Program-made: the position numbers and the translations under genes
Assembly: GCF_033958435.1 (NCBI RefSeq)
Contig: NC_134138.1
Span: forward strand, 178,048,798-178,112,797
From: Carettochelys insculpta
Lineage: Eukaryota; Chordata; Testudines; Carettochelyidae
Direction of reading: 5' to 3'
DNA: 64,000 nt
The notes under the pieces: generated by a model
Told to the model about the DNA's origin: nothing
The model's database searches: none
What the model saw: only the letters and a program-made list of their open reading frames with translations
Part shown: positions 1 to 64,000 of the stretch, piece after piece
Layout: every line of letters starts with the position of its first letter
Position numbering within the stretch: the stretch's first letter is position 1

Positions 1-920
1 TAGTTGTACTGGCATCAAATTTCATTCGTATTGTTGTTTGATGGTCAGCGCATCAACACTCATCTGACCAACCCTCTTCCTTCATTCAGGCTGGGGACTG
101 GCATAGAGCTTGTAGAGGCTTCATGGTGGAGTTGAAAGACAGATACTTCCCTTTAAATCTCCCCTTTGATACCACAGTCCAGCACAATCTTGTCATTTCC
201 TTATTGTGCTATTTGATTTGCAAAACTTATATGAAAGTGCTATTAACAGAAATGTTCACAGCATTGGGATTTTTTTTTTCTTTGTAATACCTATGATTAC
301 TCGAAAGTGCCTGCCTCTCTCTATTCCTTATTCTGTCTTAATGGAATTTAAGGAGGAAAATTGGTTGTGCTTATTTTCAAAGACTCACTGGACTTAACTA
401 AGCCTCTCTCTCTGCCTCTATCCCAAAGAACTGAATATCTTCCCCACCTATTCACATGTCCTAAAAAAATTAATTTTTAAGTGGTGGTGTTAAGCCAGGA
501 AAAAGAAACATGAAAATTGAGAGTAAATGGGCTCAACACATGCACGTGCCCTTTTTTTCTTTGTTTTGCCAAAATATTTTTTAACTATAAAATTCCGTAT
601 TTCCTTCCAATGCCCAATTCTGCAGTCCTGCGCACACGCTATTAATCACATCAATGAAAATTTGGCTTCTCACAAGTGTGGTTCCTTAGACATGGGCATT
701 TTTTTCTTCAGTAACCAGTTTTTAACCAATCTGATTTCTTTGAGTTTGTTGAAGTCTAACAGCGACACAGTTCACTAAGAAGATGTGGCCCTTCTTGTAG
801 TTAATGGCTCCAGAACTCAATAGCTACATGGTCAAAAAGAAGGAAGGTAAACAAAATTTCTAAGATGAAATATTCACAAATTTGTAATTGAAGTCTTTTT
901 CTCTCTTGCTCATTGCTCAT
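1..920. other. Intronic or intergenic DNA, nothing recognised
   Basis: AT-rich unique-looking sequence with short homopolymer tracts. The open frames are under 90 codons and have no domain-like composition or splice context, so none is called as a gene. Confidence 0.5.
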
Positions 921-1637
921 ATAGGCTACGTCTACACGTGAACACTACATCGAAATAGCTTATTTCGATGTAGTGACATCGAAATAGGCTATTTCGATGA
1001 ATAAAGTCTACACGTCCTCCAGGGCTGGCAAAGTCGATGTTCAACATCGACGTTGCACAGCACCACATCGAAATAGGCGCTGCGAGGGAACGTCTACACG
1101 CCACAGTAGCACACATCGAAATAAGGGTGCCAGGCACAGCTGCAGACAGGGTCACAGGGCGGACTCAACAGCAAGCCGCTCCCTTAAAGGGCCCCTCCCA
1201 GACACACTTGCACTAAACAACACAAGATCCACAGAGCCGACAACTGGTTGCAGACCCTGTGCATGCAGCATGGATCCCCAGCTGCAGCAGCAGCAGCCAG
1301 AAGCCCTGGGCTAAGGGCTGCTGCACACGGTGACCATAGAGCCCCGCAGGGGCTGGAGAGAGAGCGTCTCTCAACCCCTCAGCTGATGGCCGCCATGGAA
1401 GACCCCGCAATTTCGATGTTGCGGGACGCGCAACGACTACACGGTCCCTACTTCGACGTTGAACGTCGAAGTAGGACGCTATTCCTATCCCCTCATGGGG
1501 TTAGCGGCTTCGACGTCTCGCCGCTTAACGTCGATGTTAACATCGAAATAGCGCCCAACACGTGTAGCCGTGACGGGCACTATTTCGAAGTTAGTGCCGC
1601 TACTTCGAAGTAGCGTGCACGTGTAGACACGGCTATA
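921..1637. mobile_element. PIF/Harbinger non-autonomous element, 711 bp, TSD ATA
   Basis: The element runs 924-1634. It begins GGCTACGTCTACACGTG and ends CACGTGTAGACACGGCT, giving imperfect terminal inverted repeats flanked by ATA on both sides. Both ends carry several short TTTCGATGT/ACATCGAAA sub-palindromes. The middle (about 1180-1410) is not palindromic. It holds a CTTAAAGGG..CCCC segment, a GATGCAGACCC-like segment and an ATG in a GCAGC-rich context, in the same order as just upstream of the transposase start in the 38.6-42.6 kb element. I infer an internal-deletion derivative of a related autonomous Harbinger that kept its 5' untranslated region and start. The 105-121 codon frames here are not convincing genes. 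Confidence 0.82.
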
Positions 1638-1705
1638 GACTGAAATGCATGAGGAAACGTTCTGACCCTCTCCAAGCCAATGGATAAACTTCACTTGGCT
1701 CATGG

Positions 1706-1741
<36 letters not shown>

Positions 1742-2274
1742 CCTCTGAAACTTTACAGGAGTATGCTGAGATGGCTTGCAAGATATTATCCAATCAATAA
1801 TCTCATTAGCTACACAATTTGAGCCAAACTAGTGAGCGAGGTCTGGTTTACACCACAACAGGCCATTGAGTCACACAAATTCAGCCAAATTCAGCTATTA
1901 GAAAAAGTGCCACTGAAGTCAATGCACGTTGAGCTGCTCCTCACAGTGTCATCACTGATGTGAACTGGTGGCAGACTCTATCCTGGTGATTCTGCCTACT
2001 CTTCTCGTTCTGGTGAAGTAACAGAGCCAGTGGGAGAGCTCTTGGTGGTCAACTTATCATGTCTGTACTGTACTAGATGTAATAAATTGACTCCTGTGAT
2101 CAACTGTTTCCTGTCAATCCAGCAGGTAGCATTAGACCTGCTTTGAGGTTTTGTTTTTGACATAAAGTCAAACTACATTTGAGCTTATCCAGAAAAAGTT
2201 GAAGGGGTTGGTACTGGGCATACCATGCAAAGTTACACTGCAAATTTTTTCCTTTCTATACACTTCCACATTAT
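1638..2274. other. Unique-looking DNA with one (TG)n tract
   Basis: Contains a TG dinucleotide microsatellite at about 1707-1739. Nothing else recognised. Confidence 0.5.
1707..1739. repeat. (TG)n microsatellite
   Basis: About 16 uninterrupted TG units are read directly. The minus-strand frame encoding a Thr-His run across it is an artefact of the repeat. Confidence 0.97.
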
Positions 2275-2821
2275 ACTGCATTTAGGGCTGTCAGTTCAAC
2301 ACAGTTAATTCATGTGACTAACAAAAAAAAATCATTTCAAATAAAAAAATTAATCACTATCCACCAAAGTTTTAATCACACTAGAAGAAGATCAGTTGAA
2401 TTGTTTTGGATTTTTTTATGTTTTGAGATATATTGATTTCAATTACTAATACAGAATACAAAAGCATATAGTGCTCACTTTATAATATTTTATTATAAAT
2501 GTTTGCACTGTAAAATGACAAAAGAAATATATTACATAAATAATATTTTTCAATTCACCTCATGAAGTACTGTGGTAGAATTTCTATCATGAAAGTAAAA
2601 CTTACAAATGCAGGGGGCTTTGGGACATAACTGAACTCAAAAATATAACAATGTAAAACTTTATATCTTGCAGATCCACTCAGTTCTACTTTTTGTTCAG
2701 CCACTTACCAACACAAAACAGGTTTGTTTACATTTATGGGAGGTAATTCTGTCCACTTCCTATTCATAATGTCACCTGACAGCGAGAACAGGAACTTTCA
2801 CATGGAACGTTTGTAGCCAGC

Positions 2822-3497
2822 TGTGATAGACCCAGGCCCACAGCTAGCTACAGCACCCAGTGGGAGGGGAGATATATAGGCAGCTGGGTGTGCCCTTTTA
2901 TGCTCCTCAAGGACTAAGGCCCAGGAAGTATCAGCCTGCAGCACCAGGATGGGCCAACACCTAGGGCTAATTAAGCAGTTGCAGCAAATCAAGGCCTCTG
3001 GAGCCCTGAAAAAGGCTTCCCCCCCAGGAAGGAGGGGGAAAGAGATAGAGGGTGGAGTGGGGAGAGAAGACTCACCAGGGAGAAGAACTGCAGCCATCAG
3101 CGGAAGGTATTGTGGTTGTGTTACAAGGGGGTCTGGCTGAAGTGGCCCAGGGAGGTGGACTGTGGCACTAGGAGGGCCCAGAGAGGGAAGCCCCTCCTGC
3201 CAGAGTTGCCTAGGGTCCCTGGGCAGGAACCTGGGATGTGTGGGCAGGGATTGGGTTCCCCCCAGACCACCCCATGCATCAGATCAGCCCTAAAGGGGCA
3301 GCGGGTAAGGAGTGAGCCTTTTTCCTGAAAGACTGTATTTTTGGACTAGCCAATGATGAGAATGGGCCAGTGATGCTGTGAACCAAGCCCCCGCGAGTAC
3401 AGGAAGTAGAGTGAGGGACACAGTGGGTCTTTGAGGCTGCTTTTAAACCACCACATACTGCAGGGACCCACAAGGACAAGCCTTGGGTTGTGTCACA
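2822..3497 (+). mobile_element. Solo LTR (probably Gypsy-type), 676 bp, TSD CCAGC
   Basis: Starts TGTGATAGAC and ends TTGTGTCACA, so it has TG...CA termini with short inverted ends (TGTGA/TCACA). CCAGC lies on both sides (2817-2821 and 3498-3502), a typical 5-bp integrase duplication. The body is GC-rich, and no primer-binding site, internal gag-pol or second LTR is present, which indicates recombination to a solo LTR. It splits the surrounding hAT element and is therefore younger. Assignment to Gypsy rests on resemblance to a turtle LTR family remembered by its TGTGA-CAGACCCAGGCC start. Confidence 0.85.
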
Positions 3498-3718
3498 CCA
3501 GCATTGCAAGGTACTTACATGCTGCAGATGTGACAAAACATAAAGAAGGAACCAATGTGCAATTTCTAAAAATAGCTACAGCATTTAATTCATGTTTAGA
3601 CTCCAAAGTGCTTTCCAAAATCTCAGCGGGACGAGGGATGGAGCTTACGAGAGTAGTATTTGGATAGAGGAACTACAGCACCTGAACCATCAAAGAAGAA
3701 AATCAACTTTTTCTGTGG

Positions 3719-4012
3719 GTGACATCTGACTCAGATGATGAACATGAACATACAGCAGTTTGCACTACTTTGGATCATTACGGAGCAGAACCTGTCATCA
3801 GCATGGATGTATGTCCTTTGGAATGTTGGTTGAAACATGAAGGGACATATGAATCTTCACCTCATCTTATATATAAATACCTTGCAACACCAGCTCCAAT
3901 ACTTCCACAAGAATGCCTTGTCCTGCTTACAAAGAGCAGGCGGGATTATCAACTGCAATTTGTGATCAAATTTGTTTATCTGACTGACTACCTGAACAAA
4001 AATGAGGACTGA
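3719..4012 (+). pseudogene. hAT transposase C-terminal (dimerisation) fragment
   Basis: A 97-codon open stretch matches the hAT C-terminal dimerisation region in order. An acidic SDSDDEHEH lead is followed by PLECWLKHEGTYES (family pattern PLEWWKxHE), then KYLATPA, then a degraded segment where SxRxFSxAG is expected, and a terminal VYLTDYLNKNED (family: LVFLxxNL). The conserved Trp-Trp is reduced to Cys-Trp, and the R-x-F-S block is unrecognisable, so this is a relic. The upstream DDE and zinc-finger parts are gone or replaced by the solo LTR. The ATG at 3719 is simply the first one in the open stretch. Confidence 0.8.
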
Positions 4013-4120
4013 GTGTACTTATAGGTGCTAAAGATTAAATGTGATTAAATGGAATTTTTTTTACATCATGGATTAATTACAATTGAGTTTTTTTAATTGC
4101 TTGGCAGCCCTAACTGTATT

Positions 4121-7100
4121 ACATATTTTAGGATTGGCTTAGTGGTTGTATAGAAACCAGACCCCACAGCATTCTCTATCCAAGTATTGTCCTTGTACAA
4201 TTTACTCTTTAGATCATCTTTACATTCCCAATATACCTTATCCATTGTTATCTAGCCATTTTGAAATAGTTGCCTGGCTGTTCCCTCTTATCTTCACTAA
4301 TATAGACTTTGTTTCCAACATAAAGATCCATTACCACACTAAACCAGGCCTCACACACATCTAATTACTCATGTCAAGTCAGGCTACAATATACTGAGGT
4401 CTGATGCTCTGAGGTCATCACATGGATATGCTGACATTGGCTTCTCATCAATTTTGCAACAGAGACTTCATTCCCTAGCCTGGAATATTGATGACAACTC
4501 TGTGCATCCCACTCCATAATCTGTATTTGATTGGGAGACTATCACCTTCATGAAAAGCTTTCAGATCATCCTGTTAAAAATTTTGGAGTTTACTTTTAAG
4601 ACATGGGGGAGAATCATCCAGATAAAATACTTTTTATAAGCTAATAACAAGTGTCCAGAGAGTAAAACTTAGTAGAAACTTTACATAAAAATTATGGCAT
4701 TTGTAGGTCAGGGTGGGGACTGAGGGGGTGGAGAAATGTTGTAAGAAGTGCTCATCTCACGCCAGTGCAAATAATCTGTTCCCAAAACCATGTTTGGTAC
4801 TGCTGTTGATCTAAGTGGAAATTCACATATGCAAGGAGAGCAAAGTGTTGGATATTTAGTATGGACATGAGAGAAGATTGCTCTCTCAGTGTTCAAACCA
4901 CTGGAAGTGATGCTGACCCATACACATCAGAAGACCACAAACCAAACACAGTGGGTTTTTAGAATAGGGATTTTGGCTCAGATCCATCTGTCCTTGATTT
5001 ATGTTTTCTTTCAAGGAGACTTAACTGACAGTTATTAAATGACCATACTTCAGGAGCAATATTAATATTATTATACAATAACTAACAAGTTATTATTACT
5101 CAGTAATTCATCTCTCTGGGGAGGATATAAACAAACTTTATGTGAGCACAGGAAACTTGGCCACATACACAAGTGGATAGCTGGCTAACAAAAATCATGC
5201 CCAAATACAGATGTTGCCGGATGAGTGTGTGCCAGGTAACAGAGATTCAACCTGTACTTTAAAGATGGTGATTGTTATAAATATATTCAGTCTGACATTA
5301 AAATTTTGCTCAAAAATAGCACAGCTGAAGTGGAAATGGAAAACCTGTGAAATGTCAGATTTTTTTCATTAGATTACTTGATTTTTTAAAAAATCCAACC
5401 GTAAGCAAGATCTGCATGAAGGCTTCCCTGACAGCTAGCTGGTGGAGGAGTGGGAGAAGGGATCCCGTTTCTGTTTATATAAACGCAGTTTGGTTCTGCT
5501 TTGCTTAGATTTGACACTTATTCAGCAAATGCAAATGGAGTGGTGTTTTTCTCATTATAATCAATTTAGCTGGTGTTGGTCACAAATTATGTAGGTATTA
5601 ACTGCAAAGGTAGTGACATATCATGAATGATGTTTGTAATTCTTGCGAGAACACAGAACAGGACTGTGGTTAACCTGCCCCAAGGAAGGAGTCACTCTCA
5701 GTGTAAAGAATTTCTGTAAGATAAAGACTCAAATGTCAGAGCCCTGTGAAAATAAGTAGGGACAGGACTCCCAACCAGTAGGCTGCATGTGCTCAAGAGT
5801 CTGCTGTAAGACTGCTTTAACTGGTTTCTCCACACTGTTCAAAGAAGCTGAAAAGGCTCTATTAGAAATCTCTTTTGCTAGTTTTAAATATTTCTTTCAG
5901 ATCTGAAATCACTTGTGGCAGGGATGTGTTTCTGCCCAACAGCTGAGGTCCTTGGGAGCTGACATCACTTTAGAGGGGACACTATTTTTGTCCAGCCTGC
6001 AAAAAAGCTTAAAATTGCTATGAGATTGATGTACAGAGGAGCTGAGAGGTGGCTGGCAGTAGCTGATTGATAGCCAGCAGGGTGGTGGCAGAGTGGCATG
6101 GTGAGCAGCCAGTGGAATAAATAAGATGCTTCTTACTCTGTAGGTGCACCTCTGACCTCTGGGTCTGCTCTTAGCAATGTCTGAAAGGAAGTGCTGGGTA
6201 TGTGAAGGGGACTTTTGAGTTGCTGGACTTAAAAGCCTGAAGGGAAAAAGACACTATCCAACCTACTTGGGATAGGTCATTTACTCATGGTTTATACTTA
6301 GGAGCCCATTGTGGTGATTTCCCAAATTAATGCCAAGTTACTTCCCTCCTTTTATTAAAAGTTTCTCTTCTACACTCAGATTCTGCTTGTGAGTAGGAAA
6401 GTATTGCCACTCAGAGGTGCCCAGGCTGGTGTGTAAATTTCCCAGGTTACTGGGTTGGAGCTCTAGCTGGCTCTGCTATTGGATGGCTGGGAACACACCC
6501 CTGTGTGTGGAATCTGGCCCTGGCTGCTTGCAGAAGAGTTACACAACAAAAAGCAGAAACTGTCACATTTCTCAGTGATTCTAGAATTTGGCATTCAAAT
6601 GTAAGCACAATTTGAAACTCAATTTAACTGCTAATTCATTTTTTTATCTCTTTGGAGTTAGTTTGTAGCTTTGGTAGTGACACTAAAATAACTTCTCTCA
6701 TACTTTTAAGAGGGTATTATGTCAGCATGTCAACGGAGAAAGACAGTAAATGGACAAGTCTTCTTTATCTTATTCTTTATCTTATATGTATGTTATAGAT
6801 ACATATTTGAGAAAACAACTTTTCAAAATCAAAAGCCCCAATAAACGTATGCTAGAAAGATGAGAACACACACATACAACAGCTTGTCCTGCCTGTGTAA
6901 GTCAGAGGCCATAGAAGGTACAACAAAGACTCCTTTTCCTTTCTCCCAGTATATCAATAGAGGAGGTAGTTATAATATGGCTTGTATGCAGCGGACACTA
7001 ATAGTGTTGCCTACAGTACTTACCAGAATAAAAGTAATAGTTTGACTTTCTCAATGGTGAAGGAATTAGTTTGCACAGATGCATGATTCAGTACCAGGCC

Positions 7101-7147
7101 ACAGCTAGACTTAAAATGTACTAGCAGTGCCACTGTTGCCCTTCAAT
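4121..7147. other. Intronic DNA, no gene recognised
   Basis: About 3 kb of AT-rich DNA with no long open frame, no terminal inverted repeats and no LINE-like protein matches that I can see. Given the CNTNAP2-like exon at 7.7 kb on the minus strand, this would be the intron downstream of that exon. Confidence 0.5.
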
Positions 7148-7370
7148 GTCAACACTTACTCCAGTGACAGGAGGATCTCTCACACCCCATAGGTAATCCA
7201 CCTTCCCAGGAGTCAGGAGCTAAGCGGATGAAAGAATTCTTGTCAACCTACTGTTGGCCTCTGCTGCAGGATAGGGTGACATTGCTGCATCTTTCAGAGG
7301 TGTAGATTTTCACACCCCTGAAAGAGAGAGAGAGCTATGCTCATGTAAATTTTCAGTGTAGACCAACCGT
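7148..7370. mobile_element. Old MITE fragment
   Basis: The run from GATCTCTCACACCCCATAGG through GAAAGAATTCTTGTCAACCTA and TTTTCACACCCCTGAAAGAG to TCAGTGTAGACCAACC follows, with many changes, a turtle MITE I recognise by the 'AAGAATTCTTCCGTCGACCTAG' centre and the 'AGTGTAGACCA' end. Only the right terminus is clear and no target duplication can be assigned. Confidence 0.5.
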
Positions 7371-7642
7371 TATTGATCAACCACAGCAACAATTTTAAAT
7401 GTCTCAGCAACACTATGTAAGGGTTTGGGACAGTAATTGAAGAAACCATATATCCCATTTGAGTGGAATTTTAAGTAGGGCCACATACATGTTTCAAAAT
7501 CCCTTCTCTGACAAACTAGTTCTATGGGCTCTTTAATAACCATAAATGGTTCTGACTTGGACTTTACATCTCAACTGAAAGATATCAGTATTGTGCATGT
7601 CTCCTTTATTATATCACGGTATTGAAGCAAATCACAGCATCA

Positions 7643-7789
<147 letters not shown>

Positions 7790-7948
7790 TTAAATGACAA
7801 AATTTATGAATGATGAAATTCTCAGTTGCTCAAGCAAAACTTCATATCAATGCCAGTTTGCCTTACATTTGAAATTTACTCTTATTAATTTAGGCAGATT
7901 AATAGAATTCATGAAAAACTGTACCAACAACCAAAGATGATGTCTCAC

Positions 7949-8147
7949 AGTCAATGCTCCCTCTAATATTTTCCATCCATGTGTGGATTTTTTTCCATCA
8001 TGTGCCAAATAAATTTTACATGCATCGAGGCATGTATGGATGTGCACCGCCAGAAGATACAAAAACCTAGATGTGGGCCCTCAGCTAATGGGCTGGACAG
8101 CGCTTATATCTTTCCTGAGTAGCCGCAGTTTACTGGGAACATTGATC
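7949..8147. mobile_element. Decayed hAT-like MITE
   Basis: Begins CAGTCAATGCTCCCTCTAATATTTTCCATCC and ends near TTTACTGGGAACATTG. GGGAACATTG is roughly the inverse of the CARTGYTCCC start. It resembles the widespread reptile 'CAGTGTTCCCTCTAATTTTTTCC' MITE. No clear 8-bp duplication can be read. Confidence 0.5.
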
Positions 8148-11100
8148 ATGCCCCAGCTATGGCATCTTCTCAAACACACAGCAGGTTAAAAAAAAATACA
8201 ATGGCAGGATACATTCACTTATCATAAATCAAGTTTTTAAAGCCCAGTATGACAAGCACCAGGATAAGAATAACATCACAAGTTGTGGCTTTTTGTGTTG
8301 CAAGTGTTGCCATGTTCATGGATTCAAGTCTCACAAGGAACTGAAAATGAGTAAAGAACAGCAGTGAGATTCTATTAACCTTTTTCTTTAATACAATGGG
8401 ATAAGATGGAGACAGCCTGCCTACTGGCTGAGTTGGAACTTACTAAGAAGAACTGCTGACAAAGGGGTGGAGCCATGAGGGCAATTGTCCAGATCCTGGG
8501 CAATTTGAAAGAATGGTCAGCATGTTCCTGGGGGAGTGAGTCTGCAGCTCCTATTGGATGGGAACTGAACCTCATGGGAGCTGTGGGGGGGGGGCGTGAT
8601 GTCTGCTTGTCCACCCACACCTAGGAGCTGCTGCCACGGTGTGTGTCAATACCAACTTTCTGTTACTAAAACAAACCAGGTTCTGCAAACTTCAAAACAA
8701 AAGCTTTAACATCTTTAATTCACTTTTGACAAGCATAAACCACCTTTACCCCACCTACTCTTCAACTCCAGCTACATTATTGCCAGAGAGCTGAGGAAAT
8801 GAATGAAAACGGGAAAATTATATCAGAACATACATTTATTATTCAAAATAGCCACAAAATGCAATTTCAAAGATTTGAGTTTGACAGTTTCTTTCTTATC
8901 AAAGATTCATTTAAATATAAATTATCATAATATGTTTGCTTTTGAAACTATTACTTTTCTGTTATTAGAGTATGCTTTGAAAACTCATTTTGAAGCCATT
9001 TTCCCCATTATTAATTATTTCAAATAGTCTCAGGGCAGTCTATACTTTTTGATCAAGGGTTAAAGGAATTTTCCTTTCATGTTGAATTCATCCAAATAAC
9101 ATTTATGAACAAAACGTGCATTTTTACATGAAGAGACGATTAAGATAACTCCTACCGACCAAAACAAGTGAAAATATTTTCCGGGAACCAGCACAAGTTA
9201 ACACACAGATAAAATCTGTGTTAGCACACAGATAATTGAAATGCACCACATCCCTGTAACAGCTCACACAAGACACTTTGTTAAACCCACAGAATGCCAT
9301 AATAAAAAATAAACTTTAGAATTACTAATTTTTAATTTTTTCTTCTTCCACAAACTGTTATGTGCATGCATCACTTCCACTTTACTGAAACACATGAAGT
9401 ACTTGGCCATAGTGTAGTTCACCTCCTTCTTCAAAACTGTTATTGTGCATATATACCCAAAGTAAAAGCTTTTTGAAAAATGCACTACAACGTCCGTCTA
9501 CTTTTGTTACTATACTATAATGAATGAGGTGTGTCACTTAATTCTGTTATGTAATTTAAAGAGATAAGAAACTAATAAAATGTTTAAAATTATTAGCTGA
9601 ATGAAAAACCTTTTTACACCTTTTAATATTAGCATACGGTAATTTGTAGGAATCTGTAAAGTATACCAGCAAGCTTCCAATTATAGGGAAAATTTCAATT
9701 TTCTATAAATATATGGATCGACAGCATTTTGGTGACACTTTTAAAGTAGTTCCACTGACATTAATCTGAACCTCAGTATTGTACCTCTACACAAATCCTT
9801 ATTTCTGAATGCAATTTTCTGTTCCTTTTAAACTTGTCAGGTATATCCAGATTTTATTTTTATAACCACATTGTGATTTCATAAACTGTGAAACCCTAAA
9901 TTCGTATTTTGCAATATATATGGTAAATTATTTCTTCTCCAGAGCTAATTCATGTGTCCTTATCTCTATTTGAAAATATATGTGTTTTAAAACATTTTTC
10001 ACTTGATAAAAAATAAAAATAGAAAAAATTCTCTGTTAAATTGAACAGATATTTATATGAAATTGCAACACTAATGCCAGTTTCCAATTTTGCATTTTAC
10101 ATCTATATAACTTACCGTCACAGCAGTATAAGCAGTAAACCTAATCTTGTATTATAAACATAACAAATATGCTATCTTAATTTATATACTATTGAAACCA
10201 ATATAGATATTTATTGACACCATCTACCTTCTGCCTGAACACACTTTTTTTTTAATTAATAAAATTGGTTGAAAGTTTTAAGAAAATGTGCCCATCAAAT
10301 CACGACTCTCTATGGTTAATTTGTGCATCTTCTGGAGAGTCACTATAACCCAACTTCCCTTGGAACATTTTATTAAAATTAACAGTTTTACTTTACTAAA
10401 TATTCAGTTTGCACAGTTCAAGGTGGAACATGATTCAAACTATAGGGAATTTCAAGTAGGCTGAATGTAATAACTTCAATATGATTTGGAGAAGATACCA
10501 AGATAAATGGTTACTGTGAGGCAAAACCACAGCCAGACTAGAGCTGTCTTTACTGGCTTCCTTCCAGGAGCAATAAGAACTGCCTGGCATTCTCTGCTCA
10601 CTGTCCACCTCTAGATCCCTGCTTTTGACACTGTGACCCTCACTCCTGTCCCATTTTTTCACTAATAGTCCCTGAGATTTACTTGAGACCTGGGTCCATA
10701 AGCTCCTCCTCTTATGCAGGGGAAGGGACCTTTAGATGTGAGGGAGAGAGATTCTCAATAAGTGCCATGACTTACTGCTCCTAGACAACCTGCACTGACA
10801 TCACTCAGGCATGGAACAGCTACTTCTCTGTACTGCTTCATCATGTAAAGCAGAGCCTGCAGTGACTTAGCCCATAGGTATTTGGCACTAGCCTATCCCT
10901 AGAAGGACTCAGGTCAGGCACCAATATTTCACTGACACTACAAAAGCTGTCAGTTAGACAAGATTCCTCCTGCAGCATTACAAAGTCCTTAGGCTACCAG
11001 CCTGCCCTGTATTCTGCCACAGCTCTGTTCCATCCCACTTCAGCCTTGTCTGTGCCCTCCTGAAACTTTGTTCTAGCCTTACATCTCCCTTTATGACTCC

Positions 11101-11884
11101 AACCCAGCTTCAACCTTTGGTCTGCAGCCCTGACTTTTGGTTTGACCCTATGTACTCACAATATAGATTAAAGACACCAAATCCATTTTTGCTCTATTTG
11201 CACTTAAATAGCATACACAAATGGATTCTGGGTGTGTGTGTGTTCTATTATTTGCTTGTATAAAAACTTGGCATATTTTAAAATTGTCTTTCATGTTTTG
11301 GCCATGGGAGCATCCTCACACAACTCCATCATTGTGCCGTAGACCTTTGTCACACTTGAATTTATGGTTCCTGCACACCTCTTATATCTGCTAATCTATC
11401 AGTCAGCACCTCCACCACACTCCACATATACACCAACACCATCCATACCTTCTCCTTTTGTCTTGATTATTATAATTCTGTTCTCTTTGGCCTCTTACTT
11501 CCAAGCTCTCCTGATTACAGATCAAAGAAACATAGCCTCATTCTCTCCATTTTTAAATAAAACCACAGAATGCCTGTTCTTTTCAGAACAAGTTCAGTAT
11601 TACCTTCCTTATTGAAATTGTCTAAAACTTTTATGCAAACTCCCATGTGGGCATTTTATCTTTTTTTCTACTTTGCCTATACTTGTTTAGATCTGGTCAT
11701 GCCTATTTCTTCAGACAATTTTGTCAACTTTCATGTAAGTAAAGTTCCTGCCATCAGTGACAGTTTCTTATATGTGTCACTTAATCAATTTTTCACATAT
11801 CAAATGAAAGGACGTTGGGTTTTTCCTTATGCGATATGGCTTACTCTCTATGTTATAATTTTAGTTTAATTCTGTGACTGTTAT
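8148..11884. other. Intronic DNA, no gene recognised
   Basis: About 3.7 kb of AT-rich sequence upstream (in gene orientation) of the EGF exon. It holds a short G tract near 8586 and long AT stretches from 8800 to 10400. No open frame resembles a domain, and I see no splice-bounded exon or structured repeat. Confidence 0.5.
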
Positions 11885-12085
11885 TCATGCTCAAGATGTG
11901 TGAGACCAACTTTTTTATTGGAGCAACTTTCATTGGCGAGAAAGACACACTTTTTTGCTTACAGAAAGCTCTTCTTCAGATCTGGGTAACTTATTCCATA
12001 TCACAGCTAAATACAAGATTGGAGAGACTGTTTAATATAATTAGCTAACAAGATTTCAAAGAAATCATTCAAGGATCATCAAGTC
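11885..12085 (-). mobile_element. Penelope-like element 3' tail fragment (minus)
   Basis: Read on the minus strand, it contains CAGATCTGAAGAAGAGCTTT, then a run ending GTGTGTCTTTCTCGCCAATGAAAGTTGCTCCAATAAAAAAGTTGG. This is the known vertebrate Penelope-like 3' end pattern (GAAGAAGAGCTCTGTGTAAGC...CCAACAGAAGTTGGTCCAATAAAAGA). No coding part is present. Confidence 0.65.
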
Positions 12086-12354
12086 TAATTCAAGGTTTCA
12101 GCCTTATTTTCAAAGATCTGAATGACCTGGGCCCAGGTAAACAGGACCAGGGTTGTAGTAAATTCCTCTGTTCAGACAGAATGGAACTTTCTATGTAAGG
12201 GTAAAATTAATCTTTGTCCAAGATATTCTCAGGAGCTAGTCCCACATGGTAAAAGGAATTCCCACAGGGACAAAGAGCCATCTCAAATTTCACTCTTCTG
12301 CTTCAAGTACCAGACTCACATCTTTGATTTTGCCTTCTTTACTATAATCATCCC

Positions 12355-12792
12355 ATTGGGCTCATCTACATTAGCCTCTTCTTTGAAGGGGGCGTGGTAG
12401 TCAGCCCGAGTGGGGAACAGCAATAAGGTGCTGCAATGCATATGCAGCACCTCTTTAGGCTAATTTTTGCAATACCAACTTCAAAGTTGATAACTTCGAA
12501 GTGCCGTCAAGCCATGTAGCCATGAGCACTTCAAAGAACCCATGCAATGTCGGAAGTGCCCTTACTCCCAAAAGTTTGGGAGTAAGGGCACATCAAAGTT
12601 GTGTGGGTACTTCCAAGTGCCCGTGGCTACATGGCTTGGCGGCGCTTTGAAGTTATCAACTTCAAAGTTGGTGTGGCAAAAATTAGCCTAATGAGGTGCT
12701 GCATATGCATTGCAGCACCTTATTGCTATTCCCCACTCTGGCTGGCTACCATGCCCCCTTCGAAGAAGAGTGCTAGTGTAGACAAGTCCATT
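12355..12792. mobile_element. Palindromic Harbinger MITE (family B), TSD ATT
   Basis: The element spans 12358-12789 between two ATT trinucleotides. Ends are GGGCTCATCTACATTAGC and GCTAGTGTAGACAAGTCC. The two halves are near inverse copies: CTTCTTTGAAGGGGGCGTGGTAG pairs with CTACCATGCCCCCTTCGAAG, and GGTGCTGCAATGCATATGCAGC pairs with its inverse near 12700. The centre is the hairpin CTCCCAAAAGTTTGGGAG. It carries no coding capacity. Confidence 0.88.
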
Positions 12793-13162
12793 ATGTGCAT
12801 ATTTTAAAAATAATTAACTCACAATAATACTAACAAAAACATCTACCAAAACATGTCACTGAATAGTTGAGGGGACAGAGTAAACAAAAGAACAAATCAC
12901 ATGACAGATGTTATTTTCATTGCATATTGCATGGCTGAAAAGCACAGCATGAAAAGAGAAGGGTATGAAAAATGCATATGACATAATGCTGTACTGAGTT
13001 GGTCCCAACATGGAACTCAATCTTTTCTTTCTTATCTTCAAAGACCACCTAGTCTTGCTTATATCTCAGAACTGATTCCCTCTTACTCTTCTTTTACTTC
13101 TTTTTAATCCTTTCCTTACTGGCTCCTTCATCTCCCTATCTGTTTCATATCTATTAAACTGC

Positions 13163-13500
13163 CCACTTCTGTTAGGGGTGGCATCCGAGACTCAGGCTGC
13201 CCTCCCTGACAGGAGTGGGGAAACTGCTCCTGTCAGGGGCAGCGGCCTGACTCTTGGCTGCTGTCTCTGACATGAGTGGTTTCCCAGTCCTGAGAGTGGT
13301 GGGGAGCTGGGAACTAGGCAACAGCCTGAATCCTGGCTCCCCTCCTCTGGGAGAGCTGGGAAACTGACTGGGGAAGCAGCTCTGGTCAGTTTCCTGGATC
13401 CAATGAGTGGAGGGGAGTCAGGAGCTAAGAAGGTGCCCTGGTTGCCAATTCCCCTCCACTGTCTGGAGCCAGGAAACTGACTAAGGCTGCTGTCTGACCA
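13163..13500 (-). repeat. GC-rich repeat, inverse partner of 16686-17020
   Basis: The reverse complement of this block is very similar along its length to 16686-17020. Examples are TCAGTTTCCTGGCTCCAGACAGTGGAGGG, GGATCCAGGAAACTGACCAGAGCTGCTTCCCCAGTCAGTTTC and CCTGACAGGAGCAGTTTCCCCACTCCTGTCAGGGAGGGCAGCC. Internally it repeats GGAAACTG and CTGTCAGG modules in both orientations. It has no Tigger-like end here, so it is a core fragment. Confidence 0.85.
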
Positions 13501-13511
13501 ACCTCACTGTC

Positions 13512-13760
13512 CCTTTGCAGTACAGGTGCAAAGAATCTGAGGGAGGGATTCTGCACCTGCACATATTTCATTCCAGATTATGTAGCTAGATTACCCATGC
13601 CTGTATGTTCAATCAATTCACCTTAGAATTTTACTTGCTTAGGAAAAAGGTGACATACAATTACGAAGAATTACTTCACAATTACTTTACTACAGTACTA
13701 TTTGTTCCTATTATCGCTTATATGTATTCTAGTTGCTTTCTGAAGAGCTGTTCATTACAG
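13512..13760 (+). repeat. Local direct repeat, copy 1
   Basis: About 250 bp from TTTGCAGTACAGGTGCAAAG to AAGAGCTGTTCATTACAG. It is repeated about 626 bp further on with roughly one change per 15-20 bases. It immediately abuts the GC-rich block at 13163-13500, which is absent next to copy 2. Confidence 0.9.
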
Positions 13761-13920
13761 TGTCTTTGTATAAAACAGTGTCTTTGTACAAAATACTGTG
13801 TGTTATTGTACACATTGTAAACTCACTGGCAATACTTTTTGTTTATCCCCTGAGAAATATCTCATAGAACTTTTAAAGTTACAGCTAAAGCATCTAGTGT
13901 TAATGAATTGGCGCAAATAG

Positions 13921-14005
13921 ATGTCAGGGATGATGCTTGGTCCTGCCTAGAGGGCAGGGGACTGGACTAGATAACCTTCCGAGGTCCTTTCCTGTTCTAG
14001 TAGAT
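13921..14005 (+). mobile_element. CR1 3' end fragment (plus)
   Basis: Contains GATGCTTGGTCCTGCCTAGAGGGCAGGGGACTGGACTAGATAACCTTCCGAGGTCC, the CR1 3' untranslated signature (also seen at 46.9 kb and, inverted, at 30.2 kb). It lies between the two direct-repeat copies. Confidence 0.75.
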
Positions 14006-14136
14006 GTGTATCTCCAATTATGGGTTTTTTTATGTTAAGACATAAAAAGATTAGGTTTATTTTCACTATCTTAACTCTGTCCCTTGTGAATCCGTATTAT
14101 AATACAGTACCCAAACATATATGTGTGCCCCCACCA

Positions 14137-14386
14137 TCACTTTGCAGTACAGGTGCAAAGAATCTGAGGGAGGGCTTCTGCACCTGCACATATTTCATTT
14201 CAGATTATGTAGCTAGATTACCCATGCCTGTATGTTCAGTCAATTCGCCTTAGAATTTTACTTGCTTAGGAAATTATGACATATAATTATGAAGAATTAC
14301 TTCACAATTATTTTATTGCAGTACTATTTGTTCCTATTATTGCTTATATATATTCTAGTTACTTTCTGAAGAGCTGTTCATTACAG
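14137..14386 (+). repeat. Local direct repeat, copy 2
   Basis: Second copy of the 13512-13760 block in the same orientation. It keeps the TTTGCAGTACAGGTGC start, the CCCATGCCTGTATGTTCA middle and the GAGCTGTTCATTACAG end, with scattered transitions and one or two small indels. Upstream sequence differs from copy 1. Confidence 0.9.
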
Positions 14387-15127
14387 ACAGGGGTATAGGT
14401 GCTGACTCCATGGATGCACCAGACAAATTTGATTTGCTGCGGTCTCCTACCTTGATCTCCCACAAATGCACACACTCAAATGATGATGGCATTAATAGAT
14501 CCTTTGTTAAGCAAACAGAACACATTTTGTTTATGACAGTGTGTGGACTTTACATTTATTCGGCCCATGCTATCAAGCTGGTTTTATCATACAGGTTAAA
14601 AACCACAGAATGTCTAGCAGTTTTAAACAGTGTGATTTACAGACAGAAGTCAGTATTAAAATATGCAGTGACATTTTGCTAAGCAAAGATTCTTCAGGAC
14701 ACATTCACAGAAAAGGCTGCTAAACTGTTATGAATGTTATCTTAAGAACAATAAGGTGCTGTTACGGATTGTTTGCAACAGAAGGAACAAGGAAAAACTG
14801 ATGCAATTCAAAAAGTCAAAGAAAACAAAACAGTAATTATCTCATTTGGACTAAATTATCCTTTGACTAGTTATCCTTTTGACTTTGTCCTAATTCAGGA
14901 GACCAAATAATTTCTTGCTTGTGTGCAGTAATACCTGCTAGTCTATCTATGTCACTTTTGAGGCATTTTAAAAACATACAGTTAATATATACTCCTATAG
15001 AGTAGAGTACAGAATAACAAATAATTCAACACAAGCAGTTCATTAAGCCTGAGTGAAAACAAACACTCTGCATAATGAACTTGAGGTATAGACACCCCAG
15101 GCTACAGTTAAATATAAAAACATTTGG
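14387..15127. other. Intronic DNA, nothing recognised
   Basis: AT-rich sequence. The 90-codon open frame at 14410-14682 has no recognisable domain and no splice context. Confidence 0.45.
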
Positions 15128-15303
15128 AGATACGTATCTCCTAGAACTGCAAGAGACCTTAAGAGGTCATCTAGTCCAGTCCCTTGCTCAGGCCAAGCAC
15201 CACCTGTGATATCTATTTACCCCAAACGGCTTCTTCAAGGACTGAGCTCACAACCCTGGGTTTAGCAGGCCACTGCTCAAACCACCAAGTTATCCCTGCC
15301 CAC
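15128..15303 (-). mobile_element. tRNA-derived SINE with CR1-like tail (minus)
   Basis: On the minus strand it reads GGGATAACTTGGTGGTTTGAGCAGTGGCCTGCTAAACCC, then GGGTTGTGAGCTCAGTCCTTGA. These are degraded A-box (TRGYNNARNGG) and B-box-like motifs of a polymerase III promoter. A CR1-like tail follows (GGACTGGACTAGATGACCTCTTAAGGTCTCTTGCAGTTCTA). It has the same organisation as the copy at 53530-53745. Turtle polIII/SINEs with this architecture are long known. Confidence 0.8.
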
Positions 15304-16540
15304 AGTTATCAGTTACAGCTGGTAGTTCACTGTAGAGCCACTGAAGTCAGCGGAGAGTCTCTGATTTGCACCAGAAGAAAGGTTGGTCCTAAGCTTTATC
15401 AGAACAAAAGGGAAAATGAACATGAATCAAGGCCTCTATCAAAAATCTTCTGCCACAATACCAGCCACTATGTATTTAAAGTTAAAAACCATGAACATGA
15501 GAGCTCCAGCTGATGTCAACTGAAGTGGAAGTACATAGTGTTCTCTCAGACAGATTTCTCTCAAAATAGTCAAGACCCAAGACACACCGACTTTTTGTAC
15601 ATCAGTGCTGAAATCTAAACTGCACCCAGAAATGAACAAATAGGAAGCCAGTGAAATTGCTGAAGCGCTAGTAACCAGATGCAACCTGAAAGTTAATGGG
15701 ATTTAGGCTCCTAAGTCACTTTACAATATCTAGGTTCCTAAGTCATTTAGGTTTTACAACACTGAACACAGCAATAGCTAAATAGATTTACAAACCTGGG
15801 CCCAATTATTTAAGACTAAACCATGAAGCAGGTGGCCTGCAGTTTTCTGCAAGTCCTATAACTTCCACTTGGGCTTCAAGGGCAGCCGTTTATACAGATT
15901 GATGTGCTAATCCAGTCTGAGGTCACAAAAATCAGAGATAACTAGCAAATAAAGATGAGGACAGGTGTTTGTCCAACAGTGACAAAGTCTTTAAAAGCAG
16001 TCAGGCATTTAAATCCCATTTAAAAAGGGGGAAGAGACCAAGAGTACACTTCCAAGGTGAGGATTCCAGCTGATACCAAACTTGCATTTACACTATATTC
16101 TCCATAATCTTCCCACAAAAGTAAAACTGAAAGACAGACCAGCAACTGATGAGATGTCAGATTGCCAAAACAAGGCATATGTTCTGAAGCAGGCCTAAGA
16201 CTGAAGTCTCTACGTATCTTAACAGATGAGCCACTGGAAACTACAAAACTGAGACATTTAATATTTCTGTTTTGATTTACACAAATCACATATTTATAAG
16301 ACATCTCTTATCTGGATTTGAATTTAACCAATCTGAAATTCAGTGAATTTGTGAGAAAACTGGTGTAACTGGTTAATGACACATGTTTTAGCATAATAGA
16401 CCCTTGCACTGTGACAGATACCTGCCCATAGTTCAGGTACAGGGGTGTATGCACACACATATATAGATTTAACTTTATGGATTTTTCTCCTTTCCTGTTT
16501 ATGATTCAATTATATCTGTTCACTGATCATTTACAATGAG
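15304..16540. other. Intronic DNA with a possible ancient repeat
   Basis: About 15695-15770 contains TTAGGCTCCTAAGTCACTTTAC and GTTCCTAAGTCATTTAGG, which resembles an old interspersed repeat common in reptiles. The rest is unremarkable. Confidence 0.35.
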
Positions 16541-16583
16541 AGTGTGTCCACACTAGGAACTAACTTTGAAGTTAACTTTGGTT
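16541..16583 (+). mobile_element. Left end of a Harbinger-like MITE
   Basis: GAGTGTGTCCACACTAGGAACTAACTTTGAAGTTAACTTTG resembles the GTGTCTACACTAG..TTCGAAGTT left ends of the MITEs elsewhere in the window. The right end is not seen, so it is a fragment truncated by the following GC-rich element. Confidence 0.45.
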
Positions 16584-17173
16584 CCCAGCTCCCCATGAGC
16601 TTGTCAGTTTCCTGGGTCCTCCAAGTGGAGGAGAGATGGGAATCAGGAAGCAGCCTGGCTCACCTCCCCTTGCAGAGCTGGGAAACTGACCAGGACAGCA
16701 GCCTTGATCAGTTTCCTGGCTCCAGACAGTGGAGGGAAATTGGCAACCAGGGCACCTTAGCTCCCAACTCCACTCCACTCCTTGGATCCAGGAAACTGAC
16801 CAGAGCTGCTTCCCCAGTCAGTTTCTCAGCTCTCCAAGAGGAGGGGAGCCGGGATTCAGGCTGTTGCCTAGTTCCCAGCTCTCCATCACTCTCAGGACTG
16901 GGAAAACACTCCTGTCAGAGGCAGCAGCTTAGAGTCAGGCTGCTGTCCCTGACAGGAGCAGTTTCCCCACTCCTGTCAGGGAGGGCAGCCTGACTCTCGG
17001 CTGCCACACCTAACCGGACTGGCTGTCACCCTGACAGGAGCAGCTGCCTCCCCTGACCAGAGTCAGGCTGCTGCCCCTGACAGGAACAGCTTCCCCACTT
17101 CTGTCAGGGGCAGCAGTTGCATTAACCCAAAACACGTGCAACTTGGTTGCGCATACCTGGAGGGTTTACTGTA
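16584..17173 (+). mobile_element. GC-rich minisatellite-bearing element with Tigger-like right end
   Basis: A block of about 540 bp built from degenerate repeats of CTGACAGGAGCAG.TTCCCC and GGGAAACTGACC..CAG in both orientations. It ends with CAACTTGGTTGCGCATACCTGGAGGGTTTACTG followed by TA. Inverted, that terminus is CAGTAAACCCTCC, the pogo/Tigger style terminus (TA target). The matching left terminus is not present. The open frames of up to 149 codons on both strands are by-products of the repeats. The 16686-17020 part is the inverse partner of 13163-13500. Confidence 0.65.
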
Positions 17174-17325
17174 TGTGAGTTTACTATTTATACATCTGAA
17201 TAGAAAGAGATGGAATTAGAACTGTTTTGAAGTTGATGACAGTTTAAGTTAAACCAGAACCTCTTTTATAAAGCCCTGCATGCAATCGGTGTGGAATACA
17301 TTCAGATCTGCAAAGTCCCACACAT

Positions 17326-17742
17326 ATGTTAAACACCATCACTGGACCTAACCAGGTTACTCACAGAATCACGGGCACTTTCTCATGCTCCTCTGCTAAC
17401 ATCATATGTGCCATCATGTGCCAACAATGCCCAGATGCTTTGTATATTGGACAGACCTCTAACTCCCTTAGACAAAGGGTCAATGGGCACAAAACAGACA
17501 TCAAAACACTCCAGATTCACAAACCAGTTAGTCAACATTTTAATGGAATGGGGCATTCTGTCAATGACCTCAAGGTATGTGTGTTACTGAAAAGGAATTA
17601 TCGCACCGTTCTGGAAAGGGAAACAGCCGAGTTGGCTTTTATATTCAAATTCGGCACATTAACACATGGTTTAAATTGTGATGGGAACTTTCCGAGTCAC
17701 TATAGGGGCTCGCCTGCGTACTTGGCTCAATCTAATTCTTGA
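17326..17742 (+). pseudogene. Penelope-like GIY-YIG endonuclease fragment
   Basis: A 138-codon open frame without the reverse transcriptase part. It contains CxxC (CQQC), then LYIGQT (the YIG element), LRQRVNGH with the conserved Arg, PVSQHFN, and a later LERETAELAFIFKFGTL.HGLN containing the conserved Glu region. In Penelope-like elements this nuclease sits C-terminal to reverse transcriptase and nicks the target for insertion. The open reading from motif to stop is intact, but the N-terminal enzyme is missing. The ATG at 17326 is therefore only the first Met in a truncated ORF and no product is expected. Confidence 0.85.
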
Positions 17743-17961
17743 CCTTCCCCCCACCCCTCCACTCTCTGATTTGCTCACCTTGATTATCTTTTTCTGATTT
17801 GTCCTCCTTGCTTACTGTTTTTGGTTCTCTATGCCTTAAATATTGAGTCTGTTCTGGTCTGGCTATGGTCTGAAGAAGTGGGTCTGTCCCACGAAAGCTC
17901 ACCTAATAGCCTATTTTGCTAGTCTTTAAAGTGCTACTTGACTGCTTTTTGTTTTGATATG
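17326..17961 (+). mobile_element. Penelope-like element, 3' portion
   Basis: A 5'-truncated Penelope-like retroelement. It has the GIY-YIG endonuclease end of the ORF, then a non-coding tail with TGAAGAAGTGGGTCTGTCCCACGAAAGCTCACCTAATA and GTCTTTAAAGTGCTACTTGACTGCTTTTTG, a tail shared with 28656-28778. Penelope-like elements are typically truncated at the 5' end, as here. Confidence 0.85.
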
Positions 17962-20124
17962 TTAAATCTGTCACACACCTTATATGGTCTACCTATAGCC
18001 ACAGATTTGCAAGTTTCTAGTTAAAAAAGTTTGTATCTGCATCTTATCTTCAAACTTTACAAATGGTCTGTGGATATCTGTGGATTTGCAGAGCTCTGAA
18101 GATCTCCACCTCATTATTACTTCCTCGTCCGTCTGTGGGCCACATTGAATAGTGTTCTGCTTTCATTCCACTGATGGAAAACTAACTTCACATTAACTTG
18201 GAATGAAATTTGTGGTCATTTAATTGCCTCTCCTTTTGACAATTTGAAAAGGCAAAAGAGCCCACCTAACTTGAGAACAAGGCATAAAATCACTCATTTA
18301 TGTCTTGTTAATTATTTAGACATGTTACAGCTTGAGTTAAAAATGGCTTCTGTGAAATTCTCATCTTGCAGTCCATGTTGTGAATTTGGGGAAAGTTTCT
18401 CCTGTTTTTCAGTAATGCTTTGAAAAATGACAATATCGAATGAGTCATTCAATATACCAACAGACAAACCACAGAATTCAATAAATAATGAATTTGCATA
18501 CAATGAAGATAATACATGTCTGTACACTGAGTAGGCAATGCAGAATTTTATGTCTAAATTAGTTTACTATTAGATTTATCGAGTGGGGAGTACGGAGGCT
18601 GGTGATTGGGAATCTTAGAATACTTCATTCTCATAAAGAACTCAGTTAAAAAGTATACAACATAAGAAAGTCAAATAATTTTAAGCCACATTGAAACATG
18701 CAGTCCCAAATATGCTTAAAACAGATGATGGATTGCTCAACAAAACCACATCAGCATTTTAATAGTGACAAAAAATTATGGCTTCCTTTGCTAGTTTGTA
18801 TCTAAAGAGTCATCACACTGATGTACACACAAAAGTAATAGGCCATGTACTATTATTGATTAAGGTATGTCCTCAACTCGGAACCTTCATTTATTAGTCT
18901 CCTAAGTATCTGACTTCATAAAATGTATACAAATTCCATAATCAGTGCTTTTATGACTCTACATATGGAACACCAGATCTTAATTGTTTTCATGTCAGTG
19001 TGTTTAGAAAGGGAACTTAGGATACGTAAATGACTTAAGTACTGCTAAAGACATGCTGAACTACAGTGAAGAATATGATTAAATGGATGACTGACTAGAC
19101 CAAGAAGCAGAAAAGAAATTAAAATGGAATGTTGTTTCAGAGATTATTCCTATTTTATTCCACTTCAGCAGAAAATGTGTAAAGAGCCTGAAAAGCAGTC
19201 TCTCTGTATGAACAATTAGAAAATGACATTGACCTGACTGACATACAAGCTGTTATCATCAGTGACTATTTCATTGCCCGGTAAGTCATAAGCAACTTAT
19301 CATACCACCCTATTCACTTGAATCTAGACAACTAAATTTATTTTATTTTTCTTTTGTCAGGATTATAACCCAATCCATTACATGACAGATTTGAACTTGC
19401 AGTCTTGAGAATCACCAAATTAACCAATGATATAGTGGTAAAGTTAGGGTCAAGTTCTGAAGTTCTTACTCAAAGTGCATTGAATTTTCAGTCCCAACTC
19501 CACATTAATTTGAATGGACAGCTTTGTTTAAGTATTTATCGCATGATAGGGCTATAATGTTTTACTTAGTCATTACTGAAGCAAGCTCCTAATACCTAAA
19601 TATCACAGCATTGTATTGCCTTCAGGCCAAAACATTGTCTTTGTGAACTCAGTAGGAGTTTTGTCATACCAAAAGATAAACATTAATAAATAATCATGCT
19701 AATTATCTCCAGTAATCACACCCATTTGGCAGCAAGTGGAGAAAACCCTCTGAACCTGTAACATCAGTCCTTACAGCAGTGATATGTTAAATACAACTTC
19801 AGAACACGGTTGTTGTCAAAACACAACCATGTTATGTGCCAGCTGCAAGCTTTATGCTAATGAGTCTGAGTGGGACAAGCTGGAAGGGGCACTGCTCCTT
19901 TAAGAGCTTCTCTGCAATATAGGGGAGAGGCTTACAGTGATGGACAGGAAGGGCAGGATATAGTGGGGGCCAGCTCAAGATCACTGCATTCCCCTTCCTT
20001 CTAACTGGAAGAATGGGAGGGATTTCTATACCCCATGACATCACAAAATGGCCTCTTTACCAAGACTGTGTAAGAGCATCCACCTACACCTATATGCTTG
20101 AAATAGCGAAGTAAAATCCCGTGT
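17962..20124. other. Intronic DNA, no gene recognised
   Basis: About 2.1 kb of AT-rich sequence with no domain-bearing frame and no repeat termini that I can identify. Confidence 0.5.
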
Positions 20125-20480
20125 AATTAAGTTTAACCAGTTAATTGATTAAATAGGGAAGGAAGAGTATCTGGGAATGCCATTCCAGGCCACACGGACT
20201 TAAGCAGCCCCCACCCACCCAACCGCCACAGGTGGGAACTGCTCCGACCAGCTTGGAGTACCCCTGCTGGCAGCTCTCTCAGGTCAGGCCCACCACAGTA
20301 AGGGCTGCTCCAGTGGGGCTGCAGTGCCTCCACCCACAGTGAGCCCCACAGGGCTGCAGTACCTCCCTGCCTCTGGTGAGTGGGTGGGACCTGTTCCAAC
20401 CCCACTGGTTAACTGTAACTGGTAAGCCTCATCCATTAAGAGCAAGGCTTACTGTTAATTGGTTAACGATTAACATCCCT
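20125..20480. mobile_element. hAT-like MITE
   Basis: Right end GTTAATTGGTTAACGATTAACATCCCT and left end AAGTTTAACCAGTTAATTGATTAAATAGGG enclose a GC-rich core with repeated CCACAGT/GGGGCTGCAGT words. The inverted right end, AGGGATGTTAATCG-TTAACC, matches a reptile hAT MITE I recognise. The left end is degraded and no target duplication was secured. Confidence 0.55.
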
Positions 20481-20575
20481 AACTTGGAATAGCACTGGGT
20501 TTTGTTTTGATACACTGTTGCATTACCACATTACCCCTTATCCTTGGTAGGGGGGGAGCTGAGGAGAAATCAGTT

Positions 20576-20975
20576 ATTAACCTGTTCTGTAACGTTCTTC
20601 AAAATGTGTTCCACGTGTCCCTTCTATTCCTGGTGTGCGTCTGCCCCATAGACAATCCTCAGAAATTTTCCCATCAGTAGTACCTGTTGCAACAACCTGA
20701 GAGGCCTCTGCTATTGAGTGCCATGATGTCCAAGTGCAAAGGGCAATGTCACCCCAACTCCCTCAGTTTCTTCCTCTTGGACAACTCAGATGTGGAGAAG
20801 GATGATGATGGATCAGGGAATAGACACACACAGCACATCTCAAATAACATTTCTGGAATACTTCAATATTTTTCCCTTTCAAATGACTGCACATGTTCAT
20901 TCTACTTTTGGTGACTCCCACAAGCAAGAAACTCGCAGGGAAGTGTGGAGTCTATCCAAATAAAAGCTGAAGAAC
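20576..20975. repeat. Interspersed repeat of a turtle family, possibly LTR-related
   Basis: CTGTTCTGTAACGTTCTTCAAAATGTGTTCCACGTGTCCCTTCTATTCC...GGTGTGCG resembles a reptile repeat I know by 'GTAACTGTTGTTCTTCGAGATGTGTTGCTCATGTCC'. It may be linked to the adjacent 2 kb of non-unique-looking sequence, but I cannot place it in a class from sequence alone. Confidence 0.45.
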
Positions 20976-23757
20976 AACTCACAGAATTCTGGCATCTTTT
21001 CTAGACTGCTGAGTGATCAGATGCAAATATTTGAATGAAACACCAAGATGCCACTCAACAAATGTCCTAGATATGAAGTTGCACAAAAAACGTGACAGAG
21101 GCCACTCAATAACTCTGTTTGGTGGGATAACCACAGCCAGATTGTAGATGCAGCAAATACAGGAAACAGTGCAAAATGAAATTCTCTGGTAAGAGAGTAG
21201 AAGCCCCTTCATCCTGTCTATAACCACAACAAATCGTTAAGTCCACAAATAGAAATGGTTAGTTCTGTTGATGTAAAACACCCATGTCCCTTCAATATCT
21301 TGGGTGCATGGGTCCTCCTTATCCCTTCAGGAGCAAACCTTGAGGTAGAACAATAGGTAAGTAAATCAAGTAATTGATATGAAAGTTCAATGCCACTTTA
21401 GTGAAAATCTTTAGATGAGACCATAGGCCCACAGTGGCATTCAAGACAATTGAATAAAGACGCTCAGACATCAGCACTTGCAGCTCTGCCACATTCCTAG
21501 CTGAAGTGATGGGTACCAAAATAAGACACATATATTTGTAGGTGTATATAGAACATGCTGCTAAAGGCTCAAACAGAAGTCTTAACAAAAGTTGGAAGTG
21601 AACATAGTATTTGTGTTCAGCCTTTTTGTATGTGGGAGAAGGGATGAAGGAATCTGCCACAGAGATGCAATAGACTCTGCAATTGCCTCATTGATAGGTG
21701 AGGCTACCTTGGATGTTAATATCTGTGAAGTGATCAGAGAACTTCTACTTCCTACAGTAGGACCCTCAAGCCTTTCCAATAACTCTTAGTGAGCTCTGTA
21801 ATCACCATGAGATAGCAAGATGCCTCCCAAGGAAGCCTCATCATTAGGAGAGTATAATGAAACCAACATCAGCTGAGTCTGGCCTTCTTCAAGAAAGGTC
21901 TTCAGTAGGCTCCTCGTAAACCACTTTCTCTGGTTGGGTATCAAGCTGGGCTACAGAAGAGTAGAATCTCTATGTTCCCACAAGGATACAGAGCAGGAAA
22001 AATGTGAATAGAATCCGGCAACTGAGGGAGAACCTCAGAGGTGCCAAAAGTGCCACTATAATATTGCCACCAGACCCTAATGACCTCCTGGCCATATGTC
22101 CAATCCTCAAGCAAGTTCCAAGTTGTGGTGGATAGCTCAGAAGTAATGAGATGGTCTCTCAGGGGGACACGTAGGAGCCTACCTCCAAATCAGAACAGGA
22201 ATAATCCTCATCTGCTTACCAAGACGAGGCTGTGTCTCGCATTGCTGGAGATCAGTGCTTTACCTTAGATAGTACCAATGTGTGGGCAGTCTAAAATAAA
22301 GGAGATTGTCAAGTGGTTGAGTATGGCACAAAAGTAACTGGAACCATGAGGTCTTCTGGTATTGGGGTCATGGTGTCTTTCACTGCCTGGCACCCAGGAA
22401 CAATCAATTGAGCAAGTGCCTTGCTTCTGCAAATGCCTCCAGCATGCTCAGTACTGAGATGATTGGAACTCATTGCAGTGCTGTGGATATTGAAGGTCCT
22501 GCTTTGGGGCCCTGGACTTGAAAGTGCCTGCCCCAGTGCCAGAATCAATTGTGCAAGTTTTCCTGCTGCCAGAGGAGAGGTGTGCTTGGATTTTGACACC
22601 ATTTTGCTTTTATCCACATGCATAGAGGATTCAAGTGTTGGCCACCTTCCTCTCTTGTTTTTCCCCTAAAGGTCTTATGTCTCCTCTTAGGCACCAGAGA
22701 TGGGGGAGCAGTGCAAGAACCGAGGCAGCATAGTAGGTATGAAGTGAAAGCGCTCCATGCCAAGCCAGAGCAGCTAGGATCTGCAGGAGAGTGCAGGGTC
22801 AGCTCCATCCACAGGAACTGGAGCCTGCCTTCTCTAGATTTTATACTCCTCAGCCTGACGTCTTTGTACATTAGTCAGCAATCCTGAATATGTGATTTTC
22901 TGTCCTGCCCACCCACTCCTAGCAGCTTTGGGTTCTGGAAATGGGAAGAAACAGACCCACAAACTGGGGAACCAAAGCAAGGTAATTTTATCTACCACCA
23001 CATAGTAGCTTAAAAAAATTAGGCAACTATTTACAAGAATTTACAACACCCTGAGAATAAGCCACTCTAAGGCAAGTAAATCACTTGCCATGACAGTCAC
23101 CGGTAATGGGAAAAAAGTGATGGCAGGGTCAAGTGGGTCATCCCTTTATACCAGAATACAGTAGTGTGCAACAGTACTGGGCAGTGAATTCTTACTCCTC
23201 ATCAATGGAGAGCCAGCCACCTCCATTTCCTGGCTCCATTTAAATGAGGTGAGGAGGAGGGTTGAGACTGGTATGGCTGGATCAGTGGAGCACTATCTGT
23301 TTTCTTCTTACACTGTACAAACGGTTGTTGGATACTTCCTGATATTATAAGAGAATAAAGTTGCAACCTAATGAAACCACATCCATGGCCTCCTGTTTTA
23401 CTTTTGCTGTGGACAAGCAGAGCAACATCTGTCTTTGACAGATGGAAATTAATAATTTCATAGCATTTTTCATTAAAAATTGTGGAAACGACATGTTCTG
23501 GACGAATCCCTTCACGCTAAATTAGATACATCATTATTCCTTGGAGCTTTTCTTCTGGAATATCTCTGCCTCAGACACTAATCCCCTGTGAGAGAAGTTA
23601 TAATCCTTTTATATCCTTGGGTGGAGCTAAATGAATCTACTGGCTAGCAAGAGTCAGCAATAACTCCACTGTACCATCATAAACCATCAAAAGGGTCAAC
23701 TGGCTGCTACCATGATGCCACAATAGAGGTCTCCATCTTTTCTGTATGGGCCTACGT
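20976..23757. other. Unassigned DNA, possibly an old retroelement body
   Basis: Moderately GC-rich with overlapping short frames on both strands (for example 22309-22871). No protease, RT or gag motif can be read. It may belong with the repeat at 20576-20975. Confidence 0.3.
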
Positions 23758-24187
23758 CATGGCTATGTCTACACTAGTCCAAAACTTCGAAATGGCCATG
23801 CAAATGGCCATTTTGAAGTTTACTAATGAAGCACTGAAATACGTATTCAGCATCTTATTGGAATGCCGGCAGCCGCGGCACTTCAAAATTGATGCAGCTC
23901 ACCGCCACATGGCTCATCCAGACGGGGGTCCTTTTCGAAAGGACCCCACCAACTTCAAAATCCCCTTATTCCTATTTACTGATAGGAATAAGGGGATTTC
24001 AAAGTTGCCGGGGTCTTTTTGAAAAGGAGCCCCATCTAGACAAGCTGCGTAGCAGCGAGCCACGGCAATTTTGAAGTGCTGTGGCTGCCAGCATGCTAAT
24101 GAGGCGCTGAATATGTATTTCAGCGCTTCATGAGTAAACTTCGAAATGGCCATTTCGAAGTTTTGGGCTAGTGTAGACACAGCCAAT
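23758..24187. mobile_element. Palindromic Harbinger MITE (family A)
   Basis: The element is 23761-24184: GGCTATGTCTACACTAG... to ...CTAGTGTAGACACAGCC, flanked by CAT and AAT (one mismatch). It is a near-perfect long hairpin: AACTTCGAAATGGCCATGCAAATGGCC at the left, its inverse at the right, and a centre of GGGGATTTTGAAGTTGG..CTTATTCCTATTTACTGATAGGAATAAG. The in-frame protein-like readings on both strands only mirror the palindrome. Confidence 0.9.
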
Positions 24188-24224
24188 GATACATAAACTT
24201 GCACCTCTGTGTCACTGGTTTCAA

Positions 24225-24462
24225 TGAATATATCTATACTGCAATTTAAAACCTCTGTCTGGTGCGTGCCGGTTGATTTAGGATAAGAGGCTTGGGCTAA
24301 GGGACTGTATAACTTTTCTGTAGACAGCTGGGAGTATTGCTGAAGCTCAGTCTCTGAGACCCTGGAAGGCGGGAGGCTCCCAAAGCTTGGGACACAGCCT
24401 GAGACCAGTTAAACAACTGGAATGGGCCTCCTGCGGGGGTTAAACAGCAACATAGATATATC
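24225..24462. mobile_element. MITE with ATATCTAT termini
   Basis: ATATATCTATACTGCAATTTAAAACC at the left and GGGTTAAACAGCAACATAGATATAT at the right are imperfect inverse copies. The core has inverse GGGCTCCC/GGGAGCC words. It resembles a reptile MITE with 'CTACACTGCAATTAAA' ends. Confidence 0.65.
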
Positions 24463-24722
24463 CAATCTGACCTCAGTCAACAGTAAATGAGAACTCTTTA
24501 CAGTTTAATATCAGTTAGGTAACTTTGATATGTGATGTTACTTCACATAGAACCTCCACATAAACCACAACCTTTTACAGTGTAGACTCTATGCATGCAA
24601 TCGCTATAGCTATATAATGTAATCTATAATTTTTTTGCTTCTCTCCCCCATTTTCCTTTGCGTGCATCACTTTTTTACACTCTTTTGATCTTCTGGGACC
24701 ATGTAGATAGCTAGATAGGTAG

Positions 24723-25340
24723 AGTGACAGGGTGAGGCCAGTGGACTAACTTACGAGGCAGCAAGAAAAAGCAGAAACAGTCCCAGCAATCAGGTGTTAA
24801 CACAGGCAGAGGGGGAGCAGTGGGGGAAGTGGCTTCTCTAAATCAGTTAGGGACAGCTTTTCCCACTTAAGGCTGCCACGGCACTTTAAAAGCCTCCCCC
24901 CACTAGGGAGTGGGGAGAGAGCAGAACAGGAGGTTGGAGAAGAGTAAGGAGATTGGAGCAGACAGGAGAAAGTAAGGAAGTGGTAAAGGTGAACAACAAC
25001 AACAGAGATAGCAGGGGAGGTGAGCAAGTCCCGCAGCTGAGCAAGCTCCTTACCCCATGTAACCCCAGGGCTCAGCCGAAGGCGAGAGGGACTTGTTACT
25101 CAGCCTAGTTGGATGAGTGGGCTCCTACCCACAGCCCTTTGAGCCCAGGAACCGAAGCCTGTGGCCCAGCCAGGGCAAGTGGTCCCCATATCAGGGGACT
25201 GGGACTGAGCAGAGGCCCGGGACCCAGGACTGATATATAGTTACTAGAAAGGGTGCTTCAGGAGAGCCTCTTGAGTGTTATTGCAATGTAATATAATACT
25301 GATAATAGTAATAATAAACCAACTGAATTGCTTAATCTCC
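24723..25340 (+). mobile_element. Possible solo LTR or GC-rich repeat
   Basis: A sharp GC-rich island begins GAGTGACAGGGTGAGGCCAGTGG and runs to AATAATAAACCAACTGAATTGC, with an AATAAA-like signal near 25311. The organisation (promoter-like GC, then a polyadenylation signal) suits an LTR, but I cannot fix the ends or a target duplication. Confidence 0.3.
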
Positions 25341-28022
25341 TGTACTCCCCCTCCCAACATCAGAATGGGGGCACTTGCTAACCCTCACAGTGTAGTCCCT
25401 CATATTCCACTTTTCAGTGACAGCTGTCTTGTAACTTCCATGAACATTATCATCATCTGTGGCAGTCGTATGTATAAAAATACTACACATATCTAGTAAA
25501 TTTTGATTGACACAATCCCTCTTTCTTAGTCGGTGTGTGTTGTAGCATACCAGCATTTCATACTCAAGTAAATTCAGTCTACAGTACCGTTATCAACCTC
25601 AAATACAATGAATGTTATACTCCACTTTTAAGGCATTAATAATCAAGGATGCTCCAATGAATTAGCAACTATGCTGCATTGCAGTCAGATCTGTGATAAA
25701 TATACACATACAAAGCTCTACTCAGAACACATTATTCAACTCATTTTCAATTTGCTGGGAATAGATATGTACAGTAAGCCATAAACAACTCATTTATTAC
25801 CCAGCACTTTTTCATCTAATTGCTTTGAAGCCAGAAAGCTCACTCTACTGAAGCAGAAAAAATATATATAGCATTTCTGATTTCCAAATATGGTGCAATT
25901 AATCCCCAGACCCTGAAAATATGGAGCATTTTCAAGGAAATTATTCATTTGAAGTGAAAATGGTTTTAAAGAAAGTAATAAAAGAGTTCTATGCTCACTG
26001 TTATTAACACATACTTGACTTTAAAAATTATAATGAAAGGATCCCAAGATGCTTAATTTTAATTACAAAGAGACCATTTCTTTAAATTTATTATCTGATT
26101 CAAAAGCCTTGAGGTTGCCCTATAGAAATTTGGTTAGCTATAATTTACTTGTGGTTTAAAGGCCCTGTATTCTGTTTTCAAGCATTGCTATGTGTTGACA
26201 TAAAGCAGACTTGGTCCATTTTTCAGATTATTATAAGATTTGGTTTCCCAAGGGTTTATATTTACATTGTAACAATTTACTCCAGAAATTCCATATATAA
26301 AGCATATACCACAAAGGAAGTAAAACATACTGCTGCCATCCCCGTCTGAGACAATTCAGACAATTGTTATACCACTTAATGTTCCACAGAAACTGGGACA
26401 GAATGGTAGGTACCTTATAGATTTTATTTTAAATAAAAAAAAGAGAATGAAAAGGAAATATAGTAGTTAAGACTAGAGGGAATTGGGAATTTTTTGAGAA
26501 AACAATTTTCCCCAAAATTTCCAAATTGTCAAAGTCAAAATCTATACAGGAAGGGGTTAGTATCAGTGAATTTTTCAAATTTGAAGAAATAGTGAAAAAA
26601 ATCGAAATTGACAAAATGTCCTATTTTGACATACCCAGGTTTTGGTTTATGGTTTGAAAAGACTTTGCTTCTAAATTTAATTTATTTTACACTAACATTT
26701 TTTTTAAAAATGTTAAAATCAAAAAGCAAATATTTCAACTGACCTGAAACTTTTTTTGACTGTTTTCTTCTGGTTTGTTGATGCATACTTTTAAGATTTT
26801 GCCTTTTTGTTTTCATTCAACATAGGAAAATATTTCAAAATCTCAAATATTCTCACAGGAAGGCACTTCTGCCTAACCCACTCAAGATACAGAACTGCTG
26901 CTTTCCAGCTAAAAAGATACATGATGGTATATAATTCATATAATATCCTGCCCTATTTTTTTATAACAATGTAAGGCACTTACACGCTTTTCTGTTATAG
27001 ACATGAAAGACGGCAAAAAAGTTGGCAAACTACCACAAGTGGTGGGAAGAGAACTGTCAGAAGAGCATCAACAGGAATAATCCCAAAGGTCTATTCAGAA
27101 GGGTTTGACCAGGAAACAATATGAAACATCCTAGGAGGAAAAAATACCACCCTCTTAGGGGTCATAAACACAGAGAACCTGCTTCACAGGAGAAGCTTTG
27201 TATGGATAGTCAAAGGAGTTAAAATGCGATAGGGCCTCTGTTATTCCTCCAGCCAAAGAGATGATTCAGTCTTAAATGAAATAGAAATTTTGCTTATGGG
27301 AGAATTGCAAGTAAGGGACACTTTTTAAAGCAATGGGAGCAAGAACAATAATTCTGCAAGTTGGATCATGAACAGGAAACGTGGGCTTGCCACTTAGCAG
27401 GTGGAACTGGGAAGAGCTTGCATTTCACCTCCATGGGAAAAAAAAAATCTAAAATGGATTTACAGGAATGATAAAGTTAGCAGCTGGGAAAGAAATATCT
27501 CGGCAGGAAAGCTGAAAGGGACACAGAACACCTACTACAGCAAGACTTTCCAAAATTCAATGAAACTTCATAGAGCTCCAAAAAAGTTTGTCTTCCCCTA
27601 CTGACACAGATCTAGTGTCTTGATCTCTATATTTGATAAGTATAAGACTGCATACATTTCACTATAACTAATTTCCCAAACTTCCTTACAACCTTCCTGC
27701 CATCCTTCATAAATATGCATTTTTTTCTATTGGATGTGCTGTAAGTGTTTCAATATGAATTTCTTAGGGGCCACTGTTTGCCTTCAAACCTGTGACACAT
27801 TTGGCTTGTTACCAGGTGTCCAAGGTGGTTTAATGTAATATGACATGGAGGACAGCTAGTTACAACTTCAAAAGCAAGTTCTTTATACTGTTTTATCTGT
27901 TTATTGACTGGCTGAATGGTGGTGAGCACACAGAGACAGGCTCAGGTCCTGCAAAAAGTCTTTTCTGTTCAACTACTCTGCTAATGAAATAATAGAAATT
28001 AGACATGAAAAAGAAAATACTG
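25341..28022. other. Intronic DNA, no gene recognised
   Basis: AT-rich sequence with long A/T runs around 26400-26850. No domain-like frame or repeat termini seen. Confidence 0.5.
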
Positions 28023-28025
28023 TAA

Positions 28026-28472
28026 GGCTGTGTCTACACTAACACCTTCCTTCAAAGGAAAGATGGTAAGTAGGGTGTTGGGAGTTTACTAATGAAGTGC
28101 TGTGCTGCATATGCAGAACTTCATTAAACAAATTCCCCCCCGAGGCAACTTCAAAGTTTTAAATTTCAAAGTACCGGCTCGCATCTAGCCGTGGCTCACC
28201 CGCCAGTACTTCCAAGTGCCAGGGCAACTTCGAAGTCCCTTTATTCCTCCAATCAGCAGATAGGAATAAGGGGATTTTGAAGTTCCTGGGGTCCTTTCAA
28301 AAAGGACCCTGTCTGGACGAGCCACGTGGCAGCAGAACACGGCAATTTCGAAGAGCCGCAGCTGGTGGCATGCTATGAGGCGCTGAATATGCATTTCAGC
28401 GTCTCATTAGTAATCTTCGAAATGGTCATTTGCATGACTATTTTGAAGATTTGGGCTCATGTAGACACAGAC
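28026..28472. mobile_element. Chimeric Harbinger MITE (left family B, right family A)
   Basis: The left part, GGCTGTGTCTACACTAAC..GGTGTTGGGAGTTTACTAATGAAGTGCTG...GAGGCAACTTCAAAG, follows the family B layout seen at 52989. From about 28200 on, TTCGAAGTCCC..TTATTCC..GATAGGAATAAGGGG..CAAATGAC..GTGTAGACACAGAC follows family A. The flanking triplets (TAA left, ATT right) do not match, unlike most other copies. Confidence 0.75.
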
Positions 28473-28655
28473 ATTGCATCAGGGAGTGTCTATAACTGGG
28501 CCAGCTCTCTGTCAAATGACTGCCCAATAGGAACAAATGCTACTTTGCCCCCACCTGGAGCATTTTAAATAAGTAGGGAAATTCATATCCCATGAAACAA
28601 ACCAACCAAACATAGGGTTTTTCTGGCATCTTTAGTACAAGGCACACCAGTGATA

Positions 28656-28778
28656 CTAATATTGAGTCTGTTCTGGTGTGGCTATGGTCTGAAGAAGTGG
28701 GTCTGTCCCATGAAAGCTCACCTAATAAATTATCTTGTTAGTCTTTAAAGTGCTACTTTACTGCTTTTTTGTTTTCAT
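28656..28778 (+). mobile_element. Penelope-like 3' tail fragment
   Basis: GAGTCTGTTCTGGTGTGGCTATGGTCTGAAGAAGTGGGTCTGTCCC through GTCTTTAAAGTGCTACTTTACTGC is almost the same as the tail at 17840-17955. Only the terminal 120 bp is present. Confidence 0.8.
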
Positions 28779-29139
28779 AATTAAATAATTGTGTGTGACA
28801 ACATGCAAAATGAGGTATGCTCAGCTGTTCCCTTTTTTGCTTAAAAGTTGGGGGAACCATACCAGTGGCTAAATCTTTAAGTGTGAACTTCTGTGACTTC
28901 ATCCTAATACTTGAAGATACAGCATATGAATGTATATTTGATGCACTAGTGCACATAATCATCAGATATTTATGCAATCTTATCAAAGAAGGATTCTAAA
29001 GTTCTTTATGTAGTTCTTTAAAAGTTCTTTATATAGTTCACAATGGGCCAATTTCTGCCCTAAAACCACACATACACTGCTTCAAAGGACTTCACTAGAA
29101 GTTGCACACATATGCATCAAAGGACAGAATTTAGTTCTC

Positions 29140-29761
29140 TATAGCTGTGTCTACACTTGCATTCCTCTTTCTAAAGAGGTATGTAAATGAGGTAAATCAA
29201 AATGCAAATGATACAAATTAGCATACCCACCACCTCATTTGCATATATTTATTTCAAAATAGCTTCTTTTAAAAGAAGAAAACCAGCATAGACACTGCTC
29301 TTTCGAAAGTAAACCCCATCTTCGAAAGAATCCTTCTTCCCTTTCTACACAGGCCATTTCCTTGGGAAGTGGCATGCTAATACATGGAGCGAAAGATGCT
29401 AATGAGGCACAGATGCAAATTATCTGCACCTCATTAGCATACCATCACATGATTTGGAGTCTGGAAGACTGGAAGACTCCAAAACACCATGTAGAAGCGT
29501 GGCTCTGGGGGAGCTTCTGGAAGGAAGTCCTTCTTCTGGAGGCCCCTTCTTCCCAAAAATTTTTCCAGAAGACCCCCCTCCAGGGGGCCACACTTCTAAA
29601 TGGCGTTTTGGAGTAAAGAAGAACGGTCTTCCAGACTCCAAATCTTGTGACCATATGCTAATGAGGCATGGGGAATTTGCATCCATGCCTCATTAGCATA
29701 TTTCGGGCCATGTATTACCATGCCACTTTCGAAAAAAGTGGCCTGTATAGAAACAGCCTAT
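29140..29761. mobile_element. Palindromic Harbinger MITE (family C), TSD TAT
   Basis: The element is 29143-29758, from AGCTGTGTCTACACTTGCATTCC to GGCCTGTATAGAAACAGCC, with TAT on both sides. It contains nested inverted pairs: CTAATGAGGCACAGATGCAAAT with ATTTGCATCCATGCCTCATTAG, and GGAGTCTGGAAGAC with GTCTTCCAGACTCC. The four 64-88 codon frames at 29420-29696 on both strands are shadows of this palindrome. Confidence 0.85.
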
Positions 29762-30186
29762 ATGTATATGAAGAAATAATTTTCCCCAACAAGTTTTTTG
29801 ATTATGGTAGATGATGAAAGAGCTGAGCAGCATTGCTTAGGGAGGCTGGGCTGAACTGGATCATAAATTCATGAGATACAAGTGCCAGATATAAAAATTT
29901 CCAGCAATATTTTTTGAACACCTCACTGAATTAAGTATCTTTGGAGTCCAATGTATTAAATGCAAAACTTATGCATTATTGTGGCCTGAATGATTAAAGA
30001 ACTATACTAAATAATAATGTTCTTTGGGGATACTTTGTGGTAAGCGCAATTTCCAGGAAATATTCGGAGGTGAATGTAAGCTGGTGCGGTACTCCAAAAA
30101 GAGTTGGCTGGGGCACTCAGCTGCAGGAGAAGGCAATGCAGTCCCAGGCAGAGTCCCAGAACCATCTGGCATTTAGTGTTTTTTGT
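29762..30186. other. Intronic DNA, nothing recognised
   Basis: Short AT-rich spacer between a MITE and the CR1 3' end. Confidence 0.5.
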
Positions 30187-30193
30187 CATAGAA

Positions 30194-33106
30194 TCATAGA
30201 AGAGTAGGACTGGAAGGGACCTCGAGAGGCCATCGAGTCCAGCCCCCTGCCCTCATGGCAGGACCAAGCATTTTCCAGACCATCCCTGAAAGCCATCCAT
30301 CCAACCTCTTCTTAAATAGCTCCAGTGATGGAGATTCTACCACCTCCCTTGGCAATTCGTTCCAGTGTTTGATCACCCTGACAGTTAGGAACTTTTTCCT
30401 AATGTCCAACCTGAACCTCCCCTGCTGCAATTTCAGTCCATTGCCTCTTGTTCTATCCTCAGAGGCAAGGAAGAACAAGTTCCCTTTTAAAAACCTGAAA
30501 ACTGCTATCATGTCCCCACTCAATCTTCTCTTTTCCAAACTAAACAAGCCCAATTCTTTCAGCCTTTCTTCATAGGTCATGCTCTCTAGACCTTTGATCA
30601 TTCTCGTTGCTCTCCTCTGGACCCTCTCCAATTTCTTCACATCCTTCCTGAACTGCGGTGCCCAGAACTGGACACAATACTCCAGCTGAGGCCTAACCAG
30701 CGCAGAGTAGAGCAGGAGAATGACTTCTCGTGTCTTGTTTACGACACACCTGTTAATGCATCCCAGAATCATGTTTGCCTTTTTCGCAACAGCATCACAC
30801 TGTTGACCCATATTTAGCTTGTGGTCCACTTTAACCCCCAGATCCCTTTCTGCTGTACTCATTCGTAGGCAGTCCTTTCCCATTCTGTATGTGTGACACT
30901 GATTGTTCCTTCCTAAGTGGAGCACTTTGCATTTGTCCTTATTAAACTTCATCCTGTTTACCTCAGCCCATTTCTCCAGTTTATCCAGATCCTTTTGAAT
31001 TATGACCCTATCCTCCAAAGAAGTTGCAACCCCTCCCAGCTTGGTATCATCTGCAAACTTAGTAAGTGTACTTTCTATGTCAATATCTAAATCGTTAATG
31101 AAGATATTGAACAGAACCGGTCCTAAAACAGACCCCTGTGGAACCCCACTAGTTATACTTTTCCAGCCGGATTGAAAACCATTAAAAACTACTCTCTGAG
31201 TATGGTTATCCAGCCAGTTGTTCACCCACCTTATAGTAGCCCCATCTAAGTTGTATTTGCATAGTTTACTGATAAGTATATTATGTGAGACCGTGTCAAA
31301 TGCTTTACTGAAGTCTAGGTATACCACATCCACTGCTTCTCCCTTATCCACAAGACTCGCTATTCTATCAAAGAAAGCTATTAGATTGGTTTGACATGAT
31401 CTGTTTTTAACAAAGCCATGCTGGCTGTTCCCTAGCACCTTACCACCTTCCAAATGCTTGCAGATGATTTCTTTAATGACCTGCTCCATTATCTTTCCTG
31501 GCACAGAAGTTAAGCTGACTGGCCTGTAGTTTCCCGGGTTATTCTTGTTCCCCTTTTTATAAATGGGTACTATATTTGTCCTTTTCCAGTCTTCTGGAAT
31601 CTCTCCCGTCTCCCAGGATTTACCAAAAATGATTGCTAAAGGCTCAGATACCTCTTCTATCAGCTCTTTGAGGATTCTAGGATGCATTTCATCAGGCCCT
31701 GGTGATTTGCAGACATCTAATTTTTCTAAGTAAATTTTAATTTGCTCTTTTCTTATTTCAACTTCTAAGCCTACCCCTTTTTCGCTAGCATTCTCTATGT
31801 CAGGCATTCCTTCAGATTTCTCAGTGAAGACCGAACCAAAGAAATCATTAAACATTTCTGCCATTTCCAAATTCCCTGTTACTGTTCCTCCCTCCTCACT
31901 TACCAATGGCCCTACCCTCTCCTTAGTCTTCCTCTTGTTACCAATGTATTTGTAAAATGCCTTCTTGTTTCCCTTTATGCTTGTAGTTAGCTTGAGCTCA
32001 TTTTGTGCCTTAGCCTTTATAATCTTGCTCCTGCATGCTCGTGTTGTTTGCCTATATTCATTCTTTGTAATTTGTCCTAGTTTCCATTTCTTATAAGATT
32101 CCTTTTTTATTTTGAGATCATGCAAGATCTCCTGGTTAAGCCAAGGCAGTCTTTTACCATGTTTTCTATCTTTCCTACACAGGGGGATAGCTTGCTTTTG
32201 GGCCCTTAATAATGTCCCTTTGAAAAACTGCCAACTCTCCTCAGCCGTTTTTCCCCTCAGTTTAGCTTCCCATGGGACCTTACCTACCAGCTATCTGAGT
32301 TTACCAAAATCTGCCTTCCTGAAATCCATTATCTCTATTGTACTGTTTTCCCTTCTACCCTTCCTTAGAATTGTGAACTCTATGATTTCATGATCACTTT
32401 CACCCAAGCATCCTTCCACTTTCAAATTCTCAATAATTTCCTCCCTATTTGTTAAGATTAAATCTAGAACAGCTTCCCCTCTGGTAGCTTTTTCAACCTT
32501 TTGGAATAAAAAGTTGTCTGCAATGCAATCCAAGAATTTATTGGACAGTCTGTCCCCTGCTGTATTAGTTTCCCAACATATACCTGGATAGTTGAAGTCC
32601 TCCAGCACCACAAAATTCTGGGCCCTGGATGATTTTGTTAGCTGTTTAAAGAAAGCCTCATCTACCTCTTCCACCTGGCTAGGGGGCCTGTAGTAGACTC
32701 CAAGTAGGACCTTGTTTTTAACTCCTCTGAGTCTAACCCAGAGACTTTCAACCCATCCATCTCCTTCGTCCATCTCCACCTCTGTCCAAGCGTGTACATT
32801 TTTAATACACAAGGCAACACCTCCTCCCTTCTTTCCCTATCTGTCCTTCCTAAGCAGGCTGTACCCTTCAATACCAACATTCCAGTCATGAGTATTATCC
32901 CACCAAGTTTCTGTGATGCCAACGATATCATAGTTGTATTCGTTTATTAGTACTTCCAATTCTTCTTGTTTATTTCCCATACTTCTTGCATTTGTATATA
33001 GGCATCTCAGATATTGATTTGGTCTTGCCTCCCAGTTTTGCCCTGGCCCTCTTTTTACTCTCCCAGTGTAGCCCATACTCCCTCCCATTTCAAATTCATC
33101 TCCCAT
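30194..33106 (-). pseudogene. CR1 ORF2: endonuclease plus reverse transcriptase, two in-frame TAG stops
   Basis: One reading frame runs from the ATG at 33106 to the stop at 30194, about 971 codons, interrupted only by TAG at 32837-32839 and TAG at 32291-32293. The N-terminal APE-like endonuclease shows YTNARSMGNKQEEL, IVGITETWWD with the catalytic Glu, [18 protein letters not shown] and ESDHEI. In EDFN the usual Gly of GDFN is Glu. The RT part is open for 643 codons (30194-32125): SPGPDEMHP (residue 141), NYRPVSLT (199), LDFSKAFD (270), [10 protein letters not shown] (327) and the catalytic FADD (357). The C-terminus ends with a [15 protein letters not shown] motif. Target-primed reverse transcription is the family's role. 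The intact RT stretch and so few lesions imply a recent insertion, but the endonuclease stops should prevent a complete product. Confidence 0.95.
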
Positions 33107-33159
33107 GTATTCATGCTGTCCACTTACATGCAGGCTTTGCTCCCCTGCCCCTGTCGATC

Positions 33160-33926
33160 CTAGTTTAAAGCCTTCCTCACTAGGTTAGCCAGCCTGTGTC
33201 TGAATATGGTCTTCCCCCTCCTCGAAAGGTGAATGCCATCTCTGCCTAGCAGTCCTTCCCAGAAAAGGATCCCGTGGTCAAAGAAACCAAAGCCTTCCTG
33301 GCGACACCATCTACGCAACCAAGCATTCACCTCTAGCATACACCTGTCTCTGCCTGGGCCCCTACCTCTGACAGGCAGGATTGAAGAGAATACCCCCTGT
33401 GCCCCAAACTCCCTGACCCGTGCTCCCAGAGCCCTGAAGTCACTCTTGACCTGCTCAGCGTCACACCTCACAGTATCATTAGTGCCCACATGGATGAGAA
33501 GCATGGGATAGTAGTCAGAGGGCCGGATAATCCTTGACAATGCCTGCGTAACATCTCGGATACGGGCCCCCGGGAGGCAGCAGACCTCCCGAGAGGAAAT
33601 GTCAGGGCGACAGATGGGCGCCTCCATCCCTCTCAGAAGAGAGTCTCCAACCACCACTACTCTACGTTTCCTTCTCGCAGGGGTGGCAGTAGACTTCCCA
33701 GCCTTGGGGGTACGAGGCTTCTCCTCGTCGTATGGGGTAATTCTTGGTCTCCTGTATCGAGTACAGCATAACGGTTTTCCAGTACCACGGTGGGAGGGTT
33801 CTGAGCAGGGGTGGGACACAGCCTGCTGCAAGAAGTAACCAGCTGCCAGTGTCCACCCTGGTCCACCTCCTCCAGTGGTTTATCAGCCGTCCTCTGCACT
33901 GCGACAGTTACCTCCGCAGTCTCCAC
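33160..33926 (-). pseudogene. CR1 ORF1 with SGNH/GDSL esterase-like domain, frameshifted
   Basis: Two overlapping minus-strand frames share one protein. The upstream part (from the ATG at 33926: VDQGGHWQ, PPTVVLENRYAVLDTGDQE) must switch frame near 33740-33760 to continue as ITPYDEEKPRTPKAG. From there a 223-codon frame ends at 33160. It carries VVVVGDSLLRGME (SGNH block I, catalytic Ser), HVGTNDT (block III), and GRDGIHLSRRG with the D..H block V. CR1 ORF1 proteins are known to carry such an esterase-like domain. ORF1 ends 54 bp before the ORF2 ATG at 33106. The single frameshift lies outside the esterase fold, so the domain itself is intact as read. Confidence 0.88.
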
Positions 33927-33995
33927 CTGAATACTATCCAGGAACTGCTCATGGACTCGGATACCTGTCCTCCCTGCCCCATCCCTGACTGTTTG

Positions 33996-34578
33996 AAAAT
34001 ATAGGTACTCATTTCTAGCATAGTTTCTAAAGGTCTTAAACTGGCCAAAGTTGCATCCTTCTCATCTCTGTATACACGTTTGATATTTATCAAAGATTCA
34101 GGTGAGCACCAGAAATGTAGGTTCTTGTCCCTAATTCTACCTGAATTTTTAGAGGTCTTCTCTCCTTCCATGAATTTTGTCCTTGTAAACTCATGCTCAG
34201 AACAAGAAAGAAGAAACAAGATGGATTGAGAGGACAAGTAGAGAAACATTAACTATTCTAGTGCGAGCACTTCTTAACTGTGGGACACCATGAGCCTCAT
34301 TCTCTACTACAGTGTCCTTTGTGTAGTTTTGTGCACCTCTGAGAAGTAGGTGCAAATGCCACCAGGGCAGTGGAGAATTAAGCTCTTCTTTTAACAATAT
34401 GATTGATTGTAAGCCCCAGCTCTGCTCTGATTTCTTGGTGGTATTGTTTCACTGCATTATATCAAATGACTCCGGTCAGTCCTAGATCCTGATACTGCTG
34501 TCAGAACAGCTTATGGCCAAAGCTTTATGAAATATTAGACCACAAGAGAACGGTGTTCTCCGAAAACCTTTTTGAAGC
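33996..34578. other. Intronic DNA, nothing recognised
   Basis: Short unique-looking stretch. No gene-like frame. Confidence 0.45.
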
Positions 34579-35264
34579 CCTGGCTATGTCTACACAAGCC
34601 AAAAACTTTGAAATGGCCATGCAAATGGCCGTGTCTACATAAGCCAAAAACTTCCAAATGGACCCCGCTTACTTCGAAGTCCCCTTATTCCTATAAGTGA
34701 TAGGTGATATAAGTGATCATGTTTATATCACTCATGTTTATATCACTCATGATATAAGTGATATGTTTGTGCATAATTTAAAGACTGGTTGTTCAGCATA
34801 AGGATCTCATCAAATGATTTACAGGGGCCGTGTCTACACGAGCCAAAAACTTCGAAATGGCCATGCAAATGGCCATTTTGAAGTTTACTAATGAAGCGCT
34901 GAAACACATATTGAGCGCCTCATTAGCATGCGGGCGGCCGCGGCACTTCAAAATTGACGCGGCTTGCCGCCGCGCGGCTCATCCAGACGGGGTTCCTTTT
35001 CGAAAGGACCCCGCCTACTTCGAAGTCCCCTTATTCCTATGAGCAGATAGGAATAAGGGGACTTCGAAGTAGGCGGGGTCCTCTCGAAAAGGAGCCCCGT
35101 CTGGATGAGCCGCGCGGCGGCGAGCCGCGTCAATTTCGAAGTGCCGCGGCCGCCCGCATGCTAATGAGGCGCTCAATATGTATTTCAGCGCTTCATTAGT
35201 AAACTTCGAAATGGACATTTGCATGGCCATTTCGAAGTTTTTGGCTCGTGTAGACACGGCCCCT
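34579..35264. mobile_element. Family A Harbinger MITE with internally rebuilt left half, TSD CCT
   Basis: GGCTATGTCTACACAAGCC at 34582 is preceded by CCT (34579-34581). GGCTCGTGTAGACACGGCC ending at 35261 is followed by CCT (35262-35264). This fits one original insertion. Between them, the left part is scrambled: a 47-bp left end, a second truncated left end starting CCGTGTCTACATAAGCC at about 34629, a core scrap ACCCCGCTTACTTCGAAGTCCCCTTATTCCTAT, and several ATATAAGTGAT words. A complete 436-bp hairpin copy follows at 34826-35261. See the palindrome entry for how the flank is involved. Confidence 0.75.
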
Positions 35265-35337
35265 GTAAATCATTTGATGAGATCCTTATGCTGAACTACC
35301 AGTCTTTAAATTATGCACAAACATATCACTTATATCA
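34750..35337. repeat. 588-bp near-perfect palindrome extending into flanking DNA
   Basis: Centre at 35043.5 with the six-base loop GAGCAG. The inner 436 bp is the MITE hairpin. Outside it, TGATATAAGTGATATGTTTGTGCATAATTTAAAGACTGG.. ATGATTTACAGG (34750-34825) is the inverse of 35262-35337 with a single mismatch. So 76 bp of non-transposon flank is also inverted, with exactly the same symmetry axis. Confidence 0.93.
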
Positions 35338-36098
35338 GAGCGATTGTAAACCAGAAATCATAGCTACAAACCGAAGTAATGTCTAAGCAAGAGCAGTGAA
35401 AGTATACTGCAATTTGTTCAAGTAAAAAGATAAATTATTTGTTTCAATATATATGTGATACAGAAAAAAAAAAACTACACAAATAAACTGTCCCCAAATG
35501 ATAGGGGACAAGGGCAAATGCTGCAAATTTAAATGAAAAAAGTCAGGTTAGTTTACAAGATAATGACAGTTATCACAGATGGAAGAATACATAGCTCCCA
35601 GCTGAATGCTAGCTACAATTTAAACCAGGAACTCCACTGACAGAGCTGATTACTAAAATTCTGAGGTAAAAAAATCCATAAAAATCATGAAAGAAAAATA
35701 TTAACTATTACCAGTTTTGAACTGGAAATCAATAATATATGAAATGTAGGTTTATCATGTGTGTGATGGAAGATAAATAGTAGTGAATGCATGACACAGA
35801 AGGAGACAGATAACAGGGGGATTAGAAAGAGAATTTCTGCATGAAATAGTAACCTTGTACTAAGCATGGATTTATATTTATGTTATAGGAACTAATTGCA
35901 ATAATTCAAACTCATTTTTTGGAGCCAATTTGTATGTGTGCTGAGCCATGTTTTTTAAAGTGTGGAATAAAATCAATATACAGGGTATATACACCTTTCC
36001 TTTTCCATCTCCTTTCATGGGATGGTTGATATCTCCACTATGTCTGGAGGAATGGACAAGACAAATGGGGAAGGACCTCTTCACCAGAGCATTTTCAC
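35338..36098. other. Intronic DNA, nothing recognised
   Basis: AT-rich sequence. No gene-like frame or repeat ends. Confidence 0.5.
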
Positions 36099-36540
36099 AA
36101 AGGCTATGTCTACACTAGTCCAAAACTTCAAAATGGCCATGCAAATGGCCATTTCGAAGTTTACTAATGAAGTACTGAAATACATATTCAGCGCCTCATT
36201 AGAATGCTGGCAGCGGCAGCACTTCGAAATTGATGTGGCTCACTGCCGCATGGCTCGTCCAGATGGGGTTCCTTTTCAGAAGGACCTTGGCATCTTCGAA
36301 ATCCCCTTATTCCTAACAGCAGATAGGAATAAGGGGATTTCAAAGTTGCCAGGGTCTTTTCGAAAAGGATCCCTGTCTGGACGAGCTGTGTGGCAGTGAG
36401 CCACGTCAATTTCGAAGTGCCGCAGCTGTCAGCATTCTAATGAGGCACTGAATATGTATTTCAGCGCTTCATTAGTAAGCTTCAAAATGGCCATTTGCAT
36501 GGCCATTTTGATGTTTTGGGGTAGTGTAGACATGGCCAAA
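36099..36540. mobile_element. Palindromic Harbinger MITE (family A), TSD AAA
   Basis: 36102-36537, GGCTATGTCTACACTAG to GTAGTGTAGACATGGCC, flanked by AAA. Hairpin centre at CCTTATTCCTAACAGCAGATAGGAATAAGG. Arms carry TTCGAAATTGATGTGGC and its inverse. Confidence 0.88.
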
Positions 36541-36631
36541 ATGAATGGCTAACAATATTAATACACACTAATGTTACACCTCAGAAGCAGAAAGATTCCC
36601 ATCAATGCAGTAGACTATCTTCTTAACACAT

Positions 36632-37014
36632 ATGGGCCGTGTCTACACTAGCCCAAAACGTCAAAATTGCCATGCAAATGGCCATTTCAAAGATTATTAA
36701 TGAAGTGCTGAAATACATACTCAGCTTCTCATTAGCATGTGGGCAGCCGCGGCACTTTGAAATTGCTGCGGCTTGCTGCTGCGTGGCTCGTCCAGGCAGG
36801 ATAGGAATAAGGGGATTTTGAAGTTCCTGGGGTCCTTTCGTAAAGGACCCCCCTGTCTGGATGAGCTGCACAACAGCGAGCTGCGGCAATTTTGAAGTAC
36901 TGTGGCCACCTGCATGCTAATGAGGTGCTGAATATATATTTCAGTGCTTCATTAGTAATCTTCAAAATTTGCATGGCCATTTTGAATTTTTGGGCTAGTG
37001 TAGACATAGCCATT
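36632..37014. mobile_element. Palindromic Harbinger MITE (family A), shorter copy
   Basis: 36635-37011, GGCCGTGTCTACACTAGCCC to GGGCTAGTGTAGACATAGCC, with flanks ATG and ATT. It has lost roughly 50 bp of the left-of-centre region: the first 36.8 kb CGTCCAGGCAGG runs directly into GATAGGAATAAGGGG. Confidence 0.85.
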
Positions 37015-38143
37015 ATCATGAAAACAGCATCTCACTTTCCTCAGTCTCTGCCTGTCTCCCCACTGAATAGTGTCCATTTGAACAGTTTCTATGATATTAT
37101 TTAAAGCTCTTCACAGGATTGGCCTTGGGTCTCAGGTCACAGAAATGAACTGTCCCCTCCAAACCATGAGCTCCCACAATAGTCACATTCAACAGCAAGA
37201 ATGAGACTGTTACCTTATACTGGAAAAACTCATGAATATTGGACACATAATTTACAGGAGCAAGAGCTAAACTATGGAGGTCACTTGTACAAGAGACAGG
37301 AATGATCACATATCTCAGTATGCTTAGCAGTAAGTGTGAAATTCACATCTGACTTTCTCTTCAATAAGTTCACATACGCAGGCATATACACAGACACTAA
37401 AACTACTCTGTCAATAAAGCGAGTTCTCTTTCTTCCAGGTTAGAAAAATAAATTGTTATTTCTATTTGTAAGTTCTTAAGAGTTTGCTATATATTTCAAT
37501 GATGAGGCCTTTTTAAACGCAAAGATTAGATAGAGAAGTATCTGTAAATCATGTAGCAATGTCCTGACTCTCTATGATTTTGCCTCTAAACTCAGGGTTC
37601 GCATTATAATATGAAAAACAAACGAACAAACAAACAAACAAACAAAAACTTATCCAAAATCACTGGCAGAGGGTCATGTGGGTATGGTGGATTAGGGTTT
37701 CCCCACAGTGAGGAGACACTGCAAGGGGCAGTATTACAAAAGAAGAATGCTGTGGTCTGGGAGTGTTACAGGTCCTGATGCAAGTGGGGGGAGCCATTAA
37801 TAGCTGGAGATAAGCATCACTGGAGAATGGCGCTCCTGAGGCTGGACTGATCTAATTCTTGGAGTGACTGGCATGAGGCACTGCGGTGGTCATCCACAAA
37901 GAGTTACAGGGAGGAAGAATGGTTCACTGTTTTATGGCATTTATCTAGTTTCCGGGAAAACCAGGTTCAGTCCCTAGTGATTCCCTGAAAACAAAATTAA
38001 TGCATAAATATTTAACATATTAGTCTCATATTTGTGAGTGGGGTGGGAGGCATTGCCCATGGAGGATTGGAGCACACCCAGCCCAGAGCTCTCCAGGCAG
38101 CAGGGGGTTGGGAGGGCTGGAGCCCGGAACCCCACAGCCCTGC
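37015..38143. other. Intronic DNA with a (CAAA)n tract
   Basis: (CAAA)n at 37618-37649. Otherwise no recognisable gene or element. Confidence 0.5.
37618..37649. repeat. (CAAA)n microsatellite
   Basis: About seven to eight tetranucleotide units are read directly, with one GAAC variant at the left. Confidence 0.95.
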
Positions 38144-38258
38144 CTCTATATTTGAAAATATAGAAAACATTTAAATAAATGGTTTTCTAATATTCTTTAT
38201 CTGTGTGATAAAAATGTGATTAATTGCGATTAAGCTTTTTAATTGCTCGACAGGCCTA
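38144..38258 (+). mobile_element. Right end of a hAT element (same family as 2283-4112)
   Basis: GAAAATATAGAAAACATTTAAATAAATGG, then GTGATTAATTGCGATTAAGCTTTTTAATTGCTCGACAGGCCTA. The TTAATYGCGATTAA and GACAGCCCTA-type terminus matches the family end at 4075-4112. Only this end is present. Confidence 0.7.
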
Positions 38259-38958
38259 CAAAAATATTTTCAATTTCTGAAAAAATAAACAATACCTTCC
38301 ACTCGTTGCTCCAAATGCCACACAAAATCACATTTACCGTCTGTTGCCAAAGAATTGGTTGGATGTGACTGCAAAATGCAGAGGTGCAAGTAGGTGAGAG
38401 ATTATCTACTTTTATTGTAGCGGTTCTGAAGATGGTGAAACCTGGATATTGTGTTATAGCTATTACAAATATCATCCATGGGTTATCATCATTAACATAA
38501 ATCAATGATGTAGTTTATTAAAAAGACAGATGTTGGGCTGAGAGAATATTTAATTTCATTAGCTAGCTACATGCCAGAGTGAGCTACTTTTTCTTCTTTC
38601 TCTGAGGCTGTGTCTAAACAGGAGCCCACCATCAAAAGGGCAAAAATCAAAAGCCAGAAATCAATATACCAACTTTTGAAAGAACACAACCACACGGCAA
38701 AGGCGGATCGCAGTTCCAACCCCCTCTTTCAAAGACCCCATCCCATTATTTTGAAAGGAAGCGTCCACACGTGTATGTGTGCTCTTTCCAAAGAAGGGAG
38801 ACGGAGATGCTGCGGACGGGGTCACATGGCCGCCAAGCCCTTCGTGGGCCCTCAGCAAGGCTCCGCCTTAAAGGGACCCCCTTCAGTTCCCCTGGCCCTG
38901 CACTAGCCAAGGCCTGCCGAACTGCCAGCAGTGATGCAGACCCCCGCACAGCAGCACC

Positions 38959-40245
38959 ATGGCCAACGACACCCTGCTCTCGCACTGGATGCAGACGTCG
39001 TGGGCACTGTTGCCCACATTGTCTGCACGGTCACCACAGCTGCCCCCCTCATCCTCAGGAGACAGAACAGCCCCCCCTGAGGACATGGAGCCCACCCAGC
39101 CTGCACCCCACCCCCTTGCACCCTGGCATCTGTGGAGCCACCCCAACAACATGGATTGGTGGGGGCAACTGGTTCTGGGACAATGGGATGATGCCACCTG
39201 GCTCCAGAACTTTCACATGAGACAGGACACATTCCAGGAACTGTGTCACTGGCTGGCACCTGCACTAAGGCATCAGAACACCACTATGGGGCCTGCGCTC
39301 CCACTTGAGAAGCAAGTCGCTAGTGCGGTATGGAAACTGGCCACCCTAGACTTCTACCGCTCAGTGGGCCACCAGTTTGGGGTGGGCAAGGCCACTGTTG
39401 GAGCGGTGCTCATGGAGGTAAGCTAGGCCCAGGGCACACTCCCACCATGGGAAGGGGGAAGGGGGCCCATGGGCACAGAGACCCTCAGGAGCTACTGGCC
39501 GGGGAGGGTCTGGGAAGGGGTCACTGGCCGGGGGTTGGGAGGGGGCTGCTGGCTGGGAACACTCTGCCACACCCTCATGAGACCACATAGACTCCCTCCC
39601 ATGCTGATTGTCCATGACATAAATGCCATGCTCCTGCACCGGGCCATCTGTGTCAGGGACCTGGATGCCATCATCGGGAATTTCTCCTTGTTGGGGTTCC
39701 CGAACTGCTTTGGTGCCCTGGATGGGATGCACATCCCCATCCACGCCCCATCACACAGTAACAGCTGCTATATGAACTAGAAGGGCTACTACTCGGTGGT
39801 CCTCCAGGCCCTGGTGGTCCACAAAGTTTGGTTCATTGACATCTATGTGGGCTGGTTGGGGTGACCCCACGATGCCAGGATCTTCTACAACTCTGGCTGG
39901 TGTATGGAGGCTGGTACCTTCCTACCCCAGCGGGAAATGCCCACTGGGGACATCACCATGCCGCTAGGCATGGTTGTGGATGCAGCATAGCCCTTACTGC
40001 TGTGGCTGATGCGGCCCTATATTGGCCACCTCAACCCCAGCCGGGAGGCCTTCAACACCTGCCTCAACCAGGCCTGACACGTAGTCAAGCGGGCCTTTGG
40101 GTGCCTCAAGGGGCAGTTGCAGTGCCTCCTCACCCGTCTCAAGATAGGGGTGCACAATGTCCCACAAGTGATGGGCACCTGCTGGGTCCTCCAAAACATT
40201 GTGGAGGGCAAGTGGGATGCTTACATGCAGGGTTTGGCAGCCTAG
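38959..40245 (+). pseudogene. Harbinger DDE transposase (HARBI1-like), decayed
   Basis: Exon 1 starts at the ATG at 38959 and runs through HMRQDTFQELCHWLAPAL and VGHQFGVGKATVGAVLME (HTH-like region) to GTAAGC at about 39418, a plausible splice donor. Coding resumes near 39608 as INAMLLHRAICVRDLDAI. The acceptor is not clean. Exon 2 has FGALDGMHIPIHAP (first catalytic Asp) and PHDARIF (second Asp). In the third motif, VVKRAFGCLKGQ, Lys stands where the family has Glu. Four in-frame stops (39778, 39862, 39988, 40075) break exon 2 before the terminal stop at 40243. AATAAA at 40471 fits as the polyadenylation signal. HARBI1-type transposases cut DNA with the Myb-like partner. This copy cannot encode an active enzyme. 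Confidence 0.92.
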
Positions 40246-40470
40246 GCTGCCATGGGGTTCAAGTAGCCGGCTGCTGTCGCCAGCTGCCAGGCGAACCATG
40301 ATGGAGTCCAGATCTGGGATGCCCTCCGGGTAAACCTCGGCCCTGGGCCACACTGACCCCCACTCTTCACCTTCCCCCCATGCATGCACCCTTCACCACA
40401 TGCACCACCTTCACCACTGCACCCATGCCTCCCCCTTGCCACAGGACCATGGACGTGGGCTTTGGTGCAC

Positions 40471-40476
40471 AATAAA
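40471..40476 (+). terminator. Polyadenylation signal AATAAA of the transposase gene
   Basis: AATAAA about 225 bp past the transposase terminal stop, inside the element and on the coding strand. Confidence 0.6.
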
Positions 40477-40525
40477 CATTTATAACTTAAACGAAAGACC
40501 ATGTATTGTTTGAACATTTAACGAT

Positions 40526-42155
40526 TTACAGTGTGGGTGGGGAGGACATTCCTGTATGCTGTGGGCCAGGGGATCCTAAACTGGGACAGGGGTGGGCAGG
40601 GGCCTGAATTGGGAGGTGGTGGGCGGGGGATCCTGAACTGGGAAGGTCACTTGGGCTAGGGGGTTGTGGGCTGAGAGCTGCTCCGGGAACATCTTCCATG
40701 TGCACGAGCTCCATGGTGGGGCTAGGACAGGGTGGGGAGCACTGGGAGGTAGGGTGGGATGGGAGTGGGGGCATCGGTGTGGGGTGGGGGCCTCTGTGGG
40801 AGGTGGAGGGTGTGCAGGGGCCTTTGTGGGGGGAGCTCTGCAAGGGACCAAGGTGGGCAGGCAGCTGGGAGGTGTGCGTGTGGAGGGCCAGGAGCCATGC
40901 CAGGTTGCCCATGCTGCTCATGTGCTCCTGCAGAGTCCGTGGATGCCCTCAAGGTGGGACATGAGCCGGTCCCAGGCCTCCCTCTGCTATACCAGGTTGG
41001 CCTCCTCCAGCTGGAGGCAGCATTCCATAAGCTGTGTCTGGTGGAGGCTGGTGGGGTCATCCCCCGTGCGCCACTGTGACCGTTGGCTGCGCGCCCGGCA
41101 TGTTGGTGCAGCTGCAGGGGTCTGGCCCCTGTTGAATGCCTCTGGGAACCACCGAGGCTGACGGGCTGTGTGGGCCCTTGCTCGCTGCACCTAGAAGGGG
41201 AGACAGATGGCATGTCAGTCCCCGAGCAGGACCCCATCCCCCGTCCTCCCCGGACTCTGTCCCCCTCAGGGCCCTGTCTCCCATGTCCCACCCAGGGCCT
41301 GGCCATGGTGGGCACAGCATCCCTGGGGCATCAGGTGCGCACAGGACATCCCCCCACAAGTGGAACCATCCCTGGGTGCGGGCCTGCCCATGGGTGTCCC
41401 ACTGGGCAACTGGGTGCCTGGAGCTGTCCACAGGTCTGGGTGCTGTGTGGAGCAGGCCAGTGGAAGGGGCACGTTGGGGGCTGTGGCCAGCCAGAGTGTC
41501 TAGCCCTGTACCTCCGGGCCTCTGCCCAGTCCACTGGTCAGGGTGCCAGCCCCACTGTGCACTTACCAGGGGGACCACGATGATCTCCGGCGATGCACGG
41601 CTCCCTGTGGCCTGGCTGGATGACCTATAGGGAATGTCTATGATGAGGTCACCCTCATCACTGGACCGCTCCAGGGTGGTGTCCACCCCCTGGCTTGGGC
41701 TGGCCAGTCCTGGCTCCTCCAGCCCGGGCTGGTCCGTGGAGGTGTCCAGGACAATTGTGGGCAGACAGCTGTCCCAGGGCCCCAAGATGCCGTGGAGCTC
41801 CCAATAGTAGGGGCAGATGGAGAGACCTGCCCCTGAGAACCCAGCCTCATCATAAACTTGGGCATAGGCCTGCCAGAGCTCCTTGACTTTGCTCTGGACT
41901 TGCTGTGGGATCCGCTCCAGGTGTCCTTGGCTGGAGAGTCCACGGGCCAGGTGGGTAAATGTGGTGGCATTCCTCCACTTGACCCCATCTCCCAGAGGAT
42001 CTCCTCCTCCTTCCAGAGGCCCAGGAGGTCTCTACGTTTGGGGTCCATCCAGAAGGGGCCCCTTTTCTTCTTTTCTGGGATGGGCTCCTGGGATCCCTGT
42101 GAGGGCTCTGGGGGGGGGGGCCCTGGGTTTCGGGGGGCTGCCGGGCGCTGGCCAT
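40526..42155 (-). pseudogene. Harbinger Myb/SANT-like DNA-binding protein, decayed
   Basis: Minus strand. The MDPKRRDLLGLWKEEEILWEM helix-one region (42048 downward) must shift frame to continue as ATTFTHLARGLSSQGHLERIPQQVQSKVKELWQAY, a Myb/SANT-like trihelix with the expected G-x-x-R-T-P-x-x-V-x-x-K-x-K-x-L pattern. CPYYWELHGILGPWD and an acidic SSDEGDLIID stretch follow. The exon ends at 41567 before GTAAGT. TTCTAG precedes 41190, where exon 2 resumes (QRARAHTARQPRWF, then a QLEEANLV heptad-like region interrupted by a TAG at 40987). At least one frameshift and one stop inactivate it. The protein normally accompanies the transposase and binds the termini. The C-terminal extent to 40526 is approximate. 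Confidence 0.8.
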
Positions 42156-42588
42156 GTGACCTGGGTTGTTATTGGTGCTGGCTGAGAGGGTGTCCTGGGA
42201 GGAGATCGTGCGCTCGCAGCTTCCCTGTTCTCAGCTTCCTGCCATGGGTTTTCCAGGTCTGCGTGGGTTTAAGAGCAGCCAAACATGTGGATCATAGAGC
42301 TCCGCTCTGGAGGGCAAGGCGTCTCTGCGCTCCGGCTGGGTGCTGTTGTGGAGGACTCCTCTTTCGAAAGAGCAGGCTGTTGATCATCTACATGTGCCTT
42401 CTTTCTATGTTGTTTTTCGACAGGGTGCACTCTTCCTATTACAGGATTGGGGTCCGGCTTTCGACGTCTGGGCCGTGCTCCTCTGATTTCTGATCGAAAG
42501 AGAGCACGGCGCATGTAGACACTCCCTCTATTCTTCTGAAAGAGGGCCAGTCTTTTCGAAGTAATGTGCACTTATAGACACAGCCTGA

Positions 42589-45500
42589 ATGAAGCTTCAG
42601 AATGTTGTTAGTGCCTATTTTTGGCATGTTGATTTTATAAAGGATTGTATTTATTTGTAATTCCTATACACAGAACCTATAACTTTTCTGGAAATAAGTT
42701 TTAAATAGGATTGAAAATGCTTCAAGTAAAGTCTGAGTGAATTTTGTTTCGGGTAAAAACGAGGTGAATTATGCTTTATTCTAGAAAAATACTTGCACTG
42801 AGAACATACTAGAAATTATCTCCGTAAGATATAATGCGGAATTCCTAGCAAAGATCTGCAAACTTTCCATTCATTTTGTGGCTGCTTTCATTAAAAATCC
42901 CCAAACTTATGGCTGTTTAGATTCAATTAATACTGGGCATATTCTGTGCAAACCTCAGTCAAGGCCTGTTTAGGGTTCAGAAAAGAGACCATGCAAAACT
43001 CAGGGGATATAACTAGATCAGGTGGACTTCAGTGGTTTGCTTTGAGGTATTTAGGGTGCATCCTATAATCCAAAAATCAAGTAAAATTCTAAAATCAAGT
43101 AAAAATAGTAAAGAGGGGAGAGGTTAATCTATATATCAGTAAATCTTTTGAGCCTTGGAACGCACAATTTTTATGTAAATAAAAATAAACTAAAACTAAT
43201 GAATCGCACAGCTCTATTTGTAGCTTTACAGAAATCCCCACCCACAATTAGGTACCTTACTTCTGTTACCATAATCTGTCAAGAATTATAGACCCTGCAG
43301 TTAAATGTCAACTTGCACCCAAAGAACTCTAAGTACCATACTAGCATTAGTGAACTCACTTTTGTGGTAACTATTAACAAAAATCAAATTAGGGGCCCTA
43401 TAACTGAGGTAAATCACAAATAATTTATGAGAATAAGGATCTTGGAATTCAAACGCTGCTGTAATTTACGTGGTTGAGCAATTACTGTAGAACGCCGTGG
43501 TATTTTTAAAATATACTGAAGCTTGATGTGTGTTTATTTAAGCAGAAAAAATCTAAAATAAATAAATAAAATACAGTCTGAGGAATGAGGCTTTGGTGCT
43601 TTTTGTGTTAAAGAAGACAGTGCTGTCAACATTCCTTTGGTTTCAATCACTTTTTCCCCCTTTCATCAGGAAGGCAGATAAGGTTGTGGTGATATATTTT
43701 CCTAACTATGTTTCTCAGTTTGGCAATACTGCCCTTTAAAATATGGAGCAGACCCTCAGAAGTCACATAAATAATAGTTTACCAGAGACCTTCAAAACGG
43801 AAGCTGATGTTTTTTGCCTTTGGGTGTACTTTCTTCAAAGTGTCAGAGAGGAATAAAAAAATTGTTTTGTGCTGTATGTCATGAATAAAACCCTTTTCTC
43901 TACAAAGGCAAATGGGCTTGACGGATATGAGGCAAAAGACAATACAGAATCCAAGTGAATTCACAAACAAATATAGTCAGCAGTTTATACTTTTGAAAGG
44001 ACCGATCTTCCCAGAGAAAATGGGCAGAGTGTTTTGTAAGAGTTGATCAGGTTCACTTATTTCAATTTTCACATGCTATTTCAATAACTGGCAGCACTAC
44101 TATGGAATAATCGTTGTTACTTAATCTTGTTCAGAACCTAGAGCAGGTTCTGAACCTAAGATTCATTCATATTATTATCTAGCATGAATCTTTACTCCAT
44201 TCCTTCACTTTGTGTTCTTTACTGGTTCAGTACATGTGGCTCAGTATTTTAGCTCAAAGGATACTTCTAAATTTGTTGATTTTATTTTTATGTGATTACA
44301 GATGCAGAGTTGTGCAGAAATAAACCCCTGAGGCTGTCCATATCCATGCATCTCTATTCTCAGCACAGAACTATGGGTAAGTTACATGAACCAGGATGGC
44401 TATTTTATATATTAAAATTCATGTCAGAATGGCATGAACTGAATGTGACCATCTATTAGCAAGAAGCAGTTCAGTGGGAATAAAAGGGGAAGTTGTACAC
44501 GGAAGAAAGGGCAGGTGTGTAAAGAAAGAAGGGAAGTGTTGGACCTTGTTCTTACTCTCAGACAGGCGCGGGACAGAGTAATTTATGTTCAACTCAGTTA
44601 GCAGCTTTGGGAGATCCGATACAAAATCCCCAGATTATAAAACAAACTCCCCAGATTACAAAACAAAATAAAAATTAGAATGGGTTCCCAATACCACAGA
44701 CAGTAGAGGACTGATGCAAATATTTGGTGGTTGGACTAGAGGAGTGAATTGAATGAGAATTCACAAAAAATTACTAAGACAACTCAACCCTCCCAAATTT
44801 GCAGATTTCAGAGAAAAGAACAGAGAACTTCAACCTGTTAAAGAGGAACTGAGCACATCACACGCATATAGCTCATCTTGCTACCTCTTCTTCATGAACA
44901 TGACTGATTTTAATGTGTTCCATTTATGTGCAATATCTAATGTTAGATAACTTATGAATTTAGGCAGGCAGGCAGGCAGGATGCATAAATGGATGAATTA
45001 ATATATACATAAAACACAGTAGCATCGACAACTCATGGTAGCACTAAAGAGATGCACTGCCTCCATGTGCCTCTGCCAGAATCTCAATTGCTAAATGGAG
45101 CGCATCCTCATGCCCCATCCATGTTCCTCCATGTAGCCCTCCCTGCACCCAGTCCCTCTGTAGGCACCAGCCACCTATGCACATTATTGTCTAATTTTTA
45201 ACAGTTTCCAGCTTAGCTTAAAATAATGGCAACTCTTTGGTCCTCCACTCCTTTTACCACAAAAATACATTTCTCATGAATTTTCTTCCAATCCCTTACA
45301 AGAGATCCTTAATCTACAGTTGTCCAGAACTTCTCAGGCCTTCCGGTTACAAAGGCAGGATTCTCCCTTCACTTACATTGGTTGCACTTTGGTATAACTT
45401 TGTTGACTTCAACGGAGTTGATCCCAAGTTATTCCAAAGTAATTGTGAGGGGGAACCAGGCTTTTGATACTCGCATAATCAAATTTTACTTTTGAGGGCA

Positions 45501-46706
45501 ACATGAATTTTCAGTGGAAAACAATGGCAGAGTTTTTTTGTTTGTTTATCCTTCAGTGAAACTGAAATGAAACTGCTGGAAAGGTTATAACACAAACATT
45601 TAGTTTGAACGGAAAATCAAATCATTCTTACTGACATCCCAGAATGTATTTCACATGTGTAAAAATTCTGATATGCTCATATTACTCTTTTTTAAAGCAG
45701 AAGGAAAGACATTTAATATTTACTCTGAAATAGCTGGTAAGAACTAGTTCCTGGGGAAAAAAAAAGATGAAAAGAATTAGGGATTGATTCTCAGAAATAC
45801 TGAGTTCATACTGATTTCTAATTAGTTGTAGGTACTCCGCTCCTTTGACAAATCAGATCCTTAATGTAATATTTGACTGAAAGACACCAGTCCCACCAAT
45901 GGAGAAAGGGCAAAGGCAGTAACTGCCGCGAGGCCGAGTGATTTAAAAGGGACAGGGGTGCCTGGCCACCACTGCAGCTACTGTGGCAGCAGTAGCAGCC
46001 AGAGCCTGAGACCCTTTACATCCCTAATGGTGTGCTGTGTTGAGGCACATTTTGAGCAGCTCTGAGGGCTTCAGGCTGCTCCTACCACCACCACTTCTGC
46101 CAAGGCCCAATCCTTCTACAAACGTGGCATAAACACACCCTACCTCACCTTGTCCAGGTCTCAGTAATTCTGTTGGCTCCCCAGACACACACACATACCC
46201 ACTCAGACACAGAGTCCCATGAATCCCTTGTGATTATGAGTAGGACAACAGGAAAAAAGGCTATCAGCGTTGGAAGACCTACAACCTCCAAAAAAGTAAC
46301 ACAAACCTGAATAGCTAGGCCCTGAACGGTGTAGTAAATATTACTGAAATATATTAGGACAGACTCTAAGCTTATTTATTTGCATATTTTGTACTGCAGT
46401 CACTCAAAACATGCCTATTTACACTAGGCATGAATTTGCATAAAATACCATAATACTTTTTACGTTGATTTGATCAAATAAGTTCAACCACTGAGTCCCA
46501 CACAGGACACTTAAGTCACCCGTGGATTGGTAATATCTACTTATCCTAGGTATCTTTACTACAGTACCCATCCATGAGGTATCAAGGCACCAACAATTTA
46601 TTAACATCATACTTTAGCTTAAATTAATAACTACACATTGACTGGGTTATGTGCACCAAGTTATTAATTGTATTTAATATACTTTAGAGTTAAACAATAG
46701 GGCTGG
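42589..46706. other. Intronic DNA, no gene recognised
   Basis: About 4.1 kb, mostly AT-rich. It holds an AGGC tetranucleotide run at about 44963-44981 and a GC-richer patch at 45900-46100 that may be an old repeat. No domain-bearing frame or splice-bounded exon recognised. Confidence 0.5.
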
Positions 46707-47016
46707 AGTGAGAAAACTTGCTCTCCTTGGCCTCTGAGGATAGAACAAGAAGCAGTGGGCTTAAACTGCAGCAAGGGAGGTTTAGGTTGGACATTAGGAA
46801 ACAGTTCCTAACTGTCAGGGTGGTCAAACACTGGAATAAATTGCCAAGGGAGGTTGTGGAATTTCCATCTCTGGAGATATTTAAGACCAGGTTAGACACC
46901 TAACAGGGATGGTTTAGACAGTACTTGGTCCTGCCATTAGGGCAGGGGGCTGGACTTGATGATCTCTCAAGGTCCCTTCCAGTCCTAGCATTCTATGATT
47001 GCATGATTCTATGTTT
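46707..47016 (+). mobile_element. CR1 3' end, plus orientation
   Basis: 5'-truncated CR1. A 61-codon frame at 46718-46903 ([36 protein letters not shown]) is the C-terminus of CR1 ORF2 and aligns with the end of the 30.2-33.1 kb ORF2. The 3' tail GGTCCCTTCCAGTCCTAGCATTCTATGATTGCATGATTCTATG follows. A stop replaces the last codons, so it is a relic. Confidence 0.92.
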
Positions 47017-47292
47017 TATTGTGGTTCAGGATGCAACAATGCATAGTAAAAAGTCTGTGCTGCTTTATATGTTGTGTCAGTGAACGGCTCTTCTAACTGC
47101 ATGAACATAGGAACGATGTGCAGTAACTGTGTAATCAACAATTGGCTGTTAGCGTTGCTATGTTTACTCTGAGACAATCAAAGATCAATGCAAATTTAGT
47201 GTTATATAATAAAAAAATCTGCAAAAAGTGAAACAAAGGTGGAGATCTTTAGTCAGCAAAGTAACATGTACATTTGCATTTGAGAGATTTTA

Positions 47293-47518
47293 CCTAGTTC
47301 AGGGCTGTGCAACATGCGGCTCTTTGCTCAGTGCTTATTATAGCTGCTCTGCACTCGCGTCCCAGAGCCTAGAGGGAGAAATGTGTGGCAGTGGCTCTTG
47401 TGAGTCCCACTCACTGCGTTACAGCGGGGGTGTGGGAGGGGTCAGCTGGCAGGGAGCGCCTGGCTCTGGAGGAGAACATTGATCCCTGTATTATTTAAAA
47501 ATAAATAAATAAATAAAT

Positions 47519-47550
<32 letters not shown>

Positions 47551-47624
47551 TATCTGGTCTTTGCACTCCAACCACAGGTATTTTGGCTCTTAGTCTCTAA
47601 GTGATTGTTCACCCCTGCTTAGTT
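47293..47624. mobile_element. hAT-type MITE with internal simple repeats
   Basis: From CAGGGCTGTGCAACATGCGGCTCTTTG (47300) to TTTTGGCTCTTAGTCTCTAAGTGATTGTTCACCCCTG (47617). The ends are imperfect inverse copies with CAGGG/CCCTG tips. CCTAGTT and CTTAGTT flank it (6 of 7 match). An (AATA)n-(GATA)n tract sits at 47500-47551. The arrangement matches a reptile hAT MITE that carries a TAAA-rich core. Confidence 0.75.
47500..47551. repeat. (AATA)n and (GATA)n microsatellite
   Basis: About five AATA units, then about eight GATA units, read directly. Confidence 0.95.
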
Positions 47625-48297
47625 CTTTGGTCTAAAAATAATGAATAATTTAGATTAAATTCTTCTCTTATTTACCAGAGTTTGGGAAAAATTACATCCA
47701 TGTATCTAAAGATACATAGAGGGTAAAATCCTGGCCTCACTGAATTCAGCAGAAGTTTTGCCATTGACTTAAATAGAGTAACAGTTTCACTCAGCATGTG
47801 TTAACTCTCTTTGCTGTCTTTTGAACTGCCTGGATGAAAATACTTTGTCTATTAACAGTTTTTTTACATTTCCAAGAATTTGGTTTATTGAAGAAAACTC
47901 TGACTGTATTTGCAGTTGGTTATTTGTCGTGACATTTTGTTTTATAAAGTTAAGAATAATAATAAAGAAAGGTCACCTGTAAAATAAAACTGCATACAAG
48001 TGAATGTCTCTGAAAAAATATCAAAACATTAAAAACTGATATTCTTCTTATGGAATATTAGAAAGGAAGAAATATTGTAGAGAGACTCATGGCTTTGTGT
48101 CATGAAGGGAATTCTGTTGCTTCCCACTTGTTCAATATCTTCCACAGCTTGTAGGTTCTGTCAAATGAGGACACACCATGTAGAAAGATTCAATTCACAC
48201 TGAAACGCTCATTTGTTTTAAATACTGTTATGACAATATCAAAATTGTCATAATTTCTTATAGCCTGTTTCAAAACAATAACAGGTATATTGCTCAT
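47625..48297. other. Intronic DNA with a possible ancient repeat
   Basis: CAGCAGAAGTTTTGCCATTGACTTAAATAGAG at about 47750 resembles an old amniote repeat containing 'GTTTTGCCATTGACTTCAATGG'. The word TCAGTGGGAGTTGTCCCATTGATG recurs near 56290. Class uncertain. Confidence 0.35.
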
Positions 48298-48739
48298 AGT
48301 GGCCGTGTCTACACGTGCCCCAAACTTCGAAATGGCCATGCAAATGGCCATTTCGAAGTTTACTAATGAAGCGCTGAAATGCATATTCACTGCTTCATTA
48401 GCATGTGGGCAGCCGCGGCGCTTCGAAATTGACGCGGCTTGCCGCCGCGCATCTCGTCCAGATGGGGCTCCTTTTCAAAAGGACCTCACCTACTTCGAAG
48501 TCCCCTTATTCCCATCTGCTCATGGGAATAAGGGGACTTCGAAGTAGGCGGGGTCCTTTCGAAAAGGAGCCCCGTCAGGACGAGATGCGCGGCGGCAAGC
48601 CGCGTCAATTTTGAAGCGCCACAGCTGCCCATATGCTAATGAAGTGCTGAATATGCATTTCAGCACTTCATTAGTAAACTGCGAAATGGCCATTTGCATG
48701 GCCATTTCGAAGTTTGGGGCTCGTGTAGATGTAGCCAGT
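48298..48739. mobile_element. Palindromic Harbinger MITE (family A), TSD AGT
   Basis: 48301-48736, GGCCGTGTCTACACGTGCCCC to GGGGCTCGTGTAGATGTAGCC, flanked by AGT on both sides. Long hairpin, centre CTTATTCCCATCTGCTCATGGGAATAAG. Both arms carry GCGCATCTCGTCC, a variant not seen in the other copies. Confidence 0.92.
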
Positions 48740-49373
48740 GCCATGCAATATCTATAAGGCATAGAAAGAAAAAAAAAGGATGTTATGGGGAGCTTCCGTG
48801 TAGGGGATGTAAGCTGGAGGTCTCATGCTACCACTTACAAAACATTCTTGAAATTTATAAGCATTATAAATAATTTTCTAAAACAAAACTACTGATTAAG
48901 ACATTTCCATATCAAGCCTCAATATGAATTAAAAATTGAAGGTTGCCTAAGTACAAGTTTTGACCTGATTTTATTTGTGGCCAAAATATGATCCTTATAA
49001 TGAGTGCTTTAAAAAGGCCAGCTTCCCAGATCTGAAAACATTTATAAGAAAAAGAAAGAAGAAACAGTTAATCCTAAATTATGAATAATTAGGATGATTG
49101 TTTAAGAATGTTTTATTTGATGCCCAAACCTTGACAATTGATCAGTAATAAGAGAAAGTTCCTTTATGTTAAAAGGGGAAAGAATAAAATCTGTAATAAC
49201 ATACAATTAACAATACATCAAAGGAACAATTGCAGAAGTTGATAGGACTAGGTACAAATCCAATGCTAGGAAATTCAAATAATTGCTACATGAAGGTAAA
49301 GGTGTCATAAATCTATCAATAGTAAAGTAAAGGACAATAAAAAGTAAGCATTTCAGGGTAAATATAATCCTAT

Positions 49374-49815
49374 CATGGCTACGTCTACATGTGCCCCAAA
49401 CTTCGAAATGGCCATACAAATGGCCATTTCGAAGTTTACTAATGAAGCGCTGAAATGCATATTCAGTGCTTCATTAGCATGCGGGTGGCAGCGGCGCTTA
49501 GAAATTGACGCACCTTGCCACTGCGCGGTGCGTCCAGACGGGGCTGCTTTTCGAAAGGACGCCACCTACTTCGAAGTCCCCTTATTCCCATGAGCTCATG
49601 GGAATAAGGGGACTTCAAAGTAGGCGGGGCCCTTTCGAAAAGGAGCCCCGTCTGGACGCGCCACGCGGCGGCAAGGTGCGTCAATTTCGAAGTGCCGCTG
49701 CCGCCCGCATGCTAATGAAGCCCTGAATATGCATTTCAGCGCTTCATTAATAAACTTCGAAATGGCCATTTGCATGGCCATTTCGAAGTTTGGGGCACGT
49801 GTAGACACGGCCCAT
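49374..49815. mobile_element. Palindromic Harbinger MITE (family A), TSD CAT
   Basis: 49377-49812, GGCTACGTCTACATGTGCCCC to GGGGCACGTGTAGACACGGCC, flanked by CAT on both sides. Hairpin centre TTCCCATGAGCTCATGGGAA. Both arms carry TTGACGCACCTTGCC, diagnostic for this copy. Confidence 0.92.
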
Positions 49816-50644
49816 ATAGCTCAAACAGTAGACAAGTGATAATTTTTTATGATCATCATATTATTATTAATCATTATCATATCATTCAGCATATATTCCT
49901 GTTTTCTATTTAGCTAAAAGCTAAATGTAGTATTCATGCTAGAGATAATGAAATACTTTACATTCTATCAGTAAACGGGGGAGGATGTTAAACAGAACCT
50001 ATTAAAGTGAACTGTTTTTAAAATCTGCATAAGAAAATAACTTGAATCCTAGGTTATTTCAAGAATTGGCTGAAATGTTTTCTGAACCATTACTGCAATT
50101 TTAAACAAGTCTTACAACACTGGGGAAGATTTAGAGAACTTGGGGAGGGGGGGGAAGCTTTCTATGAATATTTTAACATGTTAAACTGTATAGCCCAGAA
50201 AATTAAGTGCCTGTTTATTGGAGATCAGTTTCAAGCAAGATCTTGAAAAGTTTGATATGGGACACAGTCAGTGAAGAACTGTAAAATGGTAACATAATTC
50301 ATGCCAATCAGCATGGCTTTATGGAAGAAATATCTTTTCAATCATTCAATACCACTTTTATTAGCCCAGAAATCTTGAGAAAGCTAACTGTGTTGACAGA
50401 ATATTTTGTAAGGTATTTATCTCAGAGGAAAAAATCGGATTGCAAAGTAGCTCCCTGTGTACCCCATATAGTCCTCACTTGCAAAAGGTTATAATGTTTC
50501 ATACAAAGCATGCCATATAAGGTACCATACGGAAAGCCGTGATTTGCTGAAAACTCAGTGTTCTGTCAAAATATGTATACTGTTATTCTGCATGAAGTTA
50601 TGAAATGTTTCTAAACAGTTGTTATTGAAATATGTTGTGAGTTC
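49816..50644. other. Intronic DNA, nothing recognised
   Basis: AT-rich sequence without gene-like frames. Confidence 0.5.
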
Positions 50645-50870
50645 ATAGAATCATAGGGCTCAAAGAGACCTAGGAGGTCATCTAGTCCAGCTCCCTGCTT
50701 TAAGCAGGATCAACCCCAACTAAGTCATCCCAGCCAGGACTGTGTCAAGCCAGGACTTAAAAAACTCTAGATATGGAGAATCCGCCACCTGTCTCTAGGC
50801 AATGCATTCCGGCACTTCACCACCCTCCTGGGGAAGTAGTTTTTCCTAAGTTTGTGAGAAGTCTACTTCT
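50645..50870 (-). mobile_element. CR1 3' end fragment (minus)
   Basis: TCATAGAATCATAGGGCTC...GACCTAGGAGGTCATCTAGTCCAGCTCCCTGC is the inverse CR1 tail (TCTATGATTCTATGA terminus). It is followed by ORF2 C-terminal-like sequence in the inverse sense (GCACTTCACCACCCTCCTGGGGAAGTAGTTTTTCCTAA). Confidence 0.8.
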
Positions 50871-51872
50871 AGGTATCCAGTGACCATTACAAGCCATTGA
50901 CCAGCAGAGGAACTATAAACAAGAGATTTACAATTCTGTAAGAGAGAGTTGCGCAACCACCATAAATGGGGACTGCTTAACTGTGTGAATTAGCAAGATC
51001 ATGAGGACATGGCTGGGCCTATAAATAAAATAAGTGACCACTATCATGAGACCACATTTGCCCTCCCTCACTTACACTGCAAGTTTAGAATTTAGAACGT
51101 GTTTGCTTTTTTTAAGGTAACTATGGAATACCAAAATATGGTATCTCAAAAATCAACAATCCTATGATCTCACAATCTAAATAAGGAGTTGTGAGAAATG
51201 AATTCCAAGTATAAAAGGGATGCCATTTGGGGAAAACTCAGTGTGATGATATTGGGCATCTTTGAACTGTGTTAGATTGTAAGATATTCAGTGACACCAG
51301 GAAATTAAAGAAGTGTAGTACAAAAGAATGAGAGAATAAGTAGAAAACCTATCCAGTCAAAAGTGAGGGATAAGATCCCAGAGAGTGAGCAAACTGTCTC
51401 ATGTTCACTAAAAAGATTTTGCTTCCAAGCAACAAGCTGTGAGAAAAGAATAAACCACTTCTATTTGACGTATATTTTATAAGATGATACTGACACAGGG
51501 ACCTTGCGTAAAATAAATGCAAAGCCTTGGTATACAGCTGTCTGTATTTCTGTTTCTTTCTGCAATCTTTCACCAAGAATCGTGACAAGTGTGTATCAAA
51601 TAAAGTCTTTGAAATATCACCAATCTGTTATTTTCATTGTAGTCCATCATTTTGCAGGCTGAAATACAATAACCTTTTAAAAATTAATTCATACCACGCT
51701 AGTTTTGGCCTTTCTAGCTAAGTTCTTTTAAAGGACCTTTCCTTCTAAATCCTGACCTAAGCCTTCAAATTAAATACACTGACCTCATCCCTTCACAATA
51801 CCTTACATGAATAAGAATAATATATTATTAGAGTTCATACAATCAAACTTAGCAGTAGGAAAGCACACTTAG
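50871..51872. other. Intronic DNA, nothing recognised
   Basis: No gene or element recognised. Confidence 0.5.
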
Positions 51873-52150
51873 GGCAGGTCTATACTACAGCAGAAGGTCA
51901 AATTGAAGTACGCAATTCTTGCTATGTTAATTACATATCTAGAGTTGACATATCTTAATCCAAGCTTTTACGCCATCTCCACTAAGGTAAATTGATGGGA
52001 GTGCACACTCCCTTACTCTTAATGGGGGGGGGGGGGCAGGAATTCAGGTGCCCTGTAAGTTCAAATTAGCACATTTCTACTTGGCACACTAAGTCAAACT
52101 CCAGAAGATTGACTGTAGCAGGGTCAATCTTCTTTGCTTTGAAGATGCAT
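51873..52150. mobile_element. Decayed MITE with GGGCAGGTCTAYACTAC start
   Basis: AGGGCAGGTCTATACTACAGCAGAAGGTCAAATTGAAGTACGCAA, then AATTGATGGGAGTGCACACTCCC, follows the order of a reptile MITE starting GGGCAGGTCTACACTGC. A pure G tract sits at about 52025-52037. The right terminus is degraded and no target duplication found. Confidence 0.55.
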
Positions 52151-52329
52151 CCTTAAAATCATGAAGAGAACATTCTGTAGCAACTGCCAATGACTAGCAC
52201 CTTCTCTATTTTATGACCGTACTTCTCTTCTGTCAAGTCCTGTTGTAACAGACCATTCTTCTCAAAAGCTAATGGAATCTGATGCATTGCAGAGGTGCTT
52301 TGTGGAAAAATATCCCATCTTGCTGACAA

Positions 52330-52400
52330 ATCATTCTATTGACTGAAGTCAGACTAGATGATCTAATAATGGGCCCTTCTGGCTTTTAAGTCTATGAAAA
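52330..52400 (+). mobile_element. Old CR1-type LINE 3' fragment
   Basis: AGACTAGATGATCTAATAATGGGCCCTTCTGGCTTTTAAGTCTATGA matches a CR1-like 3' end variant (GACTAGATGATC..TGGTCCCTTCTGGCCTTAAAATCTATGA). Confidence 0.65.
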
Positions 52401-52985
52401 TATGATTCTTTGTTAAGATTCGAAAATGCTCTCTTGACCTTAACCAAGAACACAGTGGCTCCTAAAGGCAGTCTTCTTTATTATCTCCATCCCAGACCAG
52501 CATGGTACTCTGAGAGAGCAATGACTCTTAGACCACTGATGGCACTCTTAACTGCAACAGCAATGACTGAGAGTGTCAGGATATTTCTGACAACTACAGA
52601 ACTGATCGGGGGTTAGCATACAGCCATATTGCCTCAGGAGAGCATGAATCTTCCCAGAACTTTAGGGAGTGCAGCCACAGTGCATATACTGTACGGCACA
52701 GTAAGCATTTGTACTTTTGCTTTTACTTCCCTGGCTGTTTTTGAGGGGCGGAAAGTGCCTCCACCTAGAAGTGGCTTGTGACTAGAGAAGCTAGCAGAAC
52801 AAAGTGACTTTGACTATGATTGGTCCCTGCAAAAGGGCCATGGAGTAGAAACTCCTTGTCCCATGCCCCTTCTCGTGCCCTCTGCACAAGGTTTAGTCAC
52901 AGAGTAGCCTAAGATGGTTTGAACCGTTTTGTGCTTGACTATGGGTTATATATAAAGGGAAAATTCAGTTTTGGACAACAATCTT
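52401..52985. other. Intronic DNA, nothing recognised
   Basis: No gene-like frame. The 68-codon open frame at 52410-52616 has no domain signature. Confidence 0.45.
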
Positions 52986-53391
52986 TTTAGCTATGTCTAC
53001 ACTTGGCCCCTTCGAAGAAGGGGGCATGATAATCAGGGTGATGGGAGATTACTAATTAAGTCCTGCAATGAACATGCAGCACTTCATTAGGCTAATTCTA
53101 CCCCGCGGCAACTTCAAAGTGCTGGCAAGCTGTGTAGCCACGGGCTTCGAAGTGCCCGCTCTACTTCAAAGTGCCTTTATTCCCCAAAACTTTGAGGAGT
53201 AAAGGCACTTTGAAGTGCCCGCGGCTACACGGCATGCCTGCACTTCGAAATTTGACACTTCTAAGTTGCTGTGGGGGAGAATTTGCCTAATGAAGTGCTG
53301 TGTATTCATTGCATCACTTCATGAGCCATCTCCCATCACCCTGATTACCATGCCCCCTTTGAAGAAGTGGGCAAGTGTAGACATAGCCTTT
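52986..53391. mobile_element. Palindromic Harbinger MITE (family B), TSD TTT
   Basis: 52989-53388, AGCTATGTCTACACTTGGCCCCTTCGAAGAAGG to GAAGAAGTGGGCAAGTGTAGACATAGCC, flanked by TTT. The inverse arms meet at CCCCAAAACTTTGAGGAG. Layout matches 12358-12789. Confidence 0.88.
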
Positions 53392-53529
53392 ATGTTTTTA
53401 AGTGAATTTACGACTCCTGAGTGAATCTCGATTCTAAGTTCTAGACAGTAAAATCTACTCTCTCACCATAACATTGGATGCATTCGCTATAGAAAAGGCA
53501 TACAACACTCTGGGCTTCTCTCACACTCA

Positions 53530-53745
53530 GGTGGCAAGATAGCTCAGTGGTTTGAGCCTCGGCCTGCTAAACCCAGTGTTGTGAGCTCAGCCCTTGAGGG
53601 GGACATTTAGGAATCTGGGGCATGTAGATTATTTAACCAAAAAAAAGGGGGTGGAGTCACAGGGGGAATGGCATTTACTTCTGCCAAGAGGGTGGGGGAC
53701 TGGACTCCATGACCACCCACGGTCCCTTCCAGTTCAATGTGATAT
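53530..53745 (+). mobile_element. tRNA-derived SINE with CR1-like tail
   Basis: GGCAAGATAGCTCAGTGGTTTGAGCCTCGGCCTGCTAAACCC contains an A-box (TAGCTCAGTGG). GTGTTGTGAGCTCAGCCCTTGA holds a degraded B-box. A CR1-like tail (GGGGACTGGACTCCATGACCACCCACGGTCCCTTCCAGTTC) follows. SINEs in turtles are known to have a tRNA-like head and a tail shared with CR1, whose enzyme moves them. Confidence 0.9.
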
Positions 53746-56700
53746 GCAACACTCTCAATCTAGTGCCTTTTATCAATTCTCTGATCTATCCAGTCTCTTA
53801 CTGCTCTTGTAAACTATTTTCTTTATGGAGTTTTTAGATAACTATCTGCTCTTTCACGATTACATTTCTTTCTTGTATATTTTTGAAAACAAATGCTACG
53901 ATAGCTAAAGGAAGAGGAAGGCAGCTTTCTTTTCATAAGAATTTCACATTACTATGATTAGTAATCATCTTTGCTTTTTTTACTTGATACTCTGGAAAAA
54001 ATAAAATAAATGTCCCAGTATATAAACATCTGTTAGTAAAAAGGAGATTAAGAATAATTGATGTGTGGAAAAATTATGTGTGACCTGAAGAGTTTGTAAT
54101 ATCTAAGATTGTACACTTATGACAAAAAGGGAACCAAGCTTCTTTCAGTCATGATTATACTGTTCAAAGACAAGCACAGTGCACTTCTGTTTGACAATAC
54201 AACATAGTATATCTTTGTAGAGTACCTTTCGCATGAATGGCATCCTAAAAATGCACCACAGAGACAAATAATAGTGACATTGTTAAACAGCAAACAATGA
54301 CATGGAGTGAAAGAAATTAGAAGACATAGGCATTAGAGAAAAATGTGTTTTATTATAAGACATGAAAAGGGATAAAGAGCCAATGAAACTAAAAGAAAGG
54401 CTTTTCTAGGTGGTAGTGTCAAAGTTTAGAACAAGTGCACTAAGCAAAAAGGCAGATGACACCAGTGCTAGGTCATCCAAAAACGGTAAAGATACAGTCA
54501 AAGAAAAGAAGTCTTACATCCTTTTTCACTCATTTCTGAGTGATGGCCATTTGTCCCAATAAGCATCAGTTGCAAGAGAACACAATGACAAATGCCACTG
54601 TAACACTAAGTATGAAAAATTAGGGCATTGAGGAAAAAATGCTCTCAGTGCTAAACACAGAGCACATATAACATTGTGTCAAAGGGGTTACTGGACCAAA
54701 CAATGAAGCAATGTGCTTTTGAAATGATGACTGATTTTAGTAAAAACAAGAACCCACAGGAGGAAAAGGGATATGCTTGAAGACTTGTAACTTTTCTCTG
54801 GAGGCCCTGAACCAAACAATAAAAAAGTAATAAAATATGATTGAACAATTGATACTCCCCTGAGCAAAGCTTCAGATAAGCAAGTTTAATAGAGGAGGCA
54901 CAATACTACGTAGGACAGATCTCATCATAGCATTAGTACAAACGAGAATTTTTTTAAGTATCTAAACTGAAGAGAGGGGAGAAAATAAAGGGCATCACAT
55001 TCTGGAACAAACTGTGTTGGTGATGAGTCTGAGGAAGTAATGTTATTTACTGATTTAATGATTTGAGAAGGTCAGCCTGTGTAATGGCATTGAGTTAATC
55101 AGATGCTGGCATTTTAGAGAAGCAACTGCTAAAGAATAACCAGGCTGGATTGAGGCTTATGGTAGCTTTAACTGTAGAAATTTTAGTATTAAAAGACTGA
55201 TCGATGGCTCGAGGCATAAAGAAAATAGCAGTAGATATTGCCTCTTTTTTTAACTTTGGAAGACAAATGTTAGGTATTGAAGTTCTTTCTTTTCTCTAGC
55301 AATCCCTGCAAAATGGTAGGTGGTTTCTGGGGTTTTTTGTAGAAGTAAAATAAAGGTGATAAAAATACCATCTATATTCATTAACACTGACAGTCAATTA
55401 CAAAGACAGCTTTACAGAAGAGGAAGCTTAAATGGCATCTATTTACAGTTGTCACTATATACAAGTGCACATAACCTCACACAGTCACCAAGAAAATACC
55501 TGTATAACTTTTAAAATTTATTTTGTTCTTACAAAGGCTACAAATTTGATAAAAAATATATTATGAATTTAAAAACAATTTAGGAAATTAAGTCTGGAGT
55601 ATTTCTACATAAAAGGCAAGACATTTAAAATGGAAAATGAAAAATTCTTAACATTTATAACTGCATGAAACAAGAGTTCATTGGGACAGTGAGAATATTT
55701 AGGCAGATAGACAGATATAGATATAATCTAGGCAGCACTGCTTGTAGTTTCTTGAGAACTCAAACATTGTTCCAGGTTACTTGTACTTATTACTTGTTTA
55801 TTAAAATTGGTTTACCTCGTTCACCTGTTGTATTACATCATCTGAAAACAAGTGATATTTTAAACTAAGATAAGGGAAAAGGTTGTAAAAATACAAGATC
55901 TTTCCTTTGTGAACGACATTCTATTCAGCACAATGGAATTTGCTCAATCTAATAGTCTCCAAATCCAAGGAAAATATTTCGTGTAACATAGCAAGGCTCT
56001 TTAAAGAAACATTTCCCATAATGATAAATTGAGCAGTACATAGTACCTCTCATTGCCAAATCAATAATTTTGAACTGCATTTCATAGCATTCTTTTGCAA
56101 ATTACAACAAGAAATCTGCATATAGTAAGGACCAACTGATATAGAACAAACTGACCATCATGCTAATTTATCTGCCTGTGTCTTTAGACAGTGACCCATA
56201 TTAGCTTAAAACATATAATAAATTACTGACAGCTTAATAACTCCAACTATAGCGTTTTGAGGTGAGAATTGTTAAACTGCTCCAGTGAAATCAGTGGGAG
56301 TTGTCCCATTGATGTAATGGGCTTTGGATCAGGCCCAATGACAGGTGCCAAAAAACAGCAAACAAGTCAAATTAACTGATGTCAGCTAACAAGGTGGATT
56401 TAACCATGAAACACGTCAGAGTGACACTATCAGCTGAATGCACAGCAGTAAATGAATATAAAAACATACAATAGCAGCACATTCCTTCACGGAAATCAGA
56501 ACATGCAGTTCTTTTCCAACACGAATTGCATCCCCATAGCTTGTGCTGGTGGAGAAAATGCCACAGGAAATGGAGCACTCTCCAGTTTGTTTTTGCACAG
56601 TTATTGGTGCTCTGAATTCTGGGACAGTGCTTTGCATTCTGGGATTCAAACATGAAACACATGCAAGCAACCTGGGCTAAGGCAATGTGAGATAGATACC

Positions 56701-57386
56701 CACAATGCACTGCTCACACTGTTGAACTTGCATAAAGCAATGGGGATGTAGAAACTCGACACAGAAAAACAGTTGATCAAATTTCAAAGAAACTTTGGGG
56801 GCTCTTACATTTGAATGCATAACAACAAGGTTAAAAATTGAATTTATTTATCTAGTAGTGTAGATGCAGCCTCACTGTGAATTACAGATGCTTAAGTAAT
56901 GTGGATCAGCAGTTTTTACTATTAAAAATTATCAGAAAATGCAAATTTGTGAAAAATAAAAACAACTTGAAGATATATACTGGGGGCAACACTTTTGATG
57001 GCACACAGAAATATGTCCTGTCCCCTGGCCAGTTACTTGACAGTCTGCTGAGGGAGCGCAGACTTCCAGAGAGGGCAACCCTGCCCTATTTGGAGTCAGG
57101 AGTGCATGACTTTCAGACCCCCTCCTAATAAGTCCAGAGTCTAAAGGTCCTGAGAATCCAGAGTCATTTTTTTATCCAAAAGTACCTAAATGACTTAGAT
57201 GTCTAAATCTCAGAACTTTTTATGGGACTCAGGCACCTGTGAAAATTTTTCCTATTGTTGTTTAATTTTAGATTTTTAATTCTTAATAATATTCACACCC
57301 TGGCCTGGTTCTGCTAGTTTTTCATATTTGGGTCCTGGGAGAGAAACTTCAAGAGAGCAAAACACTTCTCTCTTCACTAAATAAAA
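53746..57386. other. Intronic DNA, no gene recognised
   Basis: About 3.6 kb, AT-rich. Possible ancient repeat words at 56283-56340 (CAGTGGGAGTTGTCCCATTGATGTAATGGGCTTTGGATCAGGCCC) and 57140-57250 (CCTAAATGACTTAGATGTCTAAATCTCAG). No exon recognised. Confidence 0.45.
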
Positions 57387-57666
57387 TACAGTAGATAACC
57401 TTCTGTTATCCAACACTCCATTTTATCCATCATGCTCCGCCAGTCCCACAGCAACTGGCCCAATCCCACACCCCGCAGCACCTGGCACCGCTCCTCCAGC
57501 CTCCCCTATGACAGCTGGCTCTGTGGCATCTGGCAGCCCACCCCAGGGAGCCAGTCCCATGGCAGCTGGCTCCATAACCAGCAGCCAGATCCCCATTACC
57601 CAAAATTTCCAGTTTTCCAATCATCTGTTAATCCCATTTATGTCAGATAAACTGGGTTTTACTGTA
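57387..57666. mobile_element. Tigger/pogo-like MITE, TA target
   Basis: 57389-57664 between two TA dinucleotides. Left CAGTAGATAACCTTCTGTTATCC, right GTCAGATAAACTGGGTTTTACTG. Inverted, the right end reads CAGTAAAACCCAGTTTATCTGAC, a Tigger-type terminus. The GC-rich core is a degenerate repeat of CCCAGGGAGCCAGTCCCATGGCAGCTGGC. Confidence 0.75.
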
Positions 57667-58362
57667 TTGAGGAGTTTTACAATAGATACTAGACATGTTA
57701 AAATCGTAAAAGCAATAACACATTGACAAATATTAGGTGTTTATACAAATATACACACTTGTATACATGCACATACTTTTGAGAGAGGAAACATCATTAT
57801 GAGCAAGCCTTCATATACCACATATATCTTACAGATTGATGCTAATTTTGTGAATTTTCAGAAGCTGAAATTATTTGATCTAGGATTCAGTACCACTAAG
57901 ATATTCTTGATAAAGGGGGTCTTTCTTTATTAATCTTCACAATATTTTTCTCCAGAACACCCTTTCTAAGGTCCTTTTTTTGTGTTTAATTAATCACTCT
58001 CATATCATATCAGGAAAAAAGGAGAAGGTATTTAATCTGTGTATAAAAATCACAATAAACAGGTCATTCATGGTTCTCCAAACCTAAGAACATATTCAAT
58101 GTTGATTTTTTCATCTCCCCATATCTTTAAAATATAATAATTATAATTTATTAGTGTAATGTATGGAGAATATGCTAAAAGCTGTTTATTTTGACCAAAA
58201 GGATTATATTATTTATTCATTTAAACTAACCTTCATGGAAGGCATGCAGAATTAAGTTTTAAAAATCAGATATCTATTTCTGAATGGAATATTACTCTTT
58301 AATTTCCCAGAAGTAAAGAGTTTGGTTTTTAATATAGTTTCCTACCTGCAATTCTTACCTGA

Positions 58363-58396
<34 letters not shown>

Positions 58397-59286
58397 TAGA
58401 CACATACTAGCAAAGGACTTAATTACACCAACAAACTTTTTGCTAGCTCTCTAAACTAAAACAACTCTGAAGAAATTTATGCATGCATTAATCCCATTTA
58501 ATTTATGATGCAGAGAAGCAACCTGGGCCAACTGTCAGGCCAAGCAAAGGAATCCCCAGTCCTGTAAGCATGCCACAAGAAGTTGGTATCTGTTAGTTAC
58601 AGAAAATAAAAATATCAAGTGACTTAAAAAAGCCTTTTAATAAAGATAAGCTTTAAAAATAACAAACAAACATATACCTTTGAGTCTTCAACAAACTAAT
58701 GACTCAACCTGTGATTCTAATTGTGGCATTTGGTATAAGCCATCAATAATGAAATTTCATAACTCAGGTATGAAGTGGTTATTACGTGATTTTAACAGTG
58801 CCTTCAGCAATGGCCCCAGTGTAAACCTCAATAATCCACTAAATATGCAAGGACTAATTCTGATCTCATTTTGGCTTTATTCCTAATATAGACACACACA
58901 CTATACACACTAGTATAGATCCAATGACCTTCTTGGATTTACTCCCAGTGTAATTGACTGGATGAGATTTCAAAATTCTTAAAAGTGCCAATATTGCACT
59001 ACAGAAACAAAATCTACAGCAAACAAAATCCTTTCCTTTTGCCAATGAAATTTTAATAAAAGACAGGAGCAAATATGCCATTGCGGTCATGTCTGCCTAG
59101 TGTGTGTAATTATATTGTATAGGACAGCTAGAAAATTTGGCAAGAAGTGTACTAGGAGTGTTTATATATAGTGAGAGATTTTATTTATTCAGAGAATTTA
59201 TATTACTTCTCTATGGGAAATATTTAGTCAAACAACTACATATATGTGAAAAAGCAATGATGTAATTCTAGTGCTACCTACAAGCT
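57667..59286. other. Intronic DNA with a (TTA)n tract
   Basis: (TTA)n at 58364-58397. Otherwise AT-rich and featureless to me. Confidence 0.5.
58364..58397. repeat. (ATT)n microsatellite
   Basis: Eleven trinucleotide units read directly. Confidence 0.97.
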
Positions 59287-59649
59287 TATGGCTATGTTTA
59301 AACTATAGTGATCTGTCGACAGAAGTTACTATCGGAAGATACCTTGCTATGAAAATTCTGTTGACAGACTGCAGCCACCCATGAAAGTGAACTGCTGTAT
59401 CAACAGAGAGTGGCCAGACCATGGGGCTGATCTCTCATAGAATGGCCAACCAGAAGCACAGCAGACAGGCCTGCCTGTCAACAGAGGGCCCCCCCAGAGC
59501 GTCCAGGCGGCGTTTTTGTTGACAGATTCTGTCAAGAAAGGAGTTATGGCTCATGGGGGAGAGGTGGAAGGCTGTCGACAGAACACATTTTTGGTGTGAA
59601 CGCTCCATGGGTTTTGTCAACAAAATCATCTAGTGTAGACGTAGCCTAA
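59287..59649. mobile_element. Harbinger-type MITE (family D)
   Basis: 59290-59646, GGCTATGTTTAAACTATAGTG to CATCTAGTGTAGACGTAGCC, flanked by TAT and TAA (one mismatch). Internal words TGTCGACAGAA and TTCTGTTGACAG occur in both orientations. The termini match the Harbinger group, but the core is unlike families A to C. Confidence 0.75.
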
Positions 59650-60654
59650 GATTAATAGTAACCTTACTGAAAATACATTTGCTTTGTTTTCATGTCTCAA
59701 GATTCACATAGTTTAAAGTTTCAACAACTCAATTTTATTTATTTTTGAGACTGATTACATGATGAAAGGCAATCATTAAGAAAAATGACACAGTACACTC
59801 AGTAAAAGGACTATGTTAATCAAATAAAAATAAGTATCCTGTTCAGGATATAATCTTCAGTCACGTGTTGATAGTAAGAGTTAACATGATGAACACCTTT
59901 GGGAAGTGAACAAAGCAGATCAGCCTCAAAATTCAGTCAGGTAACTGGTAAGCTAAAGCTTCAAAGGAGTTATTGTGGAACATGCCAATATTTACAACCT
60001 AGTCTTGCAAGAGTATAACTTTTGTGTCAAAAGAGATGTCTTAATGCATGTTTGCCCCAGTAGTCAACAATTTCTTTAAAGAGTATGAGTATCAGAATAA
60101 AATAATAATACTCTGCAAATGAACTCCAAACTGCACAAATAAGCAAGTCCCCTGAGCACACTAATGCACACAAGAGAAAATGAGGAATGGATCCGCATAC
60201 AAAGCTTGTAATGTTGAACTTCATAAATTATATATTACTCCTTCTCTTTAAACTTTTACTGCATTGGTGGTGATGAAGCTGCTAACAGATGAGTAGGTGT
60301 CTTGTCAAAGCAATATTTAGCATTATTTAAAGTGAGATTTTAAAAGTTCTTTTCTGTTGCCTTTTTTTTCAAATAAATACCTAGGATCTATGTGGGTGTT
60401 CATCTGTTCACACACTCACAACATTCACCATCACAAAGACAACCACACTTCTTCTCTTTTTTTTTTTTTTTTCATATTAAGCCATTGACCAGGTAATACC
60501 GGACAGAGTGATAATTTCCCCACAGGAATATTGTGGTCTCCTATTTTTATTGAGAGATACCCAGGAAAACAGAAGCCTGTTGTATTGTGCCATAAAGATG
60601 ACTGAGACACCAGATATTTCAGAAAAATTCTGTCCTAACCACTGCTTTTCTTCT
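59650..60654. other. Intronic DNA with a poly-T tract
   Basis: T-rich run at about 60455-60473. No gene recognised. Confidence 0.5.
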
Positions 60655-60996
60655 TCCTCAGGGGTGCAGGAAAGTTGGGGTTGGGACCTCTGGGGGGGCA
60701 TAACAATAAGGGGGCAAAGCACAATTGGCTGTTGGGTCTCTGGTTCACCCATCTCATGAAAAATGTTGAGATATGTTACTGTTTTTATGTATGTGTATTC
60801 ACAGTTATATACTGGTTAATAAAGTTTTACTTTCTACATACTTATTTTCTTGCACATGCCCAAAGATTTTTGTCATATGAACATAACCAAAATTTCCATC
60901 AGTTTGGATTACATTAGAGAGGTTGGGATGGCCCTTGATAGTTACAGGGATAAAAAGTGGGGCCTGACAAAAAGTTTGCTCACCCCTTCTTTACAA
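60655..60996. mobile_element. Possible hAT-type fragment
   Basis: GTGGGGCCTGACAAAAAGTTTGCTCACCCCTTC, inverted, reads GAAGGGGTGAGCAAACTTTTTGTCAGGCCCC, which resembles a reptile hAT terminus (CAGGGGTGAGCAAACTTTTTG). The left border is uncertain. Confidence 0.4.
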
Positions 60997-61149
60997 AATT
61001 CCTTAACATAAATACCTCTATAAAGAGGTTAGCAAATAAACTGGTAAAATACAGGTAGGAGCTAATTAGGACTAATCAGATGAAATGGAATCCCATTTAA
61101 ATAAAACATCACCTGAAGGCATGCAATTGAATACTGGCAAAATGTAGAA

Positions 61150-63390
61150 GGATTTATATACAAAGTCAACTTCCTAAATACAAAGACGGAAGAATTAGAG
61201 TGTCTGGGACTAAATGATGACACTGACATAATGGAAAATTGGTGAAATGAAGCTAGTCAATGGGACAAAGTAATACTGGAGTATAAAATATATAGGAATA
61301 GCAGGGTACATTGTGGCAGTGAGTAACTTTATACATAAAATAAAGTATACAAAAAGATGACAATCTTAACACACTCTGCTATTGAATCTCTATGGTTACG
61401 CATTCTATGCTTGAATAAAATTATCATAGCTGTAAGACTATACAACTAATCATAAGACCATGGTGGTGACCGGAACAGTGAATTCATAACAGAGGTCAGA
61501 GAGGATACAAAAGCAGAAACTGCAATCATAGGTGATTTCAGCTATCCTCAGATTGAGTAAATGTCATCTCAGGGCCTGACACAGAAATGTTTTTTTAGAC
61601 ACCATAAACGACTTCTTAAAACAGCTAGTTCTACAGAAGAGGCAATTCTTGACTTATCCAAAATGGAGAGGATGAGGTAACTCTGATAGGTAACTAAAGC
61701 TGAAATCACTTGGATATAGCGGCCATAATGAAATGAAATTTAACGTCCTTGTTAGGAGAAAATACAAAACGAGCTAAATACGAGAATAATACTTTACTTT
61801 AAAAGGAGATTTGTTATATGATGAGCTGTGACAAGATCTAAATTCCTGGATGTGACAAGTGGACTATGTAAAAACACCGTAATCGTGTCCCAGATGAAAT
61901 ACATACCCACATCAGAAAAAAAAAGACAAGGGGAAGACCAAAAGATTGCAACCACAGATAAACAGCAGCATAATGGAAACCATTAGAGGGAAGAAAGCAT
62001 CCTTTCCAATTTGCAGATCAAATACCAGTGAGGATAATAGAAAGAAGCCCAAACTCTGGAAGAGTACGTATAAGCATATAAGAAGGCAGGTCAAAAGAGA
62101 ATTTGAGAAGCCACTTGCTAAAGATGCAGAAAACTACCATTAATAATATTTAAAATGCATCAGACACAGGAAGCCTGTCAAACAGATAGTGGGGTCACTA
62201 TTTGACTAAGGAGGCTAAAGGAACACTCTTTGCAGAGAACTAAATGAATTATTTGCGTTGGTTTTCACTGCAGAAGATGTGGCCAGATAACAATATCAGA
62301 ACTGCTTTCTATGGGAGACAAATCTGAAGCACACTCATCCCTCGTTAAACGAGTACTTTACTTACAAGTACTTGTTAGAATGAGGGACGCATATACCGAT
62401 ATTTGTTCACTAGATGAGTGAACGTCCCCCGCTAATACAAGCCTTAACCCCCACCCTGCGGCTCCAACGCGCCTCCGCCTAAACCCCTGCCATCCCCATG
62501 GATCCAACCAGCCTCAGCTTGAAACCCTGCTGGCCCTGAAGACCCAACCCATCTTAGCCCGACCCCCCGCCTCCGCTGGCCCAGTGGCCCAACTTACTAC
62601 AGCCTGACGCCCCCTGCCAATGCTGTAGACCCAACCCTCACCTCCCCCATGTCCCCAACCTACTGCAGCCTGAAACCATGCCAGCCTCGCAGACCCAACT
62701 TGCAGCAGCCTGAACCCCACCTCCCGCCCCTCAATCCCAACTCACTGCAGCCTTAACACCCTGCCCTCCCTGTGGACCCAACCTGTCACAGCCTTAACAC
62801 CCCCTGTCTGCCCCACAGATCCAACCCGCCACCAGGTGTTAACCCTCCCTCCTGCTCATGGCCCCAGACTGCCTCCAGGCCTTTAACCCTCTCCAACCTC
62901 CTCCTCCCCTCGCCAAGGTTCACTTACCTTTCAAAAGCAGCGCCACATGCTGCCACTCCTTCCCTGAGTTATGAGCACTTGGAATGAATCAGAGAATTTT
63001 ACATGTATTTTAATTGCAATTCGGTGTCCCTCTTAGGAGTTTTCGCCTATGAGCAGAGAGTTGGGGACCAATTGTGCTCATATAGCAAGGGATGAGTGTA
63101 CTGTGTAAGACACTGTTGTGTCAACAGAGGAAGTTTTAGAACAAACTGACAAATTGCACAGCAGTGAATCACCAGGAGCAGGTGGTATTCACTCAAGAAT
63201 TCTAAAGGGACTCAACTATGACATTCCAGATCTATTACCTCTGGTACTAACCTTTTGCTAAAACAAGCCTCTGTACCAGCTGATTGGATGATAGCTAATG
63301 TGACGCTGATTTTCAGAAGAGGCTACAAAGACAGTCCTGAGAACTACAAGCTGTTGAGCCCAATTTCAATACTGAGCCAATTGGTATAAA
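61150..63390 (+). pseudogene. Old CR1-like LINE ORF2 relic, interrupted by a MITE
   Basis: Frames are broken many times but domain order is preserved. LNTKTEELECL and ENW.NEASQWD (61170-61300) correspond to the start of the APE endonuclease. AIIGDFSYPQIE (about 61530) is the GDFN block and TASSTEEAILDLS follows. After the insertion at 62332-63098, EEVLEQTDKLHSSESPGAGGIHSRILKGL, ANVTLIF and NYKLLSP correspond to the RT blocks SPGPDGIHPRVLKEL, ANV.PIFKKG and NYRPVSLT. The relic ends near 63390 before the RT catalytic core. It is much more diverged than the 30-34 kb CR1 and may be a different CR1/L3-like lineage. Confidence 0.75.
62330..63100. mobile_element. MITE with GC-rich minisatellite core, nested in the LINE
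   Basis: 62332-63098. Left CACTCATCCCTCGTTAAACGAGTAC, right GTGCTCATATAGCAAGGGATGAGTG: inverse termini of about 20 bp. Flanks are CA at the left and TA at the right, consistent with a TA target with one change. From 62440 to 62900 it holds degenerate tandem repeats of roughly CCAACCTACTGCAGCCTGAA..CCCCTGCC. It splits the LINE relic between its endonuclease-linker and RT coding, so it is younger. Confidence 0.8.
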
Positions 63391-63391
63391 T

Positions 63392-63660
63392 CAGGGGTGT
63401 CCAACCTTTTCTCATTGGAGGCCATACCGCAATTTTTCACTTAAAATTCAGGCATAAGGGGCTGGCAACAGAAGGGGGTTTCGCTGGCAGATGCACATCT
63501 ACACAGCCTGCTTACTGCTGGCAGCAGCTTCTGCTGGCAGTGAGATCCACATGGCTATGCTAATTAGCCATGAGATTATGCTAATGAACAGCCATTTGCA
63601 ATTGTGAGACTGATCATTAGCATGAAGCTGCTGGTAATGCCCCTCCATGTAGACCCAGCC
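63392..63660. mobile_element. Fragments of hAT-type and Harbinger-like elements
   Basis: CAGGGGTGTCCAACCTTTTCTCATTGGAGGCCA at 63392 looks like a hAT start. The following sequence to CCATGTAGACCCAGCC (63660) has a MITE-like right end (inverse GGCTGGGTCTACATGG) and inverse CTAATTAGC/GCTAAT words. Borders between them are not resolved. Confidence 0.4.
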
Positions 63661-64000
63661 TATGACAGTTCTTATCTTCTTAATAGTAGATATCTTACCT
63701 TCTGTTTTACCAACAAGTATCTAGCATTGGCCAAATTGCCTTCAAGAGAGTCATCTCAGCAGCAGGAAGCTTTTGTAATATAAAATAAATTAATGTTTCT
63801 TAAAAATTACAGTGAAAGTGGTATTCCTTTCTACAGAGTTTGGATAGGATTAAATTTGACTCCAAGTGGCTTTGAGAATGTTGGGTAGTTCCAAATATTT
63901 AGGTTAACATCAAAATAATATATCACTGTCTTAATTACTTATAAGACATCAGTCAAAACATTACTAAGGTTTAAAAGTGATGCATTCTGAGCTAAAAGGA
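63661..64000. other. Intronic DNA, nothing recognised
   Basis: AT-rich sequence to the window end. Confidence 0.5.

Follow-up and report, generated by a model that had tools for sequence, protein, structure and literature searches.

How the hairpin of a MITE could come to extend into the host DNA beside it is the question raised by one locus in the window, the whole 64,000-nt stretch of Carettochelys insculpta DNA that was analyzed. The locus contains a 588-bp palindrome (34750-35337) with two arms of 291 nt each (34750-35040 and 35047-35337), which differ from each other at 8 positions and contain no indels. A 6-nt loop, GAGCAG (35041-35046, plus strand), separates the arms and is in the orientation that is usual for the MITE family, as determined from the loop contexts. 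The symmetry axis lies at 35043.5. The inner 436 bp (34826-35261) consists of MITE sequence, and the outer 76 bp on each side consists of flank; MITE arm and flank are arranged around the same axis, with the inverted copy of the flank adjoining the fold-back repeat. Folding of the region 34740-35347 as single-stranded DNA gave -380 kcal/mol, compared with a mean of -83.5 (sd 5.1) for 20 shuffled sequences. The coordinates given in an earlier note, which had described a 588-bp palindrome with a six-base loop, its axis and the CCT sites, were all correct.

We examined the flanking part of the palindrome by comparing 34750-34825 (minus strand), the putative copy, with the right host flank at 35262-35337 (plus strand), which starts with the CCT of the right target duplication. 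The two sequences matched in inverted orientation at 75 of 76 positions, and a match search of the window with 35262-35337 returned, besides the query itself, the inverted copy as the sole match at E <= 1e-3. As a control, the same 76-nt comparison was carried out at nine other site definitions (the focal element defined by its outer ends, five MITE copies and three other inverted repeats of the window), which gave 16-29 matches, and at 2000 random placements, which gave a mean of 19.6 and a maximum of 32. The inverted 76 bp of right-hand flank reported in the earlier note is thus present, at a level of identity that was not approached in the controls.

The MITE belongs to a family with several copies in the window that carry inverted ends and target duplications. 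We identified five other two-ended copies (23761-24184, 36102-36537, 36635-37011, 48301-48736 and 49377-49812) and one half copy (28227-28470). Three of the five two-ended copies are flanked by exact 3-bp target duplications (AAA, CAT and AGT), and the remaining two by duplications with one mismatch (CAT/AAT and ATG/ATT). A 3-bp duplication would presumably suit PIF/Harbinger, among others, and our guess at the identity of the family is Chompy, a named crocodilian family. Exact-pattern searches for relatives of the MITE gave 0 matches in viral contigs and 0 in prokaryote contigs, and Rfam at gathering scores gave 0 matches within the window. The two ends of the MITE are unlike: end A reads GGCTA in all five copies, and end B reads mostly GGC(C)G, being itself not uniform (C at site 4 in 4/6 and G at site 5 in 5/6). 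The copies were oriented partly by these end bases, which would be circular if used alone. The orientation of the loop (CAGCAG or GAGCAG) provides an independent reading, and it agrees with the A-to-B direction in 36102-36537, with the reversed ends in 48301-48736, where the loop is also reversed, and with the ends of the half copy. The loop is uninformative in the other copies, being symmetric in 49377-49812, different in 23761-24184 and missing from 36635-37011, so the independent check covers two two-ended copies and the half copy. Two copies in opposite orientation, 48296-48737 and 49376-49817, lie 638 nt apart and are 88% complementary over 442 nt; as a pair they possibly constitute a larger fold-back.

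We investigated which end of the focal element is which. The insertion is bounded by a CCT target duplication, as had been proposed, with the left copy (34579-34581, plus strand) matching 35262-35264. The outer boundary therefore reads CCT/CCT. The inner boundary reads AGG/CCT: directly before 34826, at the start of the inner left arm, stands AGG, which is CCT in inverted complement. Next to the left CCT lies a 49-nt sequence (34582-34630, plus strand) that starts with GGCTA, as do all five other A ends, and that is the remnant of the original left (A) end; it differs from the inner left arm at 4/49 positions and from the right arm at 5/49. The original right arm (35047-35261, minus strand) has a B end with a GGCCG terminus, followed by CCT. 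At sites 4 and 5 the inner left arm (34826-35040, plus strand) is in the B state, and the outermost scrap and, at the corresponding end, all five other two-ended copies are in the A state. Taken together, the B-end bases and the AGG at 34826 indicate that the right side was copied in inverted orientation to give both the inner left arm and the flank that precedes it, and that, judged by its sequence, the inner left arm is a right arm by origin. What the earlier note had called a complete left arm at 34826 carries the right-hand (B) terminus and is not the left end by origin.

A tree of the arms grouped them by copy or subfamily and not by side, and A and B were not separated. The copy at 49377-49812 also paired its own arms, with values of 96/90 versus 92/89 for the focal pair. 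The tree is neutral on fold-back copying, neither supporting nor opposing it. Because it fails to separate A from B, the A/B argument rests on the two adjacent sites 4 and 5, supplemented by the flank and the target duplication. Four of the six copies, the focal one among them, have private bases that are mirrored between their arms (2, 1, 3 and 1 sites; 3 in 49377-49812 and 1 each in 48301-48736 and 36102-36537), and the other two have none. Such mirroring could reflect template copying from arm to arm, or merely different source elements. Bases found in the two focal arms only (sites 20 and 88) are not taken as proof, since three of the five other two-ended copies also mirror private bases; the presence of the site 20 base in the outer scrap is one more reason for not using them.

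We then analyzed the scar between the left remnant and the copied flank. Going leftward from the inverted flank, the scar consists of a filler, a core scrap, a B-type end and the A-end remnant. The filler (34692-34749, plus strand) consists of words that occur at the tip of the copied flank, some in direct and some in inverted orientation; it contains a 15-bp tandem repeat and opens with a TAT that it has in common with the core scrap. Within 34695-34749, 8-mers of the flank copies cover 41 of 55 bases, a level reached by none of 1000 shuffles; 9-, 10- and 11-mers each cover 13 of 55 bases, and 8, 1 and 0 of the 1000 shuffles, respectively, did as well. The filler was hence templated by flank adjacent to the junction, the pattern looked for as a mark of polymerase-theta end joining. 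The core scrap (34660-34694, plus strand), a piece of MITE core recognized by its complementarity, is 97% complementary to 35047-35081, ends at the loop-closing base and is joined to the B-type scrap by GG. Its presence in the left half agrees with the earlier note. It may represent the original left arm's end, in which case the break would lie at the hairpin tip, or it may be another short copy. The 35-nt B-type scrap (34627-34661, plus strand) starts with GGCCG, is 91% complementary to 35227-35261 and is joined through GGCC to the A remnant. The two truncated left ends previously described at this place are accordingly of two kinds: the sequence at 34582-34630 is a left end of the A type, and the scrap at 34627 carries the B terminus. 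The overlaps of 2-4 nt at the capture junctions (TAT, GG and GGCC) constitute microhomology; they were read off the alignments, with no chance control for such short overlaps. The letters of the locus establish how its parts are arranged, that the inner arm is of the B type, that a target duplication marks the outer boundary and that the filler is templated.

To describe the divergence between the arms, the 8 mismatches were assigned to the parts of the palindrome. The MITE arms contain 7 mismatches in 215 positions and the flank contains 1 in 76, and the two parts are alike in this respect (Fisher p = 0.69). Counted in 50-nt bins from loop to tip, the mismatches number 2, 2, 1, 2, 0 and 1, the last bin being 41 nt. 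Six of the 8 differences are transitions, three of which fit CpG decay. The arms of the five other copies differ at 19/215, 19/215, 26/215, 35/203 and 33/160 positions, and the focal arms are less diverged than those of each other copy (one-sided Fisher 0.012, 0.012, 0.0004, 1e-6 and 6e-8). The low and uniform divergence fits a copying of arm and flank together, after insertion.

The reading that we favor, with a probability of about 0.62, is that a break occurred in the MITE and that fold-back priming, copying through arm and flank, and error-prone capture by the left end followed. A MITE whose arms of 215 nt enclose a 6-nt loop and whose ends are unlike would have inserted with a CCT 3-bp duplication, and a later break would have occurred in its left half, probably close to the hairpin tip. 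The right-hand broken end, once single-stranded, would have folded back on itself at the loop of the MITE; synthesis primed by its 3' end would then have run outward along the right arm and across 76 bp of right flank, producing the inverted copy. The new strand would then have been released, have re-primed repeatedly on its own tip word, ATATAAGTGAT, and also on MITE core and end sequence, and have joined at GGCC to the left-hand piece, in which CCT has survived along with 49 nt belonging to the true left end. A single extending 3' end would leave the parts in the order observed, and polymerase-theta-like end joining fits the filler. The double-strand break as the start, the place of the break, the enzymes and a single event for all of the junctions are what we infer. 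The earlier note had proposed that the right half was copied in inverted form, together with its flank, in a fold-back event, and that proposal is supported by the CCT/CCT outer boundary as opposed to the AGG/CCT inner boundary, by the B-end inner arm, by the like divergence of flank and MITE parts and by the flank-tip words in the filler.

Fold-back capture with an error-prone step is an event class that is already known, and this locus appears to be a clear natural example of it in which a transposon hairpin was the seed. After an induced break in yeast, one end folds back at an inverted repeat and primes synthesis, and the copy is displaced and joined to the other end through 0-5 bp of microhomology, yielding a longer inverted repeat (PMC11724301). 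The steps of folding back, priming, displacement and capture described for these local fold-back inversions are the same as those proposed here. The yeast system has a 10-bp imperfect repeat, a 41-nt loop and an induced cut, and its inversions span about 2 to 150 bp, most of them under 14 (PMC11724301), whereas the turtle locus has a 6-nt loop and a compound filler, its copy takes in 76 bp of flank and as much as an entire MITE arm, and the locus is an inherited scar. Polymerase-theta scars in mutants of another organism contain iterated inserts that come mostly from one flank, with frequent errors; the reverse-complement inserts among them show that the primer and its template belonged to the same end, and the inserts average about 10 bp (PMC5068794). 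The filler resembles them in being iterated, drawn from one flank, imperfectly copied and partly in reverse-complement orientation, and the involvement of the enzyme here is putative. In contrast, a long hairpin arm was copied at this locus, and none was copied in the polymerase-theta cases described in the accessible part of that paper (PMC5068794). In a search of titles and abstract openings in the open-licence literature, no description of a MITE hairpin grown into its flank was found, which is weak evidence of absence.

The main rival to break, fold-back and capture is an inverted template switch made when a replication fork stalls at the MITE hairpin, an MMBIR-like process that would begin without a two-ended break. 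The nascent strand would jump to the opposite strand or to itself, copy arm and flank backwards and return through short switches, and the same anatomy is predicted. Template switches that create stems have been published (PMC8794818), and backward copying with microhomology joins has been proposed for repair-made inverted duplications at a fly inversion, according to the available portion of that paper, in which MITEs figure merely as an annotated class (PMC7584159). Likewise, in template-switch mutations a stem is made or repaired by a single event of reverse-complement copying, as would have happened here. The largest pattern named in the part of PMC8794818 available is up to 59 bp, whereas here a transposon hairpin extends into host DNA with a compound scar. 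In our judgement, the loss of most of the original left arm and the filler iterated on the tip of one flank suit end joining somewhat better than fork switching, and we regard the fork version as possible, though doubtful.

Less probable still, and in our estimation quite unlikely, is a hairpin-capped or dicentric intermediate, in which a larger inverted dimer would have rebroken 76 bp into the flank and rejoined the left piece. Fold-back with dicentrics has been described in yeast and human chromosomes, and these large fold-back inverted duplications resemble the locus in that intrastrand pairing follows a break and adjacent DNA is copied inverted (PMC3907307, PMC10164571). However, the published events involve kilobases and more via dicentric chromosomes, with human fold-back spacers of 766-70,466 bp, versus a local capture and a 6-nt loop here. 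A second break very nearby would also be required, and the short copied flank with its templated scar is explained more simply by displaced local synthesis.

The palindrome could also have arisen from a chimeric inverted read built into the contig, and palindromes of such a kind are typical of fold-back reads. However, near-identical arms would be expected from a fold-back read, and the arms differ at 8/291 positions; identical inverted arms with an abrupt end were not found. Private odd bases also occur on both arms (site 80 on the left, sites 47 and 181 on the right), and an artefact of reading or assembly leaves unexplained the compound scar with flank words beside a true left end and its CCT. 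The earlier note had kept this option open; the private changes on both arms make it unlikely, and we give it very little credence. A nested second MITE insertion, suggested by the two truncated ends to the left and the other copies within the window, or the landing of a MITE at the center of an older host palindrome, is hardly credible, since an insertion should have left a direct 3-bp duplication at the inner boundary, where AGG/CCT is found instead (with CCT/CCT outside), which speaks against both, and since the MITE arms and the flank have one axis and like divergence.

If break, fold-back and capture is the correct reading, the locus is a fossil of fold-back repair that can still be read, with a donor side, a copied strand, switch words and original boundaries that can be assigned, and it would show a route by which a MITE hairpin can spread symmetry into host DNA. 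A simple rule, namely the presence of inverted flank next to a MITE whose two ends are alike, could be used to count such events genome-wide. A broader suggestion is that hairpin MITEs are recurrent seeds of palindrome growth in the genome, with tip breaks copying flank outward and building long host palindromes, and with the same copying keeping the arms of the element alike; the mirrored private bases in three of the five other two-ended copies bear on it, and we consider it rather unlikely. We suggest no function for the palindrome.

Three other inverted repeats were observed in the window (12376-12770, 29342-29753 and 52990-53387); their complementarity is 83-88%, and their spacers measure 51 to 156 nt. 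None of the three has an inverted flank (24, 18 and 25 matches in 76, respectively), and 52990-53387 has ends similar to the MITE end (GCTATGTCTACAC).

The neighborhood was surveyed by a domain scan that covered 8 of 41 frames. A minus-strand frame of 324 codons at 41057-42031 gave a weak Myb/SANT-like match (PF13837, E 9.8e-05), its 23.1 bits lying below the curated cut-off of 27. Just to the left of the locus, at 30194-33879 on the minus strand, stop-to-stop frames were found with matches to PF00078 (reverse transcriptase), PF14529 (endonuclease) and PF13472 (GDSL-like), as would be seen in a broken non-LTR retrotransposon, probably of the CR1 kind.
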